A DNA stretch of 47,391 nt from a virus. The position numbers and the translations under genes are program-made. Positions 1 to 47,391 of this stretch are shown piece by piece. The stretch is from the IMG/VR virus record IMGVR_UViG_3300025949_000037, positions 1 through 47,391 of that record. One strand, given 5' to 3'. The notes under the pieces are model-generated. The model did no database searches, was not told the origin of the DNA, and saw only the letters and a program-made list of their open reading frames with translations. Positions within the stretch are counted from its first letter, which is position 1, and every line of letters starts with the position of its first letter.

Positions 1-23
1 GTACGGAATAGTCTAAATACTAT
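1..23 (+). promoter_or_regulatory. Partial copy of the repeated early sigma70-type promoter (-10 side only)
   Basis: The sequence AGTCTAAATACTAT at 10-23 matches AGTCTATATACTAT in the two complete promoters at 1621-1649 and 2686-2714. Here the -10 hexamer would be AATACT (16-21). The matching -35 would lie 17 bases upstream, before the window begins, so only half the promoter can be seen. It would read into the hairpin-rich leader and the small genes from 387 on. Confidence 0.5.
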
Positions 24-62
24 TTGCTCATCAAAGCAAGTTTTAAGGCATTTTTCCGTAAT

Positions 63-80
63 TCTATGCAACTGCATAGA
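63..80. promoter_or_regulatory. Perfect inverted repeat, possible operator
   Basis: TCTATGCA (63-70) and TGCATAGA (73-80) are perfect complements separated by only AC. The position is 42 to 59 bases downstream of the putative -10 at 16-21. That fits a dimeric repressor operator in the transcribed leader, or a short RNA hairpin, although a two-base loop is too tight for a good RNA hairpin. No T-run follows. The operator role is inference. Confidence 0.4.
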
Positions 81-386
81 CTAACAACCAACGACTTTGC
101 GCCTAGATTCAAGGCAAGTCCTGGCTGAAATTCGAGCGATACGCGAGGATTGCCAGCCACCTCCCCTCCTGTTCCTGAATGGAACGAAAGTGAGAATGAA
201 TCTTAAATCTTCTCCTAAGCGGAGCGACTGGCAAGGAGCGACAAGAGGCCGCGTCAGGCCGATCTGTGAGCGAGGCCCGCTGCGGCTGTCGCCGCAGCGT
301 GTTAGGGAGCGCCCAGAGCCGCGCTCCCTAACACCGCATCGTTTCACTTCATCTTTCATGCTCGATTACTTAGGTATAGTTCGAAC
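81..386 (+). other. Non-coding leader with two tandem GC-rich hairpins (279-298 and 301-332)
   Basis: This stretch lies between the left-edge promoter remnant and the first convincing gene at 387. It holds GCTGCGGC/GCCGCAGC (279-286 and 291-298, loop TGTC) followed two bases later by a perfect 12-bp stem GTTAGGGAGCGC/GCGCTCCCTAAC (301-312 and 321-332, loop of 8). No T-run follows either stem, so an intrinsic terminator is unlikely. A structured leader RNA, a protein-binding site or part of an origin are possible. An open frame crosses it (97-390), but it has a TTG start, no ribosome-binding site and Arg-rich composition, so I treat it as chance. Confidence 0.45.
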
Positions 387-545
387 ATGAGCACCACGAC
401 ACTTGTTGCCGCCAGCGCTATTCTCGTCTGTCATCTAGCGTGGCTGGTGCTTGGATTTGTGCATTTAACGACTGCTATGTCGGTACTTTCGTTTATGGAA
501 GTGGCGGCGATTTTCGTGTTTCTTGTGTCTTTGGTACGTTCGTAG
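387..545 (+). CDS. Small two-helix membrane protein, unknown function
   Basis: The 52-aa product is almost entirely hydrophobic, with a first membrane segment at about residues 5-28 (VAASAILVCHLAWLVLG) and a second at about 33-50 (VLSFMEVAAIFVFLVSL), ending VRS. It should insert in the inner membrane as a hairpin. The ATG has no clear Shine-Dalgarno sequence. A TATAGT just upstream (375-380) could serve as a -10 box, but I see no convincing -35. A small phage membrane protein of this kind could be a holin-like or superinfection-exclusion protein. Nothing in the sequence decides this. Confidence 0.5.
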   Translation: MSTTTLVAASAILVCHLAWLVLGFVHLTTAMSVLSFMEVAAIFVFLVSLVRS

Positions 546-558
546 GGATTTACAAATA

Positions 559-834
559 GTGAAAACACCGGCTCGTGATAAGTTGCCCCCGCAATGGCGT
601 GAACCGCAAGGTGCGGAACAGCACATTTACACGCAGGCGTACGTAGGTAAACACTGCGTACGCATCGGCGCGCGCTCCTCGTCGGACTGTATAAACGATA
701 CGATGCTTATGGAGCAGGTTCTCGAATTTAAGTACGCTGCGACTCGACAGAACAGAGTTCTTGTCGTTGACTTCGTGCCAAAATGGAAAGCCTGGATTCT
801 CAAACACGTGCTTAAAGTCGTCGTGGTGAGATGA
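559..834 (+). CDS. Hypothetical protein (91 aa)
   Basis: This short unknown protein begins MKTPARDKLPPQW and ends in a basic, hydrophobic tail (WILKHVLKVVVVR). I chose the GTG at 559 over the TTG at 523 because the latter overlaps the preceding membrane protein. An AGGG at 543-546 is a weak ribosome-binding site. No motif of known function is visible. It lies in the run of small early genes after the leader, and the long minus-strand frame opposite it is a shadow. Confidence 0.5.
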   Translation: MKTPARDKLPPQWREPQGAEQHIYTQAYVGKHCVRIGARSSSDCINDTMLMEQVLEFKYAATRQNRVLVVDFVPKWKAWILKHVLKVVVVR

Positions 835-865
835 TTGTGTTACTACCCAGTTAAAAGGATTCGCA

Positions 866-1135
866 ATGGATGAGGTAGAGAGTGGGCTAATGTTTGGTCG
901 TGATGAGGAAGCGATGCCCATCGTACAGCGCATCCGGGCGGAATTCGGGTGCGCGGGCTTGCTCGTGTTTATTGTACCGACTAGGGAAGTTCCTTTGCGA
1001 GCGCGCATTGCCTCGGAACTAACAATTGAAATGATGCAACAGATGCCCGATATTCTGCGACGCATTGCAGATTCGCTCGAAGCACACGTTACGCAGCTGC
1101 TTGCGGGGCCGCCGCCGGGCACGAAGCTTTCTTAG
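866..1135 (+). CDS. Hypothetical protein (89 aa)
   Basis: The product starts MDEVESGLMFG behind a good ribosome-binding site (AAAAGGA, about 855-861). It has a predicted helix-rich body with a hydrophobic core (CAGLLVFIV) and a helical second half (ELTIEMMQQMPDILRRIADSLEAH split around residue 55). No known domain is recognised. It is followed directly by the next small gene, whose ribosome-binding site overlaps this stop codon, so the two are probably translated from one message. Confidence 0.6.
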   Translation: MDEVESGLMFGRDEEAMPIVQRIRAEFGCAGLLVFIVPTREVPLRARIASELTIEMMQQMPDILRRIADSLEAHVTQLLAGPPPGTKLS

Positions 1136-1145
1136 AGGAGAACGG

Positions 1146-1397
1146 GTGTACATGGGTACGTTTGAAGAGGATAAGATCGAGGCACGCGGCGCGCACGAGG
1201 AGTTGCAGCGCCAGTTGCGTATGTTACAGGCGGCGATCGAGCGCGCTGAGAATGCGGGCTTGTCGTGCGTGTTGCAAATCAATATTTCGAAAGGCATTGA
1301 ACCGACATCGACCCGTATTTTGTTGAGTCGGGATGTTAGGTTTTCGATTGCCGAATCGCGCCTCATTCGTGCGCATGACTTTGCGCGCGAGGGTTAA
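1146..1397 (+). CDS. Hypothetical helical protein (about 83 aa)
   Basis: The start is GTG 1146, five bases after GAGGAG (1135-1140). ATG 1152 is an in-frame alternative 11 bases from the same site. The N-terminal half is a charged amphipathic helix (ARGAHEELQRQLRMLQAAIE) that could form a coiled coil. The second half is beta-like (LSCVLQINISKGIEPTSTRI). I do not recognise a family. It is the last gene before a 295-base intergenic region carrying a complete promoter. Confidence 0.55.
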   Translation: MYMGTFEEDKIEARGAHEELQRQLRMLQAAIERAENAGLSCVLQINISKGIEPTSTRILLSRDVRFSIAESRLIRAHDFAREG

Positions 1398-1620
1398 ATG
1401 CGCGTACAGTTGGCGTGTGTGTAAGTACGGGGCGTTAGTCGTGAGTGGCCCGGAGGTCTCCCGTTCATCCGCCTCCAAACAAACCGCGACGGCCGGTGGC
1501 GAGGAACCGATTTAAGCTAACGCCGTATGCGCTTTGCATAGGAACTCCGCTTAACCGCTCCCTCTTCGCGCGACCGGCACCCTCCTTTTGCCGGCGGTAA
1601 AATGTCTCTAGAATCTCCGC
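1398..1620 (+). ncRNA. Possible structured RNA closed by an 8-bp stem (1431-1438 with 1517-1524)
   Basis: This intergenic stretch has no convincing gene. GGCGTTAG (1431-1438) pairs perfectly with CTAACGCC (1517-1524). The 78 bases between can form internal stems: GGAGG (1452-1456) with CCTCC (1472-1476), and CGGT (1494-1497) with ACCG (1506-1509). The layout resembles a multi-branch RNA such as a leader, small RNA or decayed tRNA-like element, but there is no T-arm consensus, so it is not called a tRNA. A further stem CCGGCA/TGCCGG lies at about 1571-1592. This is inference from pairing only. Confidence 0.3.
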
Positions 1621-1649
1621 TTGCATCCTAGATAGATAGTCTATATACT
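1621..1649 (+). promoter_or_regulatory. sigma70-type promoter (early promoter copy 2)
   Basis: TTGCAT (1621-1626) is followed by exactly 17 bases and TATACT (1644-1649), a near-consensus host sigma70 promoter. The spacer contains the repeated string GATAGTCTA, shared with the copy at 2686-2714 and in part with the left window edge. The downstream gene has the ribosome-binding block CCGGAGTTCCGC, which is also repeated at the next promoter. Confidence 0.8.
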
Positions 1650-1692
1650 ATTCCCAGTCGAGCAGTATTCACCTAAACCGGAGTTCCGCATC

Positions 1693-2514
1693 ATGTCAAA
1701 CGACTTGTCGCACCTGTCACCCGATGCGCTTGCGTACCTCGAAAATTCGCAGCCTGCGCGCCCGTCGTTCCTCGATGCCCAGTCACAGTACGCCGCAAGG
1801 ACTACCCGGCGCCCGCAGTACGGCTATCAGCACAAGCTCCAGGCTACGGGTGGGGGCGCGTGGCTGAAGGACCCGCAGAAGGTCGTAGCGGCCACCGAAT
1901 TTGTTGCACAGCACGTCGACGTAATGAAGTGGATCGGGCACGCCGACCAGCGCGACAACAGCTTCGCCAAGTCGCTCGCCGCGTACTTCCAGCGCAACGG
2001 CTTCCTTTCCGAGGGGCAGATTAAAGCCGTTCGCAAAAACCTGCCCCAGCCGGTCGCCTTCGTAGCCGACCCGGAGCAGGCGTATATCGCCTCGCAAGGC
2101 GATAACCCGGCGACGCTTGCGATGGAAGAAGCTGATTTGCTCGCCGTCGACCTGCGCAACGTGCCCTCCGGCATGTACGCGGACCCACTCACGTTCGAGA
2201 AAACCCGCCTTAAAGTGCGCATCGACAACCTTGTCCTCGACGCAGAAGAGGCCGGCAAGTGGCGTGGGTGGATTTTTGTCAAAGATGGTGCCGAGTACGG
2301 ACACGGCAAGCGCTACGGCAAGCAACGGCCGGGCGGCATGTACGAGGGCGATATTAAGGACACGCTGCGGGCGATCGCAGTGGATCCGGGTGCAGCGAGC
2401 CGTGCCTACGGCAAGCTCGTGGGGCGCTGCGGGGTGTGCGGTCGCAAGCTCGAGGATGAGGATTCGGTAGCGCGCGGTATCGGGCCGATCTGCGCCGGCA
2501 AAATGGGGTGGTAA
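1693..2514 (+). CDS. DUF6011-type zinc-ribbon protein
   Basis: This 273-aa protein ends in a compact zinc-binding module, GRCGVCGRKLEDEDSVARGIGP followed by IC, which carries the C-x2-C, SVARGIGP and final Cys signature of the DUF6011 family found in phages and mobile elements. The N-terminal 200 residues hold a helical part (KSLAAYFQRNGFLSEGQIKAV) and a beta-rich middle (LKVRIDNLVLDAEEAGKWRGW). DUF6011 modules occur in proteins linked to DNA metabolism, and a nucleic-acid-binding role is plausible but not shown. It has its own strong promoter at 1621 and ribosome-binding site CGGAGTT, which makes it a likely highly expressed early gene. Confidence 0.75.
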   Translation: MSNDLSHLSPDALAYLENSQPARPSFLDAQSQYAARTTRRPQYGYQHKLQATGGGAWLKDPQKVVAATEFVAQHVDVMKWIGHADQRDNSFAKSLAAYFQRNGFLSEGQIKAVRKNLPQPVAFVADPEQAYIASQGDNPATLAMEEADLLAVDLRNVPSGMYADPLTFEKTRLKVRIDNLVLDAEEAGKWRGWIFVKDGAEYGHGKRYGKQRPGGMYEGDIKDTLRAIAVDPGAASRAYGKLVGRCGVCGRKLEDEDSVARGIGPICAGKMGW

Positions 2515-2517
2515 GAC

Positions 2518-2670
2518 ATGAGAACTTACAGAATTGCTTGCGGTTGGTGCCACGGGCAGTCGGCGCGCAAACATCGTCAAAAAGGGCACGTGGTGGTAGC
2601 TTGGAGTTTAGGAAAATCTAAACGCGGGCATACGGTGTACTACTGGCACCTGCCTCTTCCACATTTCTAA
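2518..2670 (+). CDS. Small Cys/His-rich protein (50 aa)
   Basis: This short frame starts three bases after the DUF6011 gene and encodes MRTYRIACGWCHGQ followed by a basic, His-rich stretch. A single C-x2-C-H plus downstream histidines (residues 19, 24, 38, 44, 49) could form a minimal metal site. Codon use and tight placement argue that it is real. Function unknown. The repeated promoter at 2686 starts just after its stop. Confidence 0.5.
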   Translation: MRTYRIACGWCHGQSARKHRQKGHVVVAWSLGKSKRGHTVYYWHLPLPHF

Positions 2671-2685
2671 AACCAAAATCTCGGC

Positions 2686-2714
2686 TTGCAGATTAGATAA
2701 TTAGTCTATATACT
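2686..2714 (+). promoter_or_regulatory. sigma70-type promoter (early promoter copy 3)
   Basis: TTGCAG (2686-2691), a 17-base spacer, then TATACT (2709-2714). The spacer (ATTAGATAATTAGTCTA) closely matches that of the promoter at 1621. The following leader ends in ACCGGAGTTCCGCG before the ATG at 2754, which repeats the translation-start block used at 1693. The whole promoter-to-start cassette is therefore duplicated. Confidence 0.8.
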
Positions 2715-2753
2715 ATCTGCAAGTCGAGTTCACAACCAAACCGGAGTTCCGCG

Positions 2754-3071
2754 ATGAAATCAAGCTACAAAGCCGTTACGGGTAAAGGGCAATCGGTGTA
2801 CTACAAGGAAACCGGCACGCTCAACGAGTACAAGGTGCAGCTTGATATCCGTACGGACTCGTATAAAACCCAAAGTCACGCTATTGCGAGCGTGTGGAGC
2901 GCGCGGGACTTGAAGTGGAATACGGTGTTCTCGATCCCGCCGTCTTTGATGAAAACGGACGAGGACCTCGGGTACAAGCCCACTGCGCCTCAGGTGACGG
3001 ACTTTGCCGCTGATCGGCGCGTGCTCCTCGAGCAACTGAAATTCGTGCTCGAAGCGGACACAAAGGAGTAA
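2754..3071 (+). CDS. Hypothetical protein (105 aa)
   Basis: This unknown protein is transcribed from the promoter copy directly upstream, with the ribosome-binding site CGGAGTT eight bases before the ATG. The first half looks beta-rich (KGQSVYYKETGTLNEYKVQL) and the second ends in an amphipathic helix (RRVLLEQLKFVLEADTKE). No recognised motif. It is two bases from the next gene and surely cotranscribed with it. Confidence 0.65.
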   Translation: MKSSYKAVTGKGQSVYYKETGTLNEYKVQLDIRTDSYKTQSHAIASVWSARDLKWNTVFSIPPSLMKTDEDLGYKPTAPQVTDFAADRRVLLEQLKFVLEADTKE

Positions 3072-3073
3072 AC

Positions 3074-3706
3074 ATGAAAAGTACAGCCATACCGGGACGC
3101 GGCGGCCAGTATGCCCCCGGCACCGCCCCTAAGCGGTTCAACTTCAAAGGCACGTTGTGTGTCTACCGCGAAAGCTCGCAAGTAGAATACTTGTCGGCCA
3201 AAGTAGGCTTGCTTGACGGGCGCAAGTTTTATTACTACCGCTGTCCTAAAGCCTTCAATGCTCTCATTACGAGCGGATTAGAAAACGTGTGTGAGGTTGC
3301 GTTTACGGCCGATTGGGACGGGACCAATCCCCGTTCGGTGCGGCGAATAAGCCCAACCGGCAACATGTTTCCGATCGTCATTCGGTTGTCGAAAGCACTG
3401 TGCGAGGAACTGTCCGAGTGCGAGATGGGAGCGTACGAGGACGCAGAGAACGCGGTGCAAATGGGCGAGGAAAATGATCGCCCGCTCGAATCGCATACCT
3501 ACATCGTAGCGAAGCGCGCTAAGGACAAACACCAACTCGTTATCCAAAACGCGGATGAGGCCGAGGATGTGTATTACTCCGTGTGCTCGGGTACGTTCGC
3601 AGGACTCGCCACGGCCGCCTTTCGCGCTGCGTGTCGTATTGCGAACATCCTCAGGCCTCACGCGCTTGCGGAAACTGTGAAGCTCTATCCCAAACCAACA
3701 CGGTGA
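3074..3706 (+). CDS. Hypothetical protein (210 aa)
   Basis: The product begins MKSTAIPGRGGQYAPGTAPK and has a mixed alpha/beta composition with an acidic middle (CEMGAYEDAENAVQMGEEND) and a hydrophobic C-terminal helix (ATAAFRAACRIANILRP). I recognise no catalytic or metal-binding motif. The gene lies two bases after its neighbour with AAAGGAG as ribosome-binding site (about 3062-3068). Larger than most early genes here, it may be a DNA-metabolism or host-takeover protein, but that is a guess from position only. Confidence 0.65.
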   Translation: MKSTAIPGRGGQYAPGTAPKRFNFKGTLCVYRESSQVEYLSAKVGLLDGRKFYYYRCPKAFNALITSGLENVCEVAFTADWDGTNPRSVRRISPTGNMFPIVIRLSKALCEELSECEMGAYEDAENAVQMGEENDRPLESHTYIVAKRAKDKHQLVIQNADEAEDVYYSVCSGTFAGLATAAFRAACRIANILRPHALAETVKLYPKPTR

Positions 3707-3711
3707 GCAGT

Positions 3712-3891
3712 ATGGCCATTCTAATTAAATACGGTGATGCCGTCCGCTCGTTTGAGAGCGCAGACGCTGCGCTCGGGCACACAATGATGCTCGATCGTAA
3801 GCAGATCAAATACACCGTAACGCCGGACGCAACCGAGCCGCGCAAAGAGCCCAAGTGCGCGCCGCTTAAATGCAAGAGGGCTGCTACATGA
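3712..3891 (+). CDS. Small protein, stand-alone copy of the domain duplicated in the next gene
   Basis: The 59-aa product (MAILIKYGDAVRSFESADAA...) is clearly related to the C-terminal 45 residues of the following gene. IKYGDAVRSFESADAALGHT aligns with IKCGDIVRTHRNAKAALAHM, and KQIKYTVTP aligns with KRKIPYTVSP. I chose ATG 3712 because the upstream frame overlaps the preceding gene. The stop TGA overlaps the next ATG (ATGA), so the two are translationally coupled. Function unknown. Confidence 0.65.
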   Translation: MAILIKYGDAVRSFESADAALGHTMMLDRKQIKYTVTPDATEPRKEPKCAPLKCKRAAT

Positions 3892-4229
3892 AATCGTTTT
3901 ACCAGTTCGAGAAAGGTAACACCGTGCGCGTCGTTACGCCGCGCGAGGATGTGCCTGAGATCAAAGCCGGTGCGCAAGGACAAGTGCGCGCCCGTCGCGC
4001 GAATCCCGATGCCAAAACGACAGCACAGTACCTTGTTAAATTCTACGGCTACGGCAACCTTGTTTGTTTTAATGAAGCGGCCCTAGTTAAGTGCGAGCCG
4101 TTTTCTCTTACTATCAAGTGCGGCGACATCGTGCGCACACACCGCAATGCTAAAGCTGCACTGGCGCACATGCAGCTGCTTGATAAGCGCAAGATTCCCT
4201 ACACCGTCTCGCCCATTCCTAAACAATAA
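3888..4229 (+). CDS. Two-part hypothetical protein: SH3/KOW-like N-terminus plus duplicated small domain
   Basis: Residues 1-70 (FEKGNTVRVVTPREDVPEIK... and YLVKFYGYGNLVCFNEAALV) read like a small SH3/KOW-type beta barrel. Residues 70-113 are a paralogue of the gene just upstream. ATG 3888 with AAGAGGG (about 3872-3878) was preferred over 3870 because it gives the ATGA overlap. The arrangement suggests a tandem duplication in which one copy became fused to a beta-barrel domain. Function unknown. Confidence 0.65.
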   Translation: MKSFYQFEKGNTVRVVTPREDVPEIKAGAQGQVRARRANPDAKTTAQYLVKFYGYGNLVCFNEAALVKCEPFSLTIKCGDIVRTHRNAKAALAHMQLLDKRKIPYTVSPIPKQ

Positions 4230-4248
4230 TCGGAGTTAATACCAAAAC

Positions 4249-4620
4249 ATGAAATCCACGGTGCTCGCCCTCATCTCAGCAGCCGCAGTGCTGCCAGGAT
4301 GTGCCGTATGTGAGCGGTTAGAACCTAACACTATCCGCCCCGAAGTACAGCACATCAGTCACATTGGTCAACACTTCGGAGGTAACCAAACCCACTTCGG
4401 TGCGGAGTTGGTAGGTGTTACGGCGGAATGGAAGTACAAGCACGTATTTGTCGATCTCGGCGAACACTACAACATTTCCCCCGGCGGTTTTCGTCAGCAA
4501 CACACGGTGCATCCGGACGGTAGTTGGAGCGACGATTACTCCAACTCGTGTGCGGGTGGCCTTTGCGGCCCGCGCGAAACGACCACGATTACGATTGGCT
4601 ACGAATTCAAACTCAAGTAA
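4249..4620 (+). CDS. Small phage lipoprotein, outer-membrane beta-barrel-like
   Basis: The protein starts with a short signal peptide (MKSTVLALISAAAVLPGC) whose LPGC is a lipobox, so Cys18 should be lipidated by Lgt and the signal removed by signal peptidase II. The mature part has beta-strand alternation and ends in a C-terminal strand (TTTITIGYEFKLK) resembling outer-membrane barrel ends. The stretch RPEVQHISHIGQHFGG is a pattern I recall from other phage lipoproteins of unknown role. A surface-modifying or superinfection-exclusion function is possible. The ribosome-binding site is CGGAGTT, 13 bases upstream. Confidence 0.6.
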   Translation: MKSTVLALISAAAVLPGCAVCERLEPNTIRPEVQHISHIGQHFGGNQTHFGAELVGVTAEWKYKHVFVDLGEHYNISPGGFRQQHTVHPDGSWSDDYSNSCAGGLCGPRETTTITIGYEFKLK

Positions 4621-4630
4621 GGACAACAAC

Positions 4631-4993
4631 ATGAACGTCGGAGACACAGTGCTGTTTGTACCCAATTCCCTTGTGCGTAGTGGTCTGCCGCAGGACGTTA
4701 CGATAACGAAGGTTGGTCGCAAGTGGCTGCATCTTAGTAACGGCATGCGCTGCGACCGTGTGGCAATGAAAGTCGATGGCGGCATTTACTCCAGTCCCGG
4801 CAAATGCTGGCCCTCGCGCGCCGAGTATGAAGCAGCTATAGAATTGCGCACCGTGTGGCTGCAGTTTAAGAAGGCAGTTGACAACGGCGTTTATCCGCCG
4901 CCGGGCGTGACGCTTAGCAACATCTACAAAGCAGCGTTTCTTTTGATGATTCCGCTGCCGCAACCGACACCTAAGAGTATAACTGAAGCATGA
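4631..4993 (+). CDS. Hypothetical protein with SH3-like N-terminus (120 aa)
   Basis: It begins MNVGDTVLFVPNSLVRSG, the pattern of small phage beta-barrel proteins that open with a GD-T-V-hydrophobic strand. Strands at VTITKVGRKWLHLSNG and RCDRVAMKVDGG follow. The second half is helical. ATG 4631 follows AAGGAC (4619-4624) and lies ten bases after the lipoprotein stop. The stop overlaps the next ATG (ATGA). Function unknown; KOW/SH3 barrels often contact nucleic acids or polymerase. Confidence 0.6.
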   Translation: MNVGDTVLFVPNSLVRSGLPQDVTITKVGRKWLHLSNGMRCDRVAMKVDGGIYSSPGKCWPSRAEYEAAIELRTVWLQFKKAVDNGVYPPPGVTLSNIYKAAFLLMIPLPQPTPKSITEA

Positions 4994-5088
4994 AACGCCT
5001 ACTGCAAGCCTATAAGCGCTGGCGACGTGCTCGCTATCGGGCCGCGCTGCGCACCCTGCGCCACATCGAGTTTTGGAGCGAGTACTGA
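4990..5088 (+). CDS. Very small Arg-rich peptide (32 aa)
   Basis: This 32-codon frame (MKRLLQAYKRWRRARYRAAL...) is linked by ATGA to the previous gene and by TGATG to the next, the pattern expected of a real coupled gene. The peptide is a strongly basic amphipathic helix with nine arginines and aromatic residues. It could bind RNA, DNA or membrane. It may instead serve only to couple translation of its neighbours. Confidence 0.45.
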   Translation: MKRLLQAYKRWRRARYRAALRTLRHIEFWSEY

Positions 5089-5276
5089 TGTCAACTAAAA
5101 CGGCTGCGGTGTACGCCGCAGTGGTTATAGGTATTGGAATACTCGAGGCGTGCTCGAAGGACTCGCCCGCCGACACCGAGACACGTATGGAGCAAGTGGT
5201 ACGCGATGCGAACGCGCCGCGTGCCAGCTGCTTGCCGGGCAAGTCTTATCTTACCACGAAAACACGATACGAGTAG
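5088..5276 (+). CDS. Small secreted or lipoprotein-like peptide (62 aa)
   Basis: ATG 5088 overlaps the previous stop as TGATG. The N-terminus MSTKTAAVYAAVVIGIGILEAC is a signal-type hydrophobic stretch ending in LEAC. That approximates a lipobox but has Glu at -2, which is atypical, so lipidation is uncertain. The rest is polar (SKDSPADTETRMEQVV...) with one more Cys. It has the size of an Rz1-like spanin lipoprotein, but it is not nested in a recognisable Rz, so I do not call it a spanin. Confidence 0.5.
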   Translation: MSTKTAAVYAAVVIGIGILEACSKDSPADTETRMEQVVRDANAPRASCLPGKSYLTTKTRYE

Positions 5277-5283
5277 AAAGTCT

Positions 5284-6012
5284 ATGTCCCTCAAATCGAT
5301 TGTGGCAACGTTTGAATGCGACGGCTGCGGTAAGAAAATGGAGGTTCCGCTCGACTTAGCGCACATGCGGCCGAAGGGGTGGGCGTTGTTTGATGAGGCA
5401 GAGGACGCATTACGCGGTGCGGTTGAGGTACGCAGCGCCACAGGCCCAGAGCTAACCCCGGCTGTTGTACACGGCTTGCATCTGTGTAGCGCGTGTGAGG
5501 CCATTGCTGCCGATGTGTCGCCGGGCGATGAGGAGTACGCGGCAAAGGAAGCGATTGAGGCGCAGTTATTGCGCTGCCTTCCGCATCGGCGAATAAAGTT
5601 TGATAAATCCGTAACCACTTTTAATCTGCAGTCGGTAGTAGATCAGCGCGCGGTTGATCTTAGTACCGACCGAGTACAGCACCTCATCGATATCAACGCC
5701 GTGCCGCGCTACCTTGTACAAGCACTGCTCGATGCGTTACACGAAGCACGCGAATCGGTGACGGAGTTGAAAGTGCAGAATGAAGCGTATTCGCGCCGCG
5801 ACCATGCGGCGATTGCGCAGGTTATGCATAAAGGACCCTACGTACTCGTAGTAGATAACAATTCACAGTGGTATGTAATACCAAAATCAAAACAAGCACG
5901 ATGGGAGTCGTGGCTGTTGACGTTGGATGCGGAATTGTTTGTGCCTACCTACGCAATACCTGTAGGCGGCTCGCCGAGTAGTGTGGCGTTTACGAATTTT
6001 GAATTGCAATAA
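5284..6012 (+). CDS. Zinc-ribbon protein of unknown function (242 aa)
   Basis: Two Cys pairs, CDGC at residues 12-15 and CSAC at about 68-71, form a C4 zinc ribbon at the N-terminus. They are followed by an acidic linker and a helical middle (HLIDINAVPRYLVQALLDAL). The C-terminal 70 residues look beta-rich (GPYVLVVDNNSQWYVIPKSK). ATG 5284 sits seven bases after the previous stop with GAGTAGAAAG as ribosome-binding region. The in-frame stretch upstream overlaps the previous gene and was rejected. DNA- or protein-binding is likely, but the role is unknown. Confidence 0.65.
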   Translation: MSLKSIVATFECDGCGKKMEVPLDLAHMRPKGWALFDEAEDALRGAVEVRSATGPELTPAVVHGLHLCSACEAIAADVSPGDEEYAAKEAIEAQLLRCLPHRRIKFDKSVTTFNLQSVVDQRAVDLSTDRVQHLIDINAVPRYLVQALLDALHEARESVTELKVQNEAYSRRDHAAIAQVMHKGPYVLVVDNNSQWYVIPKSKQARWESWLLTLDAELFVPTYAIPVGGSPSSVAFTNFELQ

Positions 6013-6043
6013 TACCAAAATCTTCCTACATCGGAGTTTTCCT

Positions 6044-6343
6044 ATGCTGACACAACGAGAACGGCTTACGCGCACGGGCGGCGACTTTGTTATTGAGCGC
6101 GATCTCAACACAGCGCAGATGCTGCGCGCCCGTCGTTTGTACGTCGACGTGCAAGACGGACCTATGACAGCTGCTTGCGAGATTGTCGCGTTACGTGATG
6201 CGCTCGTACAAGCGGCTAAATTCAGCTCGCACACACCCCTGTGTCGTGCGCTGCGCGGCTTGGAGCGTGATTGCGATTGCGGGTGTAATGCGATAAAGGA
6301 AATCGCTGCCGACATCCAACGCCGCAGTGGGAGTGCAACATGA
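6044..6343 (+). CDS. Hypothetical protein (99 aa)
   Basis: The ATG at 6044 follows ATCGGAGTTTTCCT, the same CGGAGTT ribosome-binding block used at 1693, 2754 and 4249. The product starts MLTQRERLTRTGGDF and ends with a Cys cluster (RDCDCGCNAIKEIAADIQRR) that could hold a metal. It is coupled to the next gene by ATGA. No family recognised. Confidence 0.6.
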   Translation: MLTQRERLTRTGGDFVIERDLNTAQMLRARRLYVDVQDGPMTAACEIVALRDALVQAAKFSSHTPLCRALRGLERDCDCGCNAIKEIAADIQRRSGSAT

Positions 6344-6780
6344 AAAAGCGTATCAAATTGTTTGATTGTTTACCGCTTACGGAAAAAATTGAGCGGTGGG
6401 AGAATGCTATTCGCGTGCTTAAGCGTTTAACGCCGCACGAGCGGCGCAAACATTGGCAGATGGGGTGGTGGGGGGAGAAAAACGAGTGCGGTACGGTTGC
6501 CTGCGCAGCGGGACATTGCGCGCTAGATCCGTGGTTCCGCCGTCGGGGATTGCGGATGGATTTTCATTATTTGCGGCGCATTAAGGTGTGGGAGCTTGAA
6601 TTTAATTCTGGGTGTGTGGGCGAGTTTTTTGGTGAGGAAGGCACGCGGTCCATTTTCTACGACGGTTCGAACCGTTCAGTGGCGTGCGTAATTCGAGAGA
6701 TCAAACACTACATTCGGTTCCTCAAAACGGATCCGCCACCGACTGCAACCTATGCGGGCTATTCCTCGTCTGACTGCTAG
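6340..6780 (+). CDS. Conserved phage hypothetical with CGTVACAAGHC motif
   Basis: The 146-aa protein contains KNECGTVACAAGHCALDPWF, a Cys-G-T-x-x-C-x-x-G-H/W block typical of a widespread family of uncharacterised phage and bacterial proteins with an N-terminal helix rich in Arg and Trp. The three cysteines and a histidine may bind metal. It overlaps the previous stop (ATGA) and ends two bases before the sigma factor gene, so it shares that transcript. Biochemical function is unknown. Confidence 0.65.
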   Translation: MKKRIKLFDCLPLTEKIERWENAIRVLKRLTPHERRKHWQMGWWGEKNECGTVACAAGHCALDPWFRRRGLRMDFHYLRRIKVWELEFNSGCVGEFFGEEGTRSIFYDGSNRSVACVIREIKHYIRFLKTDPPPTATYAGYSSSDC

Positions 6781-6782
6781 AA

Positions 6783-7280
6783 ATGCCACACGCGGGTAAC
6801 AATGCAGCCGTAACGCCCGTTACTCGTGCGTTTATTGAAAACCATGCCTCGTTAAAGCGCTGCATCTTTTGCATCACACAGGGGGTGGATGTGGAGGATA
6901 TCGCGCAGGAAACTTTTATTCGCGCATACCAACAGGAGTTGGTGCAGGTAATTGAAAAACCGAAAGGCTTTCTATTTCGGATCGCCAAAAACCTAGCCAT
7001 TGATCGCGCCGATAAATTAAAGTGGGTGCAGTACGAAAGCGAGGTCGAGGACGAGCGGCTGGAATACGATTACCCGGAAAATTGTTTGATCGCAATGGAT
7101 TCGATCGCGGCCCGCATTGCTATGCTAGATAAGCTGTCGAAACCCGTTCGCGCCGTATATCTACTACGTAGTGAGGGGCTGTCGCTCGAGGAAGTCGCGC
7201 AGCGACTAAAGTTAGCGCGCAGTACGGTTGAGAAACATTGCATGAAGATTGCGCGCCGGATACGGGCGTTGGAAGCTTAA
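6783..7280 (+). CDS. ECF-type RNA polymerase sigma factor (FecI-like)
   Basis: The 165-aa length and domain order match extracytoplasmic-function sigma factors, which carry only regions 2 and 4. Region 2 is visible at residues 36-50 (DVEDIAQETFIRAYQ, core-binding helix) and 60-78 (PKGFLFRIAKNLAIDRADK, with the LFRIAKNLAID block of FecI-like members). Region 4.2 is the helix-turn-helix at 133-161 (LSLEEVAQRLKLARSTVEKH...). It should bind host core polymerase and direct it to specific promoters. No anti-sigma gene lies next to it. Its position just before the terminase genes suggests control of late transcription. There is no strong Shine-Dalgarno sequence. Confidence 0.9.
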   Translation: MPHAGNNAAVTPVTRAFIENHASLKRCIFCITQGVDVEDIAQETFIRAYQQELVQVIEKPKGFLFRIAKNLAIDRADKLKWVQYESEVEDERLEYDYPENCLIAMDSIAARIAMLDKLSKPVRAVYLLRSEGLSLEEVAQRLKLARSTVEKHCMKIARRIRALEA

Positions 7281-7300
7281 CGCAAACTTACAGGAATAAA

Positions 7301-7504
7301 ATGAAACGCCAACATTACGGCATGCTCGTTGCACAAATGGACGAGTTCTTAGAGCACGTGGATTCGCAAAGCGACCACGAGCTGCATGCGGAAACGCTCG
7401 CTTTGCATATGGCGGAAGCTGCGAAAGCGGTGTACGACGCATCACAAAAAGCACAAGTGCACTATCGACGCGAGTACAAATCAAAAGCAGTGGAACGAGT
7501 ATGA
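7301..7504 (+). CDS. Small acidic helical protein (67 aa)
   Basis: It encodes MKRQHYGMLVAQMDEFLEHV followed by a second long helix rich in Ala, His and Glu. The ATG at 7301 follows CAGGAATAAA. It could be a helical hairpin that binds a protein partner. Lying 20 bases after the sigma gene, it might modulate the sigma factor, but that is only positional. The stop overlaps the next start (ATGA). Confidence 0.5.
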   Translation: MKRQHYGMLVAQMDEFLEHVDSQSDHELHAETLALHMAEAAKAVYDASQKAQVHYRREYKSKAVERV

Positions 7505-7680
7505 AACACTACGGCTACTACGCATACGTAGGGATTGCAGCGGCGTTGTGTGCTAGTAATTTCGCCTATCAGGCATGGCAAGCAATCCCCAATTGGCACG
7601 CAGCTATCGAGCGTTCGTATTTTGAATTGATCGCTGTGGGCGCGTGTGGCATTCTAATGGGACGCGCACGGGGTGCTTAA
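7501..7680 (+). CDS. Small membrane protein with two helices (59 aa)
   Basis: The translation MKHYGYYAYVGIAAALCASNFAY... has one hydrophobic helix at about residues 7-22 and a second at about 41-53 (YFELIAVGACGILMG). The loop between them (QAWQAIPNWHAAIERS) looks amphipathic. It is ATGA-coupled to the gene before and overlaps the next by eight bases. A holin-like or exclusion role is possible but unproven. Confidence 0.5.
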   Translation: MKHYGYYAYVGIAAALCASNFAYQAWQAIPNWHAAIERSYFELIAVGACGILMGRARGA

Positions 7681-7897
7681 ACAGAAGTTGCAAGCGCTAT
7701 GGGATAGTGTCCTATTGTGGATACTGCCGCAATGGTGGTATAGGCGATTAAAGGACCGGTGTGAGATATGTAAGGGATTGCATGGGGGTGTGCGCGGCAA
7801 TGAGAACGTGGTGCGTGTGGCGGGGTGCAAGATAGTGGTGTGCGATTACTGTCACTACACGATGCGCGCGATATGGGATAGGTATCGGAATGAATAA
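7673..7897 (+). CDS. Small C4 zinc-finger protein (74 aa)
   Basis: Starting at GTG 7673 inside the end of the preceding gene, it encodes an amphipathic Trp-rich N-terminus (LQALWDSVLLWILPQWWYRR) and two Cys pairs (CEIC near residue 30 and CDYC near 57) spaced like an HNH or treble-clef zinc finger, but without the catalytic HH/N residues. It is probably a zinc-binding adaptor. It overlaps the next gene by eight bases. Confidence 0.55.
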   Translation: MLKQKLQALWDSVLLWILPQWWYRRLKDRCEICKGLHGGVRGNENVVRVAGCKIVVCDYCHYTMRAIWDRYRNE

Positions 7898-8129
7898 CAT
7901 TGTGGAACGTCTTAAAGCGAAGTACCCGCGTTATAAGGTAATCAACACACCTGATCCACAGTGCATGTGCAAAGGCACAGGTGAGAAAAAACTACCGCCC
8001 TCGCGCTTATTCCCGAATGGACATGAAATGCCGTGTTTGTGCGTGTGTTTGTCGGGTGAGGGGCGCGCGGAGGTTGTAAAGGTCTTTGGTAACGCAGCGA
8101 GAAATTTAAAGCGTGAGTTAGGCTACTAG
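7890..8129 (+). CDS. Small Cys-rich protein with CxCKGTG motif (79 aa)
   Basis: The sequence CMCKGTGEKKLPPS and later CLCVC gives paired cysteines around a CKGTGE string, which resembles one repeat of a DnaJ-type zinc finger (C-x-C-x-G-x-G). One or two zinc sites are likely. Function unknown. It is the last gene before a 74-base gap that leads to the packaging genes. Confidence 0.55.
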   Translation: MNNIVERLKAKYPRYKVINTPDPQCMCKGTGEKKLPPSRLFPNGHEMPCLCVCLSGEGRAEVVKVFGNAARNLKRELGY

Positions 8130-8133
8130 GCTT

Positions 8134-8156
8134 TTGACGCACACTGCGCGTATACT
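8134..8156 (+). promoter_or_regulatory. Promoter-like elements with abnormal spacing
   Basis: TTGACG (8134-8139) and TATACT (8151-8156) are good sigma70 hexamers but are only 11 bases apart, instead of about 17. Either TATACT works with another -35, or an activator or alternative sigma factor is involved. The location just upstream of the terminase genes and downstream of the ECF sigma gene makes it a candidate middle/late promoter. Functional status is uncertain. Confidence 0.35.
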
Positions 8157-8203
8157 CGCCCGCTATCTAGGGGATGCACCAAGATTATAACTGTAGGTAG
8201 ACA

Positions 8204-8842
8204 ATGGCAAAGGATGCTGGTTTGTCGCCCCGCGCCGGGCGCCCGCGAGCCAAGGTTGGTCGGGGAAACAATCCCCCCACACCAACACCAAGGATCAAAT
8301 TAAACGTAGCGACCCCCTACGAGCAGCCGGTGTTAAAGCCTCGTCGCGAGTTGACTGTGGCGGAGCGCCGCCAACAAGCGTGGGACCTGCGACTTGAGGG
8401 CCATCCGGTTACCTACATAGCCGACGTATTGCAGTTAACCGCCAACCGCGTCTACGAACTGTTGCGCGAGTACAGTGCCGATATCGAGAAACACACAGAG
8501 CACACACAAGCGGAGTGGCGTAATATCGAGTTGGCCCGGTTAGACGCGTTACTCGTGTCGCACTGGAAGGACCGGGACATCACTAAAAACGCGACCGTGA
8601 TCCTCAATGTCCTCGAGCGCAAGCACAAATTGCTGGGACTGGAAACAACCAACAAGAACATCAAAGTGGACACAGGCCCGGTCGGTGTCACACTCAACAA
8701 TCTCGATCTCAGTCGGTTAACGGATGAGGAACTCGGTTGGCTCGAAGTCATCATCGCCAAGGCGTTACCACAAGAGGCGCCGTTGCAAGCACTGCCCGGC
8801 GAGTTTGTTGCATTACCCGCTCCGGAGAACGTACATGGATAA
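8204..8842 (+). CDS. Terminase small subunit (putative DNA-recognition subunit)
   Basis: The 212-aa protein has a basic disordered N-terminus, a helix-turn-helix at about residues 52-90 (TVAERRQQAWDLRLEGHPVT... YIADVLQLTANRVYELLREY), and a long helix containing TKNATVILNVLERKHKLLGL, typical of the oligomerisation part of phage small terminases. Such subunits ring around concatemeric DNA at pac or cos and load the large subunit. The large subunit begins 645 bases downstream, after two small genes, which supports the call. Fold assignment is by eye; a general phage DNA-binding protein is the alternative. Confidence 0.65.
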   Translation: MAKDAGLSPRAGRPRAKVGRGNNPPTPTPRIKLNVATPYEQPVLKPRRELTVAERRQQAWDLRLEGHPVTYIADVLQLTANRVYELLREYSADIEKHTEHTQAEWRNIELARLDALLVSHWKDRDITKNATVILNVLERKHKLLGLETTNKNIKVDTGPVGVTLNNLDLSRLTDEELGWLEVIIAKALPQEAPLQALPGEFVALPAPENVHG

Positions 8843-9338
8843 AGTATGGTGGACGGCGATTGCAGGCTTTGGTATTGCTGACGTGTTCTTTGCGTGGTGT
8901 AGTTATGACTTGCTGCGGGTTAAGTGGTATTTCCCGATACCCGGCAGCGGGTTCCTCGGGTGTTTTTGGTTACTGCGTCGTGCGTGGATCGAGCGGCATT
9001 GTCACAATGCGACTATCTTGTTTTGTGATGAGCCAAATGCAAAGCATGCGCGCGCACACAATGACAACATGTTGTGGTACGACGAAGCGTTCAAACAACG
9101 ATTAGATAGCAACCGCGAACAGGGGAAATCAAACATGAGCGAACTCCTTAACTATATCAAAGAACAACCACTACCCGATATTAACCAGCGCGCGCTGTCT
9201 GAGGCGTTGTACTCGATGAGTGAGCGTAGACAGTGGCCGGACGCGGTGGACAGCATGAGCACGGAACATGCGCTCCTTGTATGGCGTGTCGTTGAGCGCG
9301 TGCGCAAGGACGGGTTTCCAGACTCGCTGCGCATGTGA
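8835..9338 (+). CDS. Membrane-anchored hypothetical protein (167 aa)
   Basis: The start ATG 8835 overlaps the small terminase end by eight bases. Residues 1-25 (VWWTAIAGFGIADVFFAW...) form a membrane helix and a second weak hydrophobic segment follows near 35-50. The C-terminal part from about residue 100 (MSELLNYIKEQPLPDINQRA...) is soluble and helical and has its own ATG (9135) behind AGGGGAA, so a short soluble form could also be made. Function unknown. Confidence 0.55.
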   Translation: MDKVWWTAIAGFGIADVFFAWCSYDLLRVKWYFPIPGSGFLGCFWLLRRAWIERHCHNATILFCDEPNAKHARAHNDNMLWYDEAFKQRLDSNREQGKSNMSELLNYIKEQPLPDINQRALSEALYSMSERRQWPDAVDSMSTEHALLVWRVVERVRKDGFPDSLRM

Positions 9339-9472
9339 ACGCGCGCCGTCCGCACATATCGCGTGTGGGCGGGCAGTGGGTCTGCGTTGCGCCCGCTTAC
9401 CTACACCGAGGATATGGTAACACCGCGCTAGAGGCGTACTGGCAATGGGCTATTGTGAATTTAATTAGATAA
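9335..9472 (+). CDS. Short conserved phage protein (45 aa)
   Basis: The GTG start overlaps the preceding TGA (GTGA). The translation MNARRPHISRVGGQWVCV... and GYGNTALEAYWQWAIVNLIR matches a pattern I recall from many small phage proteins: R-P-H-I, then G-x-W-x-C, then G-Y-G-x-T-x-x-E-A-Y-x-x-W. That makes it a real gene despite its size. Such proteins are uncharacterised. It fills the apparent gap before the large terminase. Confidence 0.65.
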   Translation: MNARRPHISRVGGQWVCVAPAYLHRGYGNTALEAYWQWAIVNLIR

Positions 9473-9486
9473 CGTATACCTAACAC

Positions 9487-11202
9487 ATGGAACGTGTTGC
9501 CTTAAACCGGCCCCCGCCGCCGCCTTTGCACGTAGCGCGCCAACACAACGTGCACCTGCCGCCGCTGTACAGGGTGTCAGCGGAGCGCATGCGGCGCAAT
9601 TTCGCGTTGTTTGTAAAGGAGGCTTGGAAAATAATCGAGCCGGCCACCCCGCTTATTTGGAACTGGCACCTCGATGTTATTTGCGAGCACGTGCAAGCCC
9701 TCATGCAAGGCACGTTAGGTAAGCGCAACCTAATCATCAACGTGCCCCCCGGCAGCATGAAGTCGACTATTGTTAGTATCTGCCTCGTGCCGTGGATGTG
9801 GACGTGGAAGCCGTGGTATCGCGGTTGCTTTGCATCAGGGGTCCCCGGCATCGAGTCGCGCGACAGCGGTAAGTGCCGCATGGTGCTCGAATCAAAGTGG
9901 TACAAGGAAACTTTTGACATACAGTGGAAGTTCTCGCGTGACCAGAACGAGAAGCTGTACTACCGCAATACGAAAACCGGTGAGCGCCTCGCACTCACTA
10001 CCGGAGCCGGTGTCACTGGCCATCGATTTATGGGCCTCTTTGTTGACGATGCTTTGGATGCTCGTAAGGCGTTCCAACAGCCCGAAGTCGACAAAGTTAA
10101 CCGGTGGTGGGATAACGCGTTTTGGAACCGCGTGGCCGATCCCTCGACTAGCACTCGCTGCATTATCGGGCAACGGCTGCGTGAGGATGATCTACCGGGC
10201 CATGTGTTAGAGCGTGACGGCCTCGCTACATGGGAGCTGCTTAAGATCCCGCAGATGTGGGAGCAGGAAGAGGAAGACACGCGCCACACGACGACACTCG
10301 GGTGGACGGACCCGCGCAAATACTACAAAACACTCGACGAGCAAGGTACTGCGGTTGGCGCACACTGGGGTTTTGTTGATCACAAGACCAAAGTTGAAAC
10401 GCCCGTTACAAATGGCCTCATGTTCGAGGCGCGCTTTCCAACGGATGTCATCGATAGCGATCGCATCGTCCTCGGCCAAAGCGGTTTCGAAGGTCAACAC
10501 CAGCAGCGCCCCAGTATGCTGCAAGGTGAGATTTTTACGAAAGGCCACGCGCAGTTTATCTACCGTTCGCAGCTGCCCGTCGGTGTCATCGTACAGCGTA
10601 TGTTGTCGATCGATAGCGCAATCAAAGACAAAGAGGAAAACGATTACTCCGTATTGCTCGAGGCATGGGAGTTTGATCGCGGTGTGTTTATCAACAACGT
10701 GATCCGCGACAAGTGGCGGTACACGCAGCTTAAGGAACAGGTCGCACTTACCTCGCTCGTCGTTAACCCAAGCGCACTGTTGATCGAGGACAAAGCCTCC
10801 GGCCAGCAGCTAATACAGGAATACCAAAACGATGGCAAGTTCCCCGTCGTCCCGATTGAAACTAACATCGACAAGCCCGCTCGCGCCCGGCCACTTACGC
10901 CGTACTGGGAAGCGAATCGCGTGTTCTTTCCGCTGGATCCTGAGACCGGCCAGCCCGAAGCATGGGTGCCGATATTCCTCAAGGAGCTCTATAACTTCCC
11001 GAAGGCGAAGCACGACGACCAGGTGGACGCCTTTACGCAGTTGTTAACGTTCCTCTTCCTGCGCCCAGGCGCCCGTGGGTTGCTTGAGTACTATGGCGTG
11101 GACAAACGCTTGCAGGAAGCGCAACGTAAGGCTGAAGCTGAGGCCGATGCACAACACAACATCGTACACACGGCATATCTTATGGGGGCACAACCGCAAT
11201 GA
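9487..11202 (+). CDS. Terminase large subunit (packaging ATPase and nuclease)
   Basis: This motor docks on the portal, pumps DNA into the prohead and cuts it. The ATPase half shows the terminase Walker A PPGSMKST (residues 87-94), Walker B LFVDD (184-188) and the coupling motif TRCIIGQR (223-230). The C-terminal RNase H-like nuclease has acidic residues at Asp376 (SIDSAIKD), Glu434/Asp435 (LLIEDKASG) and Asp510/511/514 (KHDDQVDAF). The 571-aa length is normal for the Terminase_6/TIGR01630-type family. The ATG at 9487 lacks a clear ribosome-binding site. ATG 9589, behind GCGGAG, is an alternative, but it would remove the start of the N-terminal region. Confidence 0.95.
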   Translation: MERVALNRPPPPPLHVARQHNVHLPPLYRVSAERMRRNFALFVKEAWKIIEPATPLIWNWHLDVICEHVQALMQGTLGKRNLIINVPPGSMKSTIVSICLVPWMWTWKPWYRGCFASGVPGIESRDSGKCRMVLESKWYKETFDIQWKFSRDQNEKLYYRNTKTGERLALTTGAGVTGHRFMGLFVDDALDARKAFQQPEVDKVNRWWDNAFWNRVADPSTSTRCIIGQRLREDDLPGHVLERDGLATWELLKIPQMWEQEEEDTRHTTTLGWTDPRKYYKTLDEQGTAVGAHWGFVDHKTKVETPVTNGLMFEARFPTDVIDSDRIVLGQSGFEGQHQQRPSMLQGEIFTKGHAQFIYRSQLPVGVIVQRMLSIDSAIKDKEENDYSVLLEAWEFDRGVFINNVIRDKWRYTQLKEQVALTSLVVNPSALLIEDKASGQQLIQEYQNDGKFPVVPIETNIDKPARARPLTPYWEANRVFFPLDPETGQPEAWVPIFLKELYNFPKAKHDDQVDAFTQLLTFLFLRPGARGLLEYYGVDKRLQEAQRKAEAEADAQHNIVHTAYLMGAQPQ

Positions 11203-11378
11203 ACGAACGTCTAACACAGTTCCTTTACCTACTCATGCGCGACCACTTGCCAACCGGCAAAGTGGAATCTATTATGGAGCAGGTTAGGCACTGCAAAGAA
11301 AGACAATTATCAGTGCAGTACTCCGCACCGCACCTTGAAGCATACGCGCGTGAGTTAACAAAGGAGATTGCGCAGTGA
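11199..11378 (+). CDS. Short conserved phage protein after terminase (59 aa)
   Basis: The frame is ATGA-coupled to the terminase stop and encodes MNERLTQFLYLLMRDHLPTG followed by a charged helix. L-MRDHLPTGKVE is a string I recognise from small uncharacterised genes of several phages. No catalytic motif. It is probably a helical DNA- or protein-binding accessory. Confidence 0.6.
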   Translation: MNERLTQFLYLLMRDHLPTGKVESIMEQVRHCKERQLSVQYSAPHLEAYARELTKEIAQ

Positions 11379-11695
11379 ATCGACGCGACCTGTTTAAGTT
11401 AGCTTTTGGCGCAGGCGTTGCGACCATTGTGCCGCTGGCAGTAGGAAAGCCGGCATCTGTGTGGGATGAGGACGTGATTGCCTATTCCTCCTATCCATTA
11501 AATGTGTGTTTGTGTGACACGGCGTTTGAATGCTCGGCATGCGATGCGCCGGTTGGGTTAGGTCGCACGCATAGCCACCCTGTAATGCACTATTGCGGCT
11601 ATTGCAACGGGTTCTTTACGAGTGCGCACTATTGCGAAGCCGAGCGCTGGCAGCTAGCACAAGGAAGTGTCCATGAAAGCTTCACACTCGCCTAG
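11375..11695 (+). CDS. Tat-signal-like, Cys-rich exported protein (106 aa)
   Basis: The N-terminus MNRRDLFKLAFGAGVATIVP has the twin-arginine pattern (RR followed by x-L/F-K and a moderately hydrophobic stretch), which predicts export of a folded protein. The rest has about seven cysteines, including CLC, CSAC and CGYC pairs with histidines, likely one or two zinc or iron-sulfur sites. Cofactor insertion before export would explain Tat use. GTG 11375 overlaps the previous TGA (GTGA). Tat substrates are rare in phages. Function unknown. Confidence 0.6.
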   Translation: MNRRDLFKLAFGAGVATIVPLAVGKPASVWDEDVIAYSSYPLNVCLCDTAFECSACDAPVGLGRTHSHPVMHYCGYCNGFFTSAHYCEAERWQLAQGSVHESFTLA

Positions 11696-11951
11696 CTACC
11701 ACGTAGCATACCAGTACATCCCCGTCACGTTCGATGATTTCGTGCCCGTTGGTATCTTTACCAACAAGGCAGACGCCGATGTGTTCAACGAAACACTTAC
11801 TGGTTCGCATGCGGTGGTCGAGCGTACCCACGAGCAGCTGTCCATTGCGTTTGCACGTTACTACCTTGGCGAGTTGTTGGCACCATTGGAGAAATTGTGC
11901 ACGCAGTACGTCGACCCCGATCTCGCAGCAGCCGGCGGGTATGGCATATGA
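11673..11951 (+). CDS. Hypothetical protein (92 aa)
   Basis: ATG 11673 follows AAGGAAG by six bases and was preferred over GTG 11667. The product (MKASHSPSYHVAYQYIPVTF...) looks like a small ferredoxin-like alpha/beta fold: a strand, a helix (NKADADVFNETLTG), a strand (SHAVVERT), then a C-terminal helix. Unrecognised. It overlaps the genes on both sides, as do its neighbours. Confidence 0.55.
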   Translation: MKASHSPSYHVAYQYIPVTFDDFVPVGIFTNKADADVFNETLTGSHAVVERTHEQLSIAFARYYLGELLAPLEKLCTQYVDPDLAAAGGYGI

Positions 11952-12253
11952 ACACGGAATCTATCAACATGAAGTTGGTGCCGCGAGAGAAGGCCGCGCT
12001 TAGTGTGTACGATCTCGATCCGGGCGATTACTATTTCTATACGGACGACGAAAACCAACAATGGATGATTTGCGCACTGCCCGGCGGCCACATAGCACAC
12101 CTACCTATACGGCCGTTGCGTTCGCCGGCCACAAATGGTGGACATTCGTGGGACTGGGATCGAAACGAACAAAAGCCTACCCTGTTGCCCTCCGTCAACT
12201 CGATTGGCAACTGGCACGGATGGATACGAGAGGGGAGGATGGTATCGTGTTAG
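11948..12253 (+). CDS. DUF6527-like phage protein, copy 1
   Basis: The C-terminal half contains GHSWDWDRNEQKPTLLPSVN and NWHGWIREGRM, the W-x-W-D/N...PTL-x-PS...HGWI-x-G pattern of a common uncharacterised phage family resembling DUF6527. The usual N-terminal Cys pair is degenerate here (ICALPGG). The protein is 101 aa and starts ATGA-coupled to the previous gene. The next gene is a diverged copy, so this is a tandem duplication. Confidence 0.65.
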   Translation: MNTESINMKLVPREKAALSVYDLDPGDYYFYTDDENQQWMICALPGGHIAHLPIRPLRSPATNGGHSWDWDRNEQKPTLLPSVNSIGNWHGWIREGRMVSC

Positions 12254-12537
12254 GTAAGCGGCGACGCGATCTCGAGGAACAAGAGACACACAACAACGGG
12301 GAGCCACTGTGGTACAAGCTACAGCCGGGCGAATACATGAAAAGCGACTGCATGGGGGCATGGATGTGCTGCTCGCCAGTTAATGCCTCGTTGCCAGACG
12401 GTGCGCACGGTAATCTAAAGCGACACGAGGTGGTCGAGCACGAGGATGGTACAATTACCGTAGCGCCGTCGATCCTTATTACCGGTGGCGGTAGTTGGCA
12501 CGGCTATCTAACACGCGGTGTATGGAGTGAAGTTTGA
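12247..12537 (+). CDS. DUF6527-like phage protein, copy 2
   Basis: GTG 12247 lies about eight bases after GGGGAGG (12232-12238) and overlaps copy 1. The 96-aa product shares with copy 1 the Y-x-L-x-PG-(E/D)-Y opening (WYKLQPGEYMKSD), the W-M-C/I-C centre (AWMCCSPVNASLPDG) and the end (VAPSILITGGGSWHGYLTRG). The SWHGYLTRG ending aligns with NWHGWIREG. Function is unknown for the family. The tandem arrangement suggests a local duplication. Confidence 0.6.
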   Translation: MLGKRRRDLEEQETHNNGEPLWYKLQPGEYMKSDCMGAWMCCSPVNASLPDGAHGNLKRHEVVEHEDGTITVAPSILITGGGSWHGYLTRGVWSEV

Positions 12538-13190
12538 TCAAAACACTGTTCAACATGACGAGCGAGGAATTGCGCCGTTGGATTGAACGGCTCGGTGAGG
12601 ATCCTCTCTGCTGCACGTACTGCGGAGCGACGGCAGGTGTCTGTATAAACTATCCTAATTGCCCCGGAGGCCCCACTGTGAATCGCGAGTTTGAGAACGC
12701 ATCCAAGGGCCTTACAGAGGGCTCGACCAAAAGCAATGTCAAAGCAGTAAGCGATAGCCCGCGCCCGGCCGGGGGCCCGCCCGCTCCGCAGTCTGTTCCT
12801 GTGAATCGCGAGTTTGAGGATGCGAAGCGCCGTGCGAAAGCCGGCAACGCAACACTAGGCGATATGGTTGCGATCACGCGGGGCGATCCGAATCCGCCCA
12901 CCGTTCCAATTCGTGTTGGCGCGGAGGGTTGCATGACACCACTGCCGCGCTACCAGTGCCACAAGAAAGTGTGGGCGCTCAAAATAGCGGACATCCACGA
13001 TCCCTCGACCAACAAAGATGAGGTGTGGTTGATTACACCCGAGGACAACTACTACGCCTCCTTCGTAGTAAGCGATGCCTACATTAAAAAGCACGAGCCG
13101 AAAGTAGGCGGGTACTGGGTGCAGTATGAGGGCGGGTATCAATCGTTTTCGCCGGCTACAGAGTTTGAGGCTGGCTACACGCGGTTATGA
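12534..13190 (+). CDS. Fusion: Cys-rich N-terminus plus conserved YQCHKxVxALKI phage domain
   Basis: The TTG start overlaps the previous TGA and follows GGAGTGAAG. Residues 1-48 carry CCTYCG and C...C pairs (zinc knuckle). Two copies of VNREFE(N/D)A follow at about 49 and 90, encoded by a near-identical DNA repeat. The last 85 residues (YQCHKKVWALKIADI ... GGYWVQYEGGYQSFSPATEF) form a domain I know as a stand-alone phage protein of unknown function. An internal ATG at 12933, five bases after GGAGG (12923-12927), would produce exactly that domain alone, so two products are likely. Confidence 0.65.
   Translation: MIKTLFNMTSEELRRWIERLGEDPLCCTYCGATAGVCINYPNCPGGPTVNREFENASKGLTEGSTKSNVKAVSDSPRPAGGPPAPQSVPVNREFEDAKRRAKAGNATLGDMVAITRGDPNPPTVPIRVGAEGCMTPLPRYQCHKKVWALKIADIHDPSTNKDEVWLITPEDNYYASFVVSDAYIKKHEPKVGGYWVQYEGGYQSFSPATEFEAGYTRL
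12923..12935 (+). promoter_or_regulatory. Internal in-frame ribosome-binding site and start
   Basis: GGAGG at 12923-12927 is followed after five bases by ATG 12933, in frame with the 12534-13190 gene. This is a better start signal than the TTG of the long form and would give an 85-aa protein matching the usual size of the conserved C-terminal domain. Confidence 0.55.
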
Positions 13191-13336
13191 CAACTTTGTT
13201 CGGTGTCGCGTTGCTGGTAGGCGGTATCGCGGGCGGGTGTAGCGTGCGCCCGGAGGATAATTTTTTGCCATACGGCATAATGATTATCCTGGGAGTTTTG
13301 TTGGTAGGCGTGGGACTAGTTTGGTTTAGGGAATAA
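13187..13336 (+). CDS. Small two-helix membrane protein (49 aa)
   Basis: ATGA-coupled to the previous gene, it encodes MTTLFGVALLVGGIAGGCSV, a short polar loop (RPEDNFLPYG) and a second membrane helix (IMIILGVLLVGVGLVWF) ending RE. The GGC at residues 16-18 has some lipobox flavour, but a double-spanning form fits better. Function unknown. Confidence 0.5.
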   Translation: MTTLFGVALLVGGIAGGCSVRPEDNFLPYGIMIILGVLLVGVGLVWFRE

Positions 13337-13339
13337 AGC

Positions 13340-13486
13340 ATGTTCTGGCGTCAACTATGGTGCCGCATCGTTGGACATAGTGATAAAGAGATCGAAAACG
13401 TCGCGCTGTGCTGGGGTGTTACGCTCTCTGTGTACGCGTGTCGCTGTTGTAAACGTCGCCGCACGTGGCAGGAAGTGACGCTATGA
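13340..13486 (+). CDS. Small zinc-ribbon protein, DUF1660-like (48 aa)
   Basis: The translation MFWRQLWCRIVGHSDKEIEN and later YACRCCKRRRTW shows the layout of tiny phage proteins such as DUF1660: an N-terminal L-x-C-R-x-x-G-H segment and a C-terminal C-x-x-C, together giving a plausible Cys/His zinc site. It begins three bases after the preceding stop and is ATGA-coupled to the next gene. Confidence 0.5.
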   Translation: MFWRQLWCRIVGHSDKEIENVALCWGVTLSVYACRCCKRRRTWQEVTL

Positions 13487-13884
13487 GCCGAGCCAACGAT
13501 ATAGAAACAGAAGTCTTGCGTCGACTTCGCTTTGCGACCGAACGCTTAGAGCGCGATAAGACGTTGCTTAAGATTGCGTTAGATAATGAACGGCAACGCG
13601 CCGACACGAATGCATGGGCCCTTCGAGGTGTGTTGTTGCATACGCCATGCGTGCATCTCACCATTAGTGGTATGGAGCTGTTGCAGGCAAAGGACGTAAA
13701 GGACCTGCATTTTTCGTATGCCAATAGCGTGGCTGAGCTGGTGTTAGAAAAAATCGGCGACAAGTACACGGCGCATGAGGAGTTGGCCCGTGCGCTGCGC
13801 CACATACAATACCTCGAAGGTCATGCAGCCTCGCGCGGTGTGCAGTTTGAGGCATTCAAGTACAAGGTGCGTGATGACCGATAA
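13483..13884 (+). CDS. Coiled-coil hypothetical protein (133 aa)
   Basis: The start ATG 13483 overlaps the previous stop. Residues 1-45 (IETEVLRRLRFATERLERDK...) form a strongly charged heptad-like helix. The middle has a short hydrophobic region (CVHLTISGMELL) and the C-terminus is another helix. It probably oligomerises. There is no enzymatic motif or recognised family. Confidence 0.55.
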   Translation: MSRANDIETEVLRRLRFATERLERDKTLLKIALDNERQRADTNAWALRGVLLHTPCVHLTISGMELLQAKDVKDLHFSYANSVAELVLEKIGDKYTAHEELARALRHIQYLEGHAASRGVQFEAFKYKVRDDR

Positions 13885-13926
13885 GTCGGATGTGTTAGAT
13901 ACGCAGCGCGGTTAGCCAAAGCAAGG

Positions 13927-14220
13927 ATGGGTAGTGGAATGGAAGAAATAAAAGATCCCCCGTTTGACGGCAGCGCTCCGTGTCCGATGTGCTCGATTGA
14001 AATTCGAGACCTACACGCAGTCGCACACAATTACGTTAGCCGAATGCGCGGCCGTTCTATGACTTCAGACACAACACTCGAGGATTTAGAACGTGCGGTG
14101 CAAGCTACGCAGAAATGGGCTGATGCGCATTTTGCCAACAGCATGCATGCGTTTGGGCACGTGCTGTCACCGCTCCCCGCCCTGCCCGATTCAAACGGGT
14201 TAGTTAAGAAGGGTATCTGA
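13927..14220 (+). CDS. Small CxxC hypothetical protein (about 97 aa)
   Basis: The product begins MGSGMEEIKDPPFDGSAPCP with a C-x2-C (CPMC) near residue 19 and histidines at about 30 and 34 that could complete a metal site, followed by helices. ATG 13927 or ATG 13939 is possible. The upstream AAGGATG fits neither spacing perfectly. It ends exactly at the base before the next ATG. Confidence 0.5.
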   Translation: MGSGMEEIKDPPFDGSAPCPMCSIEIRDLHAVAHNYVSRMRGRSMTSDTTLEDLERAVQATQKWADAHFANSMHAFGHVLSPLPALPDSNGLVKKGI

Positions 14221-14409
14221 ATGAAAGTTTACAAAGAAGTGTGGAAGGATGGCAAGCTCGTCGTGGACGAGTCCGAGACCGCGCAAGCGGCGCCCGTCGT
14301 GCGCCCGGTCGTGCTCGACAAACTGCTGCTTATGAATGGCATTGATCCCAAATCCACCCTGCGTCCCAAGCTGTTTAATCGCAAGGACGCGAAATGCACG
14401 GACTTGTGA
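14221..14409 (+). CDS. Hypothetical protein (62 aa)
   Basis: It directly abuts the previous stop and follows AAGAAGGG. It encodes MKVYKEVWKDGKLVVDESET and a Pro/Val linker, ending in a basic helix (RPKLFNRKDAKCTDL). No domain recognised. Its placement, stop to start with no gap on both sides, indicates coupled translation in this block. Confidence 0.5.
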   Translation: MKVYKEVWKDGKLVVDESETAQAAPVVRPVVLDKLLLMNGIDPKSTLRPKLFNRKDAKCTDL

Positions 14410-14628
14410 ATGAGTATTGTTTACCACACGGTTGTTCACTGCGACCAGTGCCAACGCGAGATGCACGAGCAGTATATTGAAGTGGTGTTGCAGTACCACC
14501 CCGATTACGAGGTGCCGCGCTTTAGGGCGCTCGAGGAATTGCCTCCGAACCGACATTTCTGTAGCACGACGTGCTTACAAAGGTATTACGACCAATGGAA
14601 CCCGTCACCTTCCCCGAAGTCAACATAA
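14410..14628 (+). CDS. Small zinc-finger-like protein (72 aa)
   Basis: The pattern HCDQCQREMHEQY near the N-terminus and HFCSTTCLQRYYDQW near residue 50 gives a C-x2-C ... C-x3-C zinc-binding module, like a MYM/TRASH-type finger in which the second pair is followed by an aromatic helix. It overlaps the next gene by 34 bases. Role unknown. Confidence 0.55.
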   Translation: MSIVYHTVVHCDQCQREMHEQYIEVVLQYHPDYEVPRFRALEELPPNRHFCSTTCLQRYYDQWNPSPSPKST

Positions 14629-14882
14629 CGATTGCGAAGGACCAGCCGCAGTATCGCCCGCTGCCCTCCCACGTCGACAGCGGGACGCCTGAGAAGATTA
14701 TTACCTTCTGTTGGCGGTTGAACTGGAAGGAGCGGTTGCAGTTGCTCGTGTTAGGTCGCATATGGCAGCAAGTGCTGTCCTTTGGGCACCCGCTGCAACC
14801 GCAGTTGTTGCACACGCGAAAGCCGGTGTTGCTCGACGATGCGCGTGACCCGCAAGAGTGGGCTAAGGCGGAGGATCAGTGA
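14595..14882 (+). CDS. Conserved phage protein, VTFPEVN...CW-L-ERL family (95 aa)
   Basis: MEPVTFPEVNITIAKDQPQY, then ITFCWRLNWKERLQLLVLG and SFGHPLQPQLL, match a widely distributed uncharacterised phage/prophage family with F-P-E-x-N, K-D-Q-P-x-Y-x-P-L-P, C-W-x-L-x-x-x-E-R-L and LQPQ blocks. ATG 14595 is the natural family start, and the eight upstream codons were dropped. It often sits beside small structural or packaging genes. No function is known to me. Confidence 0.65.
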   Translation: MEPVTFPEVNITIAKDQPQYRPLPSHVDSGTPEKIITFCWRLNWKERLQLLVLGRIWQQVLSFGHPLQPQLLHTRKPVLLDDARDPQEWAKAEDQ

Positions 14883-14910
14883 GATACCAACTCGTTCTGG
14901 AGCTGGGTGC

Positions 14911-15135
14911 GTGAAAACCTGTACCTGCTTTGAGCACAAGCGCATGCCCCACCCGGTTGAAAACGTGTGCATGCTGTGCAAGCTGCCCATTACCTACAAA
15001 GGCCACTCTGCAGTGCTGCGTTCGCAGGAGGACTGTTGCGATTACGTGCGTGCGATGATTTACGTGCTGCCTGCAGTTATACGGCGTATGTTGAAACCAA
15101 CGTGGCAGCATTTGTATGCGACAGCACCTCAGTAA
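14911..15135 (+). CDS. Small Cys-rich protein (74 aa)
   Basis: The start GTG 14911 follows GGAGCTGG. The translation MKTCTCFEHKRMPHPVENVC and MLCKLP gives C-x-C plus C-x2-C pairs with histidines, a probable zinc ribbon, followed by a basic helical tail (YVLPAVIRRMLKPTW). The in-frame region upstream overlaps the preceding gene and lacks a start signal. Function unknown. Confidence 0.5.
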   Translation: MKTCTCFEHKRMPHPVENVCMLCKLPITYKGHSAVLRSQEDCCDYVRAMIYVLPAVIRRMLKPTWQHLYATAPQ

Positions 15136-15137
15136 TT

Positions 15138-15413
15138 GTGACAAAGCGCATCGCACTACAGATACTGTTGCCGCTCACGCACGAGGAACGGCAACGAGAC
15201 TGGACGGACTTAAGTCCGTTGGGGAGGGAGATTGTCCTACACGCCCGCAAGTCTGAACGCGAAAGTGCGGCCAATTTACCGATGGGACTGGCAGTACAAC
15301 GTGTGGTGCTTAAGGAACTCCCTAAGTTTCTTCGATTACCAAAAACCCAGCGTGTGGCTTTACAGGAACCCCTGGCCGCCCCCGTTCCTACACCCCGCGT
15401 AAAGTTGATATGA
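15138..15413 (+). CDS. Hypothetical helical basic protein (91 aa)
   Basis: From GTG 15138, two bases after the previous stop, it encodes MTKRIALQILLPLTHEERQR and a body of charged helices ending in a Pro-rich tail. I see no ribosome-binding site better than CAGTAA, so the start is uncertain. Linked to the next gene by ATGA. No family recognised. Confidence 0.45.
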   Translation: MTKRIALQILLPLTHEERQRDWTDLSPLGREIVLHARKSERESAANLPMGLAVQRVVLKELPKFLRLPKTQRVALQEPLAAPVPTPRVKLI

Positions 15414-15709
15414 ACCCGCGCGTACCTCTGTTACCTAAACCGCGTTACACTTGGAATGCGAAGTTGGGTGTTTGGTGGTTGCGCTACATATCTTCAAAGG
15501 AGTATTACGGCAGTGACTTACGCGCGATGACATACGCGTGGTACGAATTGCCTCCCATTGTTTGTTTTCCGTATCCACTGCGCTGTTACAGCTACGTGTA
15601 CGAGTACACACCCAGTCTGCGCCGGTATAGGACGACCGATGGCCCGCAAACGAACGCACAAGCGCACACAGCGACGTACGAAGCGCAGTCCCAGTGCCAA
15701 GCCCACTAA
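15410..15709 (+). CDS. Aromatic-rich hypothetical protein (99 aa)
   Basis: The first 65 residues (PRYTWNAKLGVWWLRYISSK... WYELPPIVCFPYP) are very rich in Tyr and Trp, a composition I recall from small phage proteins with a W-x-x-x-x-G-x-W-W motif. The last 30 residues overlap the next gene by 71 bases in another frame and are low-complexity, so the C-terminal extension may have arisen by loss of an earlier stop. Confidence 0.45.
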   Translation: MNPRVPLLPKPRYTWNAKLGVWWLRYISSKEYYGSDLRAMTYAWYELPPIVCFPYPLRCYSYVYEYTPSLRRYRTTDGPQTNAQAHTATYEAQSQCQAH

Positions 15710-15968
15710 AGGCAAACGTCCCATTACGCCCGCTGTGCGAGCGCGGCGCACGAAAGCGAACTGTTATTGCTCGGGGTGGTTTTGGAACATCAATGGTGGC
15801 CCACATCGGCGCGGCAGCATGGCGAGCGAAAGCTACTACCTCGCGACGGGCATCGTGGGGTGTTGGTTTGGTCATAAACCCGATTACATAGTGGAAATGG
15901 AGGCTGCTGCCGCAGCCGATGCAAAGGAGAGTAATGATGACGCTGACAACGGATCCTGCCCATTCTGA
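15639..15968 (+). CDS. Basic hypothetical protein with CYCSGWFW...HRRGS motif (109 aa)
   Basis: ATG 15639 opens a strongly basic stretch (MARKRTHKRTQRRTKR...), followed by NCYCSGWFWNINGGPHRRGS, which resembles phage proteins carrying C-x-G-(Y/W)...P-H-R-x-G-S, and then an acidic Ala-rich tail. The Arg/Lys-rich N-terminus suggests nucleic acid binding. It overlaps both neighbours in other frames. The reading through the first 70 bases is the less certain part. Confidence 0.5.
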   Translation: MARKRTHKRTQRRTKRSPSAKPTKGKRPITPAVRARRTKANCYCSGWFWNINGGPHRRGSMASESYYLATGIVGCWFGHKPDYIVEMEAAAAADAKESNDDADNGSCPF

Positions 15969-16497
15969 TTTACACCGCCACCACGATACCGAACCGACCG
16001 ACCAAGCGAAGGCGTACCTCGTGTTAGATGATAAAGAGTTGGCTAAGGGCTACATCCGCCCCTACAACGAGGAGTACGTGCACCTTGAGTGCGGCAAGTC
16101 AACACGCATGGATGGGGTAATTGCGCAAACGTATGCTACCGACCCGTGGTTCTACGGCGGCGCCTACTGCTACCACTGTCGTATGCATCGCCCGCATGCG
16201 GAGTTTGTGTGGAAGGGTTTCTACACGACGAACAGGACGACCGTGTCACTGGATCCTGATAAGTGGGAAACGGAGACGAGCGCCGGTGTGATGGCTGCGA
16301 TCACACAGCGTGCATTGGCGCGAGAGAAAGCGGGTAAGCCACCCATAACAACGGCACCTTCGAAGTATTGGAAAGCAGTCGAGCCGCCCCCGAAGCCCGC
16401 GCCTATATTCCCAACGAGTGTCGTGCTTATCAACAATCGCGCGATCTTTCGGTATCCCGACGGCACTGAAAAAGCGATTGACGCGCCGAGTGTGTAA
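15934..16497 (+). CDS. Conserved phage hypothetical with Cys-rich centre (187 aa)
   Basis: The start ATG 15934 follows AAGGAGAG (15923-15930); ATG 15937 is equally possible. The centre reads HLECGKSTRMDGVIAQTYAT then DPWFYGGAYCYHCRMHRPHAEF, a block I associate with a family of phage proteins (C-G-x-x-T-x-M ... A-x-T-Y-A-x-D-P-x-F-Y-G ... Y/F-C-x-x-C-R-x-H-x-P-x-x-E-F) with a clear zinc site. The C-terminal third is Pro-rich and then forms a short beta hairpin. Function unknown. Confidence 0.65.
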   Translation: MMTLTTDPAHSDLHRHHDTEPTDQAKAYLVLDDKELAKGYIRPYNEEYVHLECGKSTRMDGVIAQTYATDPWFYGGAYCYHCRMHRPHAEFVWKGFYTTNRTTVSLDPDKWETETSAGVMAAITQRALAREKAGKPPITTAPSKYWKAVEPPPKPAPIFPTSVVLINNRAIFRYPDGTEKAIDAPSV

Positions 16498-16498
16498 A

Positions 16499-16690
16499 AT
16501 GCCATTTGAAACGCAGTTTCAACTCTATGCAGGCGCCAGCATGATCTACGGCGCCTGTATGCTGCTGTTGGGATTTTTCTTTTGGATTATTGCCAAAACA
16601 CGTCTGCAAAGTCGGCTCAGCCTCATTACACTTGTGACGGGCATCGTGTGCCTAGCAGTCGGGTTCTATAACTTTTCACCCGGAAACTAA
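16499..16690 (+). CDS. Small two-helix membrane protein (63 aa)
   Basis: ATG 16499 overlaps the previous TAA. The product has helices at about residues 12-34 ([20 protein letters not shown]) and 44-58 ([16 protein letters not shown]) with a short basic loop between (KTRLQSRLS), so both ends probably face the periplasm. It could be holin-like, but the position in an accessory block gives no support. Function unknown. Confidence 0.5.
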
Positions 16691-16694
16691 CGAC

Positions 16695-17357
16695 GTGGAC
16701 GAGGAACTACCCTACTTCTATGCGCTTCTTGGTGTAGCACGCGATGCGACAGCGGAACAGATTAAGAAAGCGTGGCGTATCAAAGCGCGCCAGTACCACC
16801 CCGATTACAACAAAGAGCCCTATGCGGAAGCGCATTTCAAACAAGTCCAGGAAGCGTATGCCGTGCTTTCCGATGTCGCGCAGCGAGCGGAGTACGATGC
16901 GCGCGGACCGCAGTTTAACCGTGAGGATCGAGAAATCCTTAGCAATGCGGAGGGGCTGCTCACTGAGAACGTCCTCGCATGGGCGAGTGACCCGAAAAAC
17001 GATCACAACACCGCCGACCTCCTCGCCCACCTCGAGAGTTTGTTCTACACACTTGAAACAAACGCGACGGCGGCTGTATTTGAAGGTGAGAAGGTTGCGG
17101 CGCGCCTTGCCCGTCAGATTAACAAACTGAAGTACAAAGGCAAGCGCGACTTCCTTACGATCGCGCTACAGTCGCGGCGCGAGGCGGTGTTGGGACAGAA
17201 AAGCAACCACGAGAAATTGTTGAAGATTGTTGAAGTGTCACGGGCGATATTGAAGGACTATGACTTTGAGTGCATGCGCTCGCTGCCGTACGGCTCAATA
17301 GGGCGCGTTTCGTCGACACAGGGTTATCCGCACGTATTCACTATTCCAGGGACCTAA
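16695..17357 (+). CDS. J-domain (DnaJ-like) co-chaperone
   Basis: Residues 5-68 form a complete J domain: [20 protein letters not shown], the catalytic HPD at 35-37 (YHPDYN), then [22 protein letters not shown] domains stimulate Hsp70 (DnaK) ATP hydrolysis. The remaining 150 residues are a unique helical C-terminus without the Gly/Phe or zinc-finger regions of DnaJ, so this is a class III J protein with its own targeting part. GTG 16695 has no good ribosome-binding site. It may recruit host DnaK to capsid or tail assembly or to another phage task. Confidence 0.85.
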
Positions 17358-17364
17358 CACAAAC

Positions 17365-18861
17365 ATGACAACCGCCGGCGAAGTTGGAATGGTGGGGCAT
17401 CCACCCGTGGTTACCATCGGAGTGGCGCAGTTGAATCCCGAACGCAAGAAGTACAAGGACATGTGGGAGAAGCCCGAGTACCGCGCCTTTGCGCCCGGCG
17501 AGCACCTCATCCCGAAGTTCATGCAAGTGGTCAAGCCTACAGAGCGTGCGACCATAATTGACTTTGGCGCCGGCACCGGGCGCGGCGCGTGGATGCTCGC
17601 GGCGATGGGTTATAAGGTGCAGATGCTCGACTTCGCACCAAACTGCCTCGACCAACAAGTGCTCGAAGCGATGCAGACGCAGATAACACCGGAGGACGGC
17701 GTAAAGGTCCTTAACTTTGCGGTCGCAGACTTAAGCCAGCCCATCCCCTACAAAGCCAAGTACGGCTACTGCACCGATGTAATGGAGCACATACCTACCG
17801 ATCAAGTTGACACCGTGCTCAACCACATCCTCATGTCCGCGCAGCACGTGTTTTTCCAGATCTCCACCGTCGACGACTCGTGCGGGGAGATGATTGGAGA
17901 AACATTGCACATGACCGTGCAGCCGCCCGACTGGTGGGCCAAAAAGCTGTCGCAGTTTGGTGTCGTGACACACTACACGGAAACGCAGTTTGATAATAAC
18001 CGCAATCCCGTTAGCTGCATTTTCTACGTATCCGCCTGGCAGGATGCGAAACGGTTTGTGGAAACGGGCGAGTTGAATGTCACAGAAGCCACCTGCCTTG
18101 CCAACATGCGTGCGAACGTGCAGCGCGGCTACCGCGAGGCGCGGCCCTTCCAACAGAATGATTGCGAAGTTATCCTGCTAGCCGGCGGCCCGTCGTTGAA
18201 TGACTATGTGGATGAGATAAAGGCATTGCGCGCCTCCGGCGCTAAGCTCGTAACCGTGAATAATACCTACAGGTGGGCATTGGAACACGATTTGTTACCG
18301 TCCGCACAGGTAATGGTTGATGCGCGCGAGCACAACAAGCGCTTTGTGCTGCCGGTGATCAACCACTGTTGGTATCTTATGTCCTCCCAGGTACACCCGA
18401 ATGTCCTCGAAGCCCTCCCCTTTGATCAGGTTATCCTCTGGCATACGGGCATGGAGTCCTCCATCCCCCTCCTTAACGCGCGCAACGAGCCTTACTACGT
18501 CGTTCCGACTGGAAGCACGGTTGTCCTGCGTGCATTCTCACTCCTACTTATGCTCGGCTATCACAAATTCCACGTATTTGGGTTCGATAGCTGCCTTCGT
18601 GAGATGGAAGATCGCCACGCATTTACACACCACGCCTACGAGCAGAAAGAAAACGACGGTCAGCACGTAACTCCTGTAACATGCGGGGCCAAGGTGTTTT
18701 ACTGCCATCCATGGATGGTCAGTCAGGCGCAGGAGTTCCAGGACCTCATGCGTGTGATTGGTGAGCATATCGACATGGACGTACGCGGCGACGGGTTGAT
18801 CGCAGAGATTATCAATACGGCCGCCGCGCTCGCGACGGCCTCGGAGTTTCAGTTAGATTAA
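17365..18861 (+). CDS. Methyltransferase fused to DUF115/MAF-like domain
   Basis: Residues 60-225 are a class I SAM-dependent methyltransferase: motif I IIDFGAGTGRG (64-74), an acidic residue after the second strand (MLDFAP), NFAVADL near 120 and DVMEHIP (138-144). Residues 265-490 match the DUF115/MptE-like fold: GGPSLN (274-279), VTVNNTYRW (297-305) and MVDAREH (317-323), a family that includes flagellin glycosylation factor Maf and 6-hydroxymethylpterin diphosphokinase. In Maf-type proteins this fold binds a nucleotide sugar or diphosphate substrate. A two-step modifying enzyme for a sugar or small molecule, possibly decorating DNA or virion proteins, is my inference. Confidence 0.75.
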   Translation: MTTAGEVGMVGHPPVVTIGVAQLNPERKKYKDMWEKPEYRAFAPGEHLIPKFMQVVKPTERATIIDFGAGTGRGAWMLAAMGYKVQMLDFAPNCLDQQVLEAMQTQITPEDGVKVLNFAVADLSQPIPYKAKYGYCTDVMEHIPTDQVDTVLNHILMSAQHVFFQISTVDDSCGEMIGETLHMTVQPPDWWAKKLSQFGVVTHYTETQFDNNRNPVSCIFYVSAWQDAKRFVETGELNVTEATCLANMRANVQRGYREARPFQQNDCEVILLAGGPSLNDYVDEIKALRASGAKLVTVNNTYRWALEHDLLPSAQVMVDAREHNKRFVLPVINHCWYLMSSQVHPNVLEALPFDQVILWHTGMESSIPLLNARNEPYYVVPTGSTVVLRAFSLLLMLGYHKFHVFGFDSCLREMEDRHAFTHHAYEQKENDGQHVTPVTCGAKVFYCHPWMVSQAQEFQDLMRVIGEHIDMDVRGDGLIAEIINTAAALATASEFQLD

Positions 18862-18879
18862 CACAGGGATGTTAGGGCA

Positions 18880-19086
18880 ATGACGATCACAGTTGGACCG
18901 CTCAGCACGCAGTTGTGGCAAGGACTCGCGGCCGATACGAAGCCAGTCCACAACACGCAACCTAATCCCCCGAAGATAAACGACGTGTTCTTCGAAACGG
19001 ACACGGGCAAATGGTATTTATTTGACGGCGATAAATGGACGGCCACGGCGAACGGAGCCGGTACCACTGTGCCTCCGATGGCATAA
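18880..19086 (+). CDS. Small virion-type protein with FETDTGKWYLFDGDKW motif (68 aa)
   Basis: The sequence DVFFETDTGKWYLFDGDKWT is a short beta hairpin motif seen repeatedly in phage structural and fibre proteins (G-D-x-F-x-E-T-D-T-G...Y-x-x-D-G-x-x-W). It marks the beginning of a block of surface-type genes that runs to 23.6 kb. The ATG at 18880 follows GGGATGTTAGGGCA. It is likely a minor decoration or fibre component. Confidence 0.6.
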   Translation: MTITVGPLSTQLWQGLAADTKPVHNTQPNPPKINDVFFETDTGKWYLFDGDKWTATANGAGTTVPPMA

Positions 19087-19126
19087 TACATTTCTTTCAT
19101 CCTAACCCAAGGAAGGGGTTTGACAC

Positions 19127-19591
19127 ATGGCTGCTGGTACATGGAAGGCTTTTAACAAAGCCAAGCGCTTTATGGGCAACGGCACGATTACCCTCGGTGC
19201 CGGCGTCTACAAAATGTCATTGCACCGTGCGAGCGCGTCTGCCGTGTTTGCAGGCCTCGCGATCTCCACCTTTGCGTCCGCAGTAGGTGAGATTTCCGCG
19301 CGGGGCGGCTACGCGGTAGGAGGGCGCAACCTTGTACCTGCGACCGCGCAGTGGACAGTGGGTGCATCCGCGAAGCAGATGAAGTTCACCTACTCCACTG
19401 TGGGCCTTGTGTTCACGGCGAGCGGTAGCGCGCTGAACAACATCAAGTACGCGTGCATTCGCAATTCCACCGGCGCGGGCGCGGGTAAGGTGGTGTGCTT
19501 TTGCACGCTGTCGACAGCCGCGTTCACGATCTCCAGCCCCAACACGTTGACGATTGCTCCGGCCACGGCCGGCATCTTCACGATGGCCTAA
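19127..19591 (+). CDS. Virion-associated hypothetical protein (154 aa)
   Basis: The Ala/Thr/Gly-rich beta composition without charged catalytic residues (GAGVYKMSLHRASASAVFAG, then repeated short strands) is that of a decoration or head-fibre protein. The ribosome-binding site is strong (AAGGAAGGGG, about 19109-19118), which fits high expression. ATG 19127 is the only good start. It is followed by a perfect 10-bp stem-loop. No family named. Confidence 0.6.
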   Translation: MAAGTWKAFNKAKRFMGNGTITLGAGVYKMSLHRASASAVFAGLAISTFASAVGEISARGGYAVGGRNLVPATAQWTVGASAKQMKFTYSTVGLVFTASGSALNNIKYACIRNSTGAGAGKVVCFCTLSTAAFTISSPNTLTIAPATAGIFTMA

Positions 19592-19599
19592 GTAGGCGG

Positions 19600-19640
19600 C
19601 GCACGCCTCTTAAGTCTGTGGGTTAGGTAGGAGGCGTGCG
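19600..19640 (+). terminator. Stem-loop after structural gene, possible terminator or processing site
   Basis: CGCACGCCTC (19600-19609) pairs perfectly with GAGGCGTGCG (19631-19640) around a 21-base loop. No T-run follows, so it is not a standard intrinsic terminator. It may stabilise the 3' end of the upstream message or lower downstream transcription. It lies in the gap between two structural genes. Confidence 0.4.
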
Positions 19641-19685
19641 TAGTGATGCGCTATGCACGTTCGCCTACTATTGGAGTTAGTCGTG

Positions 19686-20468
19686 ATGGGCTGGAATATT
19701 GCCTACAACCTGCCGCCGGTCGTTGCGCAGCCCGCGTTAGTACAGCAGGTAGATAACCGGTGGCCGGGGCAAAATACCGCCTCGCCGCCGGATAACTCGC
19801 AGAGTTTGACCCGCACAATCTCATTGCCGGGTAACATCACGGTCGGCAATTCTCTTGTTATCCTTGTCTGCCATTTCAATGCCGCAACGAATCCCGGCGG
19901 CACGGTGTCCTTCACCGATAACCTCGGCAACACGTTCCCCTCAGCCACGGGCCGCATAGACGATCTCGATGCCTCCGCCAACATGTCAGTGTACGCCTTT
20001 TTTATGCCGCGCATTACAGTGGGAGGGGCGCAAACGATTACGGCAACTTTTCCGTATCTCGAGTGGCAAAGTTTATTGATTATGGAGTGGTCGGGGCTGG
20101 CGAATCAAGCGCCGCTTGATTGGAACGGGAGCGTGCAGACAGCAACGACTACGGCAAATGATTTCCTTACCACAGGCAATATTGCGGGCGGCTCGAATGC
20201 AGGCATTTTAATCGGACATTGCCTCAACGGCACAGATCAAAACACAGCGAACGGCGGCGGTGTGGGTTCGCCGAACTGCGGCACAGGATTTACAGCGGTC
20301 AACAGCGGCACTACGAATTGGAGCGGTATCGAGAATTCGTTTGTTGGTCCCGCGTGTCAGCCCGAATACCTGTACAGCAGTAATTTGGGTACGCGAGCGA
20401 TGACCTACACCTCCAAAAAGGCCGCCGAGAGCTATGTCTCGATCGGTATGGCGCTGAAGGGGGCGTAA
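19686..20468 (+). CDS. Surface/fibre-type beta-sandwich protein (260 aa)
   Basis: ATG 19686 follows TTGGAGTTAGTCGTG (ribosome-binding GGAGTT). The body reads as a jelly-roll beta sandwich (ITVGNSLVILVCHFNAATNP, VSFTDNLGNTFPSATGRIDD, TITATFPYLEWQSLLIMEWS). It resembles the N-terminal 215 residues of the next gene, including a matched GTGFTA near the C-terminal part, so the pair are probably paralogues. A carbohydrate-binding virion surface role is inferred. Confidence 0.6.
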   Translation: MGWNIAYNLPPVVAQPALVQQVDNRWPGQNTASPPDNSQSLTRTISLPGNITVGNSLVILVCHFNAATNPGGTVSFTDNLGNTFPSATGRIDDLDASANMSVYAFFMPRITVGGAQTITATFPYLEWQSLLIMEWSGLANQAPLDWNGSVQTATTTANDFLTTGNIAGGSNAGILIGHCLNGTDQNTANGGGVGSPNCGTGFTAVNSGTTNWSGIENSFVGPACQPEYLYSSNLGTRAMTYTSKKAAESYVSIGMALKGA

Positions 20469-20475
20469 AAGACGT

Positions 20476-22827
20476 ATGACTATCAGCGTCCTCCAAGAGC
20501 GGCAGGCGTCGAATAACTCAGCCAATGCAGCTAACATTCAGTTGGCGTTTTCGAGCGCTGTTACTCCAGGCAGTTCGATCCATGTGTTCTGCTCCGCTGT
20601 CGATACTGCAACATCGTTCACGTGTTCTGACAGTGTTAATGGATCGTACGGCACCGCGCTTGATACGATCGATCAAAACGGTGACACACAGCGGCTCGCA
20701 CACTTCAAGTTCGACAATACTGCGGCTGGCACACCTACTGTTACGATAACTCCTAACGTCTCGGTTGGGTTTCTTGCGATCTGGATCCGCGAGATCGGCG
20801 GCACCTCTGGTTACGACGCCCAGCACAAAACGGCACTGCAAACGGGGCTGGGCAACGGCACTGACAACGTAACAACCGGCACGGCCGCGCCCAACACTCA
20901 GCCGGGGCTCTTGTCGGCGCTGGGCGTGTGTACTTCTAACTTTAACCTGCCTGCAGCGGGAACAGGCTTTACTGCTGGAATCAACGGCTGGACTTTCACA
21001 ATCAGCAATACAGCCGTTTCTGAGAGTAAGCGTTACACCGCGCTGACAGCGATTGCGGCTACGTTCTCGAATAGTGGCGGTTCGAACAACTTCGCATCGC
21101 TCGCCGCCTTCTTCAAAGAAGCTACGAGCGGCACAACGATTACGCCAAATGCGGGCGCGATCACGATCACGGGGCAAACACCCACCACCATACCGAGCAA
21201 CACAACGATCACACCTAGTGCAGGTGCGATCTCCATCACAGGCAAAACACCCCTCGTTACTCGCGTACTTCGCGTACCTAATACCGGCGCGATTACGCTG
21301 GCAGGTAATGCGCCCGCCGTTGTATCAGGCACGATTTTACAACCGAGCGCCGGTACTATCTCGATTGCAGGCCAAGCGCCCGCTATTACCAATAATACCA
21401 ACACGACCATTACACCTAATGCGGGCGCGCTCGTTCTTGCAGGTCTTATTTCGATTCAAACACTGACGGTTGCGCCCCCCGCCGCCGGTAACATCACGAT
21501 TACAGGCTATGCACCGACGGTTACGGTGTCGGCCAACACCACCATCACGCCTGCGGCTGGCAGCATTACGCTCACAGGCCAAGTGCCTACAGAGATTCGC
21601 AATACGCTAATCCAGCCGCAGGCGGGTGTCATTGCGTTTGCCGGACAAAGTGCGCAGCGCGTGGCGGATATGTTCCTGCAACCGTCGAGTGGCGCGATTG
21701 CGATAGTAGGACAGACGGCGCAGACAATCTCAAGCACTACTATTCAACCGGCGGCAGCCGCCATTGCGGTAACGGGACAAGCTGCGCAGCGAATCGTAGG
21801 TGCAGTGTTGCAGCCCGCCGCTGCCTCACTTGCTATCACAGGTCAAGCGGCGCAGTTAAGTACAGGTACGGTGCTGCAGCCGGGTAGTGCTGCGCTCGTT
21901 CTTGCAGGCCAAGCGCCCACGCGCATCGTAGGAACGCTTCTACAGCCGCTGACCGGCTCGATTGCGCTCGGCGGCGCTCCGCCACAGCTCGGCGGCCAAA
22001 CGCTGATCATACCTAATACGGGTTCGATTACGCTGGCGGGGGGCGTACCGCAACTACTCGTGCCCACGATTATTACGCCCGCTGCGGGCGCTATAGCCCT
22101 TACCGGGCAAGCTCCGCAGATCGGTGGGGCAATCCTCATTACGCCCAGCACCGGCAGCGTTACGCTGTCCGGGGCGGCACCGGCATTGTTGCTGTCTGTA
22201 ACGTTGCGTCCGGCGGCGGGCGCTATAGCCCTTACCGGGCAAATCCCAACGACGCGCGTGGCAGTAACGATTACTCCCGCGACCGGCTCTATTACGATCT
22301 CAGGACAGCTGGCGCAGCTCGGCGGCCAAACCGTTATCGTACCTAATGCGGGTTCGATTACGCTGGCAGGTAACGCGCCGCAAGTTATGGCGCCTGTAGT
22401 TATCACGCCCGTCGCAGGTACCATTGTTCTCGCAGGCCAAGCGCCGCAGCTTGGTAGTGCTACGACGATTACGCCGAATGCCGGCACTATCGCGATTACC
22501 GGCTTGCCTGTTGTTCGCGTAGCGGATACGCGACTCGTTCCGGGTGTTGGTAATTTGTTGATTACCGGACAAGTCGTAGCGGTTTCAACGCTTTCAGATA
22601 CGAGAATTACGCCGAATGCCGGTACGATTGGCTTAACGGGCGCAGCCCCTGTTATGATTGCGCCGGTTACCATTATACCTGGCGCCGGTTCGATTACCTT
22701 TAACGGCTACGCGTCTGCCGTGTTGGCATCGAGTCTTTTTGTGCCGGTTCCGGGTTTTGTGGCAGCGATGCCAAAGTTAAAGCGCATAGCGTACTTTGGA
22801 AATTCGGATTGGTTCTCAAGGGACTGA
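20476..22827 (+). CDS. Repeat-rich surface protein: beta-sandwich plus 24 repeats of about 22 aa
   Basis: The 783-aa protein has an N-terminal domain of about 215 residues similar to the preceding gene, then 24 consecutive repeats with the pattern (T)-x-I-x-P-x-A-G-x-I-x-I-T-G-Q-A-P-x. Each repeat looks like two short strands with a Pro-x-x-Gly turn, which suggests a beta-helix or fibrous stalk. A short unique C-terminus follows. Low charge and regular spacing suit a long head or tail fibre, or a glycan-interacting whisker. It starts seven bases after its neighbour and is cotranscribed. Confidence 0.7.
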   Translation: MTISVLQERQASNNSANAANIQLAFSSAVTPGSSIHVFCSAVDTATSFTCSDSVNGSYGTALDTIDQNGDTQRLAHFKFDNTAAGTPTVTITPNVSVGFLAIWIREIGGTSGYDAQHKTALQTGLGNGTDNVTTGTAAPNTQPGLLSALGVCTSNFNLPAAGTGFTAGINGWTFTISNTAVSESKRYTALTAIAATFSNSGGSNNFASLAAFFKEATSGTTITPNAGAITITGQTPTTIPSNTTITPSAGAISITGKTPLVTRVLRVPNTGAITLAGNAPAVVSGTILQPSAGTISIAGQAPAITNNTNTTITPNAGALVLAGLISIQTLTVAPPAAGNITITGYAPTVTVSANTTITPAAGSITLTGQVPTEIRNTLIQPQAGVIAFAGQSAQRVADMFLQPSSGAIAIVGQTAQTISSTTIQPAAAAIAVTGQAAQRIVGAVLQPAAASLAITGQAAQLSTGTVLQPGSAALVLAGQAPTRIVGTLLQPLTGSIALGGAPPQLGGQTLIIPNTGSITLAGGVPQLLVPTIITPAAGAIALTGQAPQIGGAILITPSTGSVTLSGAAPALLLSVTLRPAAGAIALTGQIPTTRVAVTITPATGSITISGQLAQLGGQTVIVPNAGSITLAGNAPQVMAPVVITPVAGTIVLAGQAPQLGSATTITPNAGTIAITGLPVVRVADTRLVPGVGNLLITGQVVAVSTLSDTRITPNAGTIGLTGAAPVMIAPVTIIPGAGSITFNGYASAVLASSLFVPVPGFVAAMPKLKRIAYFGNSDWFSRD
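21133..22733 (+). repeat. 24-unit tandem repeat of about 66 bp in the fibre gene
   Basis: The coding repeats average 66-67 bases per unit. Most are diverged, but some pairs are nearly identical over long runs: the segment CTATAGCCCTTACCGGGCAA occurs at about 22090 and 22221, and the segments at about 21985-22035 and 22313-22363 match closely at a distance of about 328 bases, or five units. This points to recent higher-order duplication or gene conversion. Confidence 0.85.
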
Positions 22828-22831
22828 GTAC

Positions 22832-23164
22832 ATGCCAACTAAACAACGTTTTGACGAAAAAGATCCGATTGAGAAGTTGCCGTTGACATTTGATTTTACG
22901 CAAGGTCTTGCTGCGCTCGAAACACTTACCGGCACGCCGATTGTTACCGTGCGCGTGGACTACAGCAACCATACTGGGGGTGATCCGACACCTACCAACA
23001 TTTTTAACGGCCCGGCCAGTTTCGATGCGACCAACAAGGTCGTGTTTGTGCCGGTTAAAGACGGGCTCGACGGGGTGGATTACGACATTGTGGTCGAGGT
23101 GCTGACGTCGAATGTAGAGAAAGTGCTCGTGATGGGCGCAATCCTTCCCGTTCGTACCCAGTAA
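22832..23164 (+). CDS. Phage structural protein, F-x-KDP...DF family (110 aa)
   Basis: MPTKQRFDEKDPIEKLPLTF then DFTQGLAALETLTGTPIVTV matches a recurrent phage virion-protein pattern (F-x-K-D-P-x-E-x-L-D-Y-x-x-D-W...L...G-D-x-I-x). It is a single Ig-like beta sandwich ending with VEVLTSNVEKVLVMGAIL. Typical roles are head decoration or fibre attachment. ATG 22832 lies four bases after the repeat gene's stop. Confidence 0.65.
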   Translation: MPTKQRFDEKDPIEKLPLTFDFTQGLAALETLTGTPIVTVRVDYSNHTGGDPTPTNIFNGPASFDATNKVVFVPVKDGLDGVDYDIVVEVLTSNVEKVLVMGAILPVRTQ

Positions 23165-23169
23165 CGGTG

Positions 23170-23218
23170 TTAGACTGCACAGGCTTAAGCACGGGTTCTT
23201 ACCTGTAGACTTGTCTAA
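23170..23218 (+). promoter_or_regulatory. Two-tier stem-loop in the leader of the Ig-like gene
   Basis: TTAGAC (23170-23175) pairs with GTCTAA (23213-23218), and inside it ACAGG (23179-23183) pairs with CCTGT (23202-23206). It sits 25 bases upstream of the start at 23243, next to the ribosome-binding site TTTGGAG. It could be an RNA processing or translational control element. The string CTAATCTAAC at its right edge recurs near 29776. Confidence 0.35.
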
Positions 23219-23242
23219 TCTAACCTTCCTTTGGAGCTATAC

Positions 23243-23572
23243 ATGGATGCAGTAGTCGCCATTACTCTTACGCCGCAAGACTTTGCAGCGGGCACCATTG
23301 CAGGAGGCCTTATTGCCTCGCTGATTGATGCTTCTAACAACGTCCTTACCCAGCAATCCGCCGCACCCGGTCCCGGCGATACCTCAGCCATCGTGACCTT
23401 CCCCTCCGTGCCCGACGGTACCTACACCGTATCTGTCGCGCGCCAGGACAGTAACGGCAACGTGCTCGGCGCGCCCGCTGTATCGGAGGCCTTTACTGTG
23501 CAAGGCACAGGCGGCGGCCCGACGACAGTCAGCATCACCGTGCCGTCCGCCGTCAGCGTCACGGTGCAGTAA
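23243..23572 (+). CDS. Ig-like virion protein (109 aa)
   Basis: The product is a small beta-sandwich: alternating strands (AVVAITLTPQDFAAGTIAGG), then the typical Ig/FN3-like stretch FPSVPDGTYTVSVARQDSNG and a Gly-rich linker before a terminal strand (SITVPSAVSVTVQ). No enzymatic residues. I chose ATG 23243 after TTTGGAGC rather than TTG 23231. Likely a head decoration or fibre-tip module. Confidence 0.65.
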   Translation: MDAVVAITLTPQDFAAGTIAGGLIASLIDASNNVLTQQSAAPGPGDTSAIVTFPSVPDGTYTVSVARQDSNGNVLGAPAVSEAFTVQGTGGGPTTVSITVPSAVSVTVQ

Positions 23573-23754
23573 TGCACTCGACGCTGTGGGGGTACGTGTT
23601 ATCGAGCGTACTTAGCGGCGTCCTTGGCTTCATTGCACGCAAACTGTGGGAGTGGTGGTGGAAACGCCGCCATTCTCGCATTATCAAAATCACTGTTCCA
23701 ACACGTGTAGTTGTATCTGTTGTAGAAGTGCCTACAATCCACCCGCCCAAATAA
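23572..23754 (+). CDS. Small membrane protein, basic/aromatic (60 aa)
   Basis: Its ATG overlaps the previous stop (TAATG). A membrane helix at about residues 4-23 (TLWGYVLSSVLSGVLGFIAR) is followed by KLWEWWWKRRHSR and a cytoplasmic beta-like tail (VPTRVVVSVVEVPTIHPPK). The Trp/Arg boundary fits an inner-membrane anchor. It could be a partner of the secreted enzyme encoded next. Function unknown. Confidence 0.5.
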   Translation: MHSTLWGYVLSSVLSGVLGFIARKLWEWWWKRRHSRIIKITVPTRVVVSVVEVPTIHPPK

Positions 23755-23778
23755 CTAAAGCACACAAGGACGTGCGGC

Positions 23779-24270
23779 ATGCGCTTTCCAATTGGTAATC
23801 GGGGCGGGGCCTACATAGCCGTCATCGTGTTTATCACGATACTCGTGATTTGGTTTATTCGGAGCGCCCATGCTGAGGATACGCACGTTTACTTACGCGG
23901 AGGATCCGCCTTTGGCCCCGGCGGCGCCGCACCGGTACTTGGAATCGATGCGAGACACGCGCTGGGCCCGCAACTGGATTTTTATGCGGGCACCTTGTTG
24001 TGGGGCGAGAACCGACTCACGAGCAACAACTGGGACTGGCACGCAGGCTTGCGCACGTGTCGTTGGAACGTATGTGCCAACATCGGAGCAGCATACGTTC
24101 AGCGAATTGACACGCTTAATGGATCTCACACAAACTTTAATCTAGGATTATCCTACGAGTTTAACTGGCACCGCATTAGCTCGATTGACTATGCACACTT
24201 GTCTAATGCCGGTACAATCTCCCCGAACAATGGACGGAATGCCGCGCTCGTCGCCATTCAACTGCAGTAG
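23779..24270 (+). CDS. pagL: PagL-like lipid A 3-O-deacylase (acyloxyacyl hydrolase family)
   Basis: A signal peptide (VIVFITILVIWFIRSAHA, cleavage after Ala32) directs it to the envelope, and the mature 131 residues have the strand pattern of an eight-stranded outer-membrane barrel. The C-terminal block YAHLSNAGTISPNNGRN carries the PagL catalytic His (His140) and Ser (Ser142) in the H-x-S-N motif. The position of the third residue, Glu in characterised PagL, is Asn154 here, so activity needs testing. PagL removes the 3-O acyl chain from lipid A. A phage copy could remodel lipopolysaccharide to block superinfection or help adsorption. Confidence 0.7.
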   Translation: MRFPIGNRGGAYIAVIVFITILVIWFIRSAHAEDTHVYLRGGSAFGPGGAAPVLGIDARHALGPQLDFYAGTLLWGENRLTSNNWDWHAGLRTCRWNVCANIGAAYVQRIDTLNGSHTNFNLGLSYEFNWHRISSIDYAHLSNAGTISPNNGRNAALVAIQLQ

Positions 24271-24282
24271 AAGGATTTACGC

Positions 24283-25980
24283 ATGGCCTACGATGTGCGG
24301 TCATTGGCCCCGACCGGCTTCACGAAGCGGTTAACACAAGCTGTTACCTACGGCCTGCAAGGCGGCTACTTCTCCCCGCAGAACCCGCCAATTCCGCAGC
24401 AGCAAGACACGGCTGGTCGCCGGTTTGACTATCTTACCGGCTATAACATTGCGACGCGCCCGCGCCGCGACTCAGGCATCGATTTTCAAACGCTGCGCAA
24501 CTTTGCGAAGTACTACGACATCCTTCGCCTGCTTATCGAGAAGCGCAAAGATCAAATTGTAACCTTCGGCTGGTCGATTACACCAACCGATGCGGCTGCA
24601 CAAGCGGCGAAGAAAGACACGGCGCTCGCGGATGCACTGGCACAGCGTTGTGCGGCGGCGCAGAAGTTCCTCCGCTATCCCGACGGGCGCATGAGCTGGA
24701 ATGTGTGGCTGCGGTCGTTGATTGAGGACATGTTGGTCCTCGATGCCATCGCGGTGTGGCCGGTGTATGAGGGTAAGCAGCTGTTGCGCCTCGAGCGCAT
24801 TGACCCCGCTACGATCAAACTCGTGATTGACGAGTCAGGCCGTACGCCAGAGCCCCCGTTCCCCGCCTACCAGCAAGTCCTGCACGGCATTCCAACAGCG
24901 GATTTCCTCAAAGACGAGTTGCTGTACTTTATCTCGAATCCAGCGAGCGATCGTGTGTATGGGCTCGGTAAAGTGGAACAGGCACTCGTGACGATACAGA
25001 TTGGTCTGCGTCGTGAAACAAGCCAACTGCAGTTTTTCACTGACGGCAACGTGCCGGCAGCGCTTGTGGGCGTGCCTGAAACGTGGCCTGCACAAACAAT
25101 CAAACAGTTTCAAGAAACCTTCGACAGCATCCTCGCGGGCGATACCGGAGCACGGCGCAAGATTTGGTTTGTGCCCGGCGAAGCGGCGAAGAACATGAAG
25201 GAGTTTACGTCTGAGGAGGCGTTGTTAAAAACGCCCTTCGACGAATGGATCGCGCGTATCCTCTGTTTCCTTTTCGGCATCGCCCCAACACCCTTTATTG
25301 CGCAAGTAAATAGGGCCACGGCCGAATCCGCAGAGGATACGGCGCGGGATGAGGGCTTGGCGCCCACCTTGATGTTTATGAAAGACATCATGGACTTCGT
25401 CCTTGCGCAAACGATGAAGTTGGATGGCATCGAGTTTAGATGGGATATGGAGGAGGAAAACGATCCCCATACCCAGGCCCAAATCGACGATCTAAAGTTG
25501 TCGAAGGGTGTTATTGGTATCGATGAGATCCGCCAGCGCGACGGCCTTAAGCCGCTTGGTGTGGCGCCGATGATCTTCCTTGCCTCAGGTCCCATCCCGG
25601 TGTCGATGTATGTCGACGGCACCGCACCTAACTTGCAAGCGCCGCCTCCGACGCCTGCACCAATGGATCACGGGCCGCCGCAAGCCACACATCCGGAAAC
25701 GGGTGAGCCGATTGGGCCGGCGCCCAAGTCCAAGCCCGCCAAGCTGCTGCCACGCGAGTCGCTCGGCAACGCGAAAGCGGACCAGGAGCGTGAACCAGAT
25801 CTCGGTAACGTCGATGTTACCACCCACCGGCCGGCGGAGCCGTTGTCACCAACCAAACACGATAAAGGAGGCGGCCTGAGGAAGGCTGGCCCCTTTCGCT
25901 ACAAGAAGGCGACGAATTGGTACAACACCACTAAAGCGCGCGGTGCTCTTGGCCGCGCCGTCTACAAAACAGAACCTTAA
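24283..25980 (+). CDS. Portal protein
   Basis: The dodecameric portal forms the DNA entry vertex and the docking site of the terminase. Features of the family include FQTLRNFAKYYDILRLLIEK and RKDQIVTFGWSITP in the N-terminal clip region, IDPATIKLVIDESGRTPEPP, a conserved block FISNPASDRVYGLGKVEQAL, and FGIAPTPFIAQVNRATAES in the crown-side helices. The C-terminal 100 residues are Pro-rich and basic (PPPTPAPMDHGPPQ...). It is the first gene of the head module and overlaps the following gene by 38 bases. Confidence 0.9.
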   Translation: MAYDVRSLAPTGFTKRLTQAVTYGLQGGYFSPQNPPIPQQQDTAGRRFDYLTGYNIATRPRRDSGIDFQTLRNFAKYYDILRLLIEKRKDQIVTFGWSITPTDAAAQAAKKDTALADALAQRCAAAQKFLRYPDGRMSWNVWLRSLIEDMLVLDAIAVWPVYEGKQLLRLERIDPATIKLVIDESGRTPEPPFPAYQQVLHGIPTADFLKDELLYFISNPASDRVYGLGKVEQALVTIQIGLRRETSQLQFFTDGNVPAALVGVPETWPAQTIKQFQETFDSILAGDTGARRKIWFVPGEAAKNMKEFTSEEALLKTPFDEWIARILCFLFGIAPTPFIAQVNRATAESAEDTARDEGLAPTLMFMKDIMDFVLAQTMKLDGIEFRWDMEEENDPHTQAQIDDLKLSKGVIGIDEIRQRDGLKPLGVAPMIFLASGPIPVSMYVDGTAPNLQAPPPTPAPMDHGPPQATHPETGEPIGPAPKSKPAKLLPRESLGNAKADQEREPDLGNVDVTTHRPAEPLSPTKHDKGGGLRKAGPFRYKKATNWYNTTKARGALGRAVYKTEP

Positions 25981-28900
25981 CCGCGAGCTCACAGCGCTCG
26001 GCGAGCGTTTGACGGACAAGCTGTTTCCACTCGTGCGCGCAGCGCTCGCGGGTGCAGGACCGCATCCAAAGTTAGGTAAGGCTGAGGGCGACGATGACAG
26101 TACGCCCACTCCCGGTTTGCAGCCCGACGGTTCTATTGTCACGCAAATGGGCACGGTTGTGCCCGCTTCGCAAGTTGCGGAGATTCTAGCTGCTATTGCT
26201 GATGAGGACTTTGCGCTCGTGGAGGGTGTGTTGACACCCGATGTAATCGAAGCTTTTAAGAAAGCGGGTTACACCGAAGTGCAGCGTATCACGACCTTCT
26301 CACAAGATCCTAAAGACATCCTTGAGGTGCTCGATAAGGACGCAGTTGCGTACGCGGAGGAGCGGGGCGGGGAATTGATTACGCAGCTCTCTGAAGCCAC
26401 TCGCGACAAAGTACGCGGTACGATTGAGGACGCGCTTACGGAGGGATGGAGCAAGCAGGAATTCTCAGCGGAGTTACAAGCCAACTACGCTTTCAGCCCG
26501 CAACGTGCAGATATGATTGCGCACACAGAGTTGGCATTCGCACACAGTTACGGGCGCGTGGAGCCGATGAAAGCCGGCGGTGCGACCAAAAAGAAATGGT
26601 TACTGTCGGCGGACCATGATCCGGATGAGGATTGTTACTGCTCGGAAGCAGCAGAAGCGGGTTGGGTTGATATAGATGATAACTTTGTCGACGACGACGA
26701 TTACGACTATCCACCCGGCCACCCAAATTGCTGGTGCGACTGGGTATCTAACTTAGCCGGTGGAGACGAGGAAGATGACGATGACGGTGGGGACGACGGC
26801 GCCGGCCCCGATGAGGGAGACGACGGCGGGGCCGTTGATAAGGCTGCCGGTCTTAGCCAATGCGACAGGTGCGCTGTTGGTAAGCCTTCCTCCGGCGAAC
26901 TACACAAGGCGGTACGCGATATCTTCGCACGGTTGGAACGTCTCCGTGCACGTCGTGACCCCGATGGAATCGAGCGTGACCAGAGCGAGACACTTCCTCG
27001 AATCAACCCGACTGGAAGCGATTATGGCGAAGGACATGAAGCCGGCGACGACGAGGAGCTGGCAGACGATCCCGAGTCACCAACGTCAGCAGCGAAAGCG
27101 CTTTCGGGGCTGACCAAATACCCGATAGATGATAAAGCCCATGAGGCTGCACTGTCGCCACGTAACGCGCACCCCGAACCAACTAGCGCGCAGCGTCGCG
27201 CAGGTAACTACAAGATGGGGCACATCGTCGTCGGTGGGCTGCCAATCGCGATCGAAAATCCGGCGGGGACCCCGCGCAAGCCGGGTTGGACTGAGATACA
27301 AGCGCATTACGGCTATTTCAATCGGACAACAGGAGCGGATGGAGATCATCTGGATGTTTTCGTGCGACCGGGCACCGACCACGAGTGGGCTGGCACTGTC
27401 TACATAGTAGACCAGTTCAAACTCGATGGTACATTTGATGAGCATAAGGTCCTGTTAGGGTACGATTCGAAAGAAGCGGCTGTACAAGCATACCTTGGCA
27501 GTTACCAAGCTGGCTGGAAGTTAGGTCCTGTATCGTCGCTGTCGTGGGGTGCGTTTATTGAGTGGATGCGCGGGGATATCTCGCAGCCGGTTTATTTGTC
27601 GACGCATGTTATGAAAGGCGACGTGGATGGGCATCCGTTCCACGGCAACCAGTACACGGATGGCACGGGTGGCGGGGAGAAGGACAAAGGTAGCGATAAG
27701 GGGCCAAAACCCACTGCCACGACTGTTGCAGGTGCTAAGGGTGGTGTGCACGAGCTATTGTCCTCAGGACATAGCTTCACACTCGACGAATTGCAGCACG
27801 CAACCGGCGCGAGTCTCTCGAACCTCAAAACCGCGCTTTCAGACCTCAAATCTGACAAGTACGCAGGTAAGTATGGGAAGCTCGAGATTACGAAAAATCC
27901 GGACGGCTCGTATCAGGTTAAGAGTACGGCGGGTGCTGCGAAACCTATCACTACAAGTGTTGGCCATGTTGCGGGTGCAAAAGAGGATGTGCCGGCTGCA
28001 AAACCTGAAGCAGCCGCTAAGCCTGTGACCGGGTATGAGGACCTACCGCACCTCGTACAACCCTCCTCCAACGCCGAGCACGACAAGGTGTACGCTGCGA
28101 AATTAAACGTGGCGTTGGTTACTTTGAATATGTCGGCGGGCACCGAAGCGGATATAAAGGCATTTAAAGACACCAAAGCGCAAGCGATGGCGGAGTGGCA
28201 GTACGCAGCGCACGGGGATAAATCAACACCCAAAGAACAACAAGTGTTCCAGGCGGATAAGAACCTTGTTGCGAATTTGAATAAGGGCATGTCTAACGCC
28301 GCTGCTTACGCGCAGTGGAAGAATGATACGGCTGCGGAAAAGGCCGGCACGTTGTATTCATCGGGTAAACCTATTTCCTCGAGCGAAGTAACTTCGAGCG
28401 CGCATTTAGGCGAAGGTGTTGGTAAACCAAGTGCCGAATCCTCGCGAGGCATCCCCACTGACACAGCGGTGGGGGTAGCACCGATTGGTGTGCACGAGTT
28501 TGCTGCTGATACGAAGGATGTGTTGTCGGGCAAATCCGCCTTCTCGGAAGGTCTTGAGAAACTACACAATGCGCTGTCTAAGGACAGTTTGGATGCAAAA
28601 GGTAACAAGATATCGGTTGAAAAACAGTTGGCGGGGGAATTAAAGGACAGTCCCAATTTCCAAGCGCTCAAAGAGGCTTACGCTAAAAGTGATTCGAGCG
28701 GTGGCTATTCACTTGAGGCTAAGTTAGTACAAACATGGGCTGCGTCGTCCGGTGATAGCAACGATCTTTCCGTTGCTATGCAATTAGCGGCGAAAGAAGT
28801 GTTTGGTATGAAAGATAATGAGATTGCAACTTCGGCGCTAGGCTCGTTGCAATCGCACGGATCTACAGAAACGTTGATGACGCATGCTGCATCAGCCGTG

Positions 28901-29395
28901 TCGGGCACTTACCTCAATGACTATAAAGATAAAGTGCCTGCAACTGTAATGCACGAGGGTTTAAAAGAATTTGTGGCCGGTATGTATCGCAACACGCAAT
29001 CGTGGTTGGCCTCGCGCGGCATTACGGAATTGTATGTTGCGCGCGGCATGCACATTGACCCTGCAGCTGCGGTGTCCATCCGGAATGTTAAGTTGCAACC
29101 AATGAGCTCGTTCTCGACGAGCTTAAGTGTTGCTAGTGGCTTTGGAGGGAGTGGCAATGTGTATATTACGCGTGTGCCCGCTTCGCAAGTAATTGGTAGT
29201 TACCGTACTGGCTACGGTTGCTCGAATGAGCACGAAGTAGTCGTATTGGCGCACAGAGATATGAAAGCGGTTGAGTTGTCAACAGACGCTCTAGAAGTTA
29301 ATGCACACGGCTCCTATAAGACACCAGCGCGTAATGTGAGTGCTTACATACAAGCGAAGTTGGAAGAGAACGCGAAGTACAAGGGCGGTTATTGA
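25943..29395 (+). CDS. MuF head-morphogenesis polyprotein with InPase-like and ADP-ribosyltransferase domains
   Basis: The 1150-aa protein has several parts. Residues about 120-270 are a MuF/SPP1 gp7-like minor head domain (AHTELAFAHSYGR, then PPGHPNCWCDWV). A very acidic linker follows (245-300). Residues about 385-545 match a phage inorganic-pyrophosphatase-like domain (YGYFNRTTGADGDHLDVFV, FDEHKVLLGYDS). DGHPFHGNQYTDG (562-574) is a linker found in phage head proteins. A small wHTH-like part is at 600-660. The C-terminus is an ADP-ribosyltransferase with Arg1034 (VARG), STS at 1058-1060 and the ExE Glu1096/Glu1098. It is probably packaged and injected. The GTG start overlaps the portal gene. 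Confidence 0.85.
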   Translation: MLLAAPSTKQNLNRELTALGERLTDKLFPLVRAALAGAGPHPKLGKAEGDDDSTPTPGLQPDGSIVTQMGTVVPASQVAEILAAIADEDFALVEGVLTPDVIEAFKKAGYTEVQRITTFSQDPKDILEVLDKDAVAYAEERGGELITQLSEATRDKVRGTIEDALTEGWSKQEFSAELQANYAFSPQRADMIAHTELAFAHSYGRVEPMKAGGATKKKWLLSADHDPDEDCYCSEAAEAGWVDIDDNFVDDDDYDYPPGHPNCWCDWVSNLAGGDEEDDDDGGDDGAGPDEGDDGGAVDKAAGLSQCDRCAVGKPSSGELHKAVRDIFARLERLRARRDPDGIERDQSETLPRINPTGSDYGEGHEAGDDEELADDPESPTSAAKALSGLTKYPIDDKAHEAALSPRNAHPEPTSAQRRAGNYKMGHIVVGGLPIAIENPAGTPRKPGWTEIQAHYGYFNRTTGADGDHLDVFVRPGTDHEWAGTVYIVDQFKLDGTFDEHKVLLGYDSKEAAVQAYLGSYQAGWKLGPVSSLSWGAFIEWMRGDISQPVYLSTHVMKGDVDGHPFHGNQYTDGTGGGEKDKGSDKGPKPTATTVAGAKGGVHELLSSGHSFTLDELQHATGASLSNLKTALSDLKSDKYAGKYGKLEITKNPDGSYQVKSTAGAAKPITTSVGHVAGAKEDVPAAKPEAAAKPVTGYEDLPHLVQPSSNAEHDKVYAAKLNVALVTLNMSAGTEADIKAFKDTKAQAMAEWQYAAHGDKSTPKEQQVFQADKNLVANLNKGMSNAAAYAQWKNDTAAEKAGTLYSSGKPISSSEVTSSAHLGEGVGKPSAESSRGIPTDTAVGVAPIGVHEFAADTKDVLSGKSAFSEGLEKLHNALSKDSLDAKGNKISVEKQLAGELKDSPNFQALKEAYAKSDSSGGYSLEAKLVQTWAASSGDSNDLSVAMQLAAKEVFGMKDNEIATSALGSLQSHGSTETLMTHAASAVSGTYLNDYKDKVPATVMHEGLKEFVAGMYRNTQSWLASRGITELYVARGMHIDPAAAVSIRNVKLQPMSSFSTSLSVASGFGGSGNVYITRVPASQVIGSYRTGYGCSNEHEVVVLAHRDMKAVELSTDALEVNAHGSYKTPARNVSAYIQAKLEENAKYKGGY

Positions 29396-29396
29396 G

Positions 29397-29678
29397 ATGG
29401 TAGATGTAGTTGAGTTGGACAATTCTGTTGAGAACGCAGATTGGGTAAAGCACACATGGGACTTGCCGCCTTATAAGTCGCGCGAGTTTTTTGCGTTAGT
29501 GCCACTCAAGCAGCTCGATCATTTTCGTACGCTGCCCGTATACCAACAAGCGGTTAAATCCGGTTTGATACACGACGATGAGTGGGTTGCTGATTATGTG
29601 GAGCCCGAGATATCGCTCGCTGAAGCATTTCTCGACGCATTGGACAACGCTACCAAACGTAATGCGCAAAAGCCCTAG
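29397..29678 (+). CDS. Hypothetical protein, candidate immunity/partner of the ADP-ribosyltransferase (93 aa)
   Basis: ATG 29397 lies one base after the toxin-domain stop with AAGGGCGG (29379-29386) as ribosome-binding site. The acidic product (MVDVVELDNSVENADWVKHT ... EISLAEAFLDALDN) has no recognised motif. MuF-type polymorphic toxins are often followed by a small acidic immunity gene, and acidity suits binding to an ART active site. The immunity role is inferred from position and size only. Confidence 0.55.
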   Translation: MVDVVELDNSVENADWVKHTWDLPPYKSREFFALVPLKQLDHFRTLPVYQQAVKSGLIHDDEWVADYVEPEISLAEAFLDALDNATKRNAQKP

Positions 29679-29722
29679 CGTGTTGTAAGTGGATTACTAC
29701 ACGAAAATTACATAAACCTGTA

Positions 29723-29749
29723 TTGTTTTTTCGAAACTCCATCTATACT
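29723..29749 (+). promoter_or_regulatory. Candidate promoter upstream of the protease/capsid genes
   Basis: TATACT (29744-29749) is a good -10. The best -35, TTGTTT (29723-29728), gives a 15-base spacer, and TATTGT (29721-29726) gives 17. It lies in the only sizeable gap in the head module (29679-29816), which otherwise holds no gene, 68 bases before the protease start. It may provide extra transcription of scaffold and capsid genes. Confidence 0.45.
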
Positions 29750-29816
29750 GCCGCTCCATCAGGTAACGGACTGCCTAATCTAACACTGCCGGACGCAGTA
29801 GATAAATGGGGCGTTA

Positions 29817-31079
29817 GTGGAAATCATTCAACCTATCTTCGCTCGCATCACGAAAGTGGACGAGGTAACCCGCACCGTGACCGGTCGGGCTACGCAGGAG
29901 ATGGTAGATCGCGACCGGGAAGTGTTCGATTACGTAACGAGCAAGCCTAATTTCCAACAGTGGTCGGCTTCGGTGTTCTCGGATACCGGCGGTAAGAGCT
30001 TAGGGAACGTTCGCGCGATGCATGGAAGCGTTGCCGCCGGTATTCTCAAAGACATCCAGTTCCTCGATCATGAAAAAGCGATCGATGTTACAGCGCACAT
30101 CACCGACGATCAGGAGTGGAAGAAAGTTACCTCTGGAACCTACTCCGGTTTCAGCATCGGCGGCAAGTACACGAAGAAGTGGCCTGATGTTGTAAACGGC
30201 AAAATGGTCCAGCGCTACACCGCAGACCCCGCCGAGATCTCCATTGTCGACCGACCGTGTGTGCCGGCTGCGAAGTTTTTTACCGTTCACAAGGCCGACG
30301 GGAGCGACATAGAGGTGCCCTTTGCACCATCGCTCATGCTGCCCATGGAAGGGACCGCCACGGATGGCGGAAAAACAGCAGGCCTTGACCTACTGGTTAA
30401 ACACGGCATTAAGCGTGTTGAGTTGAAAAAGGAAGTGCTGCCGCGTGGCGAGCAAGGTCGATTCAACAACGCAGGTCACGCCGGTAGTGAAAGGTCCGCT
30501 GCAGCGCTCGCAGCTGCTGGGCGCGCGTTCGCGTTTGCTCGCAAGACGACTTCGGGCAGCGTCAATGCTGCGACCGAAGCGCAGCAAGCGACACAGAAGG
30601 CAATTGAATCCGGGACTCCCGAGGCGCACAAAACCGCGTGGATCAAACACACGGCTGCTGCGACGTTGCACGGCACACCGGATGAAAACGACACGCACGC
30701 AAAGTCAGCGATCGAGGCCCACACGGAGGCTGCGAGCTTCCACCGCCAGTACATGAAAATAGCAGGTGGCAGTGGTATCGGAGGCGGTAGCTCGCCCGAC
30801 GATGTATCCAAGGCGGCTGCGCCGGATAAGGGTGCGGGTGCGATGACAGCGACCGGTGCCGCGATTGCCTCGAGCCACCAAGCGATTTCAACGAATGATG
30901 TCGAGGAACATTTCAACGCCGCTGCCGCGCACGCTGCCGCCGCGAAGGAACAGTTGGAACTCGACAACAAGGAACTGGCCGCGCACCACATCAACGCGGC
31001 CCAAGCGCACATGCAGTGGAACAGTGGAAAAACTGTTAAGATGCAGGTCCCCGCAACACACGGACACGTGTTGCACTAA
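29817..31079 (+). CDS. Prohead maturation protease (HK97 U35-like) with Ala-rich scaffold tail
   Basis: Residues 1-165 show the HK97-type prohead protease order: FARITKVDEVTRTVTGRATQ, the catalytic His in NVRAMHGSVAAGI, the Ser in YSGFSIGGKYTK and the acidic block PAEISIVDRPCVPAAKFF. The enzyme cleaves scaffold and capsid N-termini during maturation. The long C-terminal half (about 220-420) is Ala/His-rich helix (AEAHTEAASFHRQYMKIAGG, AAAAHAAAAKEQLE), typical of scaffold-like regions. GTG 29817 is the start, behind GGGGCG. Fusion of protease and scaffold-like parts is common in siphoviruses. Confidence 0.75.
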   Translation: MEIIQPIFARITKVDEVTRTVTGRATQEMVDRDREVFDYVTSKPNFQQWSASVFSDTGGKSLGNVRAMHGSVAAGILKDIQFLDHEKAIDVTAHITDDQEWKKVTSGTYSGFSIGGKYTKKWPDVVNGKMVQRYTADPAEISIVDRPCVPAAKFFTVHKADGSDIEVPFAPSLMLPMEGTATDGGKTAGLDLLVKHGIKRVELKKEVLPRGEQGRFNNAGHAGSERSAAALAAAGRAFAFARKTTSGSVNAATEAQQATQKAIESGTPEAHKTAWIKHTAAATLHGTPDENDTHAKSAIEAHTEAASFHRQYMKIAGGSGIGGGSSPDDVSKAAAPDKGAGAMTATGAAIASSHQAISTNDVEEHFNAAAAHAAAAKEQLELDNKELAAHHINAAQAHMQWNSGKTVKMQVPATHGHVLH

Positions 31080-31088
31080 GGAGTGGTA

Positions 31089-32195
31089 ATGGACAAAGTG
31101 GCCGTCATGGATGACGCTACGATGCTTGGATTCCTCGCCAAGCACCAACAGCGCGTGTTTGAAGATATTTCCGCTGTGCCGGAATTCGAGCTGAAAGGCG
31201 AGTACAACGCCGAGACGCTGTTGCCGGTCGTGAAGACCCTTACGACACTCGCACAAAGCAGCACGCAGGAATCGATCAAAACCGCTGCGAGCAGTTTGCT
31301 CACGAAGTTTGACGCGTACGAGGTGCCCGCTGCACCCGCTACCGTTGATCTGTCGCCCCAGGATGCGCTCGTGAAGTCGCTCCAGGGCATCGAAACTGCA
31401 CTCGCTAAGCGCGGCGCGCGTAATAGCGCTGATGACCTTGCACTGTTGCAAACGGCGCACGACACGTTGAGCAAGCTCGGCGCGCAGTGTGCTACGAATC
31501 AAATGGATGGTAAGGCCGTTGCCTTGCCCGCTGGATCGGTTGTGAAAACCGACACTACACCAAAGGATGGTGATGTTATGTCGCAGGTACAGAAGGACGC
31601 GATTTCCTCGGAAGGCAACAAGCGCGGTGCGTCAGTAACGTCGCCCTCGATGCCGGCTGAGTCCACGAACGCTACGAACAACGCGGAGGCACCGAACCCG
31701 TCCGCTGTGGGCGCGGTGAAGGCGAAAGCCAAGCCGGCGTGGTACGACGATATGGACGGTGACGACGACGAGACAAAGGCTGCGAAGTCAAAGGCTCGTG
31801 AGATGTTCGGCAAGTCCGAAAAGATCGAATTGACGAAGGGCGAGTTGGTGGCGATGATCAACGAAGCCGTTTCGAAGGCTGTTGGTCCGCAACCGACTGC
31901 TGTCGTTCCCGCTGCTGCTCCGGAGGTTCCCGTGATTCCTCGTGTTGCTCCTGCGTTGATGACTGTTGGAAAGGGCGGCGACGTACAGAAGGTGACGTCG
32001 GTCATCGGACAGATCGACGAGTTGAAAAAGGGTGTCACCCGGCACGCTGCGGACGAGGACGGTCGTTTCCGTAACAACCGCCCCGACGGCAAGCCGGAGG
32101 ACAACGATACGTGCACTGTTATTAAGGCCATTCATGCCAAGCGCGTGTTTGTGCCGAACGGCGAACTCGCCGCGCTTGGTTTGGTAGCGAAATAA
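31089..32195 (+). CDS. Scaffold-like or capsid assembly protein (368 aa)
   Basis: ATG 31089 follows a consensus AAGGAG (31078-31083). The sequence is helical and charged with flexible Ala/Pro/Asn-rich linkers (PAESTNATNNAEAPNPSAVG), acidic patches (WYDDMDGDDDETKAAKSKAR) and a C-terminal helix bundle. It lies between protease and capsid genes, the usual place for a scaffold. Sequence alone does not prove this. It could also be a minor capsid or head-fibre protein. Confidence 0.6.
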   Translation: MDKVAVMDDATMLGFLAKHQQRVFEDISAVPEFELKGEYNAETLLPVVKTLTTLAQSSTQESIKTAASSLLTKFDAYEVPAAPATVDLSPQDALVKSLQGIETALAKRGARNSADDLALLQTAHDTLSKLGAQCATNQMDGKAVALPAGSVVKTDTTPKDGDVMSQVQKDAISSEGNKRGASVTSPSMPAESTNATNNAEAPNPSAVGAVKAKAKPAWYDDMDGDDDETKAAKSKAREMFGKSEKIELTKGELVAMINEAVSKAVGPQPTAVVPAAAPEVPVIPRVAPALMTVGKGGDVQKVTSVIGQIDELKKGVTRHAADEDGRFRNNRPDGKPEDNDTCTVIKAIHAKRVFVPNGELAALGLVAK

Positions 32196-32218
32196 GGCCC
32201 GCGTAGGCCGAAAGGACC

Positions 32219-32238
32219 GGGAGGCACTTTCGCCTCCC
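32219..32238 (+). promoter_or_regulatory. Hairpin before the capsid gene
   Basis: GGGAGGC (32219-32225) pairs with GCCTCCC (32232-32238) around a six-base loop. No T-run follows. It sits in the 69-base gap ahead of the capsid gene, 26 bases before its ATG, and could be an RNase processing site or 5'-stabilising hairpin that raises capsid mRNA yield. Confidence 0.4.
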
Positions 32239-32264
32239 ATACGTTAGGAAGTCAAGGAAGACAC

Positions 32265-33875
32265 ATGGACAAGATTGCAGAGTTGTTTTCCCAACTGCAG
32301 GACTACGCGGTAAATAACCCCGATGCCCTGCGGAAGGACACGACCGGTTTCTGGAACATGCCGAGTGGGGCGACCACAGGCATCAACTACTACGACTTGG
32401 AGCTGGGTGCGAAAACGCTCGTTCCGGTCATTACTCCGTTGCGCAACAAGATCCCGCGCACCTCGGGTAAGGGTGGTATTCAGGCCAACTGGCGCGGTAT
32501 CACCGGCATCAACTCCAACATGATTGGTGGAGCGATTGCCGACGGTATCCGGAATGCGTTCACGCAGACCACGACCCGCGACTTCATCGCGGCCTACAAG
32601 CAGCTCGGCCTCGAGGATTACGTGACCTTCGGCGCCGACCTCGCTGCGCAGGGCTTCGACGACCTCAAGGCGTTGTCGGTGCGCAACCTGTTGTGGTCGG
32701 TGATGATCGAAGAGGAAATCCTCACACTGGGCGGTCTCGGAACAGCAGCCCTTGCTACCATTACCCCAACACCGTCTCTCGCGGTGGCAGCGGCGGCTAC
32801 TCCCGTCGGAGGGTTGGTTTCCACGACATCTTACAGCGTGCGCTGCATGGCGTTGACGCTCGACGGCTACCGCCGCTCGACGGTAGCCGGGGGTGTGCCG
32901 GGGCAGATCACTTTCACCACGGCCGACGGTACACCAAACCAGACCTACAACGCAGGTTGTGCGAAAGTTTCGGCGGCGGCAACGCTCGCTGCGACTGCGA
33001 CCGGCATCATCAACGCCTCCGTAACGGCCGTGCCGGGTGCGGTTGCGTATGCGTGGTTCTGGGCGGTGACGGCCGGTGCCGGTGTTGAGGTGCTCGGTGC
33101 GATCACGACAGTGCCGTACTACAGCATCACCGCGCTTGCGACGGCGAACGGCGGCACGCAGACTGTCAACAGTATCCCCGGCTACGGCGGCGCGGTTGCC
33201 AACGCGGTCGACTTCTCGCAGAACTCGAACGCGTTCGACGGCCTGTTCTCGATGTGCGCGCTGGCGACCTACCAGCCGAACGTCACCATCCTCGGCACGC
33301 CTACGAGCCCCGGCCCGTGGACACAGATGCCGACTTCGGCCGTTTCGGGTACGACCGGCGTGTACGTTGGTTCGTTCCTCACGGCAGACGGCCTCGGCGG
33401 CATCGTCGAGATCGACCGCATCCTTAAGTGGTTCTGGGATACCTACCGGTTGTCACCAACCGACATGTACGTCAGCTCACAGGAGCAGAAAAACATCTCG
33501 AGCAAGGTCCTCGTTGGCCCGAATAGCGGCAGCAGCAACGCACGCTTCGTGTTCGACACGCAGCAGGGCGTGGTGGCCGGCGGCTACATGGTCAAGTCCT
33601 ACATGAACAAGTACAGCATGTCGGGCGCGAAGGACATTCCAATCCACTTGCACCCGAACGTACCGCCGGGTTTGATCCTGTTCTACACTGACGTGTTGCC
33701 GTACCCGCTGAGCAACGTCAACAATGTCCTGCAGTATCGTGTGTTGCGCGACTACTACCAAATCGAGTGGCCCCTGCGCACTCGTCGGTACGAGTACGGC
33801 GTGTACCTGCACACGGTTCTGCAGAACTACTTCCCGCCGGCCTTCGGAATCCTGGCTGGCATCGGTGACGGCTAA
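32265..33875 (+). CDS. Major capsid protein (HK97 fold) with Ig-like insertion
   Basis: The 536-aa protein is longer than typical (300-400). N- and C-terminal parts fit an HK97-fold capsid (helical N-arm, GGIQANWRGITG in the E-loop region, VSSQEQKNISSKVLVGPNSG, then the A-domain ending YQIEWPLRTRRYEYGVYLH). Between residues about 166 and 302 lies a Gly/Ala/Thr-rich segment with an Ig/FN3-like pattern (SYSVRCMALTLDGYRRSTVA and VPGAVAYAWFWAV), probably a surface-exposed decoration domain. The ribosome-binding site is AAGGAAG. It is followed by a termination-type element. Confidence 0.8.
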   Translation: MDKIAELFSQLQDYAVNNPDALRKDTTGFWNMPSGATTGINYYDLELGAKTLVPVITPLRNKIPRTSGKGGIQANWRGITGINSNMIGGAIADGIRNAFTQTTTRDFIAAYKQLGLEDYVTFGADLAAQGFDDLKALSVRNLLWSVMIEEEILTLGGLGTAALATITPTPSLAVAAAATPVGGLVSTTSYSVRCMALTLDGYRRSTVAGGVPGQITFTTADGTPNQTYNAGCAKVSAAATLAATATGIINASVTAVPGAVAYAWFWAVTAGAGVEVLGAITTVPYYSITALATANGGTQTVNSIPGYGGAVANAVDFSQNSNAFDGLFSMCALATYQPNVTILGTPTSPGPWTQMPTSAVSGTTGVYVGSFLTADGLGGIVEIDRILKWFWDTYRLSPTDMYVSSQEQKNISSKVLVGPNSGSSNARFVFDTQQGVVAGGYMVKSYMNKYSMSGAKDIPIHLHPNVPPGLILFYTDVLPYPLSNVNNVLQYRVLRDYYQIEWPLRTRRYEYGVYLHTVLQNYFPPAFGILAGIGDG

Positions 33876-33918
33876 TAGCTGTCTGCGAGTGGGAGTAGGG
33901 GTGGTCCCCTGAGAGTTG

Positions 33919-33991
33919 GGCGGAAGGCGAGTTCTAGTTTTCTGGCGATAGCTAGTACCCTTCCGCCCTCTTTTTAGTTTTGCTATCGCCA
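33919..33991 (+). terminator. Intrinsic terminator interleaved with a second perfect stem (pseudoknot topology)
   Basis: Stem A: GGGCGGAAGG (33919-33928) pairs with CCTTCCGCCC (33959-33968) and is followed by TCTTTTTAGTTTT, an intrinsic terminator. Stem B: TGGCGATAGC (33944-33953, inside loop A) pairs with GCTATCGCCA (33982-33991). Both stems are perfect 10-mers in the order A-B-A'-B', an H-type pseudoknot topology. It lies just after the capsid gene. It could lower downstream expression, stabilise the capsid mRNA 3' end, or act as a regulated attenuator. Confidence 0.8.
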
Positions 33992-34008
33992 AAAGTAGGA
34001 CCAACAAG

Positions 34009-34407
34009 ATGTCAACACGAATTCGGATGCCTAAGGGGCATAACCAAATTTCTCTCGAGGGTGTTACTTACAATCCGGACGCGGAAGGCTGTTTCCTCAT
34101 TCCCGATCAGCATTTCAGCATGCTGCGTGATTCGCACGGCGCTACCCGCGCGCCGAGCTTGCAGGACCTCGAGGATGAAGTCGACCAGCAAGAGGGCGCG
34201 GTGAACGCACTGCACCAGCAGCTCGAAGCGGCGGAAAATGACCTTGGGACGAAGCGCAAGAACCTCGAAGCGGCGCGCAAGGCACAGCAGGAGCGGCTCA
34301 ACGATGCCGCACGCGCGCAGCTTGCCAACGTGCAGACTTCGGCGCCGGCCGGTACATCGGCTGGGGGCCGGGTGCGGTTGGCTACAGCGGGCTCTAATAA
34401 CGAGTAA
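34009..34407 (+). CDS. Coiled-coil structural protein after capsid (132 aa)
   Basis: An N-terminal beta segment (HNQISLEGVTYNPDAEGCFL) is followed by a long heptad-rich coiled coil (about residues 50-110, LQDLEDEVDQQEGAVNALHQ) and a flexible tail. ATG 34009 lies 18 bases after the interleaved stem-loop. Head fibres and decoration or joining proteins often take this form. A precise role is not visible. Confidence 0.6.
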   Translation: MSTRIRMPKGHNQISLEGVTYNPDAEGCFLIPDQHFSMLRDSHGATRAPSLQDLEDEVDQQEGAVNALHQQLEAAENDLGTKRKNLEAARKAQQERLNDAARAQLANVQTSAPAGTSAGGRVRLATAGSNNE

Positions 34408-34410
34408 CGT

Positions 34411-35055
34411 GTGTATGCACCGCTCACAACGGTGGACGCTGTAAAGGCGTGGGCCTACGCCGGAAACAACAAAGCCACCGCTGACGATAAGCAGATTCAA
34501 GTCCTCATCGGTCGATGCAGCGAACTCATCGGCCGACATTGCTCGCGTGCGAATTTAGGCGAAGTTCTGCCGTTTTCTGAACTGCGTTTCACCGGCGGCG
34601 CGGCCCGGCGCTTTTTCCAAGACCGCATGTGGACGCTCGTGCTACGCAATTACCCGATTGTATCGATCACCTCAATCAGCACCGGTAGCGGCAATAGTAT
34701 CCCGATCATAACACCCGACCAAGTTATGGGTGGTAATTGGGGTGCGTGGGTGGAAGACACCTTGGAGCCGCGTGCGATTAAGTTCTTTGGTGTGCAAACG
34801 ATGAACCCCGGCGCGCTGTCGATTGCCTACACGGCAGGCTACAACGGTGTTGATAATGTGCCAGGCGGGTTGGCGCAGGCCTGTTGCCAGTACGTAATGG
34901 AAGTGATGCGCTCGTCCAACAATTTACTGCTCAAATCCAACGCCCTCGCGGGCGAAACGACGACGTTTGACACAGGCGACTTAAATTGGGGCATGAGTAA
35001 CCGTACGCTCGCTATGTTGCAGCCTTATAAAGATCAAGCGGGCTGGGCGCTGTAG
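34411..35055 (+). CDS. Head-tail connector (HK97 gp6-like adaptor)
   Basis: The 214-aa protein has the opening of gp6-like connectors (YAPLTTVDAVKAWAYAGNNK... KQIQVLIGRCSELIGRHCSR, helices that pack on the portal), a central beta region (VLRNYPIVSITSISTGSGNS) and GALSIAYTAGYNGVDNVPGG, followed by a helix bundle containing the Cys pair ACCQYV. Such adaptors seal the portal after packaging. GTG 34411 is the start. Confidence 0.75.
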   Translation: MYAPLTTVDAVKAWAYAGNNKATADDKQIQVLIGRCSELIGRHCSRANLGEVLPFSELRFTGGAARRFFQDRMWTLVLRNYPIVSITSISTGSGNSIPIITPDQVMGGNWGAWVEDTLEPRAIKFFGVQTMNPGALSIAYTAGYNGVDNVPGGLAQACCQYVMEVMRSSNNLLLKSNALAGETTTFDTGDLNWGMSNRTLAMLQPYKDQAGWAL

Positions 35056-35057
35056 CC

Positions 35058-35567
35058 GTGGCTTCAGAACAAATCATTACGGCCGGCGATGTTACGTTTA
35101 CATTGATTGGGCGTGAGGAGGCACTGGCTCGCGGTCCTAACATCTACGGCGCGATGAAAGAGCACGTGCGTGCGGCGCTTGAGGGTGAGATGCGGCGCGT
35201 TTCTGAATACGTGCGCCTCAACAAGTTGCAAGGGCAGGTACTCAACCACCGTACGGGTGCACTTTCTCGCGCCGTAACCGGGCAGATTGTGTCCGAGACC
35301 GACGAGCAGATTGTAGGACAAGTGGGTGTTAAGGGAATACCTTATGCGGGCGTGCACGAGTTCGGCGGCGTATTCAACATTCCCGGCCACTTCCGGACGC
35401 AAACAATGGCGTTTGGTCGTCCGATGATACCAACACTTGTGGCTGTGCGTCCACACCAAGCTACATTCCCGCAGCGTTCCTTCCTGCGCACCTCAGCGGA
35501 TGAGAACAAAGCTGCTGTGGAATCGAAACTGCGCGCAGCGACGCGGGAGGTTATTGGTGCGTCGTGA
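35058..35567 (+). CDS. Tail completion/head-tail joining protein (HK97 gp10-like)
   Basis: Features: a long N-terminal helix (RAALEGEMRRVSEYVRLNKL), then GVKGIPYAGVHEFGGVFNIP. The Y-A-x-x-H-E-F-G-G motif is the hallmark of gp10-like (Phage_HK97_TLTM/minor tail) proteins, which sit at the tail terminator interface. The C-terminus FPQRSFLRTSADENKAAVES agrees with the family (P-x-R-x-F-L). Start GTG 35058. It overlaps the next gene by 11 bases. Confidence 0.8.
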   Translation: MASEQIITAGDVTFTLIGREEALARGPNIYGAMKEHVRAALEGEMRRVSEYVRLNKLQGQVLNHRTGALSRAVTGQIVSETDEQIVGQVGVKGIPYAGVHEFGGVFNIPGHFRTQTMAFGRPMIPTLVAVRPHQATFPQRSFLRTSADENKAAVESKLRAATREVIGAS

Positions 35568-36018
35568 TGCGATCTATACCGCGTTGACTGCGCAGCTCGC
35601 GGAACTGGTCAACAAACCGCCCTACAATGTACAGGTTGTTAGTCGCGGATTCGTAGATTGGGTTACGGCGCACCAACAGCCGGCAATTTATGTTGTACCG
35701 ATGCGCGAAAATGCGGTCTACAAGCTCGGTTTTCCTGTACTCTACACGTTGTCCGTTGACTTGTACGTGTACGTGCGGTGGACGGATTCGTTGGAACAGG
35801 GCGGACGCGATCTTGCCGTGATAATGGATGGGGTCGAATACATGATTGGCCCCGGTGGTCCTAACGGCGGCGTGAATCCGTGTATCGGTTTAAAGAACAC
35901 GCTAGGCGGTCTGGTTAACTACTGCTCGTTGAGCGGTCCGGCGGAAATCTCGCTAGGTTTCTTGTCGCAAAGCCAGGCGATTGCAAGGATGCCTGTGGAG
36001 ATCCAATCTCCACAGTGA
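35557..36018 (+). CDS. Tail terminator/completion protein (153 aa)
   Basis: GTG 35557 lies six bases after GGGAGG (35545-35550). The product has an N-terminal helix (RRDAIYTALTAQLAELVNKP), strands (YNVQVVSRGFVDWVTAHQQP, AIYVVPMRENAVY) and a segment TLSVDLYVYVRWTD matching the small alpha/beta tail terminator fold (lambda gpU-like). Synteny between gp10-like and tail tube genes supports the assignment. Sequence similarity was judged only by eye. Confidence 0.6.
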   Translation: MRRDAIYTALTAQLAELVNKPPYNVQVVSRGFVDWVTAHQQPAIYVVPMRENAVYKLGFPVLYTLSVDLYVYVRWTDSLEQGGRDLAVIMDGVEYMIGPGGPNGGVNPCIGLKNTLGGLVNYCSLSGPAEISLGFLSQSQAIARMPVEIQSPQ

Positions 36019-36044
36019 GTTTGATTAACCAAGGATGGTGATGT

Positions 36045-36788
36045 ATGGGACAGTTTGTATTTGGAGCAGGCACGGTCCTCGCGTTGCCCTCCAGTGGTGG
36101 CACGCCGCAGCAGTTCGGAACGCTGCAGGACATCTCGGTTGACTTCAGCACGACCAACAAAGAGCTGACCGGACAATACCAATACCCGGTGGCGGTCGGT
36201 CGTGGTCCGGCGAAGGTCTCCGGCAAGGCAAAGGCGGCGAGCTTCTCGGCTAACTTCTTCAACCAGATCTATTTTGGTGTTACTCCGGTGGCCGGTGTCT
36301 CCAACATGGCGGTGTCGGAATCGCACCCGATTCCCACGACGCCATTCCAGGTTACGATCGCGCCGCCCGGTAGCGGTGTATTTTTGGATGATGGTGGCGT
36401 AGTCAACTCCGCCACCGGTGTCGTGTTGCAGCGTGTCGCGAGCGGCCCTATCACTGGGCAGTACTCCGTGAACGCCTCGACGGGTGTCTACACGTTTGCC
36501 TCGGTGGACACCGGGCAGGTCGTGCTCATTTCCTATACCTACACGACCGCGACCGGCGGCTATAGCGCATTGCTCGCGAACCAGCTCATGGGTACGGCGC
36601 CAATCTTCAAGTTGGTGTTGAACAACACGTTTAACGGCAACCAACTGACGCTCGAATTGTACCAGTGCATCAGCGACAAGCTGGCGCTTGACTTTAAGAA
36701 CACAGATTGGTCGATCCCGGAGTTTGATTTCTCGTGCTTCACGAACGCGGCCAACAACCTTGGGAAGTTGTCTTTGTCGCAGTTCTAA
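36045..36788 (+). CDS. Major tail tube protein
   Basis: The gene position, before the tail assembly chaperones, and the beta-rich sequence (GQFVFGAGTVLALPSSGGTP, FGTLQDISVDFSTTNKELTG) fit siphovirus tail tube subunits that stack as hexamers. An internal segment (VTIAPPGSGVFLDDGGVVNS... GVYTFASVDTGQVVLISYTY) looks like an added Ig-like strand set on the outside of the tube. The ribosome-binding site is AAGGATGG ahead of ATG 36045. The C-terminal block LELYQCISDKLALDFKNTDW is family-typical. Confidence 0.8.
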   Translation: MGQFVFGAGTVLALPSSGGTPQQFGTLQDISVDFSTTNKELTGQYQYPVAVGRGPAKVSGKAKAASFSANFFNQIYFGVTPVAGVSNMAVSESHPIPTTPFQVTIAPPGSGVFLDDGGVVNSATGVVLQRVASGPITGQYSVNASTGVYTFASVDTGQVVLISYTYTTATGGYSALLANQLMGTAPIFKLVLNNTFNGNQLTLELYQCISDKLALDFKNTDWSIPEFDFSCFTNAANNLGKLSLSQF

Positions 36789-36817
36789 ACTTAGGAGGCC
36801 CTCTCAGGGGCGGTTAG

Positions 36818-37162
36818 ATGGATACACAACAACAAAATACGTTCCTCGACGAGGGTGTCGAGGCGAATCTCGGCTTTGGACACAAGTTTGTGTTCTATCC
36901 GATCAGTTGGGGCGCGATGCGCCGCTTGCGCAAAGAGTGGGATCTTGTGTTTGGGGGTACAAATCCCGGCTCCCCCGAGTGGCAAGAGGCGCTCGGCAAG
37001 TTGTTGCACGCCAGTGTTTCGCGCGCTGATGCCTCAATCACACTTGACCAGTTTATGGACGCGCTCGATACACGCAACATCAAGCGCTGTTTCGAAGCCC
37101 TCACGGCAGCCAATGGATTGCGCAAAAAGGAGGGAGATGAATCGCGCCCTACGAGCCCCTAG
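36818..37162 (+). CDS. Tail assembly chaperone (G-like)
   Basis: The 114-aa protein lies between tail tube and tape measure genes, the constant place of the lambda G/GT pair. It is helical (WGAMRRLRKEWDLVFGG..., FMDALDTRNIKRCFEALTAA). Its frame stops at TAG 37160-37162, but the next frame (-1) is open from 37141 and clearly continues in the same style, so a longer G-T fusion by programmed -1 frameshifting is probable. It coats the tape measure during tail assembly. Confidence 0.75.
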   Translation: MDTQQQNTFLDEGVEANLGFGHKFVFYPISWGAMRRLRKEWDLVFGGTNPGSPEWQEALGKLLHASVSRADASITLDQFMDALDTRNIKRCFEALTAANGLRKKEGDESRPTSP

Positions 37163-37458
37163 ATTGGGGCTATTACTACAACACGGTCATTGCGGCGACT
37201 AACTGGACGTGGGAGGAAGTGGATAAAATGACTTTCCCCCGGTTTTGGTCGATGGTTGAATTTTGGCGCGAGCATCCGCCGCTGCACTTAATGGTGGAAG
37301 CGTTTGTGCTGGGTGTTGGAGGGCGCAATAAGAGAGGCAAGTATGAGCCGGCGCGCGGTCCGCGTGAACAAGTGCCGGAATTTACCGCCTCGGAGTTCAA
37401 TGAGCTGTCGAGCTTATTGGGCGGGTGCGATGTAAGAAGCAAACCGGTGTCTATCTAA
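37141..37458 (+). CDS. Tail assembly chaperone, T-like extension reached by -1 frameshift
   Basis: The -1 frame opens right after TGA (37138-37140) and runs to 37458. Residues such as DWGYYYNTVIAATNWTWEEV upstream of the only start-like codon (GTG 37219) show coding character, so initiation at 37219 would truncate the domain. A shift between 37141 and 37159 fits, for example a one-base slip on CCCC (37156-37159) next to the TAG stop. The product PRFWSMVEFWREHPPLHLMV resembles T-type domains. The exact slip site is not proven. Confidence 0.6.
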   Translation: MAPYEPLDWGYYYNTVIAATNWTWEEVDKMTFPRFWSMVEFWREHPPLHLMVEAFVLGVGGRNKRGKYEPARGPREQVPEFTASEFNELSSLLGGCDVRSKPVSI

Positions 37459-37459
37459 C

Positions 37460-38203
37460 ATGGCAGCAGACGATAATATCCAAACTAACTGGACCGCCGA
37501 CTTTAGCGGGATCAACAGTGCGCTTGGCGAGGTAAAGGATAGCTCCGACGAAGCGTTCTCGAAGATGATTGAAGGCGCGACGGCGGCCTCTGAAAAAGTG
37601 GCCGAGTCGCAGCAGCACGTGGCGGAGGAAGTACACGAAGCGGCTGAGCACATACACGAGGAAGGCGTCAACATCGGCGAGACGCTGGAGGGGATTAAGC
37701 GCGACTTTGACGAGTTGAAGGAAATAACCGGCTTTGCGTTTATCTACGAGTACGTTGAGCGGTTGGTTGAGAAGATAGGAGAATTAACAGAACGTGCTGA
37801 CCATATGGAAGATATGGCCAGCATCGCGCGCATAACGACTGACCAGTACCAAGCGCTGTCGGCAGCGGCTGAGGAAACGGGCGTGTCGATGGGCGTAGTT
37901 GATCGGGCAGTCGACCGGCTCGTGTTGATGTTGCAGCAAGCACGCAACGGCGCAGCGGAAGCACAAGACAAGTTGCATTTGCTCGGTATCACAAACGAGC
38001 AGATCACAAACGGTTCCTTCGGGACCGCTGAAGCGCTCGAAACCATCCATCGGGCATGGAGGAGGCGGGAACTTCCACCGAGGAAACCAATGCCATCCTC
38101 GAAGTCTTCGGTATTCGTGGCGCGCTCGCAGCGGAGGTGTTTAAGGAGTTTGATGGTTCCGCAGCGGGTGTTAGTGAGAAGATGCGCGCGGTTAATGGTC
38201 TGA
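37460..38203 (+). CDS. Tape measure protein, N-terminal part (frame changes near 38055)
   Basis: Starting one base after the chaperone stop, the first about 200 residues are helical (SDEAFSKMIEGATAASEKVA, then GELTERADHMEDMASIARI and TTDQYQALSAAAEETGVSMG), a typical tape-measure N-terminus. After EALETIHRA the frame degenerates into Arg-rich nonsense (WRRRELPPRKPMPSSKSSVF) while the -1 frame continues sensibly (MEEAGTSTEETNAILEVFGI). The gene is therefore split by a one-base change. The real N-part probably ends near 38055. Confidence 0.75.
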   Translation: MAADDNIQTNWTADFSGINSALGEVKDSSDEAFSKMIEGATAASEKVAESQQHVAEEVHEAAEHIHEEGVNIGETLEGIKRDFDELKEITGFAFIYEYVERLVEKIGELTERADHMEDMASIARITTDQYQALSAAAEETGVSMGVVDRAVDRLVLMLQQARNGAAEAQDKLHLLGITNEQITNGSFGTAEALETIHRAWRRRELPPRKPMPSSKSSVFVARSQRRCLRSLMVPQRVLVRRCARLMV

Positions 38204-39924
38204 CAGAGGAGCAGATCACAGACCTTAAGAAAATGCACGCCGAGTATGAGCGCCTCGAAACGCAGATGACTAACTTTTGGGAAAAAACGTTAGTTTTTAT
38301 TGGTCAGGGTTTGCGGGGGCTTAACGACTTTAGAAAGGATTTGGGTGAGTTAGATCTCTCGCACCTCGTGCATGAGGATGAAGCGCAAGCGGATAAGAAA
38401 GCAGGTGTAGGTGGTGGGGGTGAGGGTAGCGGTAAAACTGATACCGGTTTTGCGGCGCAGTTGGCAGCGGAGGAATCCGCTAAAGAAGCAGCGGCTGGGC
38501 GTGATGCGGATCGTCGCCAAGCTGCGATGACAGACAAGGAGCGCGCCGCTGCGGCTGATGCATCGCGCGAAGTAGTGTCTGCCGCCCAACACGAAGCGGC
38601 TGAAGCATTAAAGGAAGTGGCCGATGAGAAAGGCGGTGCAGTACGAAAGGCACTGTCAGCGCAGGAGTTGGCGAGTGAGGCGGCGGGGCTTGCGGAGTTT
38701 AAAGCGGGCACCGAGGCGCGGCTGTCTGCGTTGCGTAAATATGCAACGGATGTGGCAGCGACCTACACAGGAAACGTAGCGGCGGTCCGGGCGGCAAATA
38801 CACAGGTGCTGGCAGCGGAGCGCGAGTTACAAGAGGAACGTAAGCGTTTCTTTGAGTCGACCGAAGACCAGATGCTGAATATTCAGCAACAAGTCAACAA
38901 CGGTCGATTGCAGTCGGATATCGACTTTACTACCGAAGAGAAACGCGAGTTACAAAGCGCGGTTGACGATATCGATGAGGCAACGGGGTTGTTGGAAGAG
39001 AGTTCCAAAAACCAACTCGAACAACGCCTCAACGATTTGAGTCTTGAGACGGTAGCTGTTAAATCCGCCTACGCCGCGCAGGAACTGTCAGCGCGCGAAG
39101 CCTACTCCCAAGAAATCGCGCTGGCTAATGAGAAGCTCGCGGCCGAAAAACGCAACGCGGCTGCGCTTAAGGCACTTGCGGGCGATGATTTAAAGGCACA
39201 GAACGCGGCAGCTCAGGCGGCCATAAAAGCTGAGAACAACTACAAACAATCTGTGTTGCGTTCGCGCCAGGAGTTGGCTAAACGAATTGAGCAAGAATGG
39301 AGTACGTTAACGAACGCGCTGCGTTCCTCGTTGTCGTCGTCATTGTCTGGCATGATAGAGGGCACGATGACGTTTGCCGACGGCATGCGCAATATTTTGC
39401 GCGCGGTTATCGATGCATTGATCGAGATGTTTGTAGAGTGGGCGGTGAAAGCGATTGCACAATACATCATCGTGGCAGCTGTGCAGGATACGACGGCTTC
39501 CGCATCCGCCGCTTCTAATGCCGCCGTAGCCGCGACGGCGGCCATGGGTTCTGTGGCTGCTATTCCGATTTACGGTTGGGCGTTGGCGCCTGAAGTGGGG
39601 GCGGCGACATATGCGGAGGCGTTGAGTTACGCAGCACTCGCCTCCGCTGCCGGCGGTTACGAAGTGCCGCACGATATGATTGCAGAAGTGCACAAGGACG
39701 AGAAGATTCTTCCTGCGCGCTTTAATGAGGGACTCACAAACCTCGTTAACAGCTATTCCTCAGGCGGCGACAATAATCCAAACGGGCGACAGCCGCGCAG
39801 TCGGGGCGGTTTCTCGATTAACGCGCAAGCGGTAAGTGACGACCATTTACTTGTGAAGCGCGGTGATCTCGTAGGGCTCATACAAGAAGCCAACAATCGC
39901 AACAAGTTTGGGAGCCGTAGGTGA
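38056..39924 (+). CDS. Tape measure protein, C-terminal part
   Basis: The 622-aa frame starts at an ATG with no ribosome-binding site and joins naturally to the preceding frame, so it is most likely the rest of one protein of about 820 aa. By the usual 1.5 angstrom per residue it would set a tail of roughly 120 nm. It has long helices (HEAAEALKEVADEKGGAVRK...), a hydrophobic segment (about residues 455-540) and the classic C-terminus AAGGYEVPHDMIAEVHKDEK then ILPARFNEGL. It overlaps the next gene by four bases. Confidence 0.8.
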   Translation: MEEAGTSTEETNAILEVFGIRGALAAEVFKEFDGSAAGVSEKMRAVNGLTEEQITDLKKMHAEYERLETQMTNFWEKTLVFIGQGLRGLNDFRKDLGELDLSHLVHEDEAQADKKAGVGGGGEGSGKTDTGFAAQLAAEESAKEAAAGRDADRRQAAMTDKERAAAADASREVVSAAQHEAAEALKEVADEKGGAVRKALSAQELASEAAGLAEFKAGTEARLSALRKYATDVAATYTGNVAAVRAANTQVLAAERELQEERKRFFESTEDQMLNIQQQVNNGRLQSDIDFTTEEKRELQSAVDDIDEATGLLEESSKNQLEQRLNDLSLETVAVKSAYAAQELSAREAYSQEIALANEKLAAEKRNAAALKALAGDDLKAQNAAAQAAIKAENNYKQSVLRSRQELAKRIEQEWSTLTNALRSSLSSSLSGMIEGTMTFADGMRNILRAVIDALIEMFVEWAVKAIAQYIIVAAVQDTTASASAASNAAVAATAAMGSVAAIPIYGWALAPEVGAATYAEALSYAALASAAGGYEVPHDMIAEVHKDEKILPARFNEGLTNLVNSYSSGGDNNPNGRQPRSRGGFSINAQAVSDDHLLVKRGDLVGLIQEANNRNKFGSRR

Positions 39925-40526
39925 GTAATTTAGCTTACCCGGTATTGCGGGGGTTGGAATTCCCCGTTGTGCGGCGTGTGAAATGGAATACGTTGGTCGC
40001 CAACGCCTTGTCGACGAAAACGGCTACGCTTTCATTGCAGCAATACGCATTGTACGAGTGGGAGTTTACCTACGATTTATTACGCGACGACCAAACACCC
40101 TCCGACTACAAGGAAATTACCGGGTTTTTTAACCAACATGGCGGCCAGTTTGATTCCTTTCTCTACAATGATCCTACGTTCAACACCGTGGTAGACGAGC
40201 CGATGGGAGTGGGCGACGGGAGCAACAAGGACTTTCAAACAATTGCCAACTTCCATAATGCGGGCGGGCCGGGCCGGGCCGACATTATTCAGAATTTTAA
40301 CGGCACGCCTGTATTCAAAGTCAATGGTGTGATTACTTCAGCGAGCGTGGGTCCTTCGGGCATTATCACGTTTGCTTCAGCTCCTGCCAACAATGCCGCG
40401 ATAACGTGGACGGGTGGTTTCTTTTACCGCTGTCGTTTTACACAAGATAAGCTGCCTATTAGCCAGTTTATGAATAACTGGTGGTCGGTGGATCAACCTA
40501 TTGTTATAGGGAGCATACTGCTGTGA
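39921..40526 (+). CDS. DUF2460 (TIGR02217) distal tail/baseplate protein, copy 1
   Basis: The 201-aa protein matches the DUF2460 family: YALYEWEFTYDLLRDDQTPS, KEITGFFNQHGGQFDSFLYN, a phage-specific GDGSNKDFQTI, and the terminal FFYRCRFTQDKLPISQFMNN then WWSVDQPIVIGSILL. These proteins sit at the tail tip next to DUF2163. A second copy occurs as the C-terminal domain of the gene at 45295. GTG start overlapping the tape measure end. Confidence 0.85.
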   Translation: MSNLAYPVLRGLEFPVVRRVKWNTLVANALSTKTATLSLQQYALYEWEFTYDLLRDDQTPSDYKEITGFFNQHGGQFDSFLYNDPTFNTVVDEPMGVGDGSNKDFQTIANFHNAGGPGRADIIQNFNGTPVFKVNGVITSASVGPSGIITFASAPANNAAITWTGGFFYRCRFTQDKLPISQFMNNWWSVDQPIVIGSILL

Positions 40527-43243
40527 GCTTTGGACTGCAGAATGAAACCATTGTACTTACTCCCACAGGCTATATACGGAGCGATTTCCTTACCGGTGCA
40601 GATAATTCCGATCAGTTTGTAACGTGGGACGGGACGACGAGCACCAACTTAAACGTACAGCTCGGCGCGTTGCAAGTGGGCGTGCCCGTTTCCATTGATC
40701 TTACGCCGTACATCGACTTACCTACAGTCGCACCCACCACGCTTGAATTTGGCTTTGCACATGCGACGGGCGATTTGCCGCGCCCGTCCGGTTTTGCAAT
40801 CAGCGGTAGCGGCACGAGTGTAGATCCCTACAAGCTGACAAACAGTTGCACGTTACCCGTTGCGGGTAGTTTTCAGCTCGTTGCAGTAACGAATGGTGTT
40901 ACGGCTAAGTTGTCGCCGCTTCTTAGCTTCAACGTTGTTAATACGGGGCCTGTAACTGATACAGTTGCGCCTACGACGCCAACTACTATTGTGGCTTCGC
41001 AAGGCACAGCGGATTACAGTATCAATTTAACATTTGATGCACCGTGTGACATTGCACCGCCCGGCGCTTCCCCGTCGGGCAGCGCACACGTCGATGTGCT
41101 CGTAGGCGGTAACGTCGTTGCACCCCCGAGTCCTATCGTTACGGTATCAAACCCGCTCGGCGGTCCGACGGGCGTGAACATTGGCAACATTACGAGCCCG
41201 GCAGTTCCCGGATACAACCAAAACGGCAAGGTGTGGCAGCTGTCGTGCGCCGGCACAGGCATTACAGCCACGACAAGCGAACAAATATTGTTCCTCAACT
41301 TCGGGCAGTTTACGGGAGCATTTCAGCTCGTTGCGCAGATTGACAACTACACGGCGGGCGGAGCTACGAATGCGCTGGCGGGCATCATCATCCATGAGAC
41401 AGCCGTAGCGGGCGGGCGATTGTGTGCGGTGGGCATGGGTCCATCGGACGGCACAGTGGGCTTAAAAGTCATCACACGCGTTACGGCGGGGACTGCGACC
41501 ACTACGCCTGTTACGGTTGTCAATGATTCGAACGGTCAGCCTATCGTAGGTCCCGTTTACGTTAAGATCATTCGTGCAGCGGATAATAAGACGCTGACTA
41601 TCTCCTACTCGTTAACTGAGAATGGTAGCACGTCGATCACGACGCAAGTCGTTACGATGAACGCGACGGTAAATGTCGGATTATTCCTCACCTCTACTTC
41701 TGCTGGCAATGCTGTTAGTGCCAATATTGAGGAAGTGGGCATAACGACCACAAAACAATCCTACAATACGACATTTACGGCCGTGTCCGCTTCCGCTGTA
41801 AACGTGCAATTGCGCGCGATCGATGCGAATAACAACGTATCCGATCTTAGCCCCAATTTACCCATCGTACCGAAACAACCGGCGAGCGGCGGCGGGGGTA
41901 ACGGTACGAAAATTCATCCGGGGCACGGGTTCTGGTTCGACAATCACGATGCCTGGCCGGGAAATCAGTCCACGCAGCTCAATGTAGCGCTTCCGACCAT
42001 TGCCAACACGGCTAATTTGTTCAACCGTGTTGTTATCATATTCCCGTGGGTTTCTATTTCAGACGCCACGCTTACGAGCGGTGCGCAAACGTTTGTCAAC
42101 TTCAGAAGTTACCTATCGGATATTCTCGGCCGGTTGCGGGCGATAACGTCGAAGAAGATTTATTTAACTATTAAGTTCTGGCAAGGCGCGTTTCCATCCC
42201 AGCAGTCAGGCACGATTGCCTCAGTTGCAGGTAGCACCGCTACCCTTACTCCGAACGGCACCACGTCGGTGGGTTCGGGGTGGTTACAGTGCAACACGGG
42301 TGGCTCGCTTAAGCCCGTCACTGCGATCTCAGGCAACAACGTCACGATTACCGGCAGTTGGGGAGCGGTGGGATCTACGTATTACCTCGGCAAGATGAAG
42401 ATGCCCGATTCGAGCTACTGGCCCGCTTGGATGCCGACGAACTGGATGAAGTTGTTCTTCCAGACCAATTCCAACGCACGCGAACAGCTTGATTATGACA
42501 ACGTGGCGATATGGAATGCGCTCGATGAGATGTGGGCGGGGGTATTGCAAGCCGTACACGACCTCGATACCGATAATCGAGTTGACATAATCGCTACGGG
42601 TGACGAGTCGATTGCGGCTGTTGTAGATATTAATGGGCACGCGATTTGTGACCAAACCAACTACAACACCCGCTTTATCAACATGCATCTTACGATGGCG
42701 GCTAACACCAATTACAAAGGACTTATTTGGTGTCCGGCTTCGTACATGGCCGGCACGGCCGATGCGTCTGCAAACCAAACCCTTGTTACTACGTTGCAGA
42801 ACGCTTACCCCGCTAAGTTTGGGTACGGTGGACCGGATACCCCATTGTTTGGTGTGCATGGGAATGTCAACGCGTGGTACACGACGTTCCTCAACGTGCT
42901 TACGGGGCTTACAGGCACATTGGGCGATATTCGAGACACGGTGTTTTTGATAGGTAATACGGAAGGTCCTGGCATCGGTGCCGGTACGGGCGCAAACTGC
43001 CCGCCGCCGCTCGGTACTTCAACCAACAACAACTTCCAAGCTATTTGGAATGATGTGATGACTCGGATTGCAATCCCCGCCTCGGGTAGTCGACCGGCGC
43101 ATACGGGGCTTGGGTGTCAGGTGATGATCTGGGTTTACGCAACGCGGTTCTGTATGAAGTACACCGATATGATTAGTTTGGTCAACAGCAATAACGGTGG
43201 GACTAACAAATTGCCGCCGGGCAATTGGGATACGAGCCCGTAG
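40523..43243 (+). CDS. Tail spike/fibre with glycoside-hydrolase-like C-terminal domain (906 aa)
   Basis: GTG 40523 overlaps the previous TGA. Residues 1-465 consist of Ig- and jelly-roll-like modules (for example residues 85-160 and a lectin-like part near 230-430). Residues about 465-906 look like a TIM-barrel glycosidase: GHGFWFDNHDAWPGNQSTQL, LFNRVVIIFPWVSISD, then Glu695 in ATGDESIAAVVD and Glu814 in LIGNTEGPGIGA, candidate acid/base and nucleophile at the ends of two strands. It may degrade capsule or O-antigen during adsorption. The family cannot be named from sight. Confidence 0.65.
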   Translation: MSFGLQNETIVLTPTGYIRSDFLTGADNSDQFVTWDGTTSTNLNVQLGALQVGVPVSIDLTPYIDLPTVAPTTLEFGFAHATGDLPRPSGFAISGSGTSVDPYKLTNSCTLPVAGSFQLVAVTNGVTAKLSPLLSFNVVNTGPVTDTVAPTTPTTIVASQGTADYSINLTFDAPCDIAPPGASPSGSAHVDVLVGGNVVAPPSPIVTVSNPLGGPTGVNIGNITSPAVPGYNQNGKVWQLSCAGTGITATTSEQILFLNFGQFTGAFQLVAQIDNYTAGGATNALAGIIIHETAVAGGRLCAVGMGPSDGTVGLKVITRVTAGTATTTPVTVVNDSNGQPIVGPVYVKIIRAADNKTLTISYSLTENGSTSITTQVVTMNATVNVGLFLTSTSAGNAVSANIEEVGITTTKQSYNTTFTAVSASAVNVQLRAIDANNNVSDLSPNLPIVPKQPASGGGGNGTKIHPGHGFWFDNHDAWPGNQSTQLNVALPTIANTANLFNRVVIIFPWVSISDATLTSGAQTFVNFRSYLSDILGRLRAITSKKIYLTIKFWQGAFPSQQSGTIASVAGSTATLTPNGTTSVGSGWLQCNTGGSLKPVTAISGNNVTITGSWGAVGSTYYLGKMKMPDSSYWPAWMPTNWMKLFFQTNSNAREQLDYDNVAIWNALDEMWAGVLQAVHDLDTDNRVDIIATGDESIAAVVDINGHAICDQTNYNTRFINMHLTMAANTNYKGLIWCPASYMAGTADASANQTLVTTLQNAYPAKFGYGGPDTPLFGVHGNVNAWYTTFLNVLTGLTGTLGDIRDTVFLIGNTEGPGIGAGTGANCPPPLGTSTNNNFQAIWNDVMTRIAIPASGSRPAHTGLGCQVMIWVYATRFCMKYTDMISLVNSNNGGTNKLPPGNWDTSP

Positions 43244-43274
43244 AAAACAGGGATACGACTGCTAGGGAAAGCAC

Positions 43275-44507
43275 ATGTCACAAACATTTTCAGGCACACT
43301 ACATCTTTCAAGTAGCTCGGTTCCTGCTACCGCCGTACCGCTAACGCTCGTTATGTGGACCAACAACGCCGGCGGTCAGGGCCGGCGCTTGTTCCAGTTA
43401 AATGGCGGCAGTAACAGTGAGACAAACTGCTTTGGCATTTTGCTGGATGTCACGAGTGCTTCCAACAAACTGTGTGCCTACCGCAGTTCCTCGGGCGGTG
43501 CTAACCAGGCACTCACGAGCGCGATTACGACGAGCACATGGCAGCATTATGGCGCCGTGTTTGCGTCGACTTCCTCCGCCGCCTCCTACCTTAACGGTAC
43601 GGTAAAGGGAACATCCGGTACCACTGTTTCCCCCGCCGCGATGGCCGCGTTGCTCGTATCCGGGCGGCCGAGTGACTTCGCGTTCGGTATTGGCGGGCAA
43701 GCTGCACACATGGCCGCGTGGGCTCGCGCGTTGTCGGATGCTGAAATGGCATACCTTGGCGGCGGCGGCAATCCGCGCGCTATTAAAGGTGTGGTGAGTT
43801 ATTGGAAGCTCGCAACGGTGGGAGGTGTGGCGGAAACACCGGTTGCAGACCAGATAGGCAGCAACGACCTAACACCCTCTGCCACGATTGGTGCCGGTAC
43901 GAGCGATCCGTCTATTGAAACGTTCATGACGGGTACGACGATCCCCACGCAGAACTACACTGTAGGTGTAGCGATCAGCTCGATTAACCTCGGTACGAGC
44001 GGCACGCTGCCGTTGTTTGATGAGGTGACAGCCGCCTACACTGCGACGCTTAAGCAGTTAGGTTCAGCCACTGCGGCTACGACGACTTCGAGTGCCGGTA
44101 CAGCGGTGCGTGAAATTGCCGTTGTGTCGGTTGCGTCAATTACTGTTAACGGCTACATCAAAGTTACATCCGGCGGCACACCAACGCGCGTGCTGGCAAC
44201 AAATGCCACCGCAAACACAATTCTTGTTGCCGCCGACCAGACCTATTCGAGTGGTGCACAGATTTATACGTTACCTGTGAATTCGCTCACAGTGTCTGGT
44301 CTCAGCATCTCGAGCAACGTGTTCTCAGGCACTCCGGTAGCGAATGCGACAAACGCGCTGTGTTTTTTCCGAGCTACGAACAACACCGTGAGTACGGCGG
44401 TTGCAGATACGAACCTCTTCACGATGAACATTACGGGTGGAGGCGGAGGCACCGGTGGCATGATGTTGCCGGCGGGTATTTTCTCAGGCGGATTTGTTGG
44501 AGGCTAA
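43275..44507 (+). CDS. LamG/concanavalin-like fibre protein (410 aa)
   Basis: Residues 1-200 have the LamG (ConA-like) pattern: LTLVMWTNNAGGQGRRLFQL, STWQHYGAVFASTSSAASYL (N-G), and the typical end IGGQAAHMAAWARALSDAEM. Residues 200-370 form additional Ig-like strands and the C-terminus is Gly-rich (GGGGGTGGMMLPAGIFSGGF). LamG modules in phage fibres bind host glycans. It lies 31 bases after the glycosidase-like spike. ATG 43275. Confidence 0.75.
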   Translation: MSQTFSGTLHLSSSSVPATAVPLTLVMWTNNAGGQGRRLFQLNGGSNSETNCFGILLDVTSASNKLCAYRSSSGGANQALTSAITTSTWQHYGAVFASTSSAASYLNGTVKGTSGTTVSPAAMAALLVSGRPSDFAFGIGGQAAHMAAWARALSDAEMAYLGGGGNPRAIKGVVSYWKLATVGGVAETPVADQIGSNDLTPSATIGAGTSDPSIETFMTGTTIPTQNYTVGVAISSINLGTSGTLPLFDEVTAAYTATLKQLGSATAATTTSSAGTAVREIAVVSVASITVNGYIKVTSGGTPTRVLATNATANTILVAADQTYSSGAQIYTLPVNSLTVSGLSISSNVFSGTPVANATNALCFFRATNNTVSTAVADTNLFTMNITGGGGGTGGMMLPAGIFSGGFVGG

Positions 44508-44513
44508 CGGATT

Positions 44514-45281
44514 ATGTCTCTTATTTCACGTATCAACGGTGCGTTCCAAAATGCAGTAATTCGCTTTATCCTCATGGATAACAGCAGTACCACAGGCGGC
44601 ACGCTCAACACACTAACCAACGCCACATCGGGTTTGCGTATTTCGGTGATTGCGGACAACGCAGCGGCGGGTACTTCGTACACAGGGTCCGCGATCCAGT
44701 CCATTGCGACTGCTGGTACTTACGTGGCGCCGGCTGCCGCCTCGTGTCGGTTTGGTCCGGTTGATATGACAAACCATCCTGGCATGTACGAATTGCAGTT
44801 GCTGAACACGGCGTTGACGCCGTCTAATGCCAACTATTTGATAGTAACAGTGCAAGCCTCGGGTTCTAATTGCTCGCCGCAATCATTCATCATCGACTTG
44901 TCTGCACAGGTCGACATCGAATCGATTGGCGATGTGATTATTTCGGCGGCAGGCGGGGTGTTGCCCGTTAACGTTACGCAGATCAATGGCAACGGTCCCG
45001 CAGCAACCAAACTGTATCTCGAGCTGGCAGGGCGTACGACGGGGACTGTGAGTGCGGCGAGCTTTACACCCACAACCACGCAATTCGAGTGTTCTGATAT
45101 TACGGAGACTGATTCCACACCTGTTTATGCTAACAAAGGTTTTTTAGTTACGACATCGACGGGCATGTTGAAGCGGGTTGGTGTTATATTGACGGATATC
45201 ACAGGAACTGCCGGGCGGCGCTTCACAACAACTGCATTACCTGCAGCGCTCGCTTCGGGCGATACAATAATTATCATGTAA
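44514..45281 (+). CDS. Fibre-associated receptor-binding or chaperone-like protein (255 aa)
   Basis: The protein starts MSLISRINGAFQNAVIRFIL and contains GLRISVIADNAAAGTSYTGS and NHPGMYELQLLNTALTPSNA, a pattern repeatedly seen beside LamG fibres in phages (a BppU-like upper baseplate/fibre module: sandwich with H-P-G-x-Y-x-L). The C-terminal third is a second small sandwich (TTTQFECSDITETDSTPVYA). Six bases after the LamG gene. Confidence 0.6.
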   Translation: MSLISRINGAFQNAVIRFILMDNSSTTGGTLNTLTNATSGLRISVIADNAAAGTSYTGSAIQSIATAGTYVAPAAASCRFGPVDMTNHPGMYELQLLNTALTPSNANYLIVTVQASGSNCSPQSFIIDLSAQVDIESIGDVIISAAGGVLPVNVTQINGNGPAATKLYLELAGRTTGTVSAASFTPTTTQFECSDITETDSTPVYANKGFLVTTSTGMLKRVGVILTDITGTAGRRFTTTALPAALASGDTIIIM

Positions 45282-45294
45282 CAAGGACGTTACT

Positions 45295-46734
45295 GTGCTA
45301 CATGGACTGTACACCGGCTATCTAACACTGCCGCACGGCATGGCCGGGCGCACATTGCTCGGTCGGAAGACTACGCGCGTGGTCGGCTCTGTTCCTGTGG
45401 GCGCTGATTCCCTCGTACCGCGCCTCACACCGACGCCCTCCGCGAACGACGTGCTTATTACGAGCATGCAAGCTGCACCGGGTAACTATGACCTGCGTGT
45501 AGACCAAAACGGTGTCTACGAGTACAACGCGTTCAAAGACGGTTCCCGCCAAACAGTTACTGTTGATGCCTACTATGTGGGCACTCGCACATTAGCGGGT
45601 GAGGGCACGCTGACAATTAACGATCTACCGCCCCAGCCGGCCGGGGGCCAGGGCACTACGTTCTTTCCTAATACAGTCTTTACGCTCAACCAAACGGTAG
45701 ACATTCAACTTGTGGCTGTGGATCCGGATGGGGATTTAGTCACGTTTGCTATCCATTCCGGTGCACTACCTCCCGGCTTGACCATGACGAGCGCAGGGCA
45801 TGTTACGGGCAGCACGAGTGCGTTTGGAACCTTTGGTTTTGTAACTCGAATTAGTGACCCGTTTGGCTCGTTCACAGACATTGTAGATACGATCTCGGTA
45901 GCGAACGCGCTACCGAATTTTGTTGGGCAGTTGTTGAGTGTCGCTAGCCCTCAAGTAGCAGCACTCGGTTTATCGATCTCTACCAACACGTTGCCGTCGG
46001 CGCAGCTCATCAACACGATTTTGGCGCAATTCCCTATTGCAGGTACCAACCTTGTTGTAGGTAGCACGATTACCTTTACGTTGTCTGACGGTAGTTTGTC
46101 GGTAGGTAATCCAAGTGTATTCCCACAGAACATTAAGGGGTTGACGTGGGAGGGGGCGCGTAGCTACGTGTGGCGCACGACAGTGCAAAAGGCGGTCACC
46201 GGCAAAACCTCGACCTTGTCCTACTCGCAGTACCCGATTGTGGAGTGGGAGTTGAATTATGAGTTGTTGGACCGGGCTGCGGCAATTGACGATTTGCGTA
46301 AGATTGTAGGCTTGTTTAACCAAATGCAAGGACAAACGAATACGTTCTTGTATGAGGACAGCGCTTTTAATTCTGTCACCGCGTACCCGTTTGGAACAGG
46401 TGACGGCATTACTCGCACATTCCAGCTCATTGCTGGCAATAACAACGTAGACGGCCCATTCGGGTTTGAGATCGTACAAGCCGTACAACCCACTCCCGCG
46501 ATCCAGATCTACGACAACGGTGTGCTCGTCAGCTCCGCAAACTATTCGGTAGGTCCGACGGGCATCGTCACTTTCCCCTCTCCCGGTTCGCCGCCGGCCA
46601 GTGGGCATACGCTGACGTGGACCGGAAAATTCTATTACAACTGTCGGTTTGATGAGGATATCAGCGCACCTGAACAGTTCATGTCAACATTCTGGAGTCT
46701 ACAGGCGCTTAAATTCCATAGCGTGATACTATGA
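45295..46734 (+). CDS. Fusion: Ig-like and PASTA-like modules plus DUF2460 domain, copy 2
   Basis: Residues 1-110 and 120-205 are Ig-like domains (the second containing SGALPPGLTMTSAGHVTGST, the putative Ig/He_PIG signature). Residues about 206-270 match a PASTA module (LPNFVGQLLSVASPQVAALG, then AGTNLVVGSTITFTLSDGS). From residue 275 the sequence is DUF2460 again: YPIVEWELNYELLDRAAAID, LFNQMQGQTNTFLYEDSAFN, FYYNCRFDEDISAPEQFMST. The DUF2460 domain pairs with copy 1 at 39921. The fusion puts adhesive modules onto a second tail-tip subunit. Start GTG 45295 after AAGGACG. Confidence 0.8.
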   Translation: MLHGLYTGYLTLPHGMAGRTLLGRKTTRVVGSVPVGADSLVPRLTPTPSANDVLITSMQAAPGNYDLRVDQNGVYEYNAFKDGSRQTVTVDAYYVGTRTLAGEGTLTINDLPPQPAGGQGTTFFPNTVFTLNQTVDIQLVAVDPDGDLVTFAIHSGALPPGLTMTSAGHVTGSTSAFGTFGFVTRISDPFGSFTDIVDTISVANALPNFVGQLLSVASPQVAALGLSISTNTLPSAQLINTILAQFPIAGTNLVVGSTITFTLSDGSLSVGNPSVFPQNIKGLTWEGARSYVWRTTVQKAVTGKTSTLSYSQYPIVEWELNYELLDRAAAIDDLRKIVGLFNQMQGQTNTFLYEDSAFNSVTAYPFGTGDGITRTFQLIAGNNNVDGPFGFEIVQAVQPTPAIQIYDNGVLVSSANYSVGPTGIVTFPSPGSPPASGHTLTWTGKFYYNCRFDEDISAPEQFMSTFWSLQALKFHSVIL

Positions 46735-47391
46735 AGCAAGCCTCTGTTGCAGCAAGGGAAATACTGGACGCGGGTCAGTACAAGCGGGCAGACCTGTACA
46801 CCATTACGCTGGCAGGCGGTAAGCAGGTGTACTACTTCACCTCAACACAGTTGCCAATGCCCTTTGGCAATCAACTATACCAAACCGGGCTTACTATTAC
46901 GCGCGGTGCGACGACACAGAGTTTGGGACTACAGGTGCAGTCGGTTGATATTACGTTTTCCCCGCAAGCAGACTCGCCGGTGGCCCCGGTGTTGCTTGGA
47001 GGATTTCCGTTTCTACAGGCCTGCAAAGAACGCGTCCTCGACGGCGCGCGCATTACCTGGTCTAAGATGTTTCTTAACGACTTCAAGGACACGACACCGG
47101 GTGCAACGCCGTGGTTCCAGGGGCGCGTTAATAAGATAACAATCGATCGTTTCTCAGCTGTTGTCACGGTCAATTCCGATATCGAGATGTTGAACGTGCA
47201 AATGCCGCCCAACATCCTTGCTCCTGGATGTATTCACACGCTGTTTGATCCGGGGTGTGGATTATCGCCGGCTAATTACACCAATGTAGACGTTGTGCTC
47301 GCCGGTTCCGATACGTTGCATGTAGTTACCAACATCAGTACGCAGCCGGACGATTACTTCACCCTCGGGCGTATTACGTTTACGACCGGTG
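46731..47391 (+). CDS. DUF2163/BR0599 tail-tip protein (truncated by window end)
   Basis: ATGA-coupled to the DUF2460 fusion, it encodes the start of a DUF2163/BR0599 protein: YKRADLYTITLAGGKQVYYF and TSTQLPMPFGN, then the signature CIHTLFDPGCGLSPANYT (C-x-H-x-L-(Y/F)-D-x-x-C-G-L). The frame stays open to 47391 and the C-terminus lies beyond the window. These proteins follow DUF2460 in many siphovirus tail modules and form part of the baseplate hub. Confidence 0.85.
   Translation, partial: MKQASVAAREILDAGQYKRADLYTITLAGGKQVYYFTSTQLPMPFGNQLYQTGLTITRGATTQSLGLQVQSVDITFSPQADSPVAPVLLGGFPFLQACKERVLDGARITWSKMFLNDFKDTTPGATPWFQGRVNKITIDRFSAVVTVNSDIEMLNVQMPPNILAPGCIHTLFDPGCGLSPANYTNVDVVLAGSDTLHVVTNISTQPDDYFTLGRITFTTG

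What the first reader, a model, noticed from the sequence alone, without database searches (positions are those of the whole stretch)
25943..29395. Virion-type MuF polyprotein with InPase-like and C-terminal ADP-ribosyltransferase domains
One 1150-aa frame combines a MuF minor-head domain, an inorganic-pyrophosphatase-like domain, the GHPFHGNQ linker and a complete R / STS / ExE ADP-ribosyltransferase core (Arg1034, 1058-1060, Glu1096/Glu1098). Phage MuF proteins are known carriers of polymorphic toxins, and T4 Alt shows that a capsid-carried ART can be injected. This architecture suggests an effector delivered with the DNA. The role of the InPase-like domain is unknown; autoprocessing or metal binding are guesses.
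Basis: partly seen in the sequence, partly recalled or inferred. Interest (0 to 1): 0.85.

Follow-up and report, generated by a model that had tools for sequence, protein, structure and literature searches.

The report
Head-borne ADP-ribosyltransferase with coupled partner gene
An uncultured phage carries, on a protein that looks built into its head, an enzyme that probably tags host proteins with ADP-ribose when the DNA is injected, and right behind it a small gene, found next to such enzymes in other phages too, that probably keeps the enzyme in check while new phages are made.

Summary
The 1150-aa frame is real: MuF and InPase (both over Pfam cut-offs, InPase acidic residues intact), GHPFHGNQ, and a C-terminal R-S-ExE ADP-ribosyltransferase (ART). 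Pfam sees no ART here, but relatives, an AlphaFold model (pTM 0.79) and structural alignment support it; nearest named family is DRAT. MuF-ART toxins are known (EFV toxin, Bxa), so the basic idea is not new.

(1) One nucleotide behind the ART stop lies a 93-aa gene of an unnamed family (NxDWxK..WDL). In 48 contigs all 17 copies lie beside an ART of this family (15 of 22 ART records, 0 of 26 without). A scan for the partner alone found an ART beside 21 of 24. Best reading: a cognate inhibitor; neither this nor delivery is shown. It precedes many effector domains.

Verdict: new variant of a known kind (MuF polymorphic toxin), with a new partner family and an apparently undescribed tag.

The parts
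24283..25980 (+). Portal protein gene, directly upstream; overlaps the MuF frame by 38 nt
   Evidence: phrog_2662 E 1.1e-67, PF04860 over cut-off
25943..29395 (+). MuF-InPase-tag-ART protein, 1150 aa (start codon not settled)
26405..26740 (+). MuF (minor head) domain, residues 155-266
   Evidence: PF04233 over cut-off
27188..27568 (+). InPase domain, residues 416-542; E438, R445, Y456, D466, D468, D471, D499 conserved
   Evidence: PF18823 E 1.4e-36; 13 of 13 rows
27629..27652 (+). GHPFHGNQ tag, residues 563-570
28550..29392 (+). ADP-ribosyltransferase region, residues 870-1150; core strands about 1029-1113
29042..29044 (+). R1034, invariant 19 of 19
29228..29236 (+). E1096-H-E1098 (ExE), both Glu 18 of 18
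29397..29678 (+). Partner gene, 93 aa, pI 4.6; ATG one nucleotide after the ART stop; candidate immunity protein
29817..31079 (+). Prohead-protease-like gene downstream
   Evidence: phrog_9427 'head maturation protease' E 3.5e-9, phrog_21715 E 4.8e-18
9487..11202 (+). Terminase large subunit
   Evidence: phrog_38 E 7.5e-62

Best explanation
This is a virion-borne effector of the MuF polymorphic-toxin kind with its own inhibitor gene. The MuF domain docks the protein at the portal inside the prohead (inferred from MuF precedents). The C-terminal domain is an R-S-ExE mono-ADP-ribosyltransferase, probably arginine-specific, distantly related to DRAT (fold and residues supported by computation; activity and target inferred). 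It leaves with the DNA and modifies proteins of the newly infected cell (inferred). The 93-aa product of the coupled gene binds and blocks the ART in the producing cell while heads are built and is not carried along (linkage shown; inhibition inferred). The InPase domain is probably an active metal-dependent phosphohydrolase clearing PPi or a nucleotide signal after entry (residues shown; role inferred). GHPFHGNQ is a recurrent cargo tag or processing site at effector-module borders (recurrence shown; role inferred).
For: ART: R1034, E1096, E1098 invariant in a 19-member family at 17-34% identity to the window copy; 7 of 19 members match PF07357 DRAT at E <= 0.1, best 1.1e-8; AlphaFold pTM 0.79; VIA-align top rows BECa Z 6.0, rmsd 4.7 over 162; HopU1 Z 5.5, 5.2 over 164; iota toxin with NADH Z 5.3, 4.8 over 153; by title or recall all 50 rows shown are ART-fold proteins. 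Head context: portal upstream, MuF fused; independent relatives MuF-ART (L160, L190), portal-ART-partner (L161), InPase-ART (L184). Partner: its only match in the phage collection lies next to the ART homologue of Bacillus phage SP-15; 17 of 17 copies in 48 contigs (two of them weak, partial matches) are within 1039 nt of an ART, same strand; 15 of 22 records with ART, 0 of 26 without, Fisher 1.6e-7; in a partner-only scan 21 of 24 profile-positive loci have the ART, 0 of 11 profile-negative matches do; stop-start gaps mostly -4 to +24 nt, taking the in-frame start nearest the stop. Precedent: Bxa MuF-ART is neutralised by Bsi, a small binding protein (PMC11699363, passages).
Against: No PDB Foldseek match below E 0.1 and no VIA Z above 6.0, a range in which unrelated folds can also score. 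The window ART itself matches no Pfam family at E <= 0.1. Of 24 ART copies checked (two nearly identical), 10 have the partner by strict pattern, one more by profile, two in part, and 11 show none in the stretch held (one of these, L091, is cut off at the ART; its whole contig has a weak match). In L016, L161, L172, L179 and L185 the partner is fused behind the ART in one chain, which fits a second domain or subunit as well as an inhibitor. The AlphaFold model of a natural ART-partner fusion had pTM 0.57, so docking is not resolved. One contig (L163) has the partner with no ART in the 3.8 kb upstream that is held.
Confidence: 0.55

Rival explanations
1. The partner is not an inhibitor but an obligate second subunit or C-terminal domain of the effector (lid, target recognition, or escort into the head); gene splitting and fusion explain its constant place.
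For: Partner fused directly behind the ART in L016, L161, L172, L179 and L185, and a partial copy behind two ARTs of L068.
Against: In SP-15 and the Streptomyces plasmid it lies upstream; L163 has it without an ART in the stretch held; L012 has two; 11 of 24 ART copies checked show none.
Confidence: 0.28
2. The C-terminal domain is an ART-fold protein without transferase activity on host proteins (NAD glycohydrolase, or an inactive structural domain of the head).
For: No direct evidence of activity; residues T1059 and S1060 vary in the family; an ART-fold NAD(P) glycohydrolase is reported (PMC13285283, search listing only).
Against: R, a Ser/Thr and both Glu of ExE are kept at 17-34% identity; ExE with an Arg-modifying family as nearest named kin favours transfer (recall).
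Confidence: 0.12
3. The protein is only a structural MuF minor head protein with decorative extensions and is never injected.
For: MuF proteins without toxin domains are common (PMC5576092, passages); injection was not tested here.
Against: Catalytic residues of two enzyme domains are intact, the same ART rides on MuF, portal and InPase carriers, and a coupled partner is kept.
Confidence: 0.1

Closest known systems
Bxa of Bacteroides prophage PhiBxa (MuF-ART with immunity proteins Bsi and BAH; PMC11699363, abstract and passages seen)
   Same: MuF at the N-terminus, Arg-modifying ART at the C-terminus, small non-enzymatic gene beside it, head-morphogenesis region
   Different: Here an added InPase domain and tag; no ADP-ribosyl hydrolase (PF03747) in any of 20 records with this ART (many are short fragments); no PF00589 integrase in any of 48 records. 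Sequence relation of the partner to Bsi, and of the two ARTs, was not tested
MuF polymorphic toxins (PMC5576092, abstract and passages seen)
   Same: muf gene directly behind portal; toxin domain at the C-terminus; small ORF behind (reported there for 89.4% of 191)
   Different: That paper found them only in temperate phages and prophages, mostly of Firmicutes; these contigs show no tyrosine integrase (fragments)
Polyvalent proteins and the InPase domain (PMC5512222, passages seen); Pseudomonas phage Pa193 portal gp19
   Same: InPase domain in virion-linked multidomain proteins; Pa193 gp19 residues 632-761 match, E 9.1e-19
   Different: Here it sits between MuF and ART. In Pa193 portal residues 529-765 had no discernible density (PMC11042391, passages)
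T4 Alt and Alt/VIP2 ARTs fused to MuF (PMC9503650, passages seen)
   Same: RSE-type head-borne ART; that paper reports many Alt/VIP2 and N4-type ARTs fused to MuF
   Different: The nearest named family here by profile is DRAT; in the passages found the paper names DraT only with DraG systems
Bacillus phage SP-15 SP15_257/SP15_258
   Same: Both genes of the cassette: ART 33%, partner 51.6% over 60 aa
   Different: Partner upstream; both annotated hypothetical; tag pattern absent from the record; NCBIfam finds nothing in SP15_258; MuF and InPase were not sought there by Pfam

Membership tests
MuF polymorphic toxin | N-terminal MuF domain over curated cut-off | tested here: met
   PF04233 37.2 bits, cut-off 29.6
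MuF polymorphic toxin | Gene immediately downstream of portal | tested here: met
   Portal 24283-25980 overlaps by 38 nt
MuF polymorphic toxin | C-terminal toxin-type domain | tested here: met
   ART by family conservation and model
MuF polymorphic toxin | Small ORF directly behind, candidate immunity | tested here: met
   93 aa at 29397, conserved linkage
MuF polymorphic toxin | Temperate phage | tested here: inconclusive
   PF00589 in none of 48 records; records are fragments and serine integrases were not sought
MuF polymorphic toxin | Toxicity and neutralisation by the partner | not testable with these tools
   needs a bench test
ADP-ribosyltransferase, R-S-E clade | Arg, Ser/Thr and ExE core residues | tested here: met
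   R1034 19/19, position 1058 S/T 16/19, E1096 and E1098 18/18
ADP-ribosyltransferase, R-S-E clade | ART fold | tested here: met
   pTM 0.79; the 50 VIA rows shown are ART-fold by title or recall, but Z is at most 6.0; PDB Foldseek not significant
DRAT (PF07357) | Match over the curated cut-off by the window protein | tested here: not met
   no match at E <= 0.1; 7 of 19 family members match at that level
DRAT (PF07357) | DraG-type ADP-ribosyl hydrolase in the same record | tested here: not met
   PF03747 in none of 20 records, the 105,784-base record of this virus among them; records may be incomplete
InPase (PF18823) | Profile match and acidic metal-site residues | tested here: met
   125.8 bits, cut-off 26.8; residues 13/13
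T4 Alt | Close sequence or structure relation to Alt | tested here: inconclusive
   A cyanophage protein named as arginine ART ranks 23 at E 0.16 in BFVD

The most novel reading that the evidence does not exclude
K-G-[DE]-x-x-GHPF-[RH]-GNQ-[WY]-T is a general capsid-cargo signal of a large group of uncultured phages: a short peptide that marks each effector module for packaging into the head (or for release by a head protease), so that phages can swap toxins, ARTs, nucleotide enzymes and their inhibitors as tagged cassettes. The present protein is one such cargo, and the ART with its coupled inhibitor one of the commoner modules.
Probability: 0.35. Interest if true: 0.85.

Novelty: new variant of a known kind. 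Interest (0 to 1): 0.62.

Why it matters
Head-borne effectors are still hard to recognise from sequence. A two-gene ART-partner cassette carried by MuF, portal, InPase or polyprotein carriers, present also in the cultured Bacillus phage SP-15, makes the question directly testable: does the partner silence the enzyme, and is only the enzyme packaged? The tag, if it is a cargo or cleavage signal, would let one read a list of injected proteins from sequence, and a cultured Xanthomonas phage (Rb1) carries a copy in a protein annotated 'internal head protein'. Both may widen MuF toxins beyond the temperate, mainly Firmicutes, phages where they were described.

Tried and rejected
Window ART against PDB sequences: no ART match; the A4 profile gave three weak hits (E 0.59 and worse), judged chance. 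PDB Foldseek of the ART model: nothing below E 0.1; estrogen-receptor and other rows there are judged chance. Direct look-up of close relatives in IMG/VR with the ART and the MuF region: only the same virus. The ART was never searched for in genome contigs: the alignment was not conserved enough, and I spent that scan on the tag.

Prohead protease as the processing enzyme of the tag: PF04586 was found in 2 of 44 tag contigs, 0 over the cut-off, so this family does not explain the tag; other protease families were not searched there. MuF was found in 18 of 44 tag contigs (14 over cut-off), so the tag is not tied to MuF alone. The 44 are one per contig of about 15 kb or more among the 80 rows listed of 119. 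Of the 40 tag positions I used from the cut listing (nine of the 18 MuF records) 40 are on the MuF strand, 26 downstream and 14 upstream; the comparison with random places there ignores that tags cluster.

Docking of partner on ART by AlphaFold of the natural L016 fusion: pTM 0.57, undecided. Partner against Pfam and PDB sequences: nothing significant; against plasmids: none; a second partner copy against phages: none. 'No paper prints the tag' rests on two full-text searches of the held library for GHPFRGNQ and five variants, which says little, as papers seldom print such letters. That DRAT-type ARTs on phage heads are not described rests only. InPase-selected contigs as control: ART 0 of 20, tag 0 of 20; those were not searched for the partner.

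A considered reading, recoding that joins portal and MuF, was left: the frames differ, and by eye I saw no canonical slippery heptamer in the 121 bases read; not tested further.
Full report
What is in the sequence. The window is an IMG/VR virus record of 47,391 bases. A longer record, IMGVR_UViG_3300005563_000031 (105,784 bases), matches it at 100% in each stretch compared and is taken as the same virus. The frame 25943-29395 is open and codes 1150 aa. Pfam finds MuF at residues 155-266 and InPase at 416-542, both over their cut-offs, and no ART. The portal gene lies directly upstream, a prohead-protease-like gene at 29817, terminase at 9487, head-tail adaptor at 34411 and tape-measure-like proteins at 37460 and 38056, so the gene sits in the head module.

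The ART. tblastn of residues 870-1150 against 50,697 phage records found, at E <= 0.01, only Bacillus phage SP-15 (two records of it, 33%, E 3e-21) and, in 72,556 plasmids, 15 actinobacterial ones. A profile from eight sequences, L013 among them (a tag-bearing contig, but found by ART similarity), found further copies in the loci held. The 19-member alignment keeps R1034 in 19 of 19 and E1096 and E1098 in 18 of 18; the Ser/Thr site is less strict. Scanned one by one, 7 of 19 members match DRAT, the dinitrogenase reductase ADP-ribosyltransferase, best E 1.1e-8; the window copy does not. AlphaFold gave pLDDT 77.8 and pTM 0.79 for the region. PDB Foldseek was not significant. VIA-align placed ART-fold proteins in every one of the 50 rows shown (toxins, PARPs, Arr; for CNFy, anthrax lethal factor and the Rhs toxins I rely on recall), best Z 6.0, rmsd 4.7 over 162 residues. 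In BFVD, SP-15 leads at E 1.7e-14, and a 1390-aa uncultured-phage protein named 'Phage head morphogenesis domain-containing' ranks third at E 2.1e-10. ExE with DRAT as nearest named kin suggests arginine as target (inference).

The partner gene. ATG 29397 lies one nucleotide behind the ART stop; it codes 93 aa, pI 4.6. Its only relative in the phage collection at E <= 1 is SP15_257, which lies directly beside the ART homologue SP15_258. Behind the ARTs of L011, L012 and L013 I saw the same pattern, NxDWxK..WDL. A profile started from these five recruited seven more sequences, each beside or fused to an ART of this family (a second copy in L012 about 1 kb away). The strict pattern occurs 25 times in 1.44 Mb of loci, 11 distinct, all in loci that hold an ART. 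In 48 whole contigs the partner profile matched 17 places in 15 records (two weak and partial, in G029 and G044); all 17 are on the strand of an ART and at most 1039 nt from it; records with ART 15 of 22, without 0 of 26 (Fisher 1.6e-7; leaving out records used as seeds, 4 of 11 against 0 of 26, p 0.005; several records are near-duplicates). A scan of IMG/VR for a DNA pattern of the partner alone gave 37 stretches, two of them held before. Of the 35 new loci, 24 match the partner profile and 21 of these hold the ART on the same strand; the three without are L163 (3.8 kb upstream held; by eye a portal-like and an InPase-like frame, no ART) and L164 and L165, where under 0.8 kb upstream is held; the 11 pattern matches that fail the profile have no ART. 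Several of the 24 are near-copies of each other or come from contigs met before (L169, L185, L186). Where the genes are separate, stop and nearest in-frame start are mostly -4 to +24 nt apart; in some loci the partner is fused behind the ART. No ADP-ribosyl hydrolase was found in 20 records holding this ART.

Carriers. Among ten proteins with this ART chosen from the partner scan, MuF precedes it in L160, L166 and L190, a portal domain in L161, InPase in L184. Nine of ten neighbouring proteins that I chose for scanning match head-and-packaging families. So each half of the window's architecture recurs independently; I saw no second MuF-InPase-ART protein.

The tag. In 161 non-redundant copies (of 187) positions outside the search pattern are also kept: G at -4 in 93%, D or E at -3 in 95%, K at -5 in 58%, G at +11 in 61%. 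Copies lie within 40 residues of the first start codon in 36 of 161, and up to six stand in one frame. In 44 contigs a wider pattern matched 1 to 20 times each, the reversed control never. Of 150 stretches behind the tag (of 161; I dropped 11 short ones) Pfam recognises ADPrib_exo_Tox in 5, ART-PolyVal in 4, DUF3626 in 4, DRAT in 3, zeta toxin in 2, NUDIX and Arr in 1 each, and others; over two thirds match nothing at E 0.001. The ART family of this window occurs in 18 of 44 tag contigs (two of them weak) and in 0 of 20 contigs chosen by InPase; the 19-row profile contains tag loci, but the earlier 8-row profile already found it in 18 of 118 tag stretches, the window's own virus left out, some from one contig. 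Its absence from the other 26 tag contigs shows that the tag is not tied to this ART. A cultured example is Xanthomonas phage Rb1, whose 'internal head protein' XPA09464.1 starts with an InPase domain and has the tag further on. What the tag does is not shown.

How it most likely works. MuF proteins sit with the portal inside the head; SPP1 gp7 is the studied case (as told in PMC5576092, passages). T4 Alt shows that a head-borne ART can be injected (as told in PMC9503650 and PMC5512222, passages). Bxa shows that a MuF-ART is toxic when made in E. coli and that a small neighbouring protein blocks it by binding (PMC11699363, passages). The present locus fits that model with other sequences: ART on a head carrier, coupled small acidic protein, no hydrolase found. 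The InPase domain keeps the acidic residues of a working enzyme; PMC5512222 proposes PPi or nucleotide processing for such domains (passages). Delivery, activity, target and inhibition remain inferred.

Against the known. MuF-ART fusions, InPase in virion proteins and small ORFs behind MuF toxins are all in print; I therefore file this as a new variant. New, as far as the searches named in Tried and rejected go, are the DRAT-related ART family on head carriers, its linked partner family, and the tag. The absence of tyrosine integrases in 48 records would fit virulent phages, unlike the temperate setting reported for MuF toxins, but the records are fragments.

Noticed in passing
window 25943-25980: Portal and MuF frames overlap by 38 nt in different frames, while relatives L012 and L175 have portal and MuF in one chain: natural split, indel or recoding.
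   Followed up: no
L068 (IMGVR_UViG_3300032516_000159): A 3054-aa frame with three ARTs of this family; its contig has eight tags.
   Followed up: partly
L015/L038 contig, G001: 20 copies of the GHPFxGNQ tag in one 69-kb contig, all on one strand.
   Followed up: partly
L169 and L012, ART frame: A different repeated motif, HPRDEKGEF / HPKDDKGRW, stands twice in the ART protein; similar stretches (PRGEQGRF, HAADEDGRF) are in the window's protease-like frame 29817 and frame 31083. Possibly the same kind of tag.
   Followed up: no
window 17365-18861: One frame with a methyltransferase-like part (under cut-off) and an MptE-like (6-hydroxymethylpterin diphosphokinase) domain, E 2.8e-17.
   Followed up: no
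L163: Partner gene without ART in the stretch held, near what by eye look like a portal frame and a small InPase frame: possible orphan immunity gene.
   Followed up: partly
L008 (Streptomyces goshikiensis plasmid): A 1192-aa protein annotated as NUDIX holds the ART; a partner-like domain ends the gene before it; ExE reads QKE there.
   Followed up: no
Pseudomonas phage Pa193 portal gp19: The InPase part (632-761) lies in the stretch 529-765 that had no density in the cryo-EM map.
   Followed up: no
L158, L162, L173, L177, L178, L181, L182, L187, L191, L192: Ten contigs share one repeated DNA (reads NVDWIKPTWDFF or similar, often with stops) that matches the partner DNA pattern but not its profile.
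   Followed up: no
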